From assembly GCF_003053845.1 (NCBI RefSeq), contig NZ_QAYG01000001.1:874078-938077 (forward strand): a DNA stretch of 64,000 bases, given 5' to 3'. Position numbers and translations under genes: made by a program. A model generated the notes under the pieces. The model had not been told where the DNA came from. It saw only the letters and a program-made list of their open reading frames with translations, and did not search any database. Position 1 is the stretch's first letter, and each line of letters opens with the position of its first letter. The stretch is from Breoghania corrubedonensis. GTDB lineage: Bacteria; Pseudomonadota; Alphaproteobacteria; Rhizobiales; Stappiaceae. Shown here piece after piece: positions 1 to 64,000 of this stretch.

Positions 1-1
1 G

Positions 2-880
2 GACATCGTCCATGTTCACGCGATCGACTTCGCCTTCGACGCGCTCGCCCTTACCAGGGCCCTGCATCGCAAGACCGTTGTCGCGACGACCCATGGCGGG
101 TTCTTCCATACAAGCAAATTCGCGACATTGAAGACGATCTGGTTCAACACGCTGACGCGGGCATCCGTGCGCGGCTACGACGCATTGGTGTGTTGCAGCG
201 AATCGGACCTGACCCGCTTTGCGCCCATCGCCGACGGGCGGGCGCAGATGATCGTGAACGGCGTGGACGTCGAGAAGTTTTCAGGCGCCAGCGCGCCGGA
301 CCTCACCCGCAACCTGGTGACGCTCGGACGTTTTTCCTCCAACAAGCGACTCGACCGACTGATCGACGTCATGGTGCATTTGAAGAAAAACGATCCGGCA
401 TGGCACCTCGATATTTGCGGCGTCCCCGGAGACGTTTCGGAGGAGACCCTCAGGGCGCAGATCACGCGAAACCGGTTGGAAAAACAGGTTGAGGTGCATG
501 TCGGCCTTTCGAGCGAGGCATTGCGCGAGGTACTGGAGCGGTGCAGCTTTTTCGTCAGCGCATCGGAATACGAGGGCTTCGGCCTCGCCCTGATCGAGGC
601 GATGAGCGCGGGCCTGGTACCGGTGGTCCACGCCAACGCAGCCTTCCAGGCATTCGCCGCTGTCCATGCAGGTGTCGTCACATGCGACTTCGCCAGACCT
701 GAGGAAGCCGCGCAGCGGATCCTGCAGCGCCATGACGCCGCCGCGGCCAATCTGGAGTGGCTTCGGCAGCAGTCGGTCGATGCGGCGCGACATTATTCGT
801 GGGATCGCGTAAAACTCGAGTACGACCGTGTCTATGCGACGGCTCTTGAGGGCCACGCCCGCGTGGGGTCGCAGTTTTGA
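2..880 (+). CDS. GT4-like glycosyltransferase, C-terminal part (5' end outside window)
   Basis: This is a retaining GT4-type (GT-B fold) glycosyltransferase, probably acting in exopolysaccharide or envelope polysaccharide synthesis at the cytoplasmic face of the membrane. The frame is open to the window edge, and the bases before the first in-window start (TTG at 128) encode DIVHVHAIDFAFD and TTHGGFFHT. Those are typical of the acceptor-binding N-terminal domain, so the gene is cut off by the window. The C-terminal half has NGVDVEKF, LGRFSSNKRLDRLID and the nucleotide-sugar signature SEYEGFGLALIEAMSAG with the EX7E glutamates. The WecG-type gene follows 166 bases downstream on the same strand, which supports a polysaccharide locus. 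Donor and acceptor cannot be told from sequence. Confidence 0.85.
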   Translation, partial: DIVHVHAIDFAFDALALTRALHRKTVVATTHGGFFHTSKFATLKTIWFNTLTRASVRGYDALVCCSESDLTRFAPIADGRAQMIVNGVDVEKFSGASAPDLTRNLVTLGRFSSNKRLDRLIDVMVHLKKNDPAWHLDICGVPGDVSEETLRAQITRNRLEKQVEVHVGLSSEALREVLERCSFFVSASEYEGFGLALIEAMSAGLVPVVHANAAFQAFAAVHAGVVTCDFARPEEAAQRILQRHDAAAANLEWLRQQSVDAARHYSWDRVKLEYDRVYATALEGHARVGSQF

Positions 881-1046
881 AACCGGAAGCGCCCGCAAGG
901 GCACGATATTTGGCCCCTTTTCCCGGTTAATTTCATCGTTAAGAGTTCGCTACGCTGATTTACTAAGAATTATAGCAATTCTTGTTTTTCGCCCACGGCA
1001 CAAATAACCAGTATCCATTGCAGTTCCCAGTCAAGGTGGCTTTCTC

Positions 1047-1838
1047 GTGCTTTCCGACGTCAAGACATCTGACCAGCACGACGACTCTGCGATCCGGATT
1101 GGTCCACTCACCCTCCGGAGAATGGAGCGTGAGGATGCGATCGCGCTTGTTCGCACGTCTGTGGAGCAAGGCTCAAAGCTCGATATTGCGATCTGCAATG
1201 CGCACACGGTTCTGATGGCTCTGGACGATAACTCCTACGTCGACGTCCTGAACCGCATGACGCTGCTGAACGACGGGGTTGGCGTCAACCTCGCGAGCCG
1301 CATCCTGAGCGGCCGGGGATTTCCCGACAATCTCAACGGCACCGATCTGGTACCCGATATCCTGGCCAATGTCGGGGTGCCGCTCCGCATTTTCCTATTG
1401 GGAGCATCGCCCGCGTCGCTTGAAGGAGCGGCACGACATATCGCGCAAGCCTATCCCCATCACGAGATCGTGGGCTGCCGGGACGGGTATTTTGCGGGAG
1501 AGGACGTGGAGACGATCGTCGAAACGATCAATGCGGCACGGGCCGACCTGCTGCTGGTGGCGATGGGAAATCCCCGTCAGGAACGATTCATCGTCGCCAA
1601 CCGGGAGAGGCTCACTCCCAAGGTTTGCATCGGCGTCGGCGCCCTGTTCGATTTTCTGTCAGGCTCGGTCGCGCGCGCGCCGCGATTTTTCCGGACAATG
1701 GGGCTCGAATGGCTGTTCCGGTTCCTTCAGGAGCCGCGCCGGCTTGGACGGCGGTACTTCATCGGGATTCCGCGCTTCCTCCTGGCCACCCTGCGCTTTC
1801 CGCGTCAGCGAAACAGGCCGAACCACCCGACCTGCTGA
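1047..1838 (+). CDS. WecG/TagA/CpsF family glycosyltransferase (GT26)
   Basis: A GT26-family transferase, the group that adds an N-acetylmannosamine(uronate) or related sugar to a lipid-linked intermediate during surface polysaccharide assembly. Family features in order are LLNDGVGVNLASRIL (about residues 74-88), NGTDLVPDI, FLLGASPASLEGAA, VGCRDGYF, MGNPRQERFI (the highly conserved family motif) and GVGALFDFLSGSVARAPRFF, ending in WLFRFLQEPRRLGRRY. The length of 263 residues is normal. The start is GTG with AAGGTGG six bases upstream. It is probably the last gene of the polysaccharide cluster that begins before the window. The exact sugar is unknown. Confidence 0.9.
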   Translation: MLSDVKTSDQHDDSAIRIGPLTLRRMEREDAIALVRTSVEQGSKLDIAICNAHTVLMALDDNSYVDVLNRMTLLNDGVGVNLASRILSGRGFPDNLNGTDLVPDILANVGVPLRIFLLGASPASLEGAARHIAQAYPHHEIVGCRDGYFAGEDVETIVETINAARADLLLVAMGNPRQERFIVANRERLTPKVCIGVGALFDFLSGSVARAPRFFRTMGLEWLFRFLQEPRRLGRRYFIGIPRFLLATLRFPRQRNRPNHPTC

Positions 1839-1866
1839 GACGCGCCTGAGCGCGCGCACGCGACGG

Positions 1867-1892
1867 AAAAAGCCCTTCGGATCAAGGGTTTT
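1867..1892 (-). terminator. Rho-independent terminator behind tRNA-Ala
   Basis: A hairpin with CCCTT/AAGGG extended by A-T and G-T pairs, followed on the minus strand by five T. It lies 31 bases beyond the tRNA 3' end. The A/T flanks are nearly symmetrical, so it may also stop plus-strand transcription from the WecG-type gene. Confidence 0.6.
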
Positions 1893-1923
1893 CGTCAAAA
1901 GATCAACGACGAAGAAGGGGAAA

Positions 1924-1999
<76 letters not shown>

Positions 2000-2225
2000 A
2001 CTTGTTACCGGGTGTTGGGGACGGCCCCGGTGCCGTTCTGCGGGGCGGAAAATAGCCGCGCCCGCAAGGATGTCAAGCGGAAGATCGATCTGTTTTCAAC
2101 CGAATGCCGTCAGGCCATCGTTTCCTGCCGTCAGACGCCGATCTTTGCCTGGGGATAATGGCGTGGATCAGCGCCTTCGCGCCGATCCACGCCGAGGGCA
2201 GGACACGCGCCGAAACGCGAACCCT

Positions 2226-2627
2226 CTATTCGTCGTCTTCGCGCTCCAGGACGATGCCGGGGACGTCGTCGTCGTCCTCGTCCTCGTCATCGGGCAGGAA
2301 GGCGTCATCGTCGCCGTCGGTGTCGTCGATATCCTCGATCTCATCGTCGTCGATATCCACTTCGGTCTTGCCGGTGGTGGTTGCCTCTTCATCGGCATCC
2401 TCCAGCGACACGACTTCTGCGCTTTCGACCGCCAGATCCTCGTCGTCTTCCACCGCCACGGGCGCAACCTTGGCAGGTTTGCTGGCTTTGGAAGGCCTGG
2501 GCCCGGTCGCGGCCGGGCTCACGATGGTGCCGCATTTCGGGCACGTGATCGGAGATCTGTTCAGATCGAAGAATTTAGTTCCGCAACTGGGGCACAGTTG
2601 CTTTGTCCCAAGATCCGGTTTCGCCAC
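2226..2627 (-). CDS. TIGR02300 / FYDLN acid-domain zinc-ribbon protein
   Basis: A small alphaproteobacterial protein of unknown function. The N-terminus carries a zinc ribbon, CPSCGTKFFDLN then CPKCGTI (four cysteines), followed by an Ala/Pro/Lys linker and a very acidic C-terminus rich in Asp and Glu, the pattern that gives the family its name. I chose GTG at 2627 because family members begin at the AKPDLGTK motif and AGGG lies nine bases upstream; an in-frame start at 2684 would add 19 residues with no family resemblance. It sits divergently upstream of aroA, its conserved rhizobial position. A nucleic-acid or polymerase role is often guessed for such zinc/acidic proteins but is not shown here. 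Confidence 0.85.
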   Translation of the reverse strand: MAKPDLGTKQLCPSCGTKFFDLNRSPITCPKCGTIVSPAATGPRPSKASKPAKVAPVAVEDDEDLAVESAEVVSLEDADEEATTTGKTEVDIDDDEIEDIDDTDGDDDAFLPDDEDEDDDDVPGIVLEREDDE

Positions 2628-4935
<2,308 letters not shown>

Positions 4936-5334
4936 GGGCGGAACTGCGAAGGGGGCACCTTGGGGTCGCGCCCTTTTTGGCATTTCGGGCCACAGGCCCA
5001 AACGGGAGGTGATCTTCATCCGGTCAGACCGGTTCGATCCATCCTTTTTTGTTGCCAATGCGGCCTTCGGCCCTCACGCGGTTGCCTAGGCAACCGGCCG
5101 CTCATGGCCTCCCGCCTTTCGGACACCCAGGGCAGGTTCTTTTCGATCGGACGGTTTCGCCCGAGCGAAAAGCGCTTCTGGTAATCGAACGAAGACCGCC
5201 CGCAGTCCAGACGCCTGCGCCGGCCGTTCGCCTCGTTGCGAACGGATGTCTCTCCAAGGAGGGGCCGGCTGGACCTTGCGGACAAACGCAACACGAACCA
5301 CCGGCGCATGCCAGTCATGGCTTATGGAGTTTCA
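4936..5334 (+). other. cmk-rpsA intergenic region and rpsA leader
   Basis: About 400 bases with no gene. Near 4949-4976 there is an imperfect GC-rich hairpin ending in CCCTTTTT that could terminate cmk. Next come a CGGCCTTCGGCC stretch and a perfect palindrome at 5079-5096, which together look like an extragenic palindromic element. The rest is the rpsA leader, with GGAG just before the start. Confidence 0.5.
5079..5096. repeat. 18-bp perfect palindrome, REP-like
   Basis: CGGTTGCCTAGGCAACCG is a perfect inverted repeat in the rpsA leader, preceded by a second short self-complementary stretch (GGCCTTCGGCC). The combination looks like the extragenic palindromic repeats scattered through rhizobial genomes, but copy number cannot be judged from this window. 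Confidence 0.4.
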
Positions 5335-7050
5335 ATGACCGCTTTGAATCCCTCTACCGAGGATTTTGCTGCCCTGCTCGACGAGACTTATGGCGGCTCC
5401 GAGATGCAGGAAGGCACCGTCGTCAAGGGGACGGTTATCGCCTTTGAAAAGGACCTCGCCGTCATCGACGTCGGGCTCAAGGTCGAAGGCCGCGTGCCGC
5501 TGAAGGAATTCGGCGCCAAGTCACGCGATGGCGAGATGAAGATCGGCGACGTGGTCGAGGTTTACCTGGAGCGCGTGGAAAATGCGCTCGGTGAGGCCGT
5601 CCTGTCGCGCGACAAGGCTCGTCGCGAGGAAAGCTGGATCCGTCTGGAAGTTTCCTTCGAGAAGGGCGAGAAGGTCACCGGCCAGATCTTCAACCAGGTG
5701 AAGGGCGGCTTCACCGTCGATCTCGACGGCGCCGTGGCCTTCCTGCCGCGCTCGCAGGTGGACATCCGCCCGGTGCGCGACGTCGGCCCGCTGATGCACA
5801 CGCCGCAGCCGTTCCAGATCCTGAAGATGGACAAGCGCCGCGGCAACATCGTCGTCTCGCGCCGTGTCGTCCTCGAAGAGACCCGCGCCGAGCAGCGCTC
5901 CGAGCTGGTCCAGAGCCTCGAGGAAGGCCAGGTCGTGGAAGGCGTGGTCAAGAACATCACCGATTACGGTGCGTTCGTCGACCTCGGCGGCATCGATGGC
6001 CTGCTGCACGTCACCGACATCGCGTGGCGCCGCATCAACCATCCGTCCGAGGTTCTGTCCATCGGCCAGACGGTCAAGGTGCAGATCATCCGTGTCAACC
6101 AGGAAACCCACCGTATCTCGCTCGGCATGAAGCAGCTGGAAGCGGATCCGTGGGAAGGCATCGAGGCCAAGTATCCGGTCAGCGCGCGATTCACGGGTCG
6201 TGTCACCAACATCACCGACTACGGTGCGTTCGTGGAACTGGAGCCGGGCATCGAAGGCCTGATCCACGTTTCCGAGATGAGCTGGACCAAGAAGAACATC
6301 CATCCGGGCAAGATCGTCGCCACCTCCCAGGAGGTCGAGGTGATGGTGCTCGAGGTGGATCCGGTCAAGCGCCGCATCTCGCTCGGCCTCAAGCAGACCC
6401 TGCAGAACCCGTGGGATGCCTTCGCCGAGAAGTTCCCGGCCGGTACGGTCGTGGAAGGCGAAGTCAAGAACAAGACCGAGTTCGGTCTGTTCATCGGCCT
6501 CGACGGCGACGTCGACGGCATGGTCCACCTCTCCGATCTCGACTGGAACCGTCCGGGCGAAGTCGTCATCGAAGAGTTCAAGAAGGGCGACGTCGTCAAG
6601 GCCCAGGTTCTGGACGTCGACGTCGACAAGGAGCGTATCTCGCTCGGCATCAAGCAGCTTGAGGGTGATCCGTTCGACACCGCGGCCGCCGGTGAAGTCC
6701 GCAAGGGCGCCGTCGTCACCTGCGAGATCGTCGAAGTGAAGGACACCGGTCTTGAGGTGAAGCTCGCCGACAGCGACCTGACGGCCTTCATCCGCCGTGC
6801 TGATCTGTCGCGCGAACGCACCGAGCAGCGCCCCGAGCGCTTCTCTGTCGGCCAGAAGGTTGATGCCCGCATCACCCAGTTCGACAAGAAGACCCGCCGC
6901 ATCTCCCTCTCCATCAAGGCGCTGGAAATCGCCGAGGAGAAGGAAGCCGTGGCTCAGTACGGCTCGACGGATGCCGGCGCTTCGCTTGGCGACATTCTCG
7001 GTGCCGCGCTGAAGGCGCAGCAGGATACCGGCGAGGAAGACGAGGAATAG
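5335..7050 (+). CDS. rpsA: 30S ribosomal protein S1
   Basis: S1 binds mRNA on the 30S subunit and supports initiation on structured or weakly Shine-Dalgarno-led messages. The protein has six S1/OB-fold repeats: the first two are divergent ribosome-binding modules (from about residue 22), and the next four carry clear motifs such as ITDYGAFVDLGGIDGLLHVTD, ITDYGAFVELEPGIEGLIHVSE and KTEFGLFIGLDGDVDGMVHLSD, each ending in RISLG(M/L/I)K. I use ATG at 5335 (MTALNPSTEDFAALLDE), preceded by GGAG at the right distance, rather than the longer open frame from 5236. Length 571 residues, normal for the order. A strong terminator follows. Confidence 0.97.
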   Translation: MTALNPSTEDFAALLDETYGGSEMQEGTVVKGTVIAFEKDLAVIDVGLKVEGRVPLKEFGAKSRDGEMKIGDVVEVYLERVENALGEAVLSRDKARREESWIRLEVSFEKGEKVTGQIFNQVKGGFTVDLDGAVAFLPRSQVDIRPVRDVGPLMHTPQPFQILKMDKRRGNIVVSRRVVLEETRAEQRSELVQSLEEGQVVEGVVKNITDYGAFVDLGGIDGLLHVTDIAWRRINHPSEVLSIGQTVKVQIIRVNQETHRISLGMKQLEADPWEGIEAKYPVSARFTGRVTNITDYGAFVELEPGIEGLIHVSEMSWTKKNIHPGKIVATSQEVEVMVLEVDPVKRRISLGLKQTLQNPWDAFAEKFPAGTVVEGEVKNKTEFGLFIGLDGDVDGMVHLSDLDWNRPGEVVIEEFKKGDVVKAQVLDVDVDKERISLGIKQLEGDPFDTAAAGEVRKGAVVTCEIVEVKDTGLEVKLADSDLTAFIRRADLSRERTEQRPERFSVGQKVDARITQFDKKTRRISLSIKALEIAEEKEAVAQYGSTDAGASLGDILGAALKAQQDTGEEDEE

Positions 7051-7075
7051 GTCTCTCCTCGATCGCATGAAATCG

Positions 7076-7110
7076 GGGCCCGCGCGGTTGACGCGCGGGC
7101 CCTTTTCTTT
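7076..7110 (+). terminator. rpsA Rho-independent terminator
   Basis: A perfect 11-bp GC stem (GGGCCCGCGCG / CGCGCGGGCCC) with loop GTTGA, followed by TTTTCTTTT, starting 25 bases after the rpsA stop. Confidence 0.93.
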
Positions 7111-7364
7111 TGAAGTAGCGCCGCTGGCACTCCCGTTCGCGGGTCTGCCGCGTTTGCGGTCCGTTTTCGACCAGATTGTACTGTCAGTATCCTCAGGTAC
7201 CCGCCCGACCCCATGACGGCGGAGCGCTCCTTGAGCCACACTTTCGGAGACACCCTTCGCCAGGATGAGCGGCGAAGTGGACGGCCCGTCACTTTGAAAT
7301 CGAGCGATGCCTGCGCACCGGGCTCCGGTTTTAGCGGGGGTTCGCTCCAAGAGGCAGATAGCCC

Positions 7365-8372
7365 ATGACGTCCGATGCCGACATGATCGTCGACCGCCGC
7401 CGCCTGCGCCGAAAACTCACTTTCTGGCGAGTCTTCGCAATCCTTGGCATCACCGCCGCGATCATCGTCGCAGGCGCCTATGCGTTCGGGGTCGAGGGCG
7501 GAGCGAAAAGCCGGCCGCATATCGCGCGGCTCGATATATCCGGTCTCATAACCGACGATCGCGACCGTCTGAAACTGATCGACAGAATGACCAAGTCCGA
7601 CGCGGTGAAAGGCGTCATCGTCACGGTCAACAGTCCCGGCGGATCGACCACCGGCGGGGAGGGTGTCGTCGAGGCACTTGCAAAGCTGCGCGCGAAAAAG
7701 CCCGTTGTCGCCCATATCGGCACGGTCGGCGCCTCGGCCGGTTACATGATCGCGATCGCCGCCGACCATGTGATCGCACGCCGCAACTCGATCACCGCAT
7801 CCATCGGTGTGCTCTTCCAGTTCGGCAACGCCGCAAAGCTGCTGGACACGATCGGCGTCAAGATGGAAGCGGTGAAGAGCGCGCCGCTGAAGGCTGAGCC
7901 CGATTTCTATTCCGAGACAACTCCGCAAGCGCGCGCGATGCTCGCCTCGCTTGTCAAGGACAGCTACGACTGGTTCGTCGATTTCGTCGCCGAACGGCGC
8001 GGCCTGGACCAAGAGACGGCACGCGGCCTCGCCGATGGCCGCGTCATGACCGGCAATCAGGCGCTCGAAGCCAAGCTCATCGACGAAGTTGGCGGCGAGG
8101 ACGATGCCCGGCAATGGCTCGTCAGCAAGAAGGGGCTCGATGCCGGACTGCCGGTCATCGACTGGCGCAAGGACGACACGGGACTGGGCGGCCTCGGCTT
8201 TACGGGTAAAGTCGCACAATTGTTCGGCAAAGGGGTAGCGGAAGCGGTGTTCGGCTCCACCTCGATCCGTAAAATAGTGCTGCCGGAAGCACTTATGCTT
8301 GACGGTCTGGTATCTGTTTGGCAGGCTCCTTCGATCGCCGAGACAGAAATGACCGGGGGGGCGAACGAATGA
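7365..8372 (+). CDS. sppA: Signal peptide peptidase SppA (S49 family)
   Basis: An inner-membrane serine protease that cleaves leftover signal peptides in the bilayer. One N-terminal membrane segment lies around residues 25-45 ([21 protein letters not shown]) behind an arginine-rich cytoplasmic start. The protease domain has [14 protein letters not shown], the serine motif [30 protein letters not shown] and a lysine region [13 protein letters not shown], matching the S49 Ser/Lys dyad. At 335 residues it is the short single-domain form. Its stop overlaps the ihfB start (ATGA), which implies co-translation. This order is conserved in rhizobia. Confidence 0.93.
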
Positions 8373-8671
8373 TAAAATCCGAACTCGTTCAGCGCATCGC
8401 AGAACAAAACCCGCACCTGTACCAGCGCGATGTCGAAAACATCGTCAATGCGATCCTGGATGAGATCGTCGATGCGCTGAAGGGCGGAGACCGAGTGGAA
8501 CTGCGCGGCTTTGGCGCCTTTTCGGTCAAGAACCGCCCTGCCCGTATCGGCCGCAACCCGCGCACCGGACAGAAGGTCGAGGTCACGGAGAAATACGTGC
8601 CCTTCTTCAAGACCGGCAAGGAAATGCGCGAACGTCTGAACGGCGGCAAGGATCTCGGCGCCGACGACTGA
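8369..8671 (+). CDS. ihfB: Integration host factor beta subunit
   Basis: A DNA-bending HU/IHF-family protein that pairs with IhfA in nucleoid organisation, transcription and recombination. It starts [17 protein letters not shown] and carries the DNA-intercalating arm [26 protein letters not shown] identifies it as IHF rather than HU, and [22 protein letters not shown] completes the C-terminal helix. Length is 100 residues. ATG at 8369 overlaps the sppA stop; a longer in-frame start inside sppA is not supported. Confidence 0.95.
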
Positions 8672-9050
8672 GACCCTTTCGCGTCGCCGCACGACCCCGG
8701 CGAAGATCCTGACGGCTTTTGCCCGCCTCGGCCCGACCGGTCATATTTGAGGGTCCCAACTCCTGTGGGGCCGTCATTCTGGGAGGCGGCCACGTTTCCG
8801 CCTCGCGCCCAGCGATCTGCCCTTGCAGGCCGTTTGCCCGGGCCATCGCTTTGAGAACGAGTGTTTGCGACAATCGAGCCCCTTGCCGGCTCCAGGCGGA
8901 TTCTAGCGCCACCGCTGCGTCGGCATGCAGCACATCGCGGCATTTCCCCCCACTTGCCGCTTGCCCCCCGTTCGCTGCATCATAGGTTTGATTTGCGCTG
9001 CTTCGCGCCCAGGTGGGCGACGAGGCCCAACAGCATGAGGTTCCCCCGCC
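8672..9050 (+). other. ihfB-lapA gap
   Basis: 379 bases between two plus-strand genes. Open frames here are short and none resembles a protein. I find no hairpin with a T-tract and no RNA gene; a lapA promoter is expected. Confidence 0.4.
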
Positions 9051-9419
9051 GTGCTTAAACGGATCGTCAAGACCATCCTGCTCCTGCCGGTCGCCCTGTT
9101 CGCCGTGCTGGTCATCCTGCTTGCCGTGGCAAACCGTCACGAAACGATGCTGTCGCTCGATCCGCTTTCGCCGGGTCAGCCGGCTTTCTCCATCACCGTG
9201 CCGCTCTTCTGGCTGCTCTTCGGCGCGCTTGGCATCGGCATCGTGCTGGGCGGCCTCGGCGCGTGGGCCCGACAGGCCAAGTGGCGCCGTCAAGCGCGTC
9301 ACAAGCGCCGCGAGGCCGATAGCCTGCGCCACGAGACGGAGCGGCTGAAAGAAGAGGTTCAGGCCGCAAACCCGGACCGTCCCGGCCTTCCCGCTCCAGG
9401 CGACAAGCGCGCTGCCTGA
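9051..9419 (+). CDS. lapA: LapA domain-containing (DUF1049) inner-membrane protein
   Basis: A LapA-like protein of the type linked, with LapB, to control of lipopolysaccharide assembly. It has two membrane helices (about residues 8-26 and 46-68), separated by a short periplasmic loop with the family motif NRHETMLSLDPLSP, then a basic cytoplasmic coiled segment (RRQARHKRREADSLRHETERLKEEV). It starts at GTG 9051. The position after ihfB is the usual one. Annotation by family only. Confidence 0.75.
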   Translation: MLKRIVKTILLLPVALFAVLVILLAVANRHETMLSLDPLSPGQPAFSITVPLFWLLFGALGIGIVLGGLGAWARQAKWRRQARHKRREADSLRHETERLKEEVQAANPDRPGLPAPGDKRAA

Positions 9420-9495
9420 TATTTCGCGCGCCTGGCTCGTACCGTACCGCCGCTTTTTGCGGCAACAGACCGATACTGCAAGTCTTGGGTAGACG

Positions 9496-10458
9496 ATGCG
9501 CGTCATAACAGCGTCTGAAATCAACGGCATCATGACCTTCCGCGATCTGGTGGAGACGCTCAGAAGCGCCTTCCGCGCGGAGATAGAGACGCCTGTGCGC
9601 CACCATCACACCATCGCTCGCCCGGACGGGGCGGATGCGACGTTGCTGCTGATGCCCGCATGGAACGATTTCGCCGCACAGGGTCATTCCCAGCGTGGCT
9701 ATATCGGCGTGAAGATCGTCTCGGTCTTTCCCGACAATTCGAAAGTTTCCAAGCCTTCGGTCATGGGCACCTACATGCTCATGTCAGGCCAGAGCGGCGA
9801 ACCGCTTGCGGTGATGGACGGACAGGCGATCACCCTGTGGCGCACTGCGGCTGCCTCCGCGCTTGCGGCAAGCTATCTGGCGCGCGAGGACAGCAACCGA
9901 CTGCTGATGGTCGGTGCCGGCGCCCTGTCGCCCTACCTGATCCGCGCGCATGCCTCCGTTCGGCCTCTGAGCGAAGTCCTGATCTGGAACCGCACCCCCG
10001 CCGCGGCGGAAAAGCTCGCCCGCGCCATAAACGGCAAGCACGGGCTTACGGTGCGCGCCACCGAGGATCTGGAAGGCGGCGTGCGCGGGGCTGATGTCGT
10101 CTCGTGTGCGACGATTTCCTCCGAGCCGCTTGTCAAGGGCGACTGGCTCTCCCCCGGGACCCATCTTGATCTGGTCGGCGCCTTCCGTCCCGATCTTCGC
10201 GAGAGCGACGATGCGGCGGTCACAAAGGCACGGCTTTTTGTCGATACGCGCGGCGGTGCGTTGTCGGAGGCTGGTGACATGGCCCAGCCGATCGCGGCCG
10301 GGATCATCTCCGCCGAGGACGTGGCAGCCGATCTCTTCGAGCTTTGCCGCGGCGAAAAGGCCGGGCGGCGGTTCTACGATCAGGTGACGCTTTTCAAATC
10401 GACGGGTACCGCGATCGAGGATCTTGCCGCGGCCATCCACGTCTTCCTCAAGGCCTGA
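9496..10458 (+). CDS. Ornithine cyclodeaminase / mu-crystallin family dehydrogenase
   Basis: An NAD(P)-binding enzyme of the OCD/mu-crystallin superfamily; members include ornithine cyclodeaminase, alanine dehydrogenase and ketimine reductases. The signature residues are present: RPDGADATLLLMPAW, GVKIVSVFPDN (substrate-binding Lys), MDGQAITLWRTAAASALAASYLAR, a Rossmann nucleotide site VGAGALSPYLIRAH, and the late LDLVGAFRPDLRE. Length 320 residues, normal. It stands alone between lapA and the DUF302 gene, so its substrate is not indicated by context. Confidence 0.85.
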   Translation: MRVITASEINGIMTFRDLVETLRSAFRAEIETPVRHHHTIARPDGADATLLLMPAWNDFAAQGHSQRGYIGVKIVSVFPDNSKVSKPSVMGTYMLMSGQSGEPLAVMDGQAITLWRTAAASALAASYLAREDSNRLLMVGAGALSPYLIRAHASVRPLSEVLIWNRTPAAAEKLARAINGKHGLTVRATEDLEGGVRGADVVSCATISSEPLVKGDWLSPGTHLDLVGAFRPDLRESDDAAVTKARLFVDTRGGALSEAGDMAQPIAAGIISAEDVAADLFELCRGEKAGRRFYDQVTLFKSTGTAIEDLAAAIHVFLKA

Positions 10459-10617
10459 CAAAGCCTGCCATATGCGTTTTCATCTGCGGCGGATCCCGTC
10501 GTCGGGCCGCGTGACCTTGCTCCAGCGCCATCGTGCCCCATCTCTATTAGGGGACGTCCTTGCTCCGGTAAACGGCTATAGCCGCGACCGGAGAGACGAA
10601 AGAGATGGAGGTGCGCC

Positions 10618-11007
10618 ATGGTTTGCCACATCGCCCGCAAGATCGACAGTCCGTTCGACACCGTGCTCCAGCGTACGAAGGACGCGTTGAAGGCTGAAGG
10701 CCTGGAGGTCGTTTCCGAACTCGATCTGAAGAGCATTCCCGCCGGCAGCCTCGGCGGCCGTGAAGCTCCGCGCTCCGGGGAGGTCTCGGGAGATTTCGCC
10801 CACACAGGTGCCCGTCGCCTGATAATGGCGCAGGACGAGACCGGCGTTCTTCTTCCCTGCAACATCATCATTCGACAGACGGAAGACGGCGTGGAGGTTT
10901 CCGCCATCGACCCGGAAGAGGAACTCAGCCGGATCGAGAACGGGCGGAGTGCCGAACTCGCAAAGCCCGTCCGTGACAAGCTGCAATCCGCTTTCGCAGC
11001 GATCTGA
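10618..11007 (+). CDS. DUF302 domain-containing protein
   Basis: A 129-residue DUF302 protein. The recognisable parts are a helix starting SPFDTVLQRTKDALKAEGLEVVSELDLK and the core strand-turn GVLLPCNIIIRQTEDGVEVSAIDPE. DUF302 proteins are small alpha/beta proteins of unsettled function. There is no signal peptide. It ends 15 bases before the convergently transcribed TRIC gene. The start ATG follows GGAGGTGCGCC. No CXXC or metal motif suggests a cofactor. Confidence 0.75.
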   Translation: MVCHIARKIDSPFDTVLQRTKDALKAEGLEVVSELDLKSIPAGSLGGREAPRSGEVSGDFAHTGARRLIMAQDETGVLLPCNIIIRQTEDGVEVSAIDPEEELSRIENGRSAELAKPVRDKLQSAFAAI

Positions 11008-11022
11008 CCCGGCAACCGGCCC

Positions 11023-11640
11023 CTATTCGTTTCCCGGTGGTCGGTAGCCAGGAAGCGACCAGCCGAACTGGATCGCGCCCGCGCGCAATCCGAATGCGAT
11101 GACACCGGAGACAATCGCCGCCGGCCAAGGTGGCATTGTGGCCTCAACCATCATCACATAGGAGAATGCGCCGCCGAAGGCTGCGGTGAGATAGATCTCG
11201 CGGTTGATGATGGCGCTCGGCTGGCTGGCGATCGTGTCGCGGATCACGCCACCGAAAGCCGCCGTCGCGACCCCCATGAGCACGGCAACCACCGGTCGGT
11301 CGATGATGGTCAACGTCTTGGCCGCACCCATCACCGAATAGCTCGCCATGCCCACCGCATCGGCCCAGCGCAGCGGCTTGCCGAGCGCCTCTCCCAGATG
11401 CGCGAGATACCAGGTGGCAATGCCGGCCGCGATGCAGATGAGCAGATAGGTCTGGTCACCCACCCAGAAGACCGGCGCACCCAGCAACAGATCGCGCAGC
11501 GTGCCGCCGCCAATCCCCGTAAAGGTCGCCAGCAGGACGAAGGCGAGGATATCGAGCTTCAGGCGCGAGGCGACAATGCCGCCGGAGATGGCGAAGACCG
11601 CCACGCCGATGAAGTCGAGGATCTGAAGAAGGTTTGCCAT
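11023..11640 (-). CDS. Trimeric intracellular cation (TRIC) channel family / UPF0126 membrane protein
   Basis: A seven-helix inner-membrane protein of the bacterial TRIC family (YadS/YicG, UPF0126), which form trimeric cation channels. Family motifs appear twice as in the inverted-repeat fold: AVFAISGGIVASRLKLD with GIGGGTLRDLLLG, and AYSVMGAAK-like (SYSVMGAAKTL) with AFGGVIRDTIASQPSAIINREIYL. The glycine-rich kinks GGGTLRD and GGVIRD are the conserved channel features. ATG at 11640 gives 205 residues, the family norm; the longer frame to 11715 adds a non-hydrophobic head unlike the family. Confidence 0.88.
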   Translation of the reverse strand: MANLLQILDFIGVAVFAISGGIVASRLKLDILAFVLLATFTGIGGGTLRDLLLGAPVFWVGDQTYLLICIAAGIATWYLAHLGEALGKPLRWADAVGMASYSVMGAAKTLTIIDRPVVAVLMGVATAAFGGVIRDTIASQPSAIINREIYLTAAFGGAFSYVMMVEATMPPWPAAIVSGVIAFGLRAGAIQFGWSLPGYRPPGNE

Positions 11641-11948
11641 GGTACAGGCTAGCTCGAACGGGCACGGCGGGGAAATGGCGCGGTCGCACGCGACGGCAAA
11701 ATCAAAATCGCACAAGCCGGGAGTGATGCAAAAACCATGATGATTTCACGGGTCTGGCGAGCCTGACCGGGCCGCCATCGCGCCGCGTGCTGGCGAAAGA
11801 GGATCATTCAAGATGGCGACACGGCCGCCGGGCCTTTCCTGAAGCCCGACAACACACGGGATCGTCATCTTGAAGAAGCGCGCCAGCTCCTTTCGAAGAA
11901 GGGGGCAATCGCACCTGTCCCGCATCTTTCGCTCTCGCGAAACGCGGC
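11641..11948. other. TRIC-grpE intergenic region with a long inverted repeat
   Basis: 308 bases with no convincing gene. A 9-bp inverted repeat, TTCAAGATG (11807-11815) and CATCTTGAA (11866-11874), brackets 50 bases and could form a stem-loop in the grpE 3' untranslated region. There is no T-tract, so it is not a standard terminator. Confidence 0.35.
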
Positions 11949-12605
11949 TTACGCGGTCTTGTCGATTGTCTGGCCGGCTTCACCTGCGCCTTCGGGCTTC
12001 GATGGCGCCTTCGGGCCGCCGCGCGCCACGCCGACCATGGCCGGGCGCAGAACACGCTCGCCGATGACATAGCCGGTCTGGACCACCTGCACGACCGTGC
12101 CGTTCGGCACCTGGTCGTTCGGCACCTCGAACATCGCCTGGTGGAAATTCGGATCGAACTTCTCGCCCGAAGGATCGATCTGCCGCACGCCGTGCTTTTC
12201 AAGCTGGTTCAGCATCTCGCGCTCGGTCATCTCCACGCCTTCGAGCAGCGACTTCAAGCCGTCATCGGCGTTGGCGCGCATCTCTTCCGGTACGGCATCG
12301 AGAGCCCGGCGCAGGTTGTCGCCGACATTGAGCATGTCGCGCGCAAAGCTTGCGACCGCATAGGTCTTGGCGTCGGAGATTTCGCGTTCCGTGCGCCGGC
12401 GAAGGTTCTCCATCTCCGCAAGCGTGCGCAGCATGCGGTCCTTCATCTCGGCGTTTTCCGTTGCAAGGGCGTCGGCATCGATCGGGCCGTCATCGTTGGC
12501 CGCACCCGATTGTCCAGCTTTCGGGCCGCCAGCAGCGCCGCGCGCATTCTCCTCGGCGGGATCCAACGCGGCTTCGTTTTCGGTGTTCTTGGCTTCGTCG
12601 CTCAT
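11949..12605 (-). CDS. grpE: Nucleotide exchange factor GrpE
   Basis: Releases ADP from DnaK, completing the DnaK/DnaJ cycle. There is a disordered acidic/Ala/Gly N-terminus (to about residue 58), a long helix [24 protein letters not shown] for dimerisation, and the beta-wing domain with [30 protein letters not shown] and [18 protein letters not shown] at 12605 (MSDEAKN) is preferred over the longer frame. It stands without the hrcA gene that often precedes it. A weak RpoH-like match (CTTG at 12682-12679, then CCTCAAAT at 12661-12654, minus strand) lies upstream; I consider it only suggestive. Confidence 0.95.
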
Positions 12606-12744
12606 AGTGTCCCCGTCTTGGAAACGGCAGGAATAATACCGATTGTGGCTCGCATTTGAGGGTTCCGGCACAGAAAATCAAGTCCGTATAGCCGGCGAAT
12701 TCCGCGCAAGTGGCTGTCAGCACCACAAAGCACAGCATAAACGC

Positions 12745-12777
12745 AAAGGCCCCGGCGCCGTTGGCACCGGGGCCTTT
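12745..12777 (-). terminator. trxA Rho-independent terminator
   Basis: AAAGGCCCCGGCGCC / GGCACCGGGGCCTTT form a 15-bp stem with one wobble and a GTT loop. On the minus strand it ends in TTTGCGTTT, about 64 bases past the trxA stop. Confidence 0.85.
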
Positions 12778-12840
12778 CAGGAAAACGCGACCGTCGATCG
12801 GGCTTGCTTCAGCAGGATCTGCCTCCGCACGAACGACCGA

Positions 12841-13161
12841 TCAGAGAGCGCTCTTGATCCAGTCCGCCAGCCGGCTCTTCGGCGCCGCGCCCACCTGGGT
12901 GGCGGCCAGCTCGCCGTTCTTGAACAGGAGCAGCGTCGGGATCGAGCGCACGCCATACTTGATCGCCGTGTTCTGGTTCTCGTCGACGTTCAGCTTGGCG
13001 ATCTTGACCTGCCCTTCCATCTCGCTGGCGATCTCGTCGAGCGCCGGTGCGATCTGCTTGCAGGGGCCGCACCATTCCGCCCAGAAATCGACGACGACAG
13101 GCTCGGAAGAATTCAGCACATCCGTATCGAAGGACGCATCGGTGACCTTTTCAGTCGCCAT
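12841..13161 (-). CDS. trxA: Thioredoxin
   Basis: A cytosolic disulphide reductase, recharged by thioredoxin reductase, that serves reductases such as ribonucleotide reductase. The active site WCGPC sits in [18 protein letters not shown] (about residues 23-40), followed by [25 protein letters not shown] with the conserved cis-proline. Length 106 residues, normal. ATG 13161 starts [12 protein letters not shown]. It follows addA on the same strand after about 100 bases, so it has its own or a shared promoter; its own terminator follows. Confidence 0.97.
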
Positions 13162-13264
13162 TGGAAAACCTCTTCGGTTTGAGGGTCGCGCAACGCGACC
13201 CGTGTTGGGCCAAAAGTAGGAAGGCGGGCACGAGGCGTCAAGCGAACGCACCGCGACAACACCG

Positions 13265-16200
13265 TCAGGCCATGACAGACAATCCCTTCACGGCGGAAAC
13301 GAGCACGTCTTCAGGGATCTCCATCAGACGCGGGGCCTCGGTCCACAACAGAATCGCCCGCACTTTGCGGTCAGGATAGAGCCGCGAGACGAGCATGCGA
13401 TAGACCGCGAGCTGGGCGACATAATCATCCGAAACCGCTTCCAGCAGTAACGGGGGATCGGCGTTGGTCTTGTAGTCGATGATGAGCACGTCACGCGAGG
13501 TGGCGACGAGCCGGTCTATCTGCCCGGAAACGGCAAAGGTCTGCCCCTCGCCATTGACGAGCGTCCCGACGATCGGGACCTCCGCCCGGCTGCCGGCAGA
13601 AAAAACCGCTGCGAAAGCCGGATCATCGAGCACCGCGAAAACTTCGCGCAAAAGTGCGTCACCGCGATCAGCAAAGTGCTCATCGAGCGCGCTTTCGAGC
13701 AGGCTCCGTGCCCGCTCGCGCCGTTCCGACGCGTCGATATCGGGCAGCGACTGTAACAATCTGTGGACGATCTGTCCGCGCACCAGTCCCCAGTGGCCCG
13801 GATCGAGCGCGGCGGCCAGCGCGTGGCGCGGCTCCGGTTCCTCGATGGAAACGGCCAGCAGATCGACAGCACGAGAAGGGGCGAGACGGCGCGGCAGTCG
13901 GTAGGCATCGGCCGTGCGCGTTGCCCAGTCCGGGAGCGGCGCGGTCGCTTGCGGCGCGCGTTCCTCGTGCTCGCGCTCCTGGTGCGAAGTCTGATCCCTG
14001 TCATCGGGCGTATCGCCGGTATACGGCCTTTCCTTGTGCCAGCTGCGCGCCACCACCTCCCCGGCCGCATCGCGGGTCTCCTGCGCGCCGGGCGACAGAG
14101 CATGGTCCACGAGAGCGTGCCAACAGCCCTCCGACGGACCGCGCGACCCGGCGAAACCGCAAACGACCAGCCGGTCGCGCGCGCGCGTCATCGCCACGTA
14201 GAGAAGCCGGCGATATTCCTCTTCCGCCGCCTCCCGCACGGCGCCGATCGCCTCCGCATGCCATGCGGTCTGATCGCCGGACGCGGGCTTCCAGACGAGG
14301 GCCGGTGCCGCAATCGGGTCATTGGACAATGAAAAAGCGAGCACGTCCGGATCGTGGCCGTGATGGGCCGGCTTGCCACCCGAATCGACCAGAAAGACAA
14401 TCGGGGCTTCCAGCCCCTTGGCACCGTGCACCGTCATGATGCGCACCGCGCCGCCGGCACCCTCCATCTCGCGCTTGATCTGGGTCGGGGCGGCGGTCAG
14501 CCAGGCGAGGAAGCCCTCGAGCCCCGGCACGCCGGTGCGTTCGTAATCGAGCGCGAGGTTCAGGAATTCATCCAGAACGTCATCGACCTCCTGCCCCAAC
14601 CGCTCGCGCATGCGCCGGCGCCCGCCATCGGCACCCAGTATGCGGGCATAGAATTCATAAGGAGGCACGAAGTCCGCCCGCGCCCGCCAGTCCTCCAGCG
14701 TCGTGAGCGCGCCTTTCCAGATGTTCTTGCCATCGGCGCGCGCGCGCAGCGCCTGCCACAGGGTGCGTTCGCCGCGTTCGTACGCAATCTGGAAGAGATC
14801 ATCGTCACCGAACCCGAAGAGCGGGCTCTTCAGCAGCGCGGCAAGCGACAGGTCGTCCTCGGCGAGCAGCACGAAGCGGCCGAGCGCGACGAGATCCTGA
14901 ACCGCGATGTGTTCGCTCAAGGTGAGCCGGTCCGCGCCGGCCACGGCGACACCCGCCACCTTCAGCGCGCGGTTGAGGGCCGCGACGAAGGCACCACGTT
15001 TGCGGACCAACACCAGTACATCGCCGGCGTTCGCGGTTCCCTCGTGCTGCCAGCCGGCGACGGTGGCGGCGATGCGCTCCGCGACGCGGATCATCGGGCT
15101 TCCCGGCCCCGCGTGATCGAGCGGTCTTTGCCAGTCGTCGGGCGGCTCGGTCTTTTCCTCCCACGCCATTGGCCAGATCTCGACAAGCCCCGGATCGTTG
15201 CGCCGGACGGCCTCGTGTACCGGCGCCTCGCCATCACGCGAGAGCCCCTTGCGCACGGCCTCGTCGGCAAAGACGAGATCGACCGCCCCCAGCACATCCG
15301 CCGTGGAGCGGAAGGAGAGCGTCAGCCGCACATCGTGAAAGAGGCCGCCGCCCTCACTCGCACGGCGCTGGAAATAGCGCCGCATTTCCGCGAAATAGGC
15401 GGGTACGGCGCCCTGGAACGAGTAGATCGACTGTTTCTCGTCGCCCACGGCGAATAGCGTGCGGGTAACGGAGCGCGCGCCCGCGCCGGCGAAGAACTCC
15501 TCGGCAAGCGCGCTTATCACCTGCCACTGGCGCGGGCTGGTGTCCTGCGCCTCGTCGACCAGAATGTGATCGAGGCCCTGATCGAGCTTGTACTGCACCC
15601 ACGCGGCCGCCTCGCGGGCGGATAGCAGATTGGCGGTCTTGACCACCAGATCCTCGAAATCGAGCAGCCCACGCTGGCGCTTGTCGCGCTCATAGTGCTG
15701 AAGGACGGCATCGGCGAGCCGCATCAACGCACCCGTCCCCTCCATGGTTACAATGGCCCGGCGGCGCTCGAACAGCGCCACGAGACGCGCCGCCTCGTCT
15801 GTGAGCCTTGAGACGACCTCGGGAAAGGCCTGCTGGATCGCCTTTGTCGCCGAGGTCTTTAACGGCTCGCCTTTTTTGGTGAGGAAAGCGGACAGATAGG
15901 CGCGGCGGCGCTCCTCCTCGGAAGAGGCGGAGATCGAGGCATCCAGCGCCTCGGCCTTGGCGAGATCGGTCTTGGCGCCGGTCCTCAGCGCCTCGGCGAT
16001 CGCCTTGCGGCGTTCAGGCTCGATGCCCCCGTTCAGAATTTCGGCGTCGCAGGCGGCGACCGTTTCGCCGGGGGCTATACCGAAGGCCGCCGACAGGGCC
16101 ACCAGCCCGTCTTCCAGCGTTCCCGCCTCCACGATCCAGCGGCGCAGATCGTCACGCTTGGCGATGACGGCGTCGACCACGTCGGCCACCTTGCCGTCGG

Positions 16201-16759
16201 ACATGAGCGCGATGAGGCTGGCGAGCGCACGGCCGAGCGGGCCGTCCTCGTCCTCGGCCGCCTGGTGGAGCACCCGGGCGCGGGCCTCGGCCAGCAGTTC
16301 GTCCTGCACGCGCTCGTCGAGCACGGTGAAGTGCCCGGCGACATTCGCCTCCAGCGGAAACTGATGGAGAAGCGATTCGCAAAAGGCGTGGATCGTCTGG
16401 ATCTTCAATCCGCCGGGCGTTTCCAGCGCAGTCGCGAAAAGCCTGCGGGCTCGAGCGAGCTTGTCGGCCCCCGGTTCGGGCTCGCCCATGTCGGTGATGG
16501 CGGCCACGAGCGCCTCATCGTCGAGCGAGACCCATGTCGCCAACGTATCGAAAACGCGCGAGGCCATTTCCGCCGCCGCCGCCTTGGTGAAGGTCAGGCA
16601 CAGGAGGCGCGAGGGATTGGTGCCATTCAACAACAGCCGCACGACCCGGCGGGCGAGCACGAAGGTCTTGCCCGCGCCGGCATTGGCGCTCACCCATGCC
16701 GAAGCTTCGGGATGAGAGGCGTTGCGCTGACGCTCCAGCGTGACGGCCGGGATTTCCAT
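13265..16759 (-). CDS. addA: Double-strand break repair helicase-nuclease subunit AddA
   Basis: The UvrD-like helicase and nuclease subunit of AddAB, which resects double-strand breaks for RecA loading. Walker A is [15 protein letters not shown] (residues about 24-38), then [33 protein letters not shown], the DEAQDT box in [47 protein letters not shown] and [10 protein letters not shown]. The C-terminal RecB-type nuclease motif VLIIDYKTN is intact. Length 1164 residues. The ATG overlaps the addB stop by one base (TGATG), with GGAGAG upstream, so the subunits are translationally coupled. Confidence 0.96.
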
Positions 16760-19700
16760 CAGCTCTCCCCCTCCTCGCCAACCGACCATTCGCGCACCCG
16801 CGCCAGATGATCGTAGTCGCCGTCCATGCGGCCTTCGAATTTCGGGCGTGCGCGCGAGAGATAGCCGGTCTCCGGCCGGTCATAGGCGCCGATAAGTCCC
16901 GTCAGACGTTCAAACGAATCCTCCGCCAGGTCCGCGAGATCGACGTCTTTGGATTGCGCCGACTTGTATTGCCCCGGCTCCGTGCCACCGGAAAGCCGGA
17001 TATAGGCGATCTCGGAAACGGGGGTGTCCGCCGGAATGTCCTTGAAGCCGCCGCGCACCGCCATGGCGGCTTCAAGCGGCAGCTGCGGCGCGAAGAGGCT
17101 CGCCACCTCCTTGGCAGATGGCGGCGTGCCGGTCTTGTAGTCGAGCAGCACGAGCGAACCGTCCTCCGCGAGGTCGATGCGGTCGGCACGGCCAGTGAGG
17201 AAGAATGGGCCGGCGGGCCCCACGATCTCCACACGTCCGGCGACTTCCGGATGGCGAGCCGCGATCCCGCTCCGTCCAGCCTCGAATTCCAGGACGAACC
17301 AGCCGGCGATACGTTCGAAACGCGGCCACCAGAGCGCATGGATCTCGGGAAAGGCGGCTAGGGGCGCGAAGCGTTCGCGTCCAAGTTCAAGGAGTCTGTC
17401 GAGGGCGGCCTGATCGAAGAGGCGGCGCCATTCATCGATGAAATCGGCGAGCACGTCGTGGATCAGCGTGCCGCGTTCCGCCGCCCCGGGAACGCCGCCG
17501 AGCGGGTCGACCGGATCGAGCTTCAGGATATCGCGGGCAAACAGCGCGTAGGGATCGCGGATCCAGGTTTCCACGGCGGTGACGGAAACCTTGCGCGGGC
17601 GCGCTTCGACCGGCGGTTTCGGCCAGGGCCGCGCGGCCGGGCGCACAGGCCCACTGGCGGCATCGAGCGCGCGGGCCCAGTCGAGAAAGCGCACGCCCCG
17701 CACCTCCATCGCCTTCGCGGTCTGATTGCCTGCCAGCGTCAGCACCCGCTGAAGCCAGCGCGAGGCGACCGTGGGGGCGGAGCCCGAACGCGCCGCGCGT
17801 GAGAGAACAACCCGCCGCGCGCCAAGCCCTTGCGCAAAATCATGGGCGGCGAGGCCGATGCGCCGTTCCGGCGGTTCCAGCCCGACCTCGTGCTTCATCG
17901 GCCGGTTGAGCCAGGGATCGTTGCGGGTGGTTGCGGGCCATGTCCCTTCGTTGAGCCCGGCCAGCAGCAGCACGTCGGGCCAGTGAAGACGCGCCTCAAG
18001 CGGCCCCCAGATATGGATGCGCGGATCCGCCGGCGCGCGGGTATGAACGGGGACACCGGAGATCAGCGCATCGAAGACGGGCGACCAATCGGCGGCCGGA
18101 ATGGCGAGGCCGGCAGTGCCCGCCTCGACAATCCCCGTCAGCGCACCGGCAAGCGCCTCGCCCGCCTCACCGGAAAAGAGAGCGATGTCGGAGCCTGTCT
18201 CATCGGCTGCGAGCGCCTTCAGGCAGGCTATGGTGCGCTCGGCGAGGATCTCGACCGGCACCAGCCCGCGCCCTTCGAAAAGCTCCTCCAGCGGCCTCAG
18301 AGCCCCGGCAAGACGCCGACAGAGATCACGCGCCTCGCTCCACTCCGCTTCCGACAGGCGGCGCCAGCGCGGCAGACGGGTGGCGACGGCGGCCTCCGCT
18401 TCGGCCGCATCGAGCGCCTCCGTCAGTCCCCGCGTGCCGTGCCGCGCCCGAGGCCCGCGCAGGATCGCACGCTCCAGAGCCCGTGTGGCGTTGCGAATGG
18501 AGGCTGCCGGCAAGGACAGTCGGCAGAGAGGGTGCTTCAGGAGCGCCAGCAAGGTGACCGGCTCCAGCCCGTCGAGTGCCGCGGCAGTGGCGAGCCTTGC
18601 AAGTGTCGCCGGCGGAGACCGGTCAAGCGGCTGGCCAGCGCTGTCGTCGACGGCAAGATCCCATCGCCGCAATTCACCGGCAACCCGGCGCGCCAGCATC
18701 CGGTCGGGCGTCACCAACGCGGCCTGACGGCCCTCATGGACCGCCTCGCGTAAGGCGAGCGCCAGAGCCAGAGCCTCTTCCGCCTCGTTGCGGGCAACGA
18801 TCAGCGACACCTCGGCAAAAGCCTGAGGCGCACGCTCGATGACGGGCTCCTTCAGGAACTCCCGCCAGGCGTCGGTCGTCTCTGCCGGGCGCAGCGCCTC
18901 GGCGGCGATCATTTCGCGATCGGCAAGATCCGACGAGGCGGGTCCGGTGAGATCCACCACCTGACCGCGATCCGCGTCCAGATGCATCAACAGCCGCTTC
19001 AGCCCGTATTGCGGGTGGGAGGGAACGGGGTCGGTGACGTCGGTCAGAGCCCGCCAGACGGCCTCGTCCATGGCGCGGTCGAGCCCCGGCAGGATGACGG
19101 CTCCCTGCTCCAGATGCGCCACGACCTTGATCAGATCGGCGGTGGCCGGAACGGAGCCCGTGGAACCAGCCACGATCACCGGCCCTTTGGGCGGGTTTGC
19201 CGCAAGCCGGGCCGCCTCGCGCCGGATAAGCGCGGAACGGCGGGCATTGGGATCCATGCAGCCGTTTTCGGCCAGATAGGCGGGCCAGATCTCGGTGGCG
19301 ATCTTCAGGAATTCCAGCGTGATCTGCCAGTATTCTGCATAGTCATCGGGAACCAGCGACTGGATCGCGGACCAGTCCGCCTCCTCCGTCTCGATCTGGT
19401 CCATAAGAGAGAGAAGATCGCCGGCAAGCCATGCGGCATCGGCGGGCGATGCGGGAATGGCGATCGTCTCGCCGGGCTTGAGCTTCAGGATCTCGCGGCG
19501 GACCTTCGTGGCCCAGGCGAGGATCAGCCGGGTCATGGCGATCCTCCGCTCCATGTCGCTCATGGCGGGGGGCAGCGGCTCGAGGTCGGCGCTCGCGTGC
19601 AGCACCAGTTCGCTTTCGTCAACGCCGCCGAGCGGGCGTATGCGCGGCAGCAACGCCACATGGCCACCGAAGGCACGCTGAAATGCCTCGCGAATGGAGC

Positions 19701-19866
19701 GCGCCGCGCGTCGTGTCGGCAGGTAGATGGTGGCGTCGGCCAGCGCCAGCGGATCGCGGCCGGGCGCAAAGTCCGGCACCATCGACCCGTCGAGAAGACG
19801 GTCGACCAGCGTGTCCAGAAACGGCGCGGTCGACGGGATCGTGAAAAGGCGCGGTTCGGCCGGCAT
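16759..19866 (-). CDS. addB: Double-strand break repair protein AddB
   Basis: The second AddAB subunit, with an inactivated helicase-like N-terminus that supports Chi-type recognition and a second RecB-family nuclease domain. Visible features are FLDTLVDRLLDG at the start, IYLPTRRAARSIREAF (helicase-like motif), LLAGLNEGTWPATTRNDPWLNRPM, SVTAVETWIRDPYALFARDILKLDPVDPLGG and the nuclease signature LVLLDYKTGTPPSAKEV. I chose ATG at 19866 because GGGAG sits five bases upstream; a TTG at 19878 would overlap that site. Length 1035 residues. It lies downstream of murU and directly overlaps addA. Confidence 0.95.
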   Translation of the reverse strand: MPAEPRLFTIPSTAPFLDTLVDRLLDGSMVPDFAPGRDPLALADATIYLPTRRAARSIREAFQRAFGGHVALLPRIRPLGGVDESELVLHASADLEPLPPAMSDMERRIAMTRLILAWATKVRREILKLKPGETIAIPASPADAAWLAGDLLSLMDQIETEEADWSAIQSLVPDDYAEYWQITLEFLKIATEIWPAYLAENGCMDPNARRSALIRREAARLAANPPKGPVIVAGSTGSVPATADLIKVVAHLEQGAVILPGLDRAMDEAVWRALTDVTDPVPSHPQYGLKRLLMHLDADRGQVVDLTGPASSDLADREMIAAEALRPAETTDAWREFLKEPVIERAPQAFAEVSLIVARNEAEEALALALALREAVHEGRQAALVTPDRMLARRVAGELRRWDLAVDDSAGQPLDRSPPATLARLATAAALDGLEPVTLLALLKHPLCRLSLPAASIRNATRALERAILRGPRARHGTRGLTEALDAAEAEAAVATRLPRWRRLSEAEWSEARDLCRRLAGALRPLEELFEGRGLVPVEILAERTIACLKALAADETGSDIALFSGEAGEALAGALTGIVEAGTAGLAIPAADWSPVFDALISGVPVHTRAPADPRIHIWGPLEARLHWPDVLLLAGLNEGTWPATTRNDPWLNRPMKHEVGLEPPERRIGLAAHDFAQGLGARRVVLSRAARSGSAPTVASRWLQRVLTLAGNQTAKAMEVRGVRFLDWARALDAASGPVRPAARPWPKPPVEARPRKVSVTAVETWIRDPYALFARDILKLDPVDPLGGVPGAAERGTLIHDVLADFIDEWRRLFDQAALDRLLELGRERFAPLAAFPEIHALWWPRFERIAGWFVLEFEAGRSGIAARHPEVAGRVEIVGPAGPFFLTGRADRIDLAEDGSLVLLDYKTGTPPSAKEVASLFAPQLPLEAAMAVRGGFKDIPADTPVSEIAYIRLSGGTEPGQYKSAQSKDVDLADLAEDSFERLTGLIGAYDRPETGYLSRARPKFEGRMDGDYDHLARVREWSVGEEGES

Positions 19867-19940
19867 GGTCGCTCCCAAAAGGAATCAGCACCGGGAGCTT
19901 AGGGTATTTCGCAGGTCGGCCGAAACGCCTCTTGCGACCC

Positions 19941-20714
19941 TCAGGCCGCGCTTTCGCGGATCTTGGTTTCGGCCTTGGCGATCGCATCGGGCGTGCCGAC
20001 GTGCAGCCACAGACCATCCATGCGCACGCCGTAGAGCCGGTCTGCCTCGATCGCCTTGTCGAAGAGCATGTTCAGCGAAAAGGCGCCTTCGGGGGCACCC
20101 TCGAAGAGGCGCGGGTGAAGAAGAGCGGTGCCGGCATAGACGAAGGGCGCCACCTTTCGTTCCTCGCGCCGCGCGAGCAGACCGTCACGCTCCATGACGA
20201 AATCGCCCGGGCCGGCATATCCCACTGTCTCGACGGTGGAGGCGAGCATCAGCAACGCCTCCATCCGGCTTTCATCCCAGGCCTCGAACATGACCTCCAG
20301 ATTGGGTCTGGACCCCTCGATCCAGAAGCTGTCCGAATTAAACAGCAGAAAGGGATCGGGACCCAGCTTGTCGAGCGCTCGGACGATACCGCCGCCCGTC
20401 TCCAGGAGCGCGCCGCGCTCGTCCGAGATCTCGATCTTCGGCGAGGAACGCCGGGCGAGATGAACCTCGACCAGATCCGCCAGCCAGTGGACGTTGACCA
20501 CCGCCGTCTCCACGCCCGCATCGACCAGCCGGTCGAGACTGCGGTCGATCAGCGCCTTGCCGGCGACTTCGACGAGCGGCTTGGGTGTCGTGGCGGTCAG
20601 CGGGCGCATGCGCTTGCCGAGACCGGCAGCAAGGATCATCGCCCGTTTGGGGCGGAACGTTTTCTTTTCAGTCATTTCTTCAATCTTCGAAGGCCGTTTT
20701 CCGGCCTCATCCAT
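19941..20714 (-). CDS. murU: MurU-like nucleotidyltransferase (N-acetylmuramate-1-phosphate uridylyltransferase)
   Basis: A sugar-nucleotide transferase that, in the AmgK/MurU peptidoglycan-recycling route, converts MurNAc-alpha-1-phosphate to UDP-MurNAc. The nucleotide-binding loop is AMILAAGLGKRMRPLTATTPKPLVEVAGK, followed by NVHWLADLV, LLETGGGIVRALDKLG, LLFNSDSFW and the late LWLHVGTPDAIAKAE, all typical of this group. It follows the TsaE-AmgK fusion gene by 16 bases, the same kinase-transferase pairing that defines the pathway. ATG 20714 has a GGA just upstream; ATG 20675 (MTEKKTF) is a possible shorter start. The substrate is inferred from this context. Confidence 0.8.
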   Translation of the reverse strand: MDEAGKRPSKIEEMTEKKTFRPKRAMILAAGLGKRMRPLTATTPKPLVEVAGKALIDRSLDRLVDAGVETAVVNVHWLADLVEVHLARRSSPKIEISDERGALLETGGGIVRALDKLGPDPFLLFNSDSFWIEGSRPNLEVMFEAWDESRMEALLMLASTVETVGYAGPGDFVMERDGLLARREERKVAPFVYAGTALLHPRLFEGAPEGAFSLNMLFDKAIEADRLYGVRMDGLWLHVGTPDAIAKAETKIRESAA

Positions 20715-20730
20715 TTTCCGTCGCGGATTT

Positions 20731-22242
20731 CTATCGCGGTGCGAATCGATCGTACCAGAGCTTTATGTCGGAAAGCTCCGGGTGCGAAAGGGAGCGTTCC
20801 AGATAGGCAAAGAGCCGCGGCATGTGAACGAGATAGCCGGGCTTGCCGTCGCGCCGGGCAAGGCGCGTGAAGATGCCGATGATCTTGGTCACGCGATGCG
20901 CGGCCAGAATAGCGTAGTCGCGCCGCAACGCCGCTTCGTCGAATTCCGGATCCCGCGAACGGCGGATATCGACATAAGCCTGCACCAGCACCTGCTCCAG
21001 TTCGGCGGGCACGGTGACGCGCGCGTCCTGCGCGAGCGAGGCGAGGTCATAGGCTTCCGGTCCGATCACCGCGTCCTGGAAATCGATCAGTCCCAGCCGG
21101 TCTCTGCCGCCCGCCTTGCCGTTGCGCCAGATCAGGTTCGGCGAATGATAATCGCGCAGCACCCACGTCGTCGGCGATGTTTCCATCAGGCAAATCAATC
21201 GGTCCCAGCCCTTCCGGAAGACAGTGGCGGCGTCTTCGGAGACCGGCGCGCCGGTGACATCGGGCACGTACCAGTCGAGATAGAGTTCCGCCTCTATCAT
21301 CAGGGCGTCGCGATCGTAGCGGGGCAGACAGTAGCGCGAGCCTTCGCCGACAGGAACTTCGCCCGGCCAGACGCGGGCATGAAGGTCCGCCAGCAATTCC
21401 ACCGCTGCTTCATAGCGCTCCGCGATCGGAGCCCCGTCTGCAACGATCGCGCCGCGCCCCAGATCCTCGATCAGCAGGAAGCCTTCCTCCAGATCCGCGG
21501 CATATATTTCCGGTGCCCGGAACCCCGCGTTGCGCAGGGCCGTGCCGATCGCAACGAAGGGGCGCACATCTTCCGCCAGATGCGCGATGCGGCTGTAAGG
21601 CTTTCCCTCGCGCACGGGCGGTCCGTCGGGTCGGGCCGGTGCGTTCATCGCGATGGCGTGGCGCGCCGGCGTATCGACGGTCTCGTAGCGCCTCGCCGAT
21701 GCGTCCCCTTGCAGAAAACGCCGGGTCGCATCTCTCCAGCGCGCATTGTGGAGAAAGGTGCGCAGCTGAAACGTGCGCGGAAGACGCTCCGCCCAGTCTC
21801 CGGCATCGGCCGAAAAGGTCGCGACGCGGGAATTGGCATCCGCGCCCGGTTCCAGCACCAGCCAAAGCGTATCGGCCGGCAGCATTCCCTCCGCCCGCTC
21901 CGGCCATTCGATGAGAACCGCCCCTTCCGCCAGCATATCGTCAAGACCAAGCTCCACGATTTCTTCCGGATCTTCCGTTCGGTACAGATCGAGATGCGCA
22001 ACGGGGAAGCGCGCAAGATCGTATGGCTGGACGAGCGTGAATGTGGGGCTTGGGACCTCAAGTTGCGGATCGTCGGCAAGGATGCGCAGCAGGGCCCGGG
22101 CGAGAGTCGTCTTGCCGGCACCGAGATCGCCGTGCAACGCCACCGCGTCGCCCGGGCGCAAGATCATGGCGAGATCTTCGGCCAGACGATGCGTGGCGGC
22201 CTCGCTGGCAAGATCGACACGCAGGGGGCTCAGGTTGGACAC
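20731..22242 (-). CDS. tsaE: TsaE-AmgK fusion: tRNA t6A ATPase plus amino-sugar kinase
   Basis: A two-domain protein. The N-terminal TsaE domain (about residues 1-155) is the ATPase that supports t6A37 modification of tRNA; it has HGDLGAGKTTLARALLR (Walker A), EVPSPTFTLVQPYDL, VAHLDLYR and VLIEWPER. The C-terminal domain (about 185-500) is an aminoglycoside-phosphotransferase fold with RRYETV, LLIEDLG, WVLRDYHSPNLIW (catalytic Asp) and LGLIDFQDAVIGPEAYDLASL (Mg-binding Asp), as in the MurNAc/GlcNAc anomeric kinase AmgK. The fusion is known in rhizobia. I use GTG 22242 because the TsaE similarity begins there; a GTG at 22317 would add 25 unconvincing residues. Confidence 0.85.
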   Translation of the reverse strand: MSNLSPLRVDLASEAATHRLAEDLAMILRPGDAVALHGDLGAGKTTLARALLRILADDPQLEVPSPTFTLVQPYDLARFPVAHLDLYRTEDPEEIVELGLDDMLAEGAVLIEWPERAEGMLPADTLWLVLEPGADANSRVATFSADAGDWAERLPRTFQLRTFLHNARWRDATRRFLQGDASARRYETVDTPARHAIAMNAPARPDGPPVREGKPYSRIAHLAEDVRPFVAIGTALRNAGFRAPEIYAADLEEGFLLIEDLGRGAIVADGAPIAERYEAAVELLADLHARVWPGEVPVGEGSRYCLPRYDRDALMIEAELYLDWYVPDVTGAPVSEDAATVFRKGWDRLICLMETSPTTWVLRDYHSPNLIWRNGKAGGRDRLGLIDFQDAVIGPEAYDLASLAQDARVTVPAELEQVLVQAYVDIRRSRDPEFDEAALRRDYAILAAHRVTKIIGIFTRLARRDGKPGYLVHMPRLFAYLERSLSHPELSDIKLWYDRFAPR

Positions 22243-22378
22243 GGCGGCTTTCTCGGGCGTTGTTGGAGCGTGCAAGCTTATAGCGCGTGTCTGATCCTGC
22301 GGTGAAGAGCAGGACACCAGTCAGCGGGGGCCGGCGCGGCGGCTTGCGAATGCCACATGCGGGAAGTCCGCAGCGCCG

Positions 22379-25048
22379 CTACTCGGCCGCGTCGCGCTCC
22401 GGCACCTTCGGCCTTTGCGGGAACTTGGCAACGACCGTGGTGCCAACGTTCTCCTCCGACTGGATCTCCACCGCCCCGCCGTGCAGTTCCACGAAGCTCC
22501 TGACGATGGCGAGCCCGAGGCCCGCACCGCGCCGGCGGGAGCCGGAAGTGTGGCCGACAAAGCGCGAGAACACGCTGTCGATGTGTTCCTTGGCGATGCC
22601 GCAGCCATGATCACGCACGACGAACCTGATCTCGCTGCCATTGCGGGTGCAGGCGAGTTCCACGACGCCACCTTCTTCGGAATAGCGGATCGCGTTGGAT
22701 ATCAGGTTGAAGAGCACCTGACGCAGACGCCGCTCGTCCGCGACGAAGGCGCCGATATCATCCGGCACGTCGACGCGCAGGTCGATATTGGCATCGACCA
22801 GACGATCCTTCACGCCTTCGATGGCGCCATCGACCGCATCGGCGATTTCGACCTCGCCCAGATCAAGTTCCATGATGCCGGCATCGATGGTCGCGAGATC
22901 GAGAATGTCGTTGATGATCGCCAGCAGCGCGGACGACGACGACATGATGTAGTCGGTGTATTCCGACTGTTTCGCCGTCAGCGTGCCGAACTTGGGATCG
23001 GACAACAGCTGGGCGAAACCGATGATATTGGTCAGCGGCGAGCGCAGCTCGTAGGAGACGTGCTGGACGAAGGTATTCTTGAGCTGGTCGGCCTCGCGCA
23101 GGGCCTCGTTCTTGTCCATCAGCGCGCGCTCGACATTGACCGAATCCGTCACGTTGACGAAGCCGACCAGCGTGCCGCCGTCGGGCAGCGGCACGGTGGT
23201 GTAGTCGAGCACGTTGCCGTCGGGGCGCTGCATGCGGCCAGAGGCGCGCGCGCGGTTGTCGGCCAGTCCGGTGATAGTCGTCGTCAGCGCCTTCCAGGCA
23301 TCGGGATCGGGGAAGAGCCGCGCGCAGGTGCCGAAGACGGTCGAGACGTGCGGGCTCTCGCCGAGATCCTCATCGCAGAGCCGCCAGAAGGAGGCGAACG
23401 CGGGGTTCCAAAGCCTGAGCCGTCCGTCTGAGCCAAACACGGCGACGGCCTCGGTCAGGTGGTCGAGCGTCTCCCCCTGCACGCGGATCAGCGCGTTGTA
23501 GCGGCTTTCCAGTTCGATGCGCTCGGTGACGTTCTCATAGATGTAGGTGACGCCCCCCTTGGCATGCGGGTTGGCAATAACGCGCAGCGTCTGGCCATCG
23601 GGCAGATGCCACCACACTTCGCGCGGCTCCAGCGACTGGTAGCTCTCCAGATGCTTCTTCTGCCATTGCCGATAGTCGGCCTGTTCGGGCAGCTTGCGCG
23701 CCGCGCGCATGGCGTCGAGCACCGCGCCGTCGTCCGGTCCGCTTTCCAAGAAGGCGGGATCGAGGCCGAACAACGTCTGGAAGGCAGCGTTGTGGAACTG
23801 CAGGCGGCGATCGGGGCCGAAGATGGCGACGGCGGTGGCGAGCTGATCGAGCGTGCGGGCGTGAAATTCCACCGTACGCTTCAGTTCCCCGCGCATCTGT
23901 TCCAGTTCGGACGTATCGAGCGCCATGCCGGCACTGCCGGAGGAACGGGCGATATCGATGACATCGAAGACGTGCCGGCGGCCGGCGGCGACGACCGGCA
24001 GGCGGGACTTGAAGCGGCCGTCGTCGTCGCGCTCCTCGCTCATGGCACGCCGACCGGCGGCATCGAGAAGCTCGATATCCTGTTCGACCGCGTTTCCGGC
24101 TTCAGCTTCCACCGCGGCCGCATAGGCGCGGTTGACCCACGAGATGTGACCTTCGGGATCGCGCAGCCAGACGGGACCGTCCAGCGCATCGAGCAGCGCC
24201 TTCAAGGTCGTCATGTCGGAGTTGAGGCGGGCGTGATCGTGCGCGAGGTCCGCGTGACGAGCGCGCTCGCCTGTCAGGTCGCGCAGCCGCAGCACGGCCC
24301 AGCCGCCGGCGGTACGGCCCGATGCCTCGATGAAGCCGCCCTGACGGGCCTGCAGCGTCAACGTGAAGGCCGTGCCGTCCTCGCGCAGCGTCTCAAGAAG
24401 CCCTTCCAACCGCGCGGCGCTATCGGGCTTGAGCCACGTTCCGAAGGCCAGCAGCGAGGCCGGGCTGCGCGGCGCACCGCTCGCCCCGTTGAGACCCCCG
24501 AGCACAATTGCTTCCGCCTCACGCGAAGGCCAGACGACAAGGCGCTGGTCGTCCGTATCCAGAACACCTTCCAGCCTGTCGAGGCGCAACTTCAGGTCGC
24601 CGTTTTCCGTGGTCAGCCGTTCGATCTGACCCTGGGCACGGCGACGGATGCGCATCATGCCGGCGGCACTGGCAACGCCGAAGGCAATGGCGCCGACAAG
24701 GGCGGCGAACCAGATCACTTCCAGAGAATTGAGCGGGCCGGAAAGATCCGAAAAACCCGGCAGCGCGGCGGCCGCGGGAAAGGCCAGACCACCAAGGACG
24801 GGAACAGCGACGGCAAGGCTCGTCGAGGAACGCAGAGTGCGGATGACAGACCGGCGGAGACCATGAGCCCGCGTGCGCGCGGCGCCATTCGCACCCCTGC
24901 ACGGTTCAGTGCGCGATCCATCGGCGCACTGTTCCATGCGGACAATACGAGGTTCGACGCTTGCCGCGCCGCCTTCCTGAATGTCACATGGAATCCGCCC
25001 GTGCCGTGCCGCATTGGTGCGCGCACGGATCTTGCCGCAGTCCGGCAT
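22379..25048 (-). CDS. divL: DivL-like PAS sensor pseudokinase (Tyr in place of phospho-acceptor His)
   Basis: A membrane-anchored, histidine-kinase-like cell-cycle regulator. Two hydrophobic segments lie near residues 77-96 and 111-131, then a coiled-coil linker, several PAS modules (one contains VWLRDPEGHISWVNRAYA, another ATAVAIFGPDRRLQFHNAAF, another EAVAVFGSDGRLRLWNPAF), then the DHp helix and an intact ATPase domain (NLISNAIRYS, DHGCGI, GAGLGLAIV). The DHp box reads FVQHVSYELRSPLT, so tyrosine (codon 23053-23051) replaces the catalytic histidine, the hallmark of Caulobacter DivL, which acts on CckA and CtrA. ATG 25048 has GGAGG about 11 bases upstream; 24937 and 25171 are alternative starts. 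Confidence 0.85.
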   Translation of the reverse strand: MPDCGKIRARTNAARHGRIPCDIQEGGAASVEPRIVRMEQCADGSRTEPCRGANGAARTRAHGLRRSVIRTLRSSTSLAVAVPVLGGLAFPAAAALPGFSDLSGPLNSLEVIWFAALVGAIAFGVASAAGMMRIRRRAQGQIERLTTENGDLKLRLDRLEGVLDTDDQRLVVWPSREAEAIVLGGLNGASGAPRSPASLLAFGTWLKPDSAARLEGLLETLREDGTAFTLTLQARQGGFIEASGRTAGGWAVLRLRDLTGERARHADLAHDHARLNSDMTTLKALLDALDGPVWLRDPEGHISWVNRAYAAAVEAEAGNAVEQDIELLDAAGRRAMSEERDDDGRFKSRLPVVAAGRRHVFDVIDIARSSGSAGMALDTSELEQMRGELKRTVEFHARTLDQLATAVAIFGPDRRLQFHNAAFQTLFGLDPAFLESGPDDGAVLDAMRAARKLPEQADYRQWQKKHLESYQSLEPREVWWHLPDGQTLRVIANPHAKGGVTYIYENVTERIELESRYNALIRVQGETLDHLTEAVAVFGSDGRLRLWNPAFASFWRLCDEDLGESPHVSTVFGTCARLFPDPDAWKALTTTITGLADNRARASGRMQRPDGNVLDYTTVPLPDGGTLVGFVNVTDSVNVERALMDKNEALREADQLKNTFVQHVSYELRSPLTNIIGFAQLLSDPKFGTLTAKQSEYTDYIMSSSSALLAIINDILDLATIDAGIMELDLGEVEIADAVDGAIEGVKDRLVDANIDLRVDVPDDIGAFVADERRLRQVLFNLISNAIRYSEEGGVVELACTRNGSEIRFVVRDHGCGIAKEHIDSVFSRFVGHTSGSRRRGAGLGLAIVRSFVELHGGAVEIQSEENVGTTVVAKFPQRPKVPERDAAE

Positions 25049-25176
25049 CGAAACCGTCCCCTCCGCCGCTGGAGGCGTAATTGAAACCCCGAATCCCGTC
25101 GCCGTCTGCCTCGTGCGGCGTGTGATTCGCGTTACCATAACGCGTTTGGGAATCAGGCAGAAGAGTACCAACCCCT

Positions 25177-25213
25177 AAAACAAAAAGCGGAGCGCGCCTG
25201 TGACGCACTCCGC
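25177..25213 (-). terminator. ahcY Rho-independent terminator
   Basis: On the minus strand GCGGAGTGCG / CGCGCTCCGC (one wobble, 7-nt loop) is followed by TTTTTGTTTT, about 100 bases past the ahcY stop. It separates ahcY from divL transcriptionally. Confidence 0.88.
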
Positions 25214-25311
25214 GAGTCAATCCCGGGGTTTGAGTCAGGCCGGAGCAGTGGAAAACCCTTGGACAACCAATAGCGTTGCCGCGGTGCCCACAATCCCTGG
25301 CCCGAACCCGA

Positions 25312-26706
25312 TCAGTATTTGTAGAGTTCGCTCTTGAACGGGCCGGTCTTTTCGACGCCGAGATAGGCGGCCTGGTCGTCGGAAAGCACGGTCAGCTTCG
25401 CACCCAGCTTGTCGAGGTGCAGACGGGCGACCTTTTCATCCAGGTGCTTGGGCAGGACATAAACCGAGTTCTTGTACTGATCACCCTTGGTGAAGAGCTC
25501 GATCTGCGCCAGCACCTGATTGGTGAAGGAGGCAGACATCACGTAGCTCGGATGACCGGTGGCATTGCCGAGGTTCACCAGACGGCCCTCGGAGAGCAGG
25601 ATCATGCGCTTGCCTTCCGGGAACTCGATCAGATCCACCTGCGGCTTCACGTTGGTCCATTTGTAGTTCTTCAGGCTTGCGACCTGAATCTCGTTGTCGA
25701 AATGGCCGATGTTGCACACGATCGCCATGTCCTTCATGGCGCGCATGTGGTCGATCGTAATGATGTCCTTGTTGCCCGTCGCGGTGACGAAGATGTCGGC
25801 CGTGGGGGCGACTTCGTCCAGCGTCTTGACGTCGAACCCGTCCATCGCGGCCTGAAGGGCGCAGATCGGATCGATCTCGGTGACGACGACACGTGCGCCG
25901 GCACCAGACAGGCTCTGCGCGGAGCCCTTGCCCACATCGCCGTAGCCGCACACGACCGCAACCTTGCCGGCCATCATCACGTCGGTGCCGCGGCGAATGC
26001 CGTCGACGAGCGATTCACGGCAGCCGTAGCGGTTGTCGAACTTCGACTTGGTGACGCTGTCATTGACGTTGATCGCGGGGAAGGGAAGCTCGCCGCGCTT
26101 CTCCATCTGATAGAGACGCATGACGCCGGTGGTGGTCTCTTCCGACACGCCCTGGATCGAGTCGCGGATCTTCGAGTACCAGCCCGGGTTCTTGGCCAGA
26201 CGCTTCTTGATCGTGGCGAAGAGGGCTTCCTCTTCCTCGTTGGACGGCTTGTCGAGGACGCTCGGGTCCTTCTCCGCCTTGGCGCCGAGCAGGATGAGCA
26301 TGGTGGCGTCGCCGCCATCATCCAGGATCATGTTGCAGGGCTCACCCTCGAACTCGAAGATCTTGTCGGCGTATTCCCAATACTCTTCCAGCGTCTCGCC
26401 CTTCACCGCAAAAACCGGAACGCCCGACTTGGCGATTGCCGCGGCAGCCTGGTCCTGGGTGGAGAAGATGTTGCACGAGGCCCAGCGCACTTCCGCACCC
26501 AACGCCACCAGCGTCTCGATGAGGACGGCCGTCTGGATCGTCATGTGCAGCGAGCCGGCGATGCGCGCGCCCTTGAGCGGCTTGGATGCACCGTATTCCT
26601 CGCGAGCCGCCATCAGGCCCGGCATTTCGGTCTCGGCGATGTCGATCTCGGTGCGGCCCCAGTCTGCAAGGGCGATGTCTTTGACGATGTAGTTGGTCGC
26701 GGTCAT
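25312..26706 (-). CDS. ahcY: Adenosylhomocysteinase
   Basis: Hydrolyses S-adenosylhomocysteine to homocysteine and adenosine, relieving product inhibition of methyltransferases. Motifs in order: [22 protein letters not shown]-like start, [41 protein letters not shown]-type [11 protein letters not shown], the NAD site [37 protein letters not shown] and the C-terminal [31 protein letters not shown]. Length 464 residues, matching the bacterial form with the about 40-residue insert. A 20-bp inverted repeat 130 bases upstream is a candidate SahR operator. Confidence 0.97.
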
Positions 26707-26835
26707 GAGAATTCCTGTGGTTGCGTGAACCGGAAATGGACGGAACGGGGCGCAGCCCCTCCACGTCCTGCGGCCGGAAGCCGGCCAAAACGATCGGCCG
26801 CGTTATAACGCCGATAGGGAAATGCGGCAATAAGG

Positions 26836-26855
26836 ATATAAAGATTTCTTTATAT
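26836..26855. promoter_or_regulatory. Candidate SahR-type operator upstream of ahcY
   Basis: ATATAAAGA and TCTTTATAT are perfect 9-bp inverted half-sites separated by TT, centred between ahcY (leftward, 130 bases) and cfa (rightward, 140 bases). AT-rich palindromes of this kind upstream of ahcY and methionine-cycle genes are bound by the ArsR-family regulator SahR in Proteobacteria. The assignment is inference from position and shape. Confidence 0.5.
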
Positions 26856-26994
26856 TGATGGCCGAGACGTTAATTTCGCATGGCCGGCGTAGAGTTGCCC
26901 CCGACAGGCCGTCGCCATTTCCCCCACCAGGAATGCTAGAAGGACTGGATGGCTCGGCTTGTGGCCTCACAGTTTTGGAATAGGGGATAGCGAA

Positions 26995-28317
26995 ATGAAC
27001 GAGACGACGGAACGGCAGGGCGACGCGCGGCTGGCGGGTTCCTTGCGTCAGCTCATCGCAATGGTGCGAGCGAATCTCGACGCGCATTTTTCGCTTCGCC
27101 TGTGGGACGGGTCGGTCGAGCCGCTGGGACGTGATGTCGTTCCCGGGCTGATGCTAACGATCAACGAACCCGGCGTGCTGCCCTCGCTGCTCCGCCGGCC
27201 GTCGCTGGACCGGCTGATCCGCCACTACGCGCACGGCCATATCGACATCGAAGGCGGCACGATCATCGACATCGGCGCCCCCTTCGCGCTCGACAAGTCG
27301 GCGCGGCGGCAGTTGCGGCGCGTCGGCAAGCTGGCACTCGCCAAGGCGCTTTGGCCGGTCCTCATCGCGCGCGCCATTTCCCCCGACGAGACGCGCGGCT
27401 TCGGCGCCGCGGCCGACGGCAAGAGCCGTCAGACCAGCGACAACAAGCGCTTCATCAACTTCCACTACGACGTCGGCAACGATTTCTACGACCTCTTCCT
27501 CGATCCCGAGATGCAATATTCCTGCGCCTACTTTCCCACGCCCGAGACCGAGCTCGAGGCGGCGCAGCTGGCCAAGATGGACATGACCTGCGCCAGGCTT
27601 CGACTGAAGCCCGGCGACCGGCTGCTCGACATCGGCTGCGGCTGGGGCGGACTGCTGTGTCACGCGGTGCAGCATTATGGCGTCATCGGACACGGGGTGA
27701 CGTTGTCGGAGGAACAGCTCGCCTTCGCGACGGCCAAGGCCAAGCGCCTGGGGCTCGACGACCGCATCACTTTCGAACTGAAGGACTACCGGCATCTCGA
27801 CGGCACGTTCGACAAGATCGTCTCTGTCGGCATGTACGAACATATCGGGCTCGACAACATCCCGACCTATTTCGACACGGTGCGCCGATTACTGCGGCCC
27901 GACGGACTGTTCCTCAACCACGCCATTTCGCGCCGCGCCAAGCGCAAGCGTCACCGGCTGATCAAGCGGTCGGAACAGCGCGCCTTGCAAAAGTATATTT
28001 TTCCCGGCGGCGAGCTCGACGATATCGGCCACACAGTGATGGAAATGGAGCGCGCGGGCTTCGAGGTGCAGGATGTCGAGAACTGGCGGCGTCACTACGA
28101 GACGACAACGCGGATCTGGTGCGAACGGCTGACCGCGCGCCGCGCGCAAGCCGAAGCGCTGGTCGGTCCCGAACTCTACCGGCTGTGGGTCGCCTATCTG
28201 GGTGGCTGTTCGCTGGCGTTCCACCGCGGCTCGGCGCGAATCTACCAGACGCTTGCAACCCGGAGTGCGAAGGGGATACCGCCGCTGCCCCCGACGCGCG
28301 CAGATTTGTACTACTAG
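26995..28317 (+). CDS. cfa: Cyclopropane-fatty-acyl-phospholipid synthase family protein
   Basis: Transfers a methylene from SAM to unsaturated phospholipid acyl chains at the membrane. The SAM site is LLDIGCGWGGLLCHAVQHYG (about residues 208-227), preceded by NFHYDVGNDFYDLFLDPEMQYSCAYF and followed by GVTLSEEQLAFATAKA, VGMYEHIGLDNIPTYFDTV and FPGGELDDIGH, all characteristic of Cfa. The N-terminal lipid-binding region and the 440-residue length agree. ATG 26995 has GGGGATAG upstream; the frame opens earlier, at 26959, without a site. It is divergent from ahcY, another SAM-cycle gene. Confidence 0.9.
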   Translation: MNETTERQGDARLAGSLRQLIAMVRANLDAHFSLRLWDGSVEPLGRDVVPGLMLTINEPGVLPSLLRRPSLDRLIRHYAHGHIDIEGGTIIDIGAPFALDKSARRQLRRVGKLALAKALWPVLIARAISPDETRGFGAAADGKSRQTSDNKRFINFHYDVGNDFYDLFLDPEMQYSCAYFPTPETELEAAQLAKMDMTCARLRLKPGDRLLDIGCGWGGLLCHAVQHYGVIGHGVTLSEEQLAFATAKAKRLGLDDRITFELKDYRHLDGTFDKIVSVGMYEHIGLDNIPTYFDTVRRLLRPDGLFLNHAISRRAKRKRHRLIKRSEQRALQKYIFPGGELDDIGHTVMEMERAGFEVQDVENWRRHYETTTRIWCERLTARRAQAEALVGPELYRLWVAYLGGCSLAFHRGSARIYQTLATRSAKGIPPLPPTRADLYY

Positions 28318-28342
28318 CGCCTTGATTCTATGGAGAATTTAT

Positions 28343-28369
28343 CGAGACGGAAGGAAACCTTCCGTCTCG
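28343..28369. terminator. Hairpin terminator between convergent cfa and ptsH
   Basis: A perfect 12-bp stem CGAGACGGAAGG / CCTTCCGTCTCG with loop AAA, 25 bases past cfa. The T-tract is weak (GTTTC on the plus strand), but the position between converging genes fits a shared terminator. Confidence 0.6.
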
Positions 28370-28448
28370 TTTCATCCCCCAGAACACCAGGCCTGAAAGT
28401 GGAAACCGGTTTCGGGGCCGATGCCAAAACAAGAAACTGAAGAGCCGC

Positions 28449-28823
28449 TCAATCCGTCTCGCCGAACCCCTCTTCGACCAGCTTCGTGACCGCCTCCAGA
28501 ACGGCTTCGGCTTCCCTGCCCGCGACAGCCACATGAATGCAGCAGCCGGGGCTGGCGGCAAGCATCATCAGACCCATGATCGAGGTGCCTCCAACCGTCT
28601 GGCCGTCCCGCGAGACCTCCACCTGCGCGTCGAATTGCTCGACCAGCTTCACGAGCTTGGCCGAGGCGCGCGCATGAAGCCCGCGCCGGTTCACAATCCT
28701 GAGATCGCGTTCCTGCTCGGGCTTTTCGATGCGGCCGTGGCGGGACATGTCGTCCACTTCCGCCTCTTCGGCCAGCGCCGCCTGCTGTTGCTGCCCGGCG
28801 GACGGGCGATCATCATGCATCAC
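28449..28823 (-). CDS. ptsH: HPr family phosphocarrier protein with N-terminal extension
   Basis: A phosphocarrier of the regulatory PTS. The phosphorylated histidine is His50 in IVNRRGLHARASAK, and the regulatory serine is Ser81 in GGTSIMGLMML, the residue HprK would phosphorylate. GTG 28823 is supported by GGAGG seven bases upstream, which makes the first 39 residues (with QQQQ and many acidic residues) a real extension relative to the usual 85-90-residue HPr. ATG 28748 would give the conventional size. It lies 11 bases after manX. With manX, hprK, chvG and chvI it forms the conserved rhizobial signalling block with no sugar permease. Confidence 0.93.
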   Translation of the reverse strand: MMHDDRPSAGQQQQAALAEEAEVDDMSRHGRIEKPEQERDLRIVNRRGLHARASAKLVKLVEQFDAQVEVSRDGQTVGGTSIMGLMMLAASPGCCIHVAVAGREAEAVLEAVTKLVEEGFGETD

Positions 28824-28834
28824 GGCGCAGCCTC

Positions 28835-29236
28835 CTATTGACCCGACAGAACCTGACTGGCGACGGAGATGTATTTCCGCCCTGCCTTGCGGGCCTGTTC
28901 GACGGCGTCGGCGAGCGTGGTGTCGGCCCTGACACTCGCCAGCTTGATCAACATCGGCAGGTTCACGCCGGCGACCACTTCAACGTTCTTGCCTTCCATT
29001 ACGGAGATGGCGAGGTTGGAGGGTGTCCCGCCGAACATGTCGGTGAGCAGCACGACGCCCGCGCCCTCGTTGACCCTCTCCACGGCGGCCAGGATATCCT
29101 GACGCCGTTGCTCCATGTCATCGTCGGGACCGATGGAGATGGTCGCGATCCGCTCCTGCGGACCCACCACATGCTCCAGCGCCGACTTGAATTCCTCTGC
29201 CAGTCGCCCATGCGTGACGAGGACGAGACCTATCAT
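28835..29236 (-). CDS. manX: PTS EIIA component, mannose family
   Basis: A mannose-type EIIA protein that accepts phosphate from HPr. The phosphorylated histidine is His9 in GLVLVTHGRLAEE; LLTDMFGGTPSNLAI and VVAGVNLPMLIKL are family signatures. At 133 residues it is a stand-alone IIA domain with no IIB or membrane IIC, so it is likely a regulatory end point rather than part of a transporter. It lies upstream of ptsH in the same direction. Confidence 0.94.
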   Translation of the reverse strand: MIGLVLVTHGRLAEEFKSALEHVVGPQERIATISIGPDDDMEQRRQDILAAVERVNEGAGVVLLTDMFGGTPSNLAISVMEGKNVEVVAGVNLPMLIKLASVRADTTLADAVEQARKAGRKYISVASQVLSGQ

Positions 29237-29586
29237 TGCTGACCCGCTTGCTTGTTTGTCGCCGGCGCACCGGACCGCTTGAGGCTATGGTCCGGCCAGA
29301 AGCATCGGCCGAAATCCCGGCGCACCCAGTGTCTCAGACACATCGCCCGGCCCGACATCAGATACTCCAACGCACAGCCCCCTAACGTTCCGCGTATCGC
29401 CGCCATTCCCGGTCCCGCCAGCTCGGCTTTCGAAGCCCGGCCCGGCACCGTTGGCCTGTTTTTCGGAACGCTCATCTTGGCGAGGCTTCGCCGCAGTGCA
29501 AGAAAAATCGCCAGCCGACCGGTCAAATTTCGTGCGACTGCGGCCATGGAGCCGGAGAGATGCAGGAAATTGCGGATAAAGTCCCT
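29237..29586 (-). other. Gap between hprK and manX
   Basis: 350 bases inside the otherwise tight hprK-manX-ptsH block. An open frame at 29233-29547 on the minus strand has no protein-like character. I see no hairpin or RNA gene; the manX promoter may lie here. Confidence 0.4.
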
Positions 29587-30090
29587 TCAAGGCATCCCGG
29601 CTTGTGTGCCCAATCGCGGCGCAGGAACGGGCGCGCGCCCGTGCAAAGAATGCTGCAACGCGGCCAGGGTCAGTGCCATGGCCTGCCCGACATCGTGTTC
29701 GGGCGCCGGCTGGCGCGCAAGCGTCACCCCGTTGACGACAGTGCTCAAGGTGTCTTGCTCCGGCATGCGGACAATCGTCTTGGCCGGAACCAGGTCGACC
29801 ACGAGACGTACAACGGCGGCAGGCAGATAGGGCATGGGCCGGATGCCATGTCCGCGCTGTTCGATCAGACCGGCAATCGCCGGCGGCACCCGGGCAACGA
29901 GCCGTCCCCCGGAGACCTCAAGCGCGACACGATCATCGCCGACAAGCGCGGCGAAGTGTCCGGCTCCTTGCGCATGTTCCACCAGCGAAAGGCCCAGAGC
30001 CGACTTTCCAGACCCCGACGGTCCACGGATCAGCACGCCGGCGGTTCCGATAACGACGCAGGTGGCGTGGGTTGCTGCGGTAATGCGCAT
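29587..30090 (-). CDS. hprK: HPr kinase/phosphorylase, short alphaproteobacterial form
   Basis: Phosphorylates HPr on serine, linking carbon/energy status to the regulatory PTS. The P-loop is GPSGSGKSALGL, followed by ALVGDDRVALEV and the C-terminal Lys/Arg-containing segment PMPYLPAAVVRLVVDL. Only the kinase domain is present; the N-terminal domain of the Firmicute enzyme is missing, as is typical for this class. ATG 30090 (MRITAATHATCVV) follows the chvG stop by 14 bases; an earlier start at 30132 would overlap chvG. Coupled expression with ChvG/ChvI is likely. Confidence 0.92.
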   Translation of the reverse strand: MRITAATHATCVVIGTAGVLIRGPSGSGKSALGLSLVEHAQGAGHFAALVGDDRVALEVSGGRLVARVPPAIAGLIEQRGHGIRPMPYLPAAVVRLVVDLVPAKTIVRMPEQDTLSTVVNGVTLARQPAPEHDVGQAMALTLAALQHSLHGRAPVPAPRLGTQAGMP

Positions 30091-30104
30091 GGCCGGGGCC
30101 TTTC

Positions 30105-31895
30105 TCAGGAAATCCGGTGGGCGGGCAGGCAAACGGTGAAACGCGCCCCCAGTATCCGCTCATTTCCTTCCCTATCCGTTTCCACCCTGTTGCTTGCGGT
30201 GATGGTGCCGCGATGCGCCTCCACGATCTGGCGCGAAATGGAGAGCCCGAGGCCGGAATTGTTGCCGAATTCCTCGCCCTCCGGACGGTCGGTATAGAAG
30301 CGCTCGAAGATGCGCTCGGCGACGTCCGGCCGGATGCCGGGCCCCTCGTCGTCAACCGTGATGATGATTTCGCGCCCCTCGCGCCTGGCGGTCACGGTGA
30401 CGTGGCCATCGGGTGGAGAGAACGAACGGGCGTTGTCGAGCAGGTTGTTGAAGACCTGGCCCATACGCGACCCGTTGCCGCGCACCTTGAAGGCATGCGT
30501 CTCGCGCGGCTTGACGAGGTCGAGCACGACCTGCGGCTGGCCCTGGCGACGCACCTGCTGGGCAACGTGGACGATCCCCTCCAGCAGTTCGGCGATGTCC
30601 AGCGGCTCGGAATTGGAACGGGCCAGTTCGGCGTCGAGGCGGGAAGCGTCGGAAATGTCGGAGATCAACCGATCGAGCCTGCGCACGTCGTGCAGGATCA
30701 CGTGCAGCAGGCGTCCGCGCGAATCCTCGTTGCGTGCCAGCGGCAGGGTTTCCACCGCGCTCCTCAGCGAGGTCAACGGGTTCTTGAGTTCGTGCGAGAC
30801 ATCAGCCGCGAAGCGCTCGATCGCGTCCATCCGGTTATAAAGTGCGTTTGTCATGTCGCGCAGCGTGCGCGCGAGATTGCCGATCTCGTCCTGCCGGCCG
30901 GCGAATTCGGGGATCTCCTGACGCGAATCGACGCCGCGACGCACCCGCTCGGCGGCTGCCGCCAGCCGGCGCACGGGACCGGCGATCGTGCCCGCAACGA
31001 GCACCGCGAGCACGGTGGTGACGATGGCGGCAACGAGAAAGACGCGCAGAATCGCCCATCGTTCGGCAGCGACGATGTCGTCGATATCCCCGCCCTGGGT
31101 CGACAAGAGCAATGCCCCGAGCACCGCGCGAAAGCGCTGGACCGGCACGGCGACGGAGACGATCAGTTCGCCCTTTTCCGAAACCCGGACGATGGAGGCC
31201 GGCGACCCGCCAAGGGCGGCCACCACCTCCGGATAGCTGCGGCCGCTGCCGCCGCCGGCTTCCTCATAGAGTGGCAGATCACCGCGACGCAGCCAAAGCT
31301 TGATCTTCTGCCAGATGCTCTCCAGCCAGCCGGTCGTGTCTTCCTTGGTGGAGGGCAGGTCGAAGCGCAGGATCTGTCCGCGCGCGTAAAGGTGGCGGCT
31401 GTCGAGGATCAGCGTCCCGTCGGGATCATAGATGCGCGCGCGCGTCTTGGTGGGGGAGATCAGACGCCGCAGCACCGGTGCAACGCGCTCGGGATTGATC
31501 GGAAAATCGAGCGCGCGCGACTGCTCGTCATTGGGCGAGAGGCTCTCGCCGGCCTGAAGCTCCAGCAGCTTTTCCGGATCGATGGTGATGGCGTCGGTGT
31601 CGACCGTGGCCGACGCCGCGATCGCGCCTGCGATGATCTGCCCCTGTATCAGCAGGCTCTGGACGCGCGCATCAATCAACCCCGCGCGGAACTGGTTGAG
31701 GTAGAGAATGCCGGAAGCGAGCGCCAGAAGAGCCGCTAGATTGAGGACGACGATGCGTCGGGTGAGACTGGAAAAGACGTAGGTGGAGAGCACCGAGCCC
31801 ACGCGCACGAGCAACCGCCGCCGCACCCTGCGGCGTTCCACGCGGCGCTTTTCGCCGGCATTCGCGGCTTCGGTGCGCGTATCGATGGTCGTCAC
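30105..31895 (-). CDS. chvG: Sensor histidine kinase ChvG/ExoS
   Basis: A membrane sensor kinase that responds to acidic or host-related envelope cues, balanced in relatives by the periplasmic inhibitor ExoR. Structure in order: basic N-terminus, first membrane helix (about 46-66), a long periplasmic domain, second membrane helix (about 275-297), HAMP region, DHp box FAADVSHELKNPLTSLRSAVETL with intact His, and HATPase with NLLDNARSFS, DDEGPGI and FGNNSGLGLSISRQIVEAHRG. Length 596 residues. It is followed closely by hprK. The chvI partner lies upstream after a 145-base gap. Confidence 0.95.
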   Translation of the reverse strand: MTTIDTRTEAANAGEKRRVERRRVRRRLLVRVGSVLSTYVFSSLTRRIVVLNLAALLALASGILYLNQFRAGLIDARVQSLLIQGQIIAGAIAASATVDTDAITIDPEKLLELQAGESLSPNDEQSRALDFPINPERVAPVLRRLISPTKTRARIYDPDGTLILDSRHLYARGQILRFDLPSTKEDTTGWLESIWQKIKLWLRRGDLPLYEEAGGGSGRSYPEVVAALGGSPASIVRVSEKGELIVSVAVPVQRFRAVLGALLLSTQGGDIDDIVAAERWAILRVFLVAAIVTTVLAVLVAGTIAGPVRRLAAAAERVRRGVDSRQEIPEFAGRQDEIGNLARTLRDMTNALYNRMDAIERFAADVSHELKNPLTSLRSAVETLPLARNEDSRGRLLHVILHDVRRLDRLISDISDASRLDAELARSNSEPLDIAELLEGIVHVAQQVRRQGQPQVVLDLVKPRETHAFKVRGNGSRMGQVFNNLLDNARSFSPPDGHVTVTARREGREIIITVDDEGPGIRPDVAERIFERFYTDRPEGEEFGNNSGLGLSISRQIVEAHRGTITASNRVETDREGNERILGARFTVCLPAHRIS

Positions 31896-32040
31896 TCCGG
31901 CTCAGAAACGTCATTCGGCTCGCGGAACCGACCACTGGTGACAGCGGCAGGCCGGTTTTGCCGCGCCGACACGGGTCAAGTCAATCTCCGCCCGGCAGGC
32001 GAGCACCTCACGAGAAACCGGCAGGACCGAACTGGATCGT

Positions 32041-32739
32041 TCAGCCCTCGCGGAACCGGTAGCCGACGCCGTAGAGCGTCTCGATCATGTCGAATTCCTT
32101 GTCGACAACCTTGAACTTCTTGCGCAACCGCTTGATGTGGCTGTCGATGGTGCGGTCGTCGACATAGACCTGATCGTCATAGGCAGCGTCCATCAGGGCG
32201 TTGCGGCTCTTGACCACGCCGGGACGCTGGGCGAGCGAATAGAGGATGAGGAATTCGGTGACGGTCAGCGTCACCGGCTGGCCCTGCCAGGTGCAGGTGT
32301 GGCGCTCCTGATCCATCACGAGGAGGCCACGCTCCAGAGTGCGGGCATCCTCGCCCTTGGGGGTGGTCGCATCGCGCGGCTGGGCACGGCGCAGGACCGA
32401 ACGCACCCGTTCCACCAGCAGGCGCTGGGAAAAGGGTTTGCGGATAAAATCGTCGGCGCCCATCTTCAGGCCGAACAACTCGTCGATCTCATCGTCCTTG
32501 GAGGTGAGGAAGATCACCGGCATGTCGGTACGCTGGCGCAGCCGCCGCAGCAACTCCATTCCATCCATGCGCGGCATCTTGATGTCGAGGATGGCGAGAT
32601 CGACCGGATCTCCCGTCAGCCCGTCAAGCGCAGAAGCACCGTCGGTATAGGTCTGCACCCGGTAGCCTTCTGACTCCAGGGCGATAGAGACGGACGTGAG
32701 AATGTTGCGGTCGTCGTCCACAAGAGCAATCGTGGGCAT
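32041..32739 (-). CDS. chvI: Response regulator ChvI
   Basis: An OmpR-family transcription factor paired with ChvG; it controls exopolysaccharide, envelope and acid-response genes. The receiver domain has VDDD near residue 8, phosphorylated Asp52 in [24 protein letters not shown] and [15 protein letters not shown]. The C-terminal winged helix contains [35 protein letters not shown] and [10 protein letters not shown]. Length 232 residues. Confidence 0.96.
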
Positions 32740-33066
32740 GAGGCGAGCCTGTTTTCCTGTTCTATCAAGAATACCGTCTTCCGGTCGCGTTTGGCGACTA
32801 AAATGCGAACAAATTAAGGCACATGCCCCGGAGATCGATTGAGTGCAGCTCGCACATATGCATTAAACAACTGGAATCAATAGGCAAATTCAAAACAAAG
32901 CGAAAAAGCCGCATGAGAGGCTTTGTCCGCGTCCGGTCCTGAGCGCGCTCGGCGGCTCGCCGCTTTTCATTGAACACGCGCACCGCGCTGGACACGGGCT
33001 GCGCGCATCGCCGATCCTTCCGGCGACGTATTCCCTGCCCGCCCCGAACGGAGCCCGAACGCCGCG
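32740..33066. other. chvI-hugZ divergent intergenic region
   Basis: About 330 bases carrying both promoters. It is AT-richer next to chvI (roughly 32800-32910). A hairpin, AAAGCC / GGCTTT (32905-32924), followed on the minus strand by TTTTT looks like a small terminator for leftward transcription starting within or antisense to the next gene; no gene matches it. Confidence 0.4.
32903..32924 (-). terminator. Orphan small terminator-like hairpin
   Basis: A 6-bp stem AAAGCC / GGCTTT with an 8-nt loop, then TTTTT on the minus strand. No annotated minus-strand gene lies directly upstream, so it may end a short antisense or intergenic RNA, or be chance. Confidence 0.35.
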
Positions 33067-33810
33067 ATGAACGAGACAGACGATTTCCAGCCGATTACCG
33101 CAGCACGCAAGATCCTGCGCAGCGCCGCAACCGGGGCTCTCGCCACACTCGAGGTTGAGGGCGGCGCACCCTACGCCTCGCTGGTTACCGTGGCCACCGA
33201 CTTCGAAGGCGCGCCTGTGCTCTTGCTGTCCGATCTCGCGCTTCACACCCGCAACCTGAAGGCGGATTCGCGTGTGAGCCTCCTTCTGGAGGAGCGCAAC
33301 GCCTTCGAGCCGTTGCAGGGCGCCCGGCTGTCGCTTGCGGGAACGATCGCCCGCGTGGACGAAGACGCCCGCGTCCGCCGCCGCTTTCTTGCCCGCCACC
33401 GGGATGCGGAAGACTATGCGGGCTTTCGCGATTTCGGCTTTTACCGGGTGACGGTCGAACGCGGACACCTTGTGGCCGGGTTCGGCAGGATCAATGACAT
33501 CGCGGGCAAGGATCTGCTGAGCGACGTCGCCGGCGCCGATGCACTCGCCGCAGCGGAAGAAGATATCGTCTCGCACATGAACCAGGACCACGGTGACGCG
33601 TTGACCCTTTATGCGACACGGCTGATCGGGATGAAGGGAGATGTCGGTGAGGAAGGCTGGATAATGACCGGTTGCGACCCGGACGGGATCGACCTTCGCA
33701 ACGGCGACGGACAACACAACGTCCGCCTCGCCTTCGAGAGATCGGTAACGGACGCCTCCGGGATGCGCACGATGCTGGTGGCATACGCAAAGACAGCCAG
33801 GCATCGTTGA
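33067..33810 (+). CDS. HugZ/pyridoxamine 5'-phosphate oxidase-like protein with DUF2470 domain
   Basis: A split-barrel flavin/heme-utilisation type protein. Residues 1-145 form the PNPOx-like barrel (RSAATGALATLEVEGGAPYASLVTV, PVLLLSDLALHTRNLKADSRVSLLL), and the C-terminal part is a DUF2470 domain with the diagnostic EEDIVSHMNQDHGDALTLYA. HugZ-family members degrade or bind heme, but many alphaproteobacterial homologues are uncharacterised. No iron-uptake genes are adjacent. Length 247 residues. Confidence 0.83.
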   Translation: MNETDDFQPITAARKILRSAATGALATLEVEGGAPYASLVTVATDFEGAPVLLLSDLALHTRNLKADSRVSLLLEERNAFEPLQGARLSLAGTIARVDEDARVRRRFLARHRDAEDYAGFRDFGFYRVTVERGHLVAGFGRINDIAGKDLLSDVAGADALAAAEEDIVSHMNQDHGDALTLYATRLIGMKGDVGEEGWIMTGCDPDGIDLRNGDGQHNVRLAFERSVTDASGMRTMLVAYAKTARHR

Positions 33811-34140
33811 GCGGTCAAATTCTTTACCGCTACGGTACTCAAAGGAAGACGACCACAACTAAATCGATTTAGACGCCTGATTATGTTGAGGCCGAACCTT
33901 GTCCGCCGCAGAACGATCAACTAACGTCGCGCCACTTGGCAGCCCTTAGCCGGGTCTGCCCGGAACCGGGAGGGACAAACACGATTCCGCTCCCCGCATC
34001 GCGCCGCAGCGTGTCGCGGCACGACGCCTGCAAAACAACAAAACGGCCATAGGTCGGGTCTTGGTCTCAGGTGTGTCAGGAACCGGAACAAGAAGAAAAT
34101 CCGGGCAGGAACGCGCAATGCAATCAGGGTATCTTCGAAG
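33811..34140 (+). other. pckA upstream region
   Basis: 330 bases before pckA, AT-richer at its left end. It contains the 14-bp palindrome at 33859-33872 (listed separately). I see no RNA gene. The remaining sequence presumably holds the pckA promoter and leader. Confidence 0.45.
33859..33872. promoter_or_regulatory. LacI-type palindrome, candidate PckR operator
   Basis: CTAAATCGATTTAG is a perfect 14-bp palindrome with a central CG, the layout of LacI/GalR-family operators. It lies upstream of pckA. In Sinorhizobium, pckA and central carbon genes are controlled by the LacI-family regulator PckR. The link is inference; the distance to the start (about 270 bases) is long unless the leader is long. 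Confidence 0.4.
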
Positions 34141-35757
<1,617 letters not shown>

Positions 35758-35783
35758 GGCCGACCCTCATTCAAGATCACGAC

Positions 35784-35813
35784 AGGCGTCCGGAGGGATC
35801 CGGGCGCCTTTTT
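35784..35813 (+). terminator. pckA Rho-independent terminator
   Basis: AGGCGTCCGG / CCGGGCGCCT form a 10-bp stem (one wobble) with a 6-nt loop, followed by TTTT, 27 bases after the pckA stop. Confidence 0.9.
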
Positions 35814-35918
35814 CGCTTCGGGACGAGACTTGCCCAACATCCCCCTTCCTCCCGTTGCGGCCGATCCTATATGCTTGCGCTCAAGGACAGCGGGAAACGG
35901 CGCGGGGAGAATGCCCAG

Positions 35919-36290
35919 ATGACCAGTTCCACCCATTATCAGTCGGCCAATCATCAGGCTCTTGAAACGGTTCCCGACACGCTCGACGTGCTCGCCGTCG
36001 CCGAGGGCTGGCGCGCGGCCGGGCGCGACGTGGCGCTTGCGACCGTCATGGAGACTTGGGGCTCGGCTCCGCGTCCCGTGGGCAGCCATCTCGTCATCGA
36101 CGGCGAGGGCAATTTCGAGGGCTCCGTTTCGGGCGGTTGCGTCGAGGGCGCCGTCGTCGGCGAGGCGCTCGACGTTCTGGAGAACGGAAAGCCGCGCATG
36201 CTGGAATTCGGCGTCGCCGACGAGACGGCCTGGAAGGTCGGACTTTCCTGCGGCGGGCGTATCCGCGTCTATGTAGAGAAGGTCGACTGA
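35919..36290 (+). CDS. XdhC/CoxI family protein, N-terminal-type half
   Basis: A small protein equivalent to the N-terminal XdhC_CoxI domain, which helps insert or sulfurate the molybdenum cofactor in xanthine or CO dehydrogenase-type enzymes. Motifs: VALATVMETWGSAPRPVGSHLVI, GSVSGGCVEGAVV, and SCGGRIRVYVE at the end. ATG 35919 has GGGGAGA upstream at good spacing; 123 residues. The Rossmann half is encoded by the next gene 40 bases on, so what is one protein in many bacteria is split here. Confidence 0.85.
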   Translation: MTSSTHYQSANHQALETVPDTLDVLAVAEGWRAAGRDVALATVMETWGSAPRPVGSHLVIDGEGNFEGSVSGGCVEGAVVGEALDVLENGKPRMLEFGVADETAWKVGLSCGGRIRVYVEKVD

Positions 36291-36330
36291 TGATCCGTCC
36301 CGATCTTTCCCTCGCACCGGAGCTGACGCC

Positions 36331-37059
36331 ATGGATCTTGCGCTCCTGAAGCAACTCAACAGGGAACGCGCCGCCCGGCGCGGCTGCATCCTGGTGAGCG
36401 AAATAGCCACCGGCGCCCAACGCCTCGTACTGGAAACCGATGATACGTCTGCCGATCCACTGGCGGAGGAATTCGCCGCCCGGTTTCGCTCCGGCAAGTC
36501 CGGCATGGTAAGCGACGAGGCGGACGGTCAGGTGTTTCTCAATGTCAGCGTGCCGCCGCCCCGGCTCGTCGTGATCGGCGCGGTACACATCTCGCAGGCA
36601 CTGACGCCCATCGCGGCAATCGCCGGCTTCGACATGGAAATCATCGACCCGCGCACGGCTTTCGCGAGCCCCGAACGGTTTCCCGATGTGCCGCTTCATG
36701 CGGAATGGCCCGAAGACGTGATCCCCCGAAAGGTCTCGCTCGACCGCTACACCGCCCTCGCCGCGCTCACCCACGATCCAAAGATCGACGATTATCCGCT
36801 GATCAAGGCGCTCTCCTCCGGCTGTTTCTATGTCGGCGCGCTGGGCAGCCGCAAGACGCACGCGTCCCGTGTCGAGCGGCTGACGAAAGCCGGCGCGAGC
36901 GAGGCGGATCTCGCCCGCATCAAGGCGCCCATCGGCGTGAATATCGGAGCCGCGAGCCCTGCGGAAATCGCAGTCGCCGTGATGGCCCAGATCATCGAAG
37001 AATTGCGCAAGGGCGCGCGCGCCAGTGTGCCGGCGCCCGTCCGCGAGGCAATGGCGTGA
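36331..37059 (+). CDS. XdhC family protein, Rossmann-type half
   Basis: Carries the C-terminal XdhC Rossmann domain: PPRLVVIGAVHISQALTPIAAIAGFDMEIIDPR (the usual GxGH loop appears as GAVH), ALTHDPKIDDYPLIKAL, FYVGALGSRKTHASRVERL and IKAPIGVNIGAASPAEIAVAVMAQII. Together with the preceding gene it forms the two-part maturation factor for a molybdenum hydroxylase. Its stop overlaps the next gene's GTG start (GTGA). The target molybdoenzyme is not in this window. Confidence 0.87.
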   Translation: MDLALLKQLNRERAARRGCILVSEIATGAQRLVLETDDTSADPLAEEFAARFRSGKSGMVSDEADGQVFLNVSVPPPRLVVIGAVHISQALTPIAAIAGFDMEIIDPRTAFASPERFPDVPLHAEWPEDVIPRKVSLDRYTALAALTHDPKIDDYPLIKALSSGCFYVGALGSRKTHASRVERLTKAGASEADLARIKAPIGVNIGAASPAEIAVAVMAQIIEELRKGARASVPAPVREAMA

Positions 37060-38717
37060 TCTTCGCCACCCTGCCGCTGGCAGAATGCGAAGGGGCGACC
37101 CTCGCCCATTCGCTGAAAATACCCGGGCTCGTCCTGAAGAAGGGCACAGAACTTACCGCTGCCCATATCGCCGCGCTCAGCGAAGCTGGTGTCGGGGAAA
37201 TCACCGTCGCGCGGCTGGCGGAGACGGACGTCAAGGAAGACCGGGCCGCGGCCCTCATCGCCGAGGGTGTCGCCGGACCCGGCGTGACGGTGGAGCGCGC
37301 TTTCACCGGCCGCGCCAACATCTTCGCTGATGCCGCAGGTGTACTCGTCGTCGACCGTGCGGGCATCGACCGGCTCAACCGCATCGATCCCGCCATCACG
37401 CTTGCCACTTTGGGAGAATATGCGCCGGTGGAAGCCGGCCGCATGGTGGCGACGGTCAAGATCATCCCCTATGCCGTTGCCGGCGATCTGGTGGCCACGG
37501 CCTCCGCGCATGGACAGGAAGGCCTTCTGCGCCTTGCGCCCTACCGGGCGATGAAAGTCGCGCTCATCTCGACCCGGCTGGCATCGCTGAAGGAGCGGAC
37601 CATCGACAAGACGGTGGCCGTCACGCGCGAGAGGTTGAGGCCTGCGGGGGCGAAGATCATCGCCGATATCCGCATTCCGCATGAGGCCGGGGTTCTCGCC
37701 GAAGCCCTGCGCAAGGTGCGCGCCGAGGGCGCAGAGCTTGTCATCGTTTTCGGCGCCTCGGCAAATGTCGATCTCGGCGATGTGGTGCCGCGCGCGATCG
37801 AGGCGGCCGGTGGCCGGGTGGAGCATTTTGGCATGCCGGTCGATCCCGGCAATTTGCTGGTAATGGCGCGCCTCGGCGACATTCCGGTAATCGGCGCACC
37901 GGGATGCGCGCGCAGCCCCAGCGAAAACGGTTTCGACTGGGTGCTGAGACGTACGCTTGCCGGCCTCGCCGTTACGGCAGACGATCTGACCGGTCTCGGT
38001 GTCGGCGGGTTGTTGATGGAGATCGTCTCGCGTCCGCAACCGCGCCGGGCCCCGCAGCCGGATATTTCCGGGGCCGCAGCGCCGCGTGTCGCCATTCTTG
38101 TGCTGGCCGCCGGTCGATCCACTCGCATGGGCGGGCCGAACAAGCTCCTCGCCACGATCGACGGTGAACCGCTTGTGCGCATCGCCGCGCGCCATGCGCT
38201 CGATGCGGATCCGGCCTCGGTAACGGTCGTCACCGGGCACATGGCGGACAAGGTCGGCGCGGCGCTCTCGGGGCTCGACGTCGCCATCGTCCACAATCAG
38301 GATTACGCCGAAGGCCTTTCCACCTCGCTCAAGGCCGGTATCGCGGCGCTGCCCGGGGAGATCGACGCAGCACTCGTCATGCTCGCCGACATGCCGCAGG
38401 TTTCACCGGAGATCATCACCCGTCTGATCGATGCCTACGATCCGCCGGCCGGCGCCCTCATCGTCGTACCGACGGTTGCCGGCAAGCAGGGCAATCCCGT
38501 TCTCTGGTCGAAACGCTATTTCGCCGATCTCATGACGATCCAGGGCGATGTCGGCGCCCGCCACCTGATCGGCACAAACGCGCAATCCGTGGTGGAAGTG
38601 GAGGTTGGCGAAGCCGCCCGGCTCGATCTCGACACGCCGGAGGCCCTGGCAGACGTGGGTGGGGAAATCGTCCGGACTCTCAATGTTCCTGCCACCTACG
38701 TAGTAGAGGATAAATAA
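37056..38717 (+). CDS. MoeA-like / MobA-like fusion protein (molybdenum cofactor cytidylyltransferase type)
   Basis: A two-domain protein of about 553 residues. The N-terminal part (to about 330) resembles the molybdopterin-binding MoeA/MogA fold, with LKIPGLVLKKGTELTAAHIAAL, IIADIRIPHEAG and VDLGDVVPRAIEAAGG. The C-terminal part (from about 345) is a MobA/MocA-type NTP transferase: AILVLAAGRSTRMGGPNKLLATIDGEPLVR, VVTGHM, LADMPQVSPEIITRLI and QGNPVLWSKRYF. This suits a nucleotidyltransferase that makes MCD or MGD for the enzyme served by the XdhC proteins. GTG 37056 overlaps the previous stop. The three genes form an operon that ends at the AT-rich island. Confidence 0.85.
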   Translation: MIFATLPLAECEGATLAHSLKIPGLVLKKGTELTAAHIAALSEAGVGEITVARLAETDVKEDRAAALIAEGVAGPGVTVERAFTGRANIFADAAGVLVVDRAGIDRLNRIDPAITLATLGEYAPVEAGRMVATVKIIPYAVAGDLVATASAHGQEGLLRLAPYRAMKVALISTRLASLKERTIDKTVAVTRERLRPAGAKIIADIRIPHEAGVLAEALRKVRAEGAELVIVFGASANVDLGDVVPRAIEAAGGRVEHFGMPVDPGNLLVMARLGDIPVIGAPGCARSPSENGFDWVLRRTLAGLAVTADDLTGLGVGGLLMEIVSRPQPRRAPQPDISGAAAPRVAILVLAAGRSTRMGGPNKLLATIDGEPLVRIAARHALDADPASVTVVTGHMADKVGAALSGLDVAIVHNQDYAEGLSTSLKAGIAALPGEIDAALVMLADMPQVSPEIITRLIDAYDPPAGALIVVPTVAGKQGNPVLWSKRYFADLMTIQGDVGARHLIGTNAQSVVEVEVGEAARLDLDTPEALADVGGEIVRTLNVPATYVVEDK

Positions 38718-39552
38718 TATAACTTGGAGATTTATTTGAAATGCTTATAACGAAATATTGCACACCTGACGCCAGACAACATATTCTCTCTGGTAATTTC
38801 AAGATCGGCTCATTGTCAGAATATAGAAGTTCTGAAGCTGGTGGAGGACTAATGGCAGATCGAGGAGAAGGGATGGGAGAAATTGGCCTGGCTGGAAATT
38901 CGCTTATCCGTTCCGGTCGATTTGGTTCCTTTAATTTCTCGAATGTAGGCCTATCAGGCGATAGGCCATTCTTCACACAAGGATTTTCAATAGATGCGCA
39001 CGTATACTGCACCTCAGTTGGCGGATACAATCGAGACACGCACATGAATATTCGAAATGGAACAAGATCGTATTGTGCAAACCCTAATTACAAATCTTTT
39101 ATTGTTTTGGATCTAGATTATCTAATTAAAGCCTTCGAAGAAATAAAGTATTCTATGAATAAAGATGACACTAATATATATAATGGAGAAGTTAGGTATT
39201 GTTCGAGAGAAAAGGTGATTAGAAGTGAGAATTCAAATGTCAACTCAAGTGGCAATGATGTAGAAATGCATATGAAAGATATAATATTTATTAAACAAGA
39301 TATTTTTCAAGTTGAAAATGAATATAGAATATCTATTTTTAGTATAAATAACGATAAATTATTGAAGAGTGTATATACAAGAGATATGAGCGAGTATATA
39401 CAGAAATTATTTGTGCGTTCGATAGTAGACAAAGGTGCAAATCTCGAATAAAATGTGAAATATATTTTTGAAATTAAAATGTAAATATTGATAAATTATA
39501 CTTTCTTGCTTTATGATTAAAGTAATCATCACCTTTCGAAAGAAATATAGCT
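38718..39552 (+). other. AT-rich compositional island 1
   Basis: From just after the MoeA/MobA-like gene to the L,D-transpeptidase start the sequence is strikingly AT-rich, with poly-A/T tracts and a perfect 7-bp inverted repeat ATGATTA-AAG-TAATCAT at 39513-39529. It holds one gene. No integrase, transposase, tRNA or obvious direct repeat flanks it. Confidence 0.75.
38741..39451 (+). CDS. Orphan AT-rich gene, hypothetical protein
   Basis: A 236-residue protein I do not recognise. It has no signal peptide or membrane helix. The N-terminus (ITKYCTPDARQHILSGNF, then IGSLSEYR and ADRGEGMGE) and the late block IIFIKQDIFQVENEYRISIF distantly suggest DUF2971-type proteins, in which a Tyr-Arg segment, an early acidic-Gly motif and a late E-Y-R strand are found; this is weak. 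Codon use is very different from its neighbours: 14 of the 60 bases at 39121-39180 are G or C, in a GC-rich chromosome. It sits alone directly after the molybdenum operon. Horizontal acquisition is likely; an anti-phage or toxin role is possible but not shown. Confidence 0.7.
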   Translation: MLITKYCTPDARQHILSGNFKIGSLSEYRSSEAGGGLMADRGEGMGEIGLAGNSLIRSGRFGSFNFSNVGLSGDRPFFTQGFSIDAHVYCTSVGGYNRDTHMNIRNGTRSYCANPNYKSFIVLDLDYLIKAFEEIKYSMNKDDTNIYNGEVRYCSREKVIRSENSNVNSSGNDVEMHMKDIIFIKQDIFQVENEYRISIFSINNDKLLKSVYTRDMSEYIQKLFVRSIVDKGANLE

Positions 39553-39616
39553 ATGAACCGACGCACCCTCTTCTGTGGGGCCGCCGCATGTTTGGGGGGC
39601 AATTGGCTTCAGCTTT
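39553..39616 (+). pseudogene. Out-of-frame signal-peptide segment of the L,D-transpeptidase gene
   Basis: ATG 39553 opens a short frame that encodes a twin-arginine/hydrophobic signal start and stops at a TAG shortly after the G6 tract. It is best read as the displaced 5' end of the L,D-transpeptidase gene. The other possibility is an independent short peptide, which is unlikely. Confidence 0.6.
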
Positions 39617-40204
39617 AGCTCCTTACAGTCGCGCAGCCCCGCCTCCGCCGCCGTCTGGTTCTCCGGCACCGCGGAAGATGAGGGTTTCCAGTACCGTCGC
39701 ACCAATTTCGGCACCATCAAGCCGCAGTGGCGACGACAGATGGTGAAGTATTTCTCCAGCGAGCCGCCGGGAACCGTGGTGGTCGATACCAAGCACCACT
39801 TTCTCTACTGGATCTGGGAGAACAACATGGCGCTGCGTTACGGCGTGGGCGTCGGCAAGGAGGGCTTCCAGTGGTTTGGCCACGCCCGCGTCGACCGCAA
39901 GGCGCTGTGGCCGCGCTGGGTGCCGCCACCGGAAATGCTGGAGCGCAAGCCGAACCTGCCGAAACTCGTCAAGGGTGGCGCGCCGAACAATCCGCTGGGA
40001 CCACGTGCGCTGTATCTTTATCGCGACGGCCGCGATCTCGGCTACCGGCTGCACGGCACACTGGAGCCGTGGAGCATCGGCAATGATGTGTCCTCAGGCT
40101 GCGTGCGGATGTTCCCCGAGGACGTCATCGATCTTTATCAGCGCTGCCCGATCGGAACCCGCGTGCTGGTGCTGGAACATATCGCGGCCGCCAAGGAAGG
40201 CTGA
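39575..40204 (+). CDS. L,D-transpeptidase (YkuD family), signal peptide apparently out of frame
   Basis: A periplasmic transpeptidase forming 3-3 peptidoglycan cross-links or anchoring proteins to murein. The YkuD domain has TNFGTIKPQWRRQMV, PGTVVVDTKHHFLYW, YGVGVGKEGF, NNPLGPRALYLY, YRLHGTLEPWSIG and the catalytic cysteine motif VSSGCVRM. The first in-frame start, GTG 39575, gives no good signal peptide. In the +1-offset frame, ATG 39553 encodes MNRRTLFCGAAACLG, a typical exported-protein start. Removing one G from the G6 run at 39594-39599 would join it to AIGFSFSSLQSRSPASA and the mature domain. So the gene is frameshifted in its signal sequence, or the assembly has one G too many. Confidence 0.85.
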   Translation: MGPPHVWGAIGFSFSSLQSRSPASAAVWFSGTAEDEGFQYRRTNFGTIKPQWRRQMVKYFSSEPPGTVVVDTKHHFLYWIWENNMALRYGVGVGKEGFQWFGHARVDRKALWPRWVPPPEMLERKPNLPKLVKGGAPNNPLGPRALYLYRDGRDLGYRLHGTLEPWSIGNDVSSGCVRMFPEDVIDLYQRCPIGTRVLVLEHIAAAKEG

Positions 40205-40239
40205 CGACGTTCGCAAGGGGCAAGGGGGGGCTGAACGCA

Positions 40240-40776
40240 GTGGCGAAGGGCAGCGGTCGTCTGGTGGCGGCATGGATTACGGCGGGCGTACTGGCTGGGC
40301 TTGGTGCGGGGTGCGCTGGGGGGCCGTTGACGGGCGGCGGCGACACGCCGGATACGACCAACGCACCTGCCGATGGCTTTGCGCAGGTGGCGCCGGGCTC
40401 GAAGCAGGACTTCATCATGAATGTCGGCCGGCGGACCTACTTCGCCGGGGGGGCGGCGGATCTGGACACGACCGCCAAACGCACGCTCGACAAGCAAGCG
40501 GTCTGGCTGCGAGCCCATCCGGAGTGGTACGCCAAGCTTCAGGGCCATGCGGACGATCCAGGAAATGCAGCCGCCAACCAGACCCTTTCCGCCAAGCGGG
40601 CGGAAGCGGTGATGTCCTATCTGGTCGCTCAGGGTGTGCCCGCCACACGCCTGTGGGCCAAAGGGTATGCGCGTCAACGCCCGGTGCGCGCATGTTCCGA
40701 AATCGAATGTACGGCACAAAACCGACGGGTCGTTACCAACTTGCGGCGCGAAAAGGATGAATCCGCCCCCGATTGA
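40240..40776 (+). CDS. OmpA-family lipoprotein, Pal-like
   Basis: A predicted outer-membrane lipoprotein. The N-terminal signal ends in a lipobox LGAGC (Cys about residue 25), followed by a low-complexity Gly/Asp/Pro linker and an OmpA-like peptidoglycan-binding domain: NVGRRTYFAGGAADLDTTAKRTLDKQA, LQGHADDPGNAAANQTLSAKRAEAV and CTAQNRRVV. Length 178 residues. It is a stand-alone Pal relative, not the tol-pal locus copy. GTG 40240 lies about 10 bases after a G-rich ribosome-binding stretch. It follows the L,D-transpeptidase by 35 bases, so the two probably act together at the cell wall. Confidence 0.83.
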   Translation: MAKGSGRLVAAWITAGVLAGLGAGCAGGPLTGGGDTPDTTNAPADGFAQVAPGSKQDFIMNVGRRTYFAGGAADLDTTAKRTLDKQAVWLRAHPEWYAKLQGHADDPGNAAANQTLSAKRAEAVMSYLVAQGVPATRLWAKGYARQRPVRACSEIECTAQNRRVVTNLRREKDESAPD

Positions 40777-41314
40777 CACGGGCAGTTCAAACCCCATTTA
40801 CCCTTGCGGCAACCGCATGGCCCGTATGTGCAAGCTGCAATTGTGTCACAACTTCGGGCCGCGTATGCTCGCTTCAGGTGAACCGGATCCGGAATTCCGG
40901 TCGGCGGGAGGCAGAGCCTGATCGACGATGGAAGCCCCGGAAAGCGCGTCTCGTTGACGCCGATGCCATCAGGTTCCTGGCGCATCCACAGGTCTGACGG
41001 CATGGCAAAGCGTTCTTGGCACTTTGCCAGACGGTTCAGAAGTCATGACAGCACCACTGAGAAAACGGAGCGCTGCGAACAGGCGCTCCGTTTTCCGTGG
41101 TCTTGAAGGTAGTTTCGCTCGGACATGACAGGATCCGAGCGAAGGGTCCGCGCGCTGCGTGCGCAATTGAGAGTGATCCACGTTCATCGAAACGCGGACC
41201 GCTCCGGAGCACCGCTCCTTGCGTCCCGCTATCGATGATGGTGACCGTTGGCGGGGCCCATTTACGACAGACGCACCCGGCGCGGATGATGCCGGGACAA
41301 GGAAGGCAAGAACA
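40777..41314 (+). other. Gene-free region with terminator and possible RNA
   Basis: 540 bases with no convincing protein gene. At 40841-40869 TTGTGT and TATGCT are spaced by 17 bases, like a sigma-70-type promoter. At 41061-41095 there is a strong terminator. Between them is a hairpin TGGCAAAG / CTTTGCCA (about 41001-41027). A small RNA of about 220 nt could start near 40876 and end at the terminator; otherwise the terminator closes the OmpA-like gene. Confidence 0.4.
41061..41095 (+). terminator. Strong hairpin terminator
   Basis: GAAAACGGAGCGC / GCGCTCCGTTTTC form a perfect 13-bp stem with a 9-nt loop. The A and T flanks make it usable in both directions. It lies 285 bases past the OmpA-like gene. 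Confidence 0.85.
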
Positions 41315-41527
41315 ATGAACGATCCCAGACTTCCCCGTACCGGCCAGTGCAAGTGGGCCGAAGGAACGGGTGGCAACTACGTCTTTCCGTGCAAGAACCG
41401 TGTCGAGCCGGGCGTTTCCTACTGCGCCGAGCACCACGCGCTGGTCTACATCTCCCCTGAAGAACGTCGCCGCCACCGCGAGCACCGCCAGCAGCAGATC
41501 GCCGCTCCCGCGCGCGCTGCCGCCTGA
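41315..41527 (+). CDS. Small Cys/His protein resembling the GcrA C-terminal domain
   Basis: A 70-residue protein. The pattern QCKWAEGTG, FPCKNRVEPGVSYCAEHHALVY resembles the C-terminal half of the cell-cycle regulator GcrA (C-x-W, then a C, then PYC-x-x-H-H), but there is no GcrA N-terminal helix-turn-helix. The three cysteines and paired histidines suggest metal binding. A basic tail (RRRHREHRQQQ) follows. ATG 41315 has GGAAGG eight bases upstream, and the bases before it show no coding signal. It stands alone after the terminator at 41061. Function unknown; a modulator of sigma-70 or GcrA is conceivable. Confidence 0.75.
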   Translation: MNDPRLPRTGQCKWAEGTGGNYVFPCKNRVEPGVSYCAEHHALVYISPEERRRHREHRQQQIAAPARAAA

Positions 41528-41555
41528 GGCAAAGGCGCCCCCGAGCCCAATTTCT

Positions 41556-42704
41556 TCAATCGATCCCCTGCACCGTTCCCTCGCTCACCGTGAAGCGCTG
41601 GGCATCGTCGGGCAGTGCTTCGAACAGGGCCTTGTCCGTTCCCGTCATGAAGACCTGACCGCCCAGCGCATCGAGCCGGGCGAACAGTGCCGCACGGCGG
41701 GACGGATCGAGGTGTGCCGCGACTTCGTCGAGCAGCAGGACGGGTGTCATGCCGGACACCCGGGCGGTCAGTTCCGCGTGGGCGAGCACCAGACCGATCA
41801 ACAACGCCTTCTGTTCACCCGTTGAGGCGAGCCCCGCTGGCATGCCCTTGGCGACATGCGTGACGGCGAGGTCGGTTCGGTGCGGACCATCGAGCGTGCG
41901 CCCGGCAGCCCGGTCGCGCGGCCGTCCGCGCGCCATCTGATCGGCGAAGGCATCCTCCAGATCCACAGCAGGCGTAAGCGCCGCAAGTTCCTCGAAAGGG
42001 CCTTCGAGGGCGAGGGCCGCGCGCGGAAAGGCATCCCCGCCCGCATGTTCGCCAATAAGCCCCGAAAGCAAGGTCACCGCTTCGCGTCGGGCGAGGGCCA
42101 TGGCGACACCGAGCGAAGCGATCTGCGCCTCCACCGCATCGAGCCACGCCGCCTCGCCGCCGGTTTCCAAAAGCCTGTTGCGACTGCGCATCGCCTTTTC
42201 GAAATCGGCGACACGACGTCCATGGCCAGGGTCCACAGCCAGGACGAGACGGTCGAGGAAGCGGCGGCGATCCCCGGCAGGGCCGGTAAAGAGCCCGTCC
42301 ATCGCCGGGACCAGCCAGAGAACACGCACATATTGTGACAGCTCCTCGGCCGCACGGGCATCCGTTGCATCGATACGGATGCGCCTGGACGCCGCCGCGA
42401 ACGAAAATCCGGTTCCCAGCCGCGTCTCACCGTCAGAATTTTCCAAAACAGCCGCCACGCTCCACCCGTCGGGGTGGGAATTGTCCCGGCGCGCCTTTTG
42501 CACGATGTCCGCAAACGCGGCGCGGCGCAGCCCCCGGCCGGGGGTCAGCAGCGAAATGGCTTCCAGCAGATTGGTCTTTCCCGCACCGTTGTCGCCAGTC
42601 AGCGCCACCAGTCGCGCGTCGATCTCCATCGAGGCGGAAGCGTAGTTGCGAAAATCGGTGAGGGTCAGGCGGGTCAGGCGAACGGAAGTGGGCATCACGG
42701 GCAT
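41556..42704 (-). CDS. recF: DNA replication and repair protein RecF
   Basis: An SMC-like ATPase that helps RecO/RecR load RecA at gaps. Walker A is ALTGDNGAGKTNLLEAISLL, then RRFLDRLVL, the ABC signature ASTGEQKALLIGLVLAHA (about residues 300-320) and Walker B PVLLLDEVAAHLD. Length 382 residues. It lies downstream of dnaN, same strand. ATG 42704 or 42695 are both possible starts. The usual gyrB partner does not follow in this window. Confidence 0.95.
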   Translation of the reverse strand: MPVMPTSVRLTRLTLTDFRNYASASMEIDARLVALTGDNGAGKTNLLEAISLLTPGRGLRRAAFADIVQKARRDNSHPDGWSVAAVLENSDGETRLGTGFSFAAASRRIRIDATDARAAEELSQYVRVLWLVPAMDGLFTGPAGDRRRFLDRLVLAVDPGHGRRVADFEKAMRSRNRLLETGGEAAWLDAVEAQIASLGVAMALARREAVTLLSGLIGEHAGGDAFPRAALALEGPFEELAALTPAVDLEDAFADQMARGRPRDRAAGRTLDGPHRTDLAVTHVAKGMPAGLASTGEQKALLIGLVLAHAELTARVSGMTPVLLLDEVAAHLDPSRRAALFARLDALGGQVFMTGTDKALFEALPDDAQRFTVSEGTVQGID

Positions 42705-42903
42705 GGCCTCGCGATGTGGATGGGGGCCGGGCCGAAGGTCATGGAACCGATTCGCTGCATGGCGCCGATAATGGGCAAGAGCGCCCCCGGCGTCACCCGC
42801 TCAGTTGCCTTCAGCACATGCCGAAAAGACCGCCTCCCCCGGAGCATGCCGGGGGAGTTGCCTGTTGTGATCGAAAGCGGGATCGAAACGGATGATCCCG
42901 CCG

Positions 42904-44022
42904 CTAGACCCGCATCGGCATCAGCACATAAAGCGTGTCGTCCGCGCCGGAATTCTGTACCAGCGTCGGCGAGCCGGCATCTGCCAGACGGAAAATCGCG
43001 GTTTCGCTGGTAAGCTGATTGGCGATATCGAGCAGGTAGCGCGAGTTGAAGCCGATCTCGATCGGCTCGGCGTCGTAGTCCACCACCAGTTCTTCCGTTG
43101 CGGAGCCCGAATCCGGGTTGTTCACGGTCAGCACCATGCGGCCTTCGCTCATGGCGAGCTTCACCGCACGGCCACGCTCGGAGGAGATGGTGGACACGCG
43201 GTCGACCGCCTTCTCGAACTCGGCGCGCTCGACCTGCAATTCCTTGTCGTTTCCCTGCGGGATGACACGTCCATAGTCGGGGAAAGTGCCGTCGATGAGC
43301 TTGGAGGTGAGCACCACCGGGCCAGTCGTGAGACGGATCTTGGTCTCCGACAGCTCGATCGCTACGTTGGCCTCCGGCTCGTCCAGCAGCTTCTGGATTT
43401 CACCGACCGTCTTGCGCGGAACGATGATGCCGGGCATGCCGACGGCACCGCCGGGCGCGGCGACCTCGGCCTGGGCGAGACGGTGACCGTCGGTCGCGAC
43501 CGCGCGAAAACGCGCGCCGTTCGGGCTCTCCACCGTGTGGAAGTAGATGCCGTTCAGGTAGTAGCGCGTCTCCTCGGTGGAAATGGCGAACTGCGTGCGA
43601 TCGATCAGCTTGCGGAAGTCTGCCGCCGCAACCTCGAAGGAATGGCTGAAATCGCCTGCGGTGAGATCGGGAAAGTCGGATTCAGGCAGCATCTGCAGCG
43701 CAAAGCGCGAGCGCCCGGCCCGGATTTCCAGCGTTGCCTGGTCGGATGAGGTTTCCATCACCACCTGCGAGCCCTCGGGCAACTTGCGCACGATTTCGTA
43801 AAGCATGTGCGCGGGCACAGTGGTCGCGCCGGGGGCCTCGACCAGCGCCGGCACGGTTTCCGAGATTTCGAGGTCTAGGTCGGTCGCCTTCAGCCGCAAC
43901 TCGCCGCCGTCGGCGCGGATAAGCACGTTCGACAGGATGGGAATCGTGTTGCGGCGCTCGACAACCCGGTGGACATGGGTCAGGGACTTCAGAAGATCTG
44001 TCCGCTCGAGGGTCGCTTTCAT
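42904..44022 (-). CDS. dnaN: DNA polymerase III sliding clamp beta subunit
   Basis: The ring-shaped processivity factor. It starts MKATLERTDLLKSLTHVHRVVERRNTIPILSNVL and shows the three-domain clamp pattern, with LEISETVPALVEAPGATTVPAHMLYEIVRKLP, LMNGIYF-type YYLNGIYFHT, TDGHRLAQAEV, and the C-terminal VVDYDAEPIEIGFNSRYLLDI and VLMPMRV. Length 372 residues. It lies between dnaA and recF in the classic order. Confidence 0.97.
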   Translation of the reverse strand: MKATLERTDLLKSLTHVHRVVERRNTIPILSNVLIRADGGELRLKATDLDLEISETVPALVEAPGATTVPAHMLYEIVRKLPEGSQVVMETSSDQATLEIRAGRSRFALQMLPESDFPDLTAGDFSHSFEVAAADFRKLIDRTQFAISTEETRYYLNGIYFHTVESPNGARFRAVATDGHRLAQAEVAAPGGAVGMPGIIVPRKTVGEIQKLLDEPEANVAIELSETKIRLTTGPVVLTSKLIDGTFPDYGRVIPQGNDKELQVERAEFEKAVDRVSTISSERGRAVKLAMSEGRMVLTVNNPDSGSATEELVVDYDAEPIEIGFNSRYLLDIANQLTSETAIFRLADAGSPTLVQNSGADDTLYVLMPMRV

Positions 44023-44212
44023 GAAAGTCGGTCCGTCATTGGCCGGGCTGCGGAACAGGTCCGCGAAGGCCCGGAAACATCAAGGCTTCTCGTGAGCCGG
44101 GGGGATACGAAACTGCCCGGATTGCGTGCCGAATGCAAGGGGGCAGAAAGCCTGTGGGCGATCTGTTGATTGCGTCGCGAAGGCAAACCGCCGGCAGAGC
44201 CTCTCCACCTTG

Positions 44213-44252
44213 CAAAAATGCGACCCCGTCCGCCGGGACAGAGCCGCATTTT
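44213..44252 (-). terminator. dnaA Rho-independent terminator
   Basis: A 17-bp stem (AAAATGCG outer pairs, several G-U wobbles inside) with a 4-nt loop, followed by five T on the minus strand, about 40 bases past the dnaA stop. It separates dnaA from dnaN, so dnaN needs its own promoter in the 44023-44210 interval. Confidence 0.92.
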
Positions 44253-44291
44253 GAAGGAAACGAACGTAAGAGGCCGTTTCGATTGACGCTA

Positions 44292-45782
44292 TCAGCTGTC
44301 CAGCATCCGCTTCAGGAGTTCGATCTCCTGGGCGAGCGCGGGATCGTTCTTAACCAGTTCCTCGATCTTGCGCACGGCATGCAGCACGGTTGTGTGGTCG
44401 CGGTTGCCGAAGCGGCGTCCGATCTCGGGCAGAGAGCGCGGCGTCAGCATCTTGGCCAGATACATCGCGATCTGGCGCGGCCGGACGATGGTGCGCGTGC
44501 GCCGCGCCGACAGCAGATCGGGCTTCGACACGTTGTAGTGCTTGGAAACGACGCGCTGGATGTCCTCGATCTTGACTCGGCGCGGCTCGTGCGTGCGCAC
44601 CAGATCGCGCAGCGTCAGCTCGGCCATTTCCGGCGTGATCGGCTGGTTGGTGAGCTGATTGTGGGCGACCAGCCGGTTCAGCGCCCCTTCAAGGTCGCGC
44701 CCGTTGGCGGTGACGTTGGAGGCCACATAGTCGAGCACACCGTCAGGCATGGCGAAATTGGGATGGGCCGCAGCCACCTGACGCGTACGGTTGGCGAGGA
44801 TCGCCCGGCGCAACTCGTAATCCGGCGTCTGGATGCCGACGACGAGACCACCGGCAAGCCGCGAGCGGACGCGGTCGTCAAGCGTCTCCAGTTCGCCCGG
44901 CGCACGATCGGCGGCGACCACCACCTGGCGGGCGCCGTCGATGAGCGAGTTCAGCGTGTGGCAGAATTCCTGCTGCACCTGCTTGCCGTGCAGAAACTGC
45001 ATATCGTCGATGAGCAGCAGGTCGATACCGCGCAGCGTGTCCTTGAAGGCCAGAGCGGACTGCGACTTCAGCGCCGCCACGAAGCGGTACATGAAATGCT
45101 CGGCGGTCAGATACAGCACCTTGCGGCCACCGTGGCGCGCTTCCGCCGCGATGGCGTGCAGGAGGTGGGTCTTGCCGAGACCGACGCTGGCATGGAGGTA
45201 GAGCGGATTGTAGGTGACCGGACCATTTCCCGCGATCTGACGGGCAGCCGCGAGCGCCAGCGCATTCGAGCGGCCTTCAACGAAGGTTGAGAACGTATAT
45301 TTCGGATCGAGCGCCGCACCTTCCAGTACATCGGCCGCGGCCATGGACTGACTGCCCGATTCGACCGGACGGAACGCGCTGACGGTGGCCGGGCGCGACT
45401 GCATCATGTCGGGTACCGACATGGAGCGCGTATCGCCGACCGACGACTTGAGCGATCCGGCGGTGGCCACGCCGCCCTGACTGGCGGCCTGGGCAACGAC
45501 GGAGGGCCGCGCCCGGATCGCACCGCGAACCGTCAGCTCGATGCGGTTGATGTCGCCGCATTCGCTCTGCCACAGGTTGATCAAACGGTCGCGATAGTGC
45601 GACTGGATCCACTGCTTCAGGAAACGGGTGGGCACCGACAAACAGACGGTTCCGTCGGCCCCGCGGCTTTCGAGGTCGACCCGCGCGAACCAACTCGAAA
45701 ACACGTCCTCACCGAGCTCCGCCCGGAGCCGCTTTTTCACGCGGCTCCATTGTTCCGGTCCCGGCACTCCTGAAACGTCCAT
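44292..45782 (-). CDS. dnaA: Chromosomal replication initiator protein DnaA
   Basis: Binds DnaA boxes and melts oriC. Domain I starts [21 protein letters not shown], domain II is a variable Ser/Ala/Gln linker, domain III has the AAA+ P-loop [14 protein letters not shown], Walker [13 protein letters not shown] and sensor regions, and domain IV carries [20 protein letters not shown] and the signature [21 protein letters not shown] 45782 ([12 protein letters not shown]) has GGAG eight bases upstream and gives 496 residues; a longer frame to 45830 lacks this. The gap behind it (45783-46093) is the likely promoter. Confidence 0.97.
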
Positions 45783-46093
45783 GCCTGCATCTCCAATCTG
45801 TCGATGGGGCGGGCCGCCGCGCCCGCGCACCTCCTGTAAACAAGCCGCGTTTCATGCGCGGCCTCGTTCTTGCGCCGGTCGTTCGCATCTCTTTCGATGC
45901 CCCGCCAACGCTTGTCTTCCTGTCGGTTTCCCCGGCCTCTTCGGTCGGGCTCCGACACGGACGGTCATTACCGCCCCAAAATACGCAATACGCCTAAGCC
46001 GCCTTACCTCTCAAAAACGTATGAACATGCCGTCGTCCGGGCCGGTCTGCCGGTCACGAAGAACCAGCACCTGGCGGATACGGCCTTTTCAGA
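45783..46093 (-). other. dnaA upstream region
   Basis: 311 bases between dnaA and the rhodanese gene. I find no perfect DnaA box (TTATCCACA) on either strand and no hairpin terminator. It should contain the dnaA promoter. Confidence 0.45.
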
Positions 46094-46540
46094 TCAGGAT
46101 TGCCGCCAAGGCAGTCCTTCGTATTTCCATCCCTCGAGAGAACCGCGATGCCGGTCCGTGTCGGGCGAGCCTTCAAAGCCGCCGATCACGTTGTAACAGG
46201 CACCGAAGCCCGCCGCAGTCATCGCAATGGCCGCAGCGCGGCTACGCACGCCCGAGCGGCACAGAAAGTAGATAGGCCCGTCCTTCGTCGCGCCGCGCTC
46301 TTCCACAAGCCCGGTGAGCGTGGCGACAAAGTCGGGGTTGGCGGCTCCGGTCGGATAGGTCTGCCACTCAACGAAGAGAGCGTCGCGCCCCAGCGGCGAG
46401 AGGTCCGGGATACCCACGTAGTTCCATTCTGCCTGGGTCCGGACATCGACCAGCGTGGCGGTCGCATCCTCTTCCAACGCTTTGTACGTCTGCGCCGCCG
46501 AAGCGTCGCCAGCGTAAGCGCCGGCCGTTGAATTAGACAT
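46094..46540 (-). CDS. Rhodanese-like domain protein
   Basis: A single-domain rhodanese homologue that may transfer sulfur or act in thiol chemistry. Features: TLVDVRTQAEWNYVGIPDLSPLGRDALFVEWQ and the active loop [13 protein letters not shown], in which Cys is followed by RSGVRS, the typical catalytic hexaloop shape. There is no signal peptide, so it is cytosolic. ATG 46540 is preceded by AAGGGGGC. Length 148 residues. Its position between dnaA and rpsT is a local feature with no functional hint. Confidence 0.88.
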   Translation of the reverse strand: MSNSTAGAYAGDASAAQTYKALEEDATATLVDVRTQAEWNYVGIPDLSPLGRDALFVEWQTYPTGAANPDFVATLTGLVEERGATKDGPIYFLCRSGVRSRAAAIAMTAAGFGACYNVIGGFEGSPDTDRHRGSLEGWKYEGLPWRQS

Positions 46541-47174
46541 AGAGCCCCCTTGCAGCAGGCCGGAGCCGGCTACATGATTTCTGGTCAGTTAAAGGTTTAT
46601 TCGGATCGGACGCCGGCGCGCGGGCCAGCCAGGACGGGCGAAGACATAAGCTCCAAAGGTCGTTCTGTCGAGCCGTCTTCTGAGGAAGAGTCAGCGCCGC
46701 CGGTGTCCTGGGAACAGTTAAGATTATTATTTAGGCAATACAGTCCCATTGCTCGCACCAGAGCCCCCTAAACCTTCTTTTTTAGATTAACACGAGGTGC
46801 CGCGCCCCGGTTAAATTGAACATAACCAGCTTGCCGGATGTGGGCAACCACGTGGATTCCACTATTCGGCAAGGCCAGCTTGACGACGCGGGGTCAGCTG
46901 CGTCGAGCGATGACGAGGGCATTTCGATAAGGCTTGTGGACTCAACGGATTTCGAGAACCACTGCGACCTGAGGACGCGCGAACATTGCGCGCGATTTTT
47001 TTTTCGACACGCGATCTTGACTCACACGGAATCGACCACGCCACCTCCGCCGGACTCGCAACATATCAGTAAGTATCTGTATTCATGTCATTTTTCTTGT
47101 CATCCTGATAGCCGCCGAAAGAGCCGTACAGGTGCCTCTTTTTACGATCCGCAAGCCCTGTCCAATTTGCCGAC

Positions 47175-47201
47175 TAAAAGAAAACCCGGCATAGAGCCGG
47201 G
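47175..47201 (-). terminator. Orphan Rho-independent terminator
   Basis: CCCGGC / GCCGGG with a 5-nt loop, then TTTTCTTTT on the minus strand. The nearest upstream gene, rpsT, ends more than 550 bases away, so it probably ends a small RNA or a long rpsT trailer. Confidence 0.8.
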
Positions 47202-47692
47202 CATCAGCGAGATCATCCCGCAGGGTGAGAAATGAAGGCGCGACCTCGCAAAAACCGTCAATTTTGACGATATCGTTAACGTCGTCGCGAGGATCGCGCT
47301 AGATCCGGTCAGGCCTGACACGGGACCGCCCACGGCAGCCCCATGGACATCATGATGGGGTCACACGCAGCGTCCCGATGACGGCACCGGCCCATGCGCC
47401 TTTCGCGTTCACTATCGCGGTCCCCCGAGCCACGCCTCAACCTCCAATAACGCACACGCAAAGACCCTTCATGACACACATGAGGGGCTGCGACCGTCCA
47501 TCGGAAGCACAAGACATTTGGGGGAAGAAACGGTGTGCGCGAAGCCGATCGCGGGCGAAGGCGCATGGCCTTCATTGCCACGAGCACCGCTTTCCCGAAG
47601 CGGGAGACGCCGCTTACAGGAAACAGCGCTCCGCGACTCCGGTCCAGCCAGATCCGAAATCCACACGCACTGCGCGCCACGAAGACCAGCCT

Positions 47693-47713
47693 GTCGGCCC
47701 CGATGGGGCCGAC
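47693..47713 (-). promoter_or_regulatory. Perfect hairpin in the rpsT trailer
   Basis: GTCGGCCCC / GGGGCCGAC with a 3-nt loop, 45 bases after the rpsT stop. No T-tract follows, so it is either a Rho-type or processing/stability element rather than a classic terminator. Confidence 0.4.
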
Positions 47714-47758
47714 GGACGCATCAACGCCACGGTTCTCTGCGCAGGACCAGGAAAACGA

Positions 47759-48022
47759 TCAGGCGATCGCCTTAACCCGCTTGTTCAGACGGGAGACCTT
47801 GCGCGCACCGGTATTGGCGTGCAGCACGCCCCGGGTGACGTTGGCCATGATGACCGACTGGGCGGCCTTCAGGGCTTCCGACGCGGCGGTCTTGTCGCCA
47901 GAGGTAATGGCTTCCTCGACGCGGCGGATGAAAGTCCGCATGCGGCTGCGGCGTGCCTGGTTGACGGCCGTGCGGCGGGCAATCTTGCGGGCCGCCTTCT
48001 TGGCCGAAGGAGTGTTGGCCAT
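47759..48022 (-). CDS. rpsT: 30S ribosomal protein S20
   Basis: A primary 16S rRNA-binding protein with a three-helix, lysine/arginine-rich structure: [26 protein letters not shown]-type start, [16 protein letters not shown], and the C-terminal [19 protein letters not shown]. Length 87 residues. Its nearness to dnaA is conserved in alphaproteobacteria. Confidence 0.97.
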
Positions 48023-48361
48023 AGGCTCAATCCTGGTCCAATGAGTGAAACTGTCGAAATGCGGTTTCGAAGTGCCGGAAGCGATCCACGCATAACGAGA
48101 TCGAAAGCCGCATCATGCACTGCGCCCGGCACAAACGAAACCGGCGGCGGAAGACCGCCACCGATTGGATCGGGCTTATAGTGCGGCACGGCCTTGAGGT
48201 CAACGACCTAGAGCGCTTTCCGTTCAGACGAAACCGTCTGAACAACAAAAAGCCGTTCCAGATCAATTATTTGAGCATATTCTTTTCGATCAGACTGAAT
48301 CAATCCGGCCCAAACGTGCTCTGCGGCCGGTCTTGTGAACCGCACCCGCTCCTTGTTGGCC
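48023..48361 (-). other. rpsT upstream region with a palindromic repeat
   Basis: 339 bases between rpsT and the enoyl-CoA hydratase gene. It must contain the rpsT promoter. The notable element is the hairpin repeat at 48210-48262. I see no coding frame of substance. Confidence 0.45.
48210..48262. repeat. Extragenic palindromic repeat-like element
   Basis: AGAGCGCTTTCC followed by a perfect 9-bp hairpin, GTTCAGACG-AAAC-CGTCTGAAC, resembles a family of dispersed extragenic repeats in Hyphomicrobiales. Only one copy is seen here, so repetition in the genome is inferred. Confidence 0.4.
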
Positions 48362-49135
48362 TCACTTGTTCTTGAACTGGGGCGACCGCTTCTCGATGAA
48401 GGCGCGCATTCCCTCATTCTGGTCCTCTGTGGCAAAGGAGGCGTGGAACATCCGCCGCTCGAAACGCGTGCCCTCCGCAAGCGTCGTTTCATAGGCGCGG
48501 TTGACGCTTTCCTTGATCATCATGACTATAGGCAGGGACATTTCCGCGATCTTGTGCGCGACGTTGACGGCCTCCTCGACGAGGTCCGCAGCCGGCACGA
48601 TGCGGCTGACGAGACCGGCACGTTCGGCCTCCTCCGCATCCATGAAACGGCCGCTCAGGCACATTTCCATCGCCTTGGACTTGCCGACGAAGCGGGTGAG
48701 CCGCTGGGTGCCGCCGGCACCGGGCACCACGCCGAGCGTCACTTCCGGCTGGCCGAACTTGGCGTTGTCGCCCGCGATGATGAAGTCGCACATCATGGCC
48801 AGCTCGCAGCCGCCGCCCAGCGCGTAGCCCGAGACCGCGGCGATGACCGGCTTGCGCACGCGCGTCACCCGTTCCCAGGGCGTGATGTGGTCGCGCTTGT
48901 AGGCTTCGGCGAAATCGAACTCCGACATTTCCTTGATGTCCGCGCCGGCGGCAAACGCCTTTTCCGACCCGGTCAGCACGATGCAGCCGATCTTGTCATC
49001 CGCCTCAAACGTATCGAGGGCGCGGTTGAGTTCTTCAAAGAGAGCGTTGGAGAGAGCGTTGAGCGCGGATGGGCGATCGAGCGTGATCAGACCGACCCGG
49101 CCGCGCGTCTCCACCCGAATATTCTCGTAGGCCAT
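48362..49135 (-). CDS. Enoyl-CoA hydratase
   Basis: A crotonase-fold enzyme hydrating trans-2-enoyl-CoA in beta-oxidation. ATG 49135 gives [28 protein letters not shown], with [11 protein letters not shown] (oxyanion hole), [17 protein letters not shown] (first catalytic Glu region) and [18 protein letters not shown] (second Glu). The end [27 protein letters not shown] matches short-chain enoyl-CoA hydratases. GGAGG lies upstream of ATG 49135. Length 257 residues. A crotonase gene between mutM and rpsT is a known rhizobial arrangement. Confidence 0.94.
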
Positions 49136-49506
49136 GATTCCTCCGAAAGGGCAGGCGAGATCCCGTGCGACGGGATCGTCGCGGGGCCTCGAGGCTTGTT
49201 GAGGCCGGAAGTGTCGCTTCCAGCTTCCAGACAAAAGGCGTATCGGCTGGCGCTGCGTGGTGCAACAGGGCTTATGCGCGCCGCCACGCGCGAAACGCGC
49301 TCTCTGCGCGAGGCTGCGTCACCGCTCTTGAGCGTTTGGCGGATGCACATGATCCGCGAAAATGACGAAGGGGATTTCTGGCTTCGAGACGACGAGCCAC
49401 GGTATAGTCGGCACATCGCAAGGCACAAGGGCATCTCGCGGCATGCCAAACGGGGCAGACGGTGCGGCCTAGAGCCGCCCCCCGCCCGGCGGAACGGTTC
49501 CCCGGC

Positions 49507-50415
49507 TCAGCGCTGACAGACCCCACAATAGAAAGTCGAGCGCCCCGACTGCACGATACGGGCGATGGAGCCCCGGCAACCCGGGTGGCGACAGGAGGTA
49601 CCCTCGCGGTCATAGGCGGCGAAGGAGTGCTGGAAATAGCCGAGTGAGCCATCGGTCTTCATATGATCGCGCAAGGTGGAGCCACCCGCCGCGACCGCCT
49701 CGGCCAGTACCGAGCGGATCGCCTCGGCCAGACGCCCGGCCGCGGCCGAAGGCCGGCCGGCTTTCGTGACCAGCGTCCCCGCCGCGCGCATCGGCGAAAG
49801 CCGCGACCGCCACAGCGCCTCGCACACATATATATTGCCGAGCCCGGCAATGACCTTCTGGTCGAGAAGGGCGGCCTTGAGCGGCGTCGTACGCCCAGCG
49901 AAGGCCTTCGCCAGCCAGGAAGCGTCCAGCTCGTTACCCAGCGGCTCCAGCCCCAGATGCGCGAAAAAGGGATGGCTCTCCAGCCCCGCTCGCGCGACGA
50001 GCGTCATGAAGCCGAAGCGGCGCGGGTCGTTGTAGATGATGCGCGCCGGCACACCGTCGGCGGGCTCCAGATGCAGCACCACGTGATCGTGGCGTTCGTT
50101 CTTGGAGCGGGGATGATGGAAGGCGCCCGGCGCCTCTTGTGCAGCGATGCTGACGCTCGGGGCCTCCGCGATCCTGAACGACCCGGACATGCCCAGATGC
50201 ATGACCAGCACGTCGCCGGAAGACAGGTCGGCCAGCAGATATTTCGCGCGTCGGCCAAGCGCCTCGATGCGCTGGCCCTCGAGCCTCGCCACGAAATCGG
50301 TGGGGAAGGGAAACCTCAGGTCCGCGCGCCGCTGCTCGACCCGGGTGATTCGCGCCCCTTCCATGACCGGAGCGAGGCCGCGGCACACGGTTTCGACCTC
50401 GGGCAGTTCGGGCAT
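49507..50415 (-). CDS. mutM: Formamidopyrimidine-DNA glycosylase
   Basis: Excises 8-oxoguanine and ring-opened purines, with AP lyase activity. It begins [14 protein letters not shown] (catalytic Pro and Glu), has [10 protein letters not shown]-type [12 protein letters not shown], a Lys-containing GRRAKYLL loop, [20 protein letters not shown], and a C-terminal zinc finger CRHPGC...FYCGVC. Length 302 residues. It is divergent from ubiE across 228 bases, an arrangement common in alphaproteobacteria. Confidence 0.96.
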
Positions 50416-50643
50416 GGTTTCTCCTTGAGCCGCTTTGGCTTAAAAGGCGATGGAATCGAACGGCGCTGTCCAGGCCGGGCCGTGGCGTTTCATGCCCGCC
50501 GGCACAAAGCCGCGTTACCTGCCATAGATATGCTGCGCTGCGGCCTATATCCAAGAGCGGGCGAAGCGGCACCGTAAAAATGGGTCGGACGAAGGGCGGG
50601 GAAGCCTCTATAAGAGCCGGGCACCGAATAAGGAGTTCTTCAC

Positions 50644-51426
50644 ATGGCAGGCGACGGCAGCAGCGGCGCACGCACGGCGGAACAGGCGAGCTTCGGCTTC
50701 CGCACGGTTGCGCTCGGTGAAAAACAGGGCATGGTCGACCACGTCTTCCATCAGGTGGCGAGCCGCTACGACCTGATGAACGACCTGATGTCGGGCGGCT
50801 TGCACCGTCTTTGGAAGGACGCCATGGTTTCCTGGCTCGCCCCGCCAAGGAAATCGCGCCGCACCTGGCGCCTGCTCGATGTGGCCGGCGGCACCGGCGA
50901 TATCGCGACGCGTGTCGTGGAAAGCGGTGAGCGCCTTGAGGCGACGGTGTGCGACATCAACAATTCGATGCTGACGGTGGGCCGCGACCGTGCGGCGATG
51001 CGCGGGCATGCCCACGATATCCGCTTCGCGCAGGGCAACGCCGAGAGCCTGCCCTTCCCCGACAATCATTTCGACGCCTACACGATCGCCTTCGGCATCC
51101 GCAACGTCCCGCGCATCCAGGTCGCGCTTGACGAGGCCTTCCGCGTCTTGAAGCGCGGCGGCCGATTCATGTGTCTGGAGTTCACGCAGGTCGACGTTCC
51201 GGTGCTCGACAGGATCTACGACCTTTATTCCTTCAACGTAATCCCGCGCATGGGACAGGCGGTGACGGGCGACGGCGACAGCTACCAGTATCTGGTAGAA
51301 TCGATCCGCAAGTTCCCCAACCAGGCGCGCTTCGCGCACATGATCGAAAAGGCGGGCTTTTCGCGCGTCGATTACCGCAATCTGACGGGCGGCATCGCCG
51401 CGATCCACTCCGGCTGGAAGATCTAG
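50644..51426 (+). CDS. ubiE: Ubiquinone/menaquinone biosynthesis C-methyltransferase UbiE
   Basis: A SAM-dependent C-methyltransferase of ubiquinone synthesis. After a short N-terminus come [35 protein letters not shown], the SAM site [52 protein letters not shown] and the late [15 protein letters not shown], all diagnostic of UbiE. Length 260 residues. The stop codon is directly followed by the ubiB start, so the pair is translated together. Confidence 0.96.
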
Positions 51427-53010
51427 ATGCTGTCGACGGTGATCAATCTCGTCCGCCTTCTGCATGCGGGCTACGTGATGGCGCGCGAGGGCGTGTTCGG
51501 GCTGGTGGAACTGCCCGACCTGCCACCGGGCCCCCGCCTCGCCCTGCGCCTCATCCGTCTGATCGAGCGCAAGTCCGCGCGCCGGGCGGATGCGGGCGCA
51601 CGCATTTCCGTCGCTTTCAACCGGCTGGGCCCCTCCTACGTGAAGATGGGCCAGTTCCTTGCGACACGGCCGGACGTGGTCGGGCGCGAGGTCGCCACCG
51701 AGCTTTCGCTGCTGCAGGACCGGCTTGAAGCCTTCCCGCGCGACGAGGCGGTTCGCATGGTCGAAGACGCGCTGGGCGCCCCGATCGACCAGCTCTTCAC
51801 CGACTTCGGCGAGCCTGTCGCCGCCGCCTCCATCGCCCAGGTCCATCCGGCTTTCATCGAGGATGAGGACGGCGAGACGCACAAGGTCGCGGTGAAGGTG
51901 CTGAGGCCCGGCGTCGCCCGCCGTTTTGCCCGCGACCTGCAATCCTTCTATCTGGCAGCCCACATCATCGAACGCTTCCACGCGCCCTCGCGTCGACTGC
52001 GCCCGCTCGCCGTGGTCGACACGCTGGCGCGTTCGGTGGAGCTGGAGATGGATCTCCGGCTGGAAGCCGCGGCACTTTCGGAGATGGCGGAAAACACGGC
52101 CGACGATCCCGGCTTCCGCGTGCCGCAGGTCGACTGGACGCGCACGTCCAAGGGCGTATTGACGATGGAATGGATCGCCGGCCGCAAGCTCTCCGACGTC
52201 GACGGCATCGCGGAGGACGGGCACGATCTGGTGGCGCTGGGCGCGAATGTCATCCAGAGCTTCCTGCGCCATGCGCTGCGCGACGGCTTCTTTCATGCCG
52301 ACATGCACCAGGGCAATCTCTTCGTCAGCGAGGAGGGCGACCTCGTCGCCGTCGACTTCGGCATCACCGGCCGGCTCGACAAGGCGGAGCGCCGCTTCCT
52401 GGCGGAAATCCTGTTCGGCTTCATCACCCGCGACTACATGCGCGTGGCGGAAGTGCATTTCGAGGCGGGCTACGTGCCAAAGACTCAGGATGTCGGCGTT
52501 TTCGCCCAGGCCATCCGCGCCATCGGCGAACCGATCCACGGCCACAAGGCTTCCGATATCTCCATGGCGCGCCTGCTCACCCAGCTTTTCGAGGTGACCG
52601 AGCTTTTCGCCATGACAACCCAGCCGCAGTTGATCATGCTGCAGAAAACCATGGTGGTGGTGGAGGGCGTGGCCCGCTCGCTCGATCCCGGCCTCGACAT
52701 GTGGAAGACGGCGGAACCGGTGGTGCGCACCTGGATCGAGCGCAATCTCGGCCCCGCCGGACGCATTCAGGATGCGGGCGAGAGCCTCGCGACGCTTGTG
52801 CGGCTTGCCGGCGAACTCCCCATGCTCGCCAAGCGCGCGGAACGCATCGTGGAAGAGATCGATACGATGACGACGCGCGGCGTAAAGGTCGAGCCCGACA
52901 TGATGGAGGCCTGGGCGCGCGCGCGCTCCAGGAGCAACCGGCTCGGTGCTGTCGCGATGTGGGTCATCGCCGTGGCGCTGGTCGCGATCGTATTCGAGGG
53001 GTGGTGGTAG
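51427..53010 (+). CDS. ubiB: 2-octaprenylphenol hydroxylation accessory protein UbiB (ABC1/ADCK kinase-like)
   Basis: An atypical kinase/ATPase of ubiquinone synthesis. The UbiB family signature KMGQFLATRPDVV (KxGQ motif) lies near residues 79-90, with the Ala-rich loop AAASIAQVHPAF, ELDLRLEAAALSEM, DGFFHADMHQGNLF (catalytic loop) and VAVDFGITGRL (metal-binding DFG). One membrane helix at the C-terminus (VAMWVIAVALVAIVFEGWW) anchors it. Length 527 residues. coaBC and dut often follow in relatives; here an AT-rich island begins about 60 bases on. Confidence 0.95.
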   Translation: MLSTVINLVRLLHAGYVMAREGVFGLVELPDLPPGPRLALRLIRLIERKSARRADAGARISVAFNRLGPSYVKMGQFLATRPDVVGREVATELSLLQDRLEAFPRDEAVRMVEDALGAPIDQLFTDFGEPVAAASIAQVHPAFIEDEDGETHKVAVKVLRPGVARRFARDLQSFYLAAHIIERFHAPSRRLRPLAVVDTLARSVELEMDLRLEAAALSEMAENTADDPGFRVPQVDWTRTSKGVLTMEWIAGRKLSDVDGIAEDGHDLVALGANVIQSFLRHALRDGFFHADMHQGNLFVSEEGDLVAVDFGITGRLDKAERRFLAEILFGFITRDYMRVAEVHFEAGYVPKTQDVGVFAQAIRAIGEPIHGHKASDISMARLLTQLFEVTELFAMTTQPQLIMLQKTMVVVEGVARSLDPGLDMWKTAEPVVRTWIERNLGPAGRIQDAGESLATLVRLAGELPMLAKRAERIVEEIDTMTTRGVKVEPDMMEAWARARSRSNRLGAVAMWVIAVALVAIVFEGWW

Positions 53011-53119
53011 GGGAGCGCACCGCTTGGAACTACACGGAGATCTCGCCAACCTTGTATGTTAGTTAATTCCTGACGTAATCGAATCTTGGTTGGACGGTAG
53101 CAGAGGGAGGGGGGCACGC

Positions 53120-53401
53120 ATGACGCTGAAGCAAATTTGGGACGGGCTTATCAAGCTAAATACCATTTTTGCGCTGGCTAGCAATATCTATACAGTCGTA
53201 CCAACTGCTATCCTCTTTAGTATATTTGTAACTTCTATAACTAAATTAAATGGAATTACGGGAAATTTTGGATTTTCTGGCTATGTAATCATATTCTTGA
53301 TTATATTATTACTTTTAATAACGACATTCGAGAAAATAAGAAAGCTATCTCCAAAGCGTAATAATGTTTCGAAATATGACTTAGGACCATTTTTTCAGTA
53401 A
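53120..53401 (+). CDS. Small two-helix membrane protein, unknown
   Basis: A 93-residue protein with two predicted membrane helices (about residues 15-38 and 51-69, the second nearly all Ile and Leu) and a short basic cytoplasmic tail (EKIRKLSPKRNN). ATG 53120 has a very strong GGAGGGGGG site upstream, which favours real translation. I do not recognise a family. It may be the membrane half of a larger protein whose soluble half is the next ORF, since a T6 tract lies exactly at the frame break. Confidence 0.6.
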   Translation: MTLKQIWDGLIKLNTIFALASNIYTVVPTAILFSIFVTSITKLNGITGNFGFSGYVIIFLIILLLLITTFEKIRKLSPKRNNVSKYDLGPFFQ

Positions 53402-53403
53402 AA

Positions 53404-53802
53404 TTGAAACCAGAAAAAATAAATTTTGATGTGGCAATTCTCATTTTTTCTGGAATATCAATAATAGATACTAGTGCAGCAAAGCGTCTACTGCAAAAAA
53501 TCTATGAGAACAATATTCCCGTATATGGATCCATATTTTCTATGCCAGAAAATTTAGTCGATCATTGGGTTGAAGTTGACTTTGGACCTGAGCATAGGAT
53601 ACCGAACGACAAAATTACTGAATTAAAAATAACAGCAATGCCAAGAGAGTATTCGTCTGCAGCAATTTATGGGTCTCTATATTTTGAGGACCAAGAAAAG
53701 AAAAAATATGGAAGGCTAACTGTAAATATATATGACATACTAGTTATTTATGATTTTAATTTTTCAATGCTAAAGAAAGATTATCCAGATTTTTTTAGCT
53801 AA
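53404..53802 (+). CDS. Small soluble protein, unknown; possible frameshifted continuation
   Basis: A 132-residue frame starting TTG 53404, immediately after the previous stop; the frame is open from 53380. It has no signal or membrane helix and no motif I recognise. The mixture of hydrophobic strands (DVAILIFSGISII, LTVNIYDILVIYDFNF) and charged loops suggests a compact alpha/beta domain. A -1 shift in the T6 run at 53390-53395 would join it to the membrane ORF, giving a protein of about 230 residues. Whether this is one gene, two genes, or a decayed gene cannot be decided here. Confidence 0.5.
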   Translation: MKPEKINFDVAILIFSGISIIDTSAAKRLLQKIYENNIPVYGSIFSMPENLVDHWVEVDFGPEHRIPNDKITELKITAMPREYSSAAIYGSLYFEDQEKKKYGRLTVNIYDILVIYDFNFSMLKKDYPDFFS

Positions 53803-53819
53803 TTATCGTTTTTTTATAG

Positions 53820-54488
53820 TTACACAGGCACTTTCCTCACCCGCCTCAACGTCAGATTGATCCGCCCGCCGTCTTTCAGCAGAGTCGAGGTTCCCGGATA
53901 GATCCGGTCCACCCCGTGAAAGACCGTTCGCGCCTCGCCTGCCAACAGCACGATGTCGCCCGAGGCGAGCTTGAACGAGGATGTCGGGTCCTTGCGCACC
54001 TGCCCGCCGACGCGGAAGCGGCAGGTGTCGCCCAGCGAGACCGAGAAGACGGGGGCCGAGAAATCCTCCTCATCCTCGTCGCGATGAAGGCCCATGCGGG
54101 CCGTCTCCTCGTAAAAATTGATGAGGCAGGCCTCGGGCTCCGCCGGAAAACCGGAAATCTCCGCCCACAGATCGAGCAGCATTTGCGGAATGGCGGGCCA
54201 TGGCTTGCCCGTTACCGGATGGGCGGACTGATAGCGATAGCCCGCCTCGTCCGCGACCCAGCCCAGTGACCCGCAGTTCGACATTTTCACGCTGAGCGGC
54301 TTGCCGGTGCGCGGCATCACCGGCTGAAAGAGCGGGGCGGCGCGCACCACGGCGCGGATTTCCGCCAGAAGCGCCTCCTGAGCGGAGCGGTCGAGCCGAC
54401 CGGGAAGATAACGAAAGCCCGGCGGCGGACCTTTCCCCGCGCCAGATGACGGATCGGCGGTACGGTCTGATGCGGGACGGGATGACAT
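53820..54488 (-). CDS. alkB: Alpha-ketoglutarate-dependent DNA dioxygenase AlkB
   Basis: Removes methyl lesions (1-meA, 3-meC) from DNA by Fe(II)/2-oxoglutarate oxidation. The dioxygenase core has SVKMSNCGSLGWVAD, CLINFYEETARMGLHRDEDEED (the HxD iron ligands), FSVSLGDTCRFRVGG, VFHGVDRI (second His) and GGRINLTLRRV (2-oxoglutarate-binding Arg). ATG 54488 gives 222 residues, close to the E. coli enzyme; the frame continues to 54665 without family likeness. It is convergent with the AT-rich island. Confidence 0.93.
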   Translation of the reverse strand: MSSRPASDRTADPSSGAGKGPPPGFRYLPGRLDRSAQEALLAEIRAVVRAAPLFQPVMPRTGKPLSVKMSNCGSLGWVADEAGYRYQSAHPVTGKPWPAIPQMLLDLWAEISGFPAEPEACLINFYEETARMGLHRDEDEEDFSAPVFSVSLGDTCRFRVGGQVRKDPTSSFKLASGDIVLLAGEARTVFHGVDRIYPGTSTLLKDGGRINLTLRRVRKVPV

Positions 54489-54893
54489 GGCTCGACAAGC
54501 TCTTTCATTGGTCCAGGCGGTATTGCAAACTCTTCCACAGCTAGGGGGCATCGCGGGCGAGGTCCAGTCTCGGGGCCTTGCGGCGGCGCGCAGCGTGTTC
54601 GACAGACGCCTTACTTCCCGCCCTGTGCAAGGCTGCGCAAACGCGCCCGGCCAAAAGGCGGGCAACGAAGGCGGCGACGTGCCTTGCAGGCATCCAAAAC
54701 GCCTCTTATATAGCGCTCAGCAGGAGTTCGCCGGGGATCGATACCCGGTTCGCTTCGAACGGTCATCAACAACGGTCTAGGGCCGGCCGACTTCGCGTCC
54801 GCTGGCCAGGTCAGATGGGAACCGGCCGGGTTTTGACCCCGGCTTTGCCGGATGCCGTATGGGTCCGGGCGGTTTGCCGAAAGGAGACAGACT
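54489..54893 (+). other. alkB-dnaK divergent region
   Basis: 405 bases holding the alkB promoter (leftward) and the dnaK promoter and leader. A clear RpoH-type promoter lies at 54683-54711. No gene is supported. Confidence 0.5.
54683..54711 (+). promoter_or_regulatory. RpoH (sigma-32)-type promoter of dnaK
   Basis: CTTG at 54683-54686 and CTTATAT at 54705-54711 are spaced by 18 bases, matching the alphaproteobacterial RpoH pattern CTTG-N17/18-CYTATNT. It would give a dnaK leader of about 170 nt. Confidence 0.65.
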
Positions 54894-56810
<1,917 letters not shown>

Positions 56811-57215
56811 TCGGGTCGCCGATTGAAATCGCGAAAGCCGGTGCAGCGCGCCGGCTTTCGCATAATTGGCGTTACGGAGCGCGAGCCGCCGGTCCTGATG
56901 GCTCCGGCAGGAAAATCGCGCCGATATTCGAATGAGCAAATGGGAAGGATCCGCCGAACCGATATCGGCCGGACTTCTCGCTCCGGGGGCCTCAGGTGAA
57001 GCGCGGAACTCTCCGCCCCGGTCGGGCCTGCGGATCGGCGGTACGCGGACGTTCCACCGTGATCCTGCCGCTTTCTCGAATTGATAGCGCCCCGCGAATG
57101 TGAGCCTACTGCGTTGTGACGCCCGCGACGGCGAACGCGCACCGATCGCTCCGGCTTCCGGGGGCTTGCTTACTGGGTCCGGTTACCGGCCCCGTCGTTG
57201 AGGTATGGACAGCCA
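56811..57215 (+). other. dnaK-dnaJ intergenic region
   Basis: 405 bases containing the dnaK hairpin. I find no clear second RpoH promoter and no gene. Confidence 0.4.
56831..56861 (+). terminator. dnaK hairpin
   Basis: GCGAAAGCCGG / CCGGCTTTCGC, a perfect 11-bp stem with a 9-nt loop, starts 20 bases after the dnaK stop. The T-tract is poor (ATAATT), so it may attenuate rather than stop transcription into dnaJ. Confidence 0.6.
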
Positions 57216-58355
57216 ATGGCCAAGCTGGACTATTACGAGGTTCTGGGTGTTACCCGCGAGGCGGACGACAAGACGCTGAAGAGCGCGTTCCGCAAGCTCG
57301 CGATGAAATTCCACCCCGACCGCAATCCCGGCGATTCGGACGCGGAAGCGAAGTTCAAGGAAATCAGCGAAGCCTACGACGTCCTGAAGGACGCGGAACG
57401 GCGCGCGGCCTACGACCGCTTCGGCCATGCGGCCTTCGAGAACGGCGGCATGGGCGGCCAGCGCGGCTTCTCCGGCGATTTCGCTTCCACCATGTCCGAT
57501 ATCTTCGACGAATTTTTCGGCGGCATGGGCGGCGGCGGCGGGCGTCGCCAAGGAAGCGGCGGCCGTGAGCGCGGGGCGGACCTGCGCTACAACATGGATA
57601 TCGATCTGGAGGAGGCCTACACTGGCAAGACGGTGGAGATCGAGGTTCCCTCCTCCATCGTCTGCGAGACCTGCACCGGCACGGGCGCCAAGCCCGGGTC
57701 GAGCCCCACTACCTGCCGCACCTGCGGCGGCGCCGGCCGGGTTCGCGCCAGCCAGGGCTTCTTCACGCTGGAGCGCACCTGTCCGCACTGCCAGGGCCGC
57801 GGCGAGATCATTGCCGACCCCTGTCCCGACTGCTCCGGCAGCGGCCGGCGGGTGGAAGAACGCACGCTTTCGGTCAACATTCCGGCCGGCATCGAGGACG
57901 GCACCCGCATCCGGCTTGCCGGCGAGGGCGAGGCGGGCCTGCGCGGCGGGCCTTCTGGCGATCTCTACATCTTCCTGTCGATCCGGCCGCATGCCTTCTT
58001 CCAGCGCGACGGCGCAGATCTCTTCTGCCGTGCGCCCATCTCGATGACGACGGCAGCACTCGGCGGCCAGTTCGAGGTGCCAACGGTGGACGGCGGCAAG
58101 ACGCGGGTCAAGGTTCCCGAAGGCACCCAGACCGGCAAGCAGTTCCGCCTCAAGGGCAAGGGCATGCCGGTCATGCGCTCGACCCAGTTCGGCGACATGT
58201 ACATCCAGGTGACGGTGGAAACGCCGCAGAACCTGACCAAGCGCCAGCGCGAGCTGTTGCAGGAATTCGAGGAAAACTCGTCCCACGAGAACAATCCTGA
58301 ATCGACGGGATTCTTCGCCCGCGTGAAGGATTTCATCGACAATCTTGGAAGCTGA
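57216..58355 (+). CDS. dnaJ: Chaperone DnaJ (Hsp40)
   Basis: DnaK's co-chaperone. The J-domain [33 protein letters not shown] with HPD is followed by a Gly/Phe-rich region ([11 protein letters not shown]), then four zinc motifs [24 protein letters not shown] and CPDCSGSG, and the C-terminal client-binding region. Length 379 residues. ATG 57216 is the start that gives the standard [11 protein letters not shown]. dnaK-dnaJ-pmtA is the rhizobial order. Confidence 0.97.
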
Positions 58356-58546
58356 GCGGGACGTCGGCGCGGATCATTTTGGCGAGGCGAGTTTTGCGGA
58401 GGCGCATTTGGCCTTAGATTTGCCATTGCCTGCCCACAGGTTGACGCGCCGCCTGAGTGCATGCTCCGGTCGCAATTGAAGAAGTCCGGCCGGAAGGCTT
58501 CGCGTCCGGACACAGAAGAACAGCAATCATCATCCGGGAGACCTCG

Positions 58547-59149
58547 ATGAATCACCCCGTCGCGGTTCGGGCCAAGCGTTTTTCCTCCAAGATCCTGGAC
58601 GAGGCGCGGTTCATTAGAAGCTGGGTTGAAAACCCTATGAAGACAGGGGCCGTCAGCCCCTCCGGGCCGGCGCTTTCGAAGCTCATGGCGAGCCAGGCGG
58701 AACCCGAGCGCAAGGGCCCCATTCTTGAACTGGGGCCCGGTACGGGCGTCGTCACCAAGGCGCTTGTCGATCGCGGCATTGATCAGAACCGTCTGGTCGC
58801 GCTTGAATACAACCCCGACTTCTGCCTGTTGCTGCATCGTCGCTTTCCCGCGCTGGCGGTCGTGCAGGGGGATGCCTATGCGCTCAGTGAAACACTCAAG
58901 GGAACCGAGGCGGGTTCTCTCGCCAGCATCGTTTCCTCCCTGCCGCTCTTCTCCCGCCCCCCGGCCGAGCGCCGCGAGCTGCTGATCGAGGCCCTCGACC
59001 TGCTGGAGCCCGGCGCGCCCTTCATCCAATTCTCCTATGCCCTCGTACCGCCGGTTCCTGCCGAACCCGGTCTCTTCACCGTGTCGCGCTCGCCCTGGGT
59101 GCTGATGAACCTGCCGCCCGCGCGCGTCTGGGTCTACCGCAAGGCGTGA
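58547..59149 (+). CDS. pmtA: PmtA-like phospholipid N-methyltransferase
   Basis: A SAM-dependent methyltransferase that in rhizobia methylates phosphatidylethanolamine towards phosphatidylcholine. It has DEARFIRSWVENPMKTGAVSPSGPAL, the SAM site ILELGPGTGVVTKALVDRG, LVALEYNPDFCLLLHRRFPALAVVQGDAY, SLPLFSRP and the end WVLMNLPPARVWVYRKA, all close to rhizobial PmtA. ATG 58547 follows GGGAG at proper spacing; 200 residues. Its place after dnaJ supports the name. Substrate is inferred from the family. Confidence 0.88.
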   Translation: MNHPVAVRAKRFSSKILDEARFIRSWVENPMKTGAVSPSGPALSKLMASQAEPERKGPILELGPGTGVVTKALVDRGIDQNRLVALEYNPDFCLLLHRRFPALAVVQGDAYALSETLKGTEAGSLASIVSSLPLFSRPPAERRELLIEALDLLEPGAPFIQFSYALVPPVPAEPGLFTVSRSPWVLMNLPPARVWVYRKA

Positions 59150-59310
59150 AAGCCTGCGAGTGCGTGCATGAACCGCAACAAGCCTCGCCCAACCGGTCAT
59201 TGATACCCTGCCCGACTTGCCTTAGTTGAGAGCAATGGCAGGAGATGACCGGATGTGCGCAGCCCCTTTTCAGCACAGCTTGGCCATGTCTCGCGCAGAA
59301 GGATACTTTC

Positions 59311-59895
59311 ATGCGCCATCCAAGGATTCTCGTGTTCGCTGGTTCCACGCGCGGCGGGTCGATCAACGCGCGGCTGGCGGCGGCTGCGGTGAAGGAACTG
59401 GCGCTGGCGGATGCCGAGGTCACACGGATCTCGCTCGCGGACTATCCCCTGCCGATCTACAACGGCGATCTTGAGGACGAGCACGGCGTGCCGGAGCCGG
59501 CGAAACGGCTTGTGCGACATTTTCTTTCCCATCACGGCATTCTCGTCGTGACGCCGGAATACAATGCCTCCATCCCCGCACTGCTCAAGAACACGCTTGA
59601 CTGGATGAGCCGGCGCGGCGCCGCAGGCCAGCCCTACGAGAGCCCGTTCCGCAATCGGGTCTTTGCGATTTCAGCGGCGACGAACGGACAGTTCGGCGGC
59701 ATTCGCGCCTTGATGGCGCTGCGCCCGATACTTGAGCTGGGGCTCGGCGCCACGGTCATTCCCGAACAGCTCGCACTCGCACGCGCCGAAAACGGGTTCG
59801 GTGAGAACGGTTCGCTCCTTGACGAACACGACGCTGGCAGCCTGCGCCGGGTCACCACCCGGCTTATCGAAGAGGCCGTGCGCTACACGCTTTAG
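59311..59895 (+). CDS. NADPH-dependent FMN reductase
   Basis: A flavodoxin-fold reductase (NAD(P)H:FMN or quinone reductase). The FMN loop is VFAGSTRGGSINARLAAAAV, then GILVVTPEYNASIPALLKNTLDWMSR, FAISAATNGQFGGIRALMAL. ATG 59311 has AAGGA eight bases upstream; 194 residues. The role (azo dye, chromate or quinone reduction, or flavin supply) is not indicated by its neighbours. Confidence 0.88.
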   Translation: MRHPRILVFAGSTRGGSINARLAAAAVKELALADAEVTRISLADYPLPIYNGDLEDEHGVPEPAKRLVRHFLSHHGILVVTPEYNASIPALLKNTLDWMSRRGAAGQPYESPFRNRVFAISAATNGQFGGIRALMALRPILELGLGATVIPEQLALARAENGFGENGSLLDEHDAGSLRRVTTRLIEEAVRYTL

Positions 59896-60030
59896 GCAGT
59901 CTCACGCCCGCGAGAGGTTGGAACCGGGCTTCTTCGCGCATACATACAAGGGCCATCCCTTTCAACGCGCGGAGGGTGCGCGGCCGGTCCGCGGCGCCCC
60001 GCGCCACCCGGAAACGAGCGGAGCTGAAGA

Positions 60031-60582
60031 ATGAGCGACTTCGAGGTCTGGCACGGCACGACCATCGTCACGGTGCGCAAGGGCGGCAAGGTCGTCATCG
60101 CCGGCGACGGACAGGTCTCGCTTGGCCAGACGGTGATCAAATCCACCGCCCGCAAGGTCCGCCCGCTCGCCAAGGGCAACGTGATCGCGGGTTTTGCGGG
60201 TGCCACCGCAGATGCCTTCACGCTGCTGGAGCGGCTGGAATCGAAGCTGGAGCAGTATCCCGACCAACTGATGCGCGCCTGCGTTGAGCTTGCCAAGGAC
60301 TGGCGCACCGACCGTTACCTGCGCAAGCTGGAAGCGATGATGCTGGTCGCCGATCCGAGCCATTCGCTGGTGCTGACCGGCACCGGCGACGTACTGGAGC
60401 CGGAAGGCGGCGTCGCGGGCATCGGCTCGGGCGGCAACTATGCGCTGGCGGCCGCGCGTGCGCTGATGGATACGGACATGGACGCAGAGGCGATCGCCCG
60501 CAAGGCGATGGCGATCGCCGCCGATATCTGTATCTACACCAACGGCAACGTGGTGGTGGAGAGCCTGGATGCTGGATCGTGA
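60031..60582 (+). CDS. hslV: ATP-dependent protease HslVU, peptidase subunit HslV
   Basis: The proteasome-like peptidase of HslUV. The mature N-terminal nucleophile is the first Thr of [24 protein letters not shown], preceded here by MSDFEVWHG, the short propeptide usual in alphaproteobacteria. Other family parts are [37 protein letters not shown] and the end [16 protein letters not shown]. Length 183 residues. The last 14 bases overlap the next gene. Confidence 0.96.
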
Positions 60583-61666
60583 GGAACTGCAGAGCGCGGT
60601 CGACGCCGGGCTGCTGACGCCGATCCAGGCGGATGCGCTGGTGGCCCACTACGCGCGCACCGACGAGACCTCCGCCGACCGCGAGGAGGTGCGCTTCGCG
60701 CGCGGCTTCCACGACGTGTTTATCTCGATCGGACTTGTGATCTTCTTCGTCGGTCTGTTCCTCGGCATCCCGAGCCTGCTGTCCTTTGGTCAGCCGAAGA
60801 CCCTTGCCACCTATGGCCCGGCTACGGTGATTGCGTGGCTCCTGGCCGAATGGCTGGCCGGACGGCGCAAGCTTGCCCTGCCAGCGATCCTACTGTCCGT
60901 TCTCTTCACATGGTTCTTCGCCGTCACGGCAACGGCGATCTATGGACATGTCGGCGGCAGGGTCGTAATGACCAGTGACATCGGCAATCCGCTCTTTGGA
61001 CCATTCGGGTTCGATTGGGGCGCGCATGATAAGGTCCCGCTGGTGTTCGGTCTTGCGGCCTTTTTCGGTGGCGCCCTCTATTACGGACGCTTCAAGGTGC
61101 CGATCGCACTGAGCGGCCTGGTCGCCGGTGCCCTAGTGACGCTTGCAGCGCTGATCGAGACGGCTTCCCCCGGGCTGGTGCTGCGCCACGTCGCGCCCTT
61201 CCTGCTCGCCGCCGGTCTCATCTGCTTCGCGCTCGCCATGTATTTCGACGCGCGCGATCTGGCGCGTACGACGCTCAACACCGACAAGGCCTTCTGGCTG
61301 CATCTGATGGCAGCCCCGCTGATCATGCACTCGGTGCTGGCGATGATCCGCAGCGACACCGGCACCACGGGCGAGGCCGTCGCGATCATTGCCGTGGTTC
61401 TGGTGCTGGGCATCGTGGCGCTCGTTGTCGACCGGCGTGCTCTGCTCGTCTCCGGCCTCGTCTATCTGGGCGTTGCCATCTTCAACCTGCTGAAATCGAG
61501 CAATGTGGACGGCCAGACCGGCATCGCCGCCTCGCTCCTCATTCTCGGCCTGTTCATTCTCACCCTCGGGTCCGGCTGGACCTCCGTGCGCCGCCTCGTG
61601 CTGGCGCCGTTTTCCGGGTCCAGGCTCTTCGACTACGTCCCTCCCATCAGGACACGCGTACAATGA
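60569..61666 (+). CDS. Polytopic membrane protein between hslV and hslU (DUF2157-like)
   Basis: A 365-residue inner-membrane protein with about ten hydrophobic segments, after a soluble start of about 45 residues ([29 protein letters not shown], a DUF2157-type SHOCT-like helix-loop). It overlaps hslV by 14 bases, and its stop overlaps the hslU ATG (ATGA), so it is translated inside the protease operon. I cannot assign a function; its position suggests a stress-linked membrane role but does not prove one. Confidence 0.7.
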
Positions 61667-62967
61667 CCGACTTTTCTCCCCGGGAAATCGTCTCGGAACT
61701 CGACCGCTTCATCATCGGCCAGAAGGACGCCAAGCGCGCCGTGGCCATCGCGCTTCGCAACCGCTGGCGCCGCCAGCAGCTGAAGGGCGACATGCGCGAT
61801 GAGGTGCTGCCCAAGAACATCCTGATGATCGGGCCGACCGGCGTCGGCAAGACGGAGATCTCCCGCCGCCTCGCCAAGCTCGCCAACGCGCCCTTCATCA
61901 AGGTGGAGGCGACCAAGTTCACCGAGGTCGGCTACGTCGGGCGCGATGTCGAACAGATCATCCGCGATCTGGTGGAATCCGGCATCACGCTGGTCAGGAC
62001 GGAAAAGCGCAAGTCCGTGAAAGCAAAGGCGCAGGAGCAGGCCGAAGAGCGCGTGCTTGACGCCCTCGTCGGCCCCGCCGCGTCCCCGGCGACCCGCACG
62101 AGCTTCAAAAAGCGCCTGCACGACGGGGAGCTGGACGACAAGGAAATCGAGATCGAGGTGACCGCCCAGCCTTCCATGCCGACATTCGACATGCCCGGCA
62201 TGGGCGGCGGTTCGGTCGGCGTGATGAACCTGTCCGACGTGCTCGGCAAGGCCTTCGGTGGCGCCAAGAAGACCAAGCGCGTCACCGTCGCCGACAGCTA
62301 CGAATTCCTGATCAACGAGGAAAGCGACAAGCTTCTCGACGAGGATCAGGTGGTGCAGGAGGCGATCCGGCTGGTGGAAGAGAACGGTATCGTCTTTCTC
62401 GACGAGATCGACAAGATCTGCGCCCGCGAGAGCCGTGGCGGCGCGGACGTCAGCCGCGAGGGCGTGCAGCGCGATCTCCTGCCGCTGATCGAAGGCACCA
62501 CCGTTTCCACCAAGCACGGCTCGGTGAAGACGGACCATATCCTGTTCATCGCGTCGGGCGCGTTCCATGTGGCCAAGCCCTCGGACCTGCTGCCGGAGCT
62601 TCAGGGCCGTCTGCCGATCCGGGTGGAACTGAAGGCGCTGACCCGCGATGATTTCCGCGCGATCCTCACCGACACCGAGGCGAGCCTGATCAAGCAGTAC
62701 GTGGCGCTGATGGCGACGGAGGAGGTGACGCTGGAGATCACCGACGACGCCATCGACGAGATCGCCTCGATCGCGGTTGAGATCAATTCCTCCATCGAGA
62801 ACATCGGCGCGCGGCGTCTGCAGACGGTGATGGAGCGCATCCTCGACGACATTTCCTACACCGCGCCGGATCGCGGCGGCGAGACCTTCGTGGTCGACGG
62901 CGCCTATGTACGCGATAATCTCGGCGACATAGCCCGCAACGCCGATCTGTCACGGTTCATCCTGTAG
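61663..62967 (+). CDS. hslU: ATP-dependent protease ATPase subunit HslU
   Basis: The AAA+ unfoldase of HslUV. It starts [40 protein letters not shown], has P-loop [43 protein letters not shown], the I-domain, Walker [27 protein letters not shown], and the C-terminal sensor [18 protein letters not shown] and FIL end needed to activate HslV. Length 434 residues. Confidence 0.97.
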
Positions 62968-62973
62968 GAGCCG

Positions 62974-63015
62974 GCAAAAAGGTGCGGCTGAACCGGGAAT
63001 TCGCGCTTCAGCCGC
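62974..63015 (-). terminator. Hairpin terminator between hslU and the HMG-CoA lyase gene
   Basis: GCGGCTGAA / TTCAGCCGC, a 9-bp stem with a 14-nt loop, overlaps the last codons of the lyase gene. On the minus strand it is followed by ACCTTTTT, so it mainly terminates the lyase transcript. Confidence 0.65.
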
Positions 63016-63898
63016 GCCGCGCCTTGAAGACACGGCTCACCGGCGCGATGCCCATCGTATCGCCGCAATAGGCGGCGGCATCGAGCAGCCCATCGAGATC
63101 GATGCCGGTCTCGATCCCCTGGCCGTGCAGCAGGTAGACGATATCCTCGCTGGCGACGTTGCCGGTGGCGCCGGGTGCGAACGGGCAGCCGCCGAGACCG
63201 CCGACCGCCGCATCGACCGTGCGCACGCCGAGCCGCACCGCCTCCCAGACGTTCGCAACCCCCATGCCGTAGGTGTCGTGGAAATGGGCGGCAAGCGCCT
63301 CTATCGGCACATGGGCGGCAACCGCCTCGATGACCGCGGCGATCCGGCACGGAGTTGCGCGGCCCAGCGTCTCGCCAAGCGAGATCTCGCCGCAGCCCAT
63401 CTCCATCAGCGACCTTGCCACCGGCACGACCGCCTCGGGCGCGACCTCACCCGAATAGGGACAATCGGTAATCGTAGAGATGTAGCCGCGAACCGCGACG
63501 CCCGCCGCGCGCGCCGTCTCCACCAACGGGGCGAAGCGCTCCAGCGAGGCGGCGATGGTGCAGCCGATGTTCTTTTGCGCAAAGGCATCGCTCGCCGCAG
63601 TGAACACGGCAATCGTGCGCGCGCCGTGCGCGATGACCTGTTCGAGCCCGCGGGCATTGGCAATGAGCACCATGTCACCGGGTTCGGCCCGCGACCCGAC
63701 CGCGTCCATCACCTCCCCCGTATCCGCCATGCGCGGCACATGCTTGGGTGAGACGAAGGAGCCGACCTCCATCCGTTTCACGCCCGCCTTGCGCAGGCGT
63801 TCGATCAGGCCGATGCGGGCGGCGGTCGCGATCGGATGCTTGCAGGCCTGGAGGCCGTCCCGGGGGCCGACCTCCACCAGCGTGACGGATCCGGTCAC
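63008..63898 (-). CDS. Hydroxymethylglutaryl-CoA lyase
   Basis: Splits HMG-CoA to acetoacetate and acetyl-CoA, the last step of leucine/isovalerate breakdown. DRE-TIM metallolyase motifs: VTLVEVGPRDGLQ at the start, KRMEVGSFVSPKHVPRMADT, GYISTITDCPYSGEV, SLGETLGRATP, AAHFHDTYGMGVANV and the HMG-CoA lyase signature GLGGCPFAPGATGNVASED with its cysteine. Length 296 residues. GTG 63898 overlaps the upstream gene's stop (GTGA). Methylcrotonyl-CoA carboxylase genes commonly lie upstream in such operons. Confidence 0.93.
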   Translation of the reverse strand: MTGSVTLVEVGPRDGLQACKHPIATAARIGLIERLRKAGVKRMEVGSFVSPKHVPRMADTGEVMDAVGSRAEPGDMVLIANARGLEQVIAHGARTIAVFTAASDAFAQKNIGCTIAASLERFAPLVETARAAGVAVRGYISTITDCPYSGEVAPEAVVPVARSLMEMGCGEISLGETLGRATPCRIAAVIEAVAAHVPIEALAAHFHDTYGMGVANVWEAVRLGVRTVDAAVGGLGGCPFAPGATGNVASEDIVYLLHGQGIETGIDLDGLLDAAAYCGDTMGIAPVSRVFKARRG

Positions 63899-64000
63899 TT
63901 GCCCGCCCTGATGCGCGCGAGGATTTCTTCCGCCAGATCCTGGCGGACCTTGCCGAGCGCCTTCAGCTCGGAGGCGACGAGGTCGATCTCCACGCCGACA
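63895..64000 (-). CDS. Partial ORF, 3' end of the gene upstream of the HMG-CoA lyase gene
   Basis: The last 34 codons of a gene whose start lies beyond the window. The end reads VGVEIDLVASELKALGK then VRQDLAEEILARIRAGK, a charged helical tail. Its stop overlaps the lyase start. Too short to name; context suggests a leucine or branched-chain degradation enzyme, but the tail does not look like a biotin carrier domain. Confidence 0.55.
   Translation of the reverse strand, partial: VGVEIDLVASELKALGKVRQDLAEEILARIRAGK

What the first reader, a model, noticed from the sequence alone, without database searches (positions are those of the whole stretch)
53071..53815. AT-rich island inserted between ubiB and alkB
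In related genomes coaBC and dut usually follow ubiB. Here the sequence shifts to about 20-25% G+C (13 of 60 bases at 53281-53340) and encodes a two-helix membrane protein with a very strong ribosome-binding site plus a soluble ORF, neither of which I recognise. Small membrane-plus-soluble modules of foreign composition inside core operons are typical of recently acquired defence, toxin or immunity units.
Basis: partly seen in the sequence, partly recalled or inferred. Interest (0 to 1): 0.65.

Follow-up and report, generated by a model that had tools for sequence, protein, structure and literature searches.

The report
Orphan AT-rich gene insertion, probably broken
An 0.8-kb stretch of foreign, AT-rich DNA sits between two ordinary genes and carries what looks like one membrane-protein gene, with no known relatives and a reading-frame break in the middle; it is a fairly ordinary recently acquired orphan gene whose role cannot yet be told.

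Summary
Window 53011-53836 is a compositional island: its core has about 29-30% G+C against 63.5% for the window. With a second island 14 kb away (38.7-39.5 kb), it is one of the two most AT-rich 600-nt stretches in 1.2 Mb of this chromosome. It is absent from both other held species of the genus and from all 86 other genomes of the family searched. It lies between the convergent genes ubiB and alkB, not inside an operon. That gap is 7-260 nt in most relatives and carries unrelated, host-like genes in others, so the site tolerates insertions.

The two ORFs are best read as one 227-codon gene: a two-helix membrane hairpin (ORF1) plus a soluble domain (ORF2), joined by a -1 shift at a run of six T. 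None of 5000 shuffles gives a comparable pair of frames, and ORF2 has no start of its own with a ribosome-binding site. The break is most likely a decay indel; a programmed frameshift, coupled translation or a sequence error is not excluded.

No homologue was found in any collection. The Cap15/CBASS and type III CRISPR effector readings fail the tests made. Defence or toxin function remains an unsupported guess. Verdict: a horizontally acquired ORFan, probably decaying; low to moderate interest.

The parts
53011..53836 (.). AT-rich inserted island between the ubiB stop and the last codons of alkB; the core 53120-53815 has about 30% G+C
   Evidence: empty site in both congeners
51427..53010 (+). 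ubiB (left flank, 527 aa, host composition)
   Evidence: 100% of 61 relatives have it
53820..54485 (-). alkB (right flank, convergent with ubiB; its last few codons ...RKVPV differ from relatives, so the right junction lies in its 3' end)
53105..53114 (+). strong Shine-Dalgarno stretch GGGAGGGGGG; GGAGG ends 9 nt before the ATG
   Evidence: read directly
53120..53401 (+). ORF1, 93 aa from ATG: two hydrophobic segments (about residues 16-38 and 48-71), then a basic stretch EKIRKLSPKR, suggesting N-in/C-in topology
53380..53802 (+). ORF2 open frame (-1 relative to ORF1; 140 sense codons; first standard start TTG at 53404, no SD): soluble domain with mixed helix and strand
53390..53395 (+). run of six T (CCA TTT TTT CAG TAA in frame 0) where the -1 frame change can occur; contains a U_UU.U tetramer
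   Evidence: motif class from PMC4066793
53410..53453 (+). perfect 11-bp inverted repeat (CCAGAAAAAAT/ATTTTTTCTGG), 14 nt after the T run; weak hairpin, -12.2 kcal/mol, z about -2 to -2.8

Best explanation
A horizontally acquired orphan gene. A short piece of AT-rich foreign DNA went into the tolerant gap between the convergent ubiB and alkB genes. It carries one gene of about 227 codons for a protein with a two-helix membrane hairpin and a cytoplasmic domain. The gene is now split by a -1 frame change at a T6 run, most likely a decay indel, so the main product today would be the 93-residue two-helix membrane protein. Shown: the island, its absence in relatives, the lack of homologues, two overlapping frames beyond chance. 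Inferred: one ancestral gene, topology, decay. Guess (about 25%): when intact it worked as a membrane-anchored effector or sensor, as in phage-defence or phage-exclusion proteins, the cytoplasmic domain sensing and the hairpin acting on the membrane.
For: Composition. Empty site in both congeners and in the family. Two overlapping frames spanning 226 codons in 0 of 5000 shuffles. GC by codon position in ORF2 is 0.41/0.28/0.23, as expected for AT-rich coding DNA. T is 45% at second codon positions of ORF1, as in membrane proteins. ORF2 lacks an SD and an ATG near its 5' end. No relatives anywhere. The same gap holds unrelated cargo in other family members. ORFans as a class have atypical composition and are short, and many come from integrative elements (PMC2718499).
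Against: No relative shows the intact gene, so one ancestral gene is inferred from the frames alone. ORF1 has a flat GC profile by codon position (0.32/0.32/0.32). No integrase, repeat or target-site duplication marks the edges, so the route of entry is unknown. Function is not supported by any similarity.
Confidence: 0.6

Rival explanations
1. Two translationally coupled genes, a two-helix membrane protein and a small soluble partner (the first reader's module): ribosomes terminate at TAA 53399-53401 and restart at TTG 53404.
For: The TTG lies 3 nt after the stop codon, a spacing seen in coupled pairs; ORF2 is a real open frame beyond chance.
Against: TTG start without an SD; the ORF2 frame is already open 24 nt upstream, inside ORF1, which a single frame break explains directly; no relatives keep the two as separate genes.
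Confidence: 0.17
2. One gene read in full by programmed -1 ribosomal frameshifting at the T6 run, giving a short hairpin form and a long form with the cytoplasmic domain.
For: U_UU.U is among the shift-prone tetramers in E. coli and in IS elements (PMC4066793); a perfect 11-bp stem follows; the 0-frame stop comes two codons after the T run.
Against: Such tetramers give at most a few per cent even with a strong pseudoknot (PMC4066793). The stem is AT-rich, starts 14 nt downstream and is only modestly better than shuffles (z -2 to -2.8). No relatives exist to show conservation.
Confidence: 0.12
3. A sequencing or assembly error of one base at the T run; the gene is intact at 227 codons.
For: The frame break falls exactly at a homopolymer, the commonest place for such errors.
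Against: Six T is short for modern short-read errors; the flanking assembly is contiguous (contig of 1.8 Mb). Reads were not available.
Confidence: 0.15
4. A CBASS Cap15-type or type III CRISPR Csx23-type nucleotide-activated membrane effector (two helices plus a ligand-binding domain).
For: Same general plan, N-terminal hairpin plus cytoplasmic domain (Csx23: PMC11014256).
Against: No match to PF18153 (Cap15) or to any PDB chain. The motifs shared by two true PF18153 proteins (GxYWTDRxTxG) are absent. The genome has no SMODS nucleotidyltransferase and no Cas10 palm match.
Confidence: 0.03

Closest known systems
ORFans of atypical composition in prokaryotic genomes (Cortez et al. 2009, PMC2718499)
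   Same: Short, AT-rich, no database relatives, absent from close relatives.
   Different: Lies alone as a one-gene insertion between core genes, not in a cluster of atypical genes; frame-broken.
Cap15 (PF18153, Cap15_CD_rec), CBASS membrane effector
   Same: Two N-terminal membrane helices followed by a cytoplasmic domain; similar length (about 217 vs 227 aa).
   Different: No profile match, conserved motifs absent, no CD-NTase in the genome.
Csx23, type III CRISPR membrane effector (PMC11014256)
   Same: Two-helix N-terminal domain of about 70 residues plus a cytoplasmic C-terminal domain.
   Different: No sequence match to any PDB chain; C-terminal domain longer (about 135 vs 91 residues); no Cas10 in the genome.

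Membership tests
Horizontally acquired ORFan | No detectable homologue in databases | tested here: met
   No relative in Pfam, PADLOC, PHROGs, NCBIfam, PDB, phages, plasmids, viral contigs, genome contigs (pattern scan) or about 1000 genomes of the phylum. Only one weak match (E 8e-4 per genome), which is an ABC permease and at chance level.
Horizontally acquired ORFan | Atypical composition and absence from close relatives at the same site | tested here: met
Cap15 / CBASS effector | Match to PF18153 domain | tested here: not met
   Pfam scan at E up to 10 gives none; genome search with PF18153 gives none in G000.
Cap15 / CBASS effector | Adjacent or genomic CD-NTase (SMODS, PF18144) | tested here: not met
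Type III CRISPR membrane effector (Csx23-like) | Cas10 in the same genome | tested here: not met
   (PF22335, palm domain, none; draft genome of 21 contigs, 100% complete by estimate)
Programmed -1 frameshift gene | Slippery motif with conserved downstream structure | tested here: inconclusive
   U_UU.U tetramer and an AT-rich 11-bp stem present; conservation untestable without relatives.
Toxin-antitoxin or immunity pair | Two separately translated genes, one toxic and one neutralising | not testable with these tools
   Only sequence is available; ORF2 lacks its own SD start.

The most novel reading that the evidence does not exclude
The island is a compact, self-contained foreign module of a new protein family in which a T6 slippery site sets the ratio between a bare membrane hairpin and a form with a cytoplasmic sensor, acting in phage exclusion.
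Probability: 0.04. Interest if true: 0.65.

Novelty: new member of a known kind. Interest (0 to 1): 0.2.

Why it matters
It is a clean, datable case of a single foreign ORFan entering a tolerant spot between core genes, with a sister insertion 14 kb away whose gene resembles a candidate defence protein. If other strains of this species carry the intact gene it would define a new small membrane protein family; as it stands it shows mainly that such orphan genes come, decay and go.

Tried and rejected
Cap15/CBASS: rejected on profile, motifs and missing CD-NTase. Csx23-like: no Cas10, no sequence match. STAS-like reading of ORF2 (ILIFSGISIIDTSAAKRLL recalls the STAS D-x-S-G helix start) came from memory only; Pfam at E up to 10 does not report STAS, so not pursued. 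AlphaFold2 on the ORF2 frame alone gave pLDDT 40.8, pTM 0.38 and Foldseek no hit at E below 0.001: uninformative. Weak hits (OAD_gamma, 4HB_MCP, YidC, CARF8 TM part, PHROG 12828) are below cut-offs and fall mostly on hydrophobic segments: rejected. Matches at E about 0.01-1 in the class search and the E 8e-4 match in the order search (an ABC permease) are chance for the number of genomes searched. Rfam: nothing. Transposon or integrase origin: no repeats, target duplications or tRNA at the site.

Full report
What is there. Between ubiB (51427-53010, +) and alkB (about 53820-54485, -) the G+C content falls from about 65% to 28% and rises again. In 1.2 Mb of the same contig read in stretches, the two lowest 600-nt windows are this island and another in the same 64-kb window (38.7-39.5 kb), both at 29.0%; only 0.06% of all 600-nt windows are below 36%. 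The island is single copy in the genome.

Is it coding? ORF1 runs from ATG 53120 to TAA 53401 behind a strong SD (GGAGG 53106-53110). ORF2's frame is open from 53380 to the stop at 53800-53802. In dinucleotide shuffles an open run as long as ORF2's appears in 2 of 2000, and two overlapping frames spanning at least 226 codons in 0 of 5000. ORF2 has GC by codon position 0.41/0.28/0.23, the usual order for AT-rich coding DNA; ORF1 has T at 45% of second positions, as in membrane proteins. ORF1 has two hydrophobic segments followed by a basic stretch, which by the positive-inside rule puts both ends in the cytoplasm.

One gene or two? The ORF2 frame is -1 relative to ORF1, and the two overlap only from 53380 to 53401, around TTT TTT CAG TAA. 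ORF2's first standard start, TTG 53404, has no SD. This is what one gene with a single frame break looks like. Decay by an indel, a sequence error, programmed frameshifting and coupled translation all fit the bare sequence. U_UU.U tetramers are mildly shift-prone in E. coli and need a strong 3' structure (PMC4066793); the stem here is AT-rich and 14 nt away, so programmed frameshifting is possible but not favoured.

Is it an insertion? In the two other held species of the genus the ubiB and alkB genes are followed by gaps of 260 nt (G002, 66% G+C) and 55 nt (G001), without the island; similarity stops within about 10 nt of the ubiB stop and in the last alkB codons. In 16 of 23 family genomes where both genes were in view the gap is 7-130 nt, and in six more it is 536-1278 nt at 54-62% G+C, holding unrelated genes such as a GFA-like protein, a quinone oxidoreductase, GntR plus OsmC-like genes, a PRC-barrel-like protein or a TetR regulator (my naming by eye from the translations). 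So the convergent gap is an ancestral, tolerant site with changing cargo. The protein is absent from all 86 other genomes of the family.

Relatives. None were found in Pfam, PADLOC, PHROGs, NCBIfam or PDB sequences, phages and plasmids by tblastn and blastn, viral contigs, genome contigs (pattern scan, close relatives only), or class, phylum and order samples of whole genomes. The one nominal hit below E 0.001 is an ABC permease, expected by chance over this many genomes. Without relatives the fold could not be predicted (pLDDT 40.8; no fold match).

What it might do. The plan, a membrane hairpin plus a cytoplasmic domain, is shared by effectors such as Cap15 and Csx23, but the defining features tested were not met: no PF18153 match, no SMODS enzyme, no Cas10. 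A defence or phage-exclusion role is therefore a guess from architecture and company: the second AT-rich island of the window carries a gene with a PADLOC match to candidate PDC-S31 (E 4.5e-5) and a sub-threshold DUF2971 match, is also missing at its site in G001 (295 nt there against 1068 here), and is also absent from the family.

Verdict. A real, recent, foreign one-gene insertion, probably a decaying ORFan. ORFans with atypical composition are common and often derive from integrative elements (PMC2718499).

Noticed in passing
38718-39530: A second AT-rich island (29% G+C core) with one intact 236-aa ORF (38741-39451, +) between a molybdopterin-type gene and an L,D-transpeptidase-like gene. 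It matches PADLOC PDC-S31 (E 4.5e-5) and DUF2971 below threshold; absent from all 86 other family genomes, and its site in G001 is about 770 bp shorter.
   Followed up: partly
L034 (G002), gap between ubiB and alkB: In the closest congener the 260-nt gap holds a G+C-rich inverted-repeat element (GATCCAGTACCC...GGGTACCCGCCTGCGCGGGGATGACA), absent from this window; it looks like a dispersed intergenic repeat, another sign that the gap tolerates insertions.
   Followed up: partly
L012, L014, L015, L030, L031, L032, L152, L156, L159: The ubiB-alkB convergent gap carries different small cargo genes in different family members, a minor integration or gene-turnover spot.
   Followed up: partly
G000:C1:777651-779850 and 639851-640500: Two further low-G+C stretches in the first 1.2 Mb; the first contains a 154-aa ORF with an N-terminal membrane or signal segment.
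   Followed up: no
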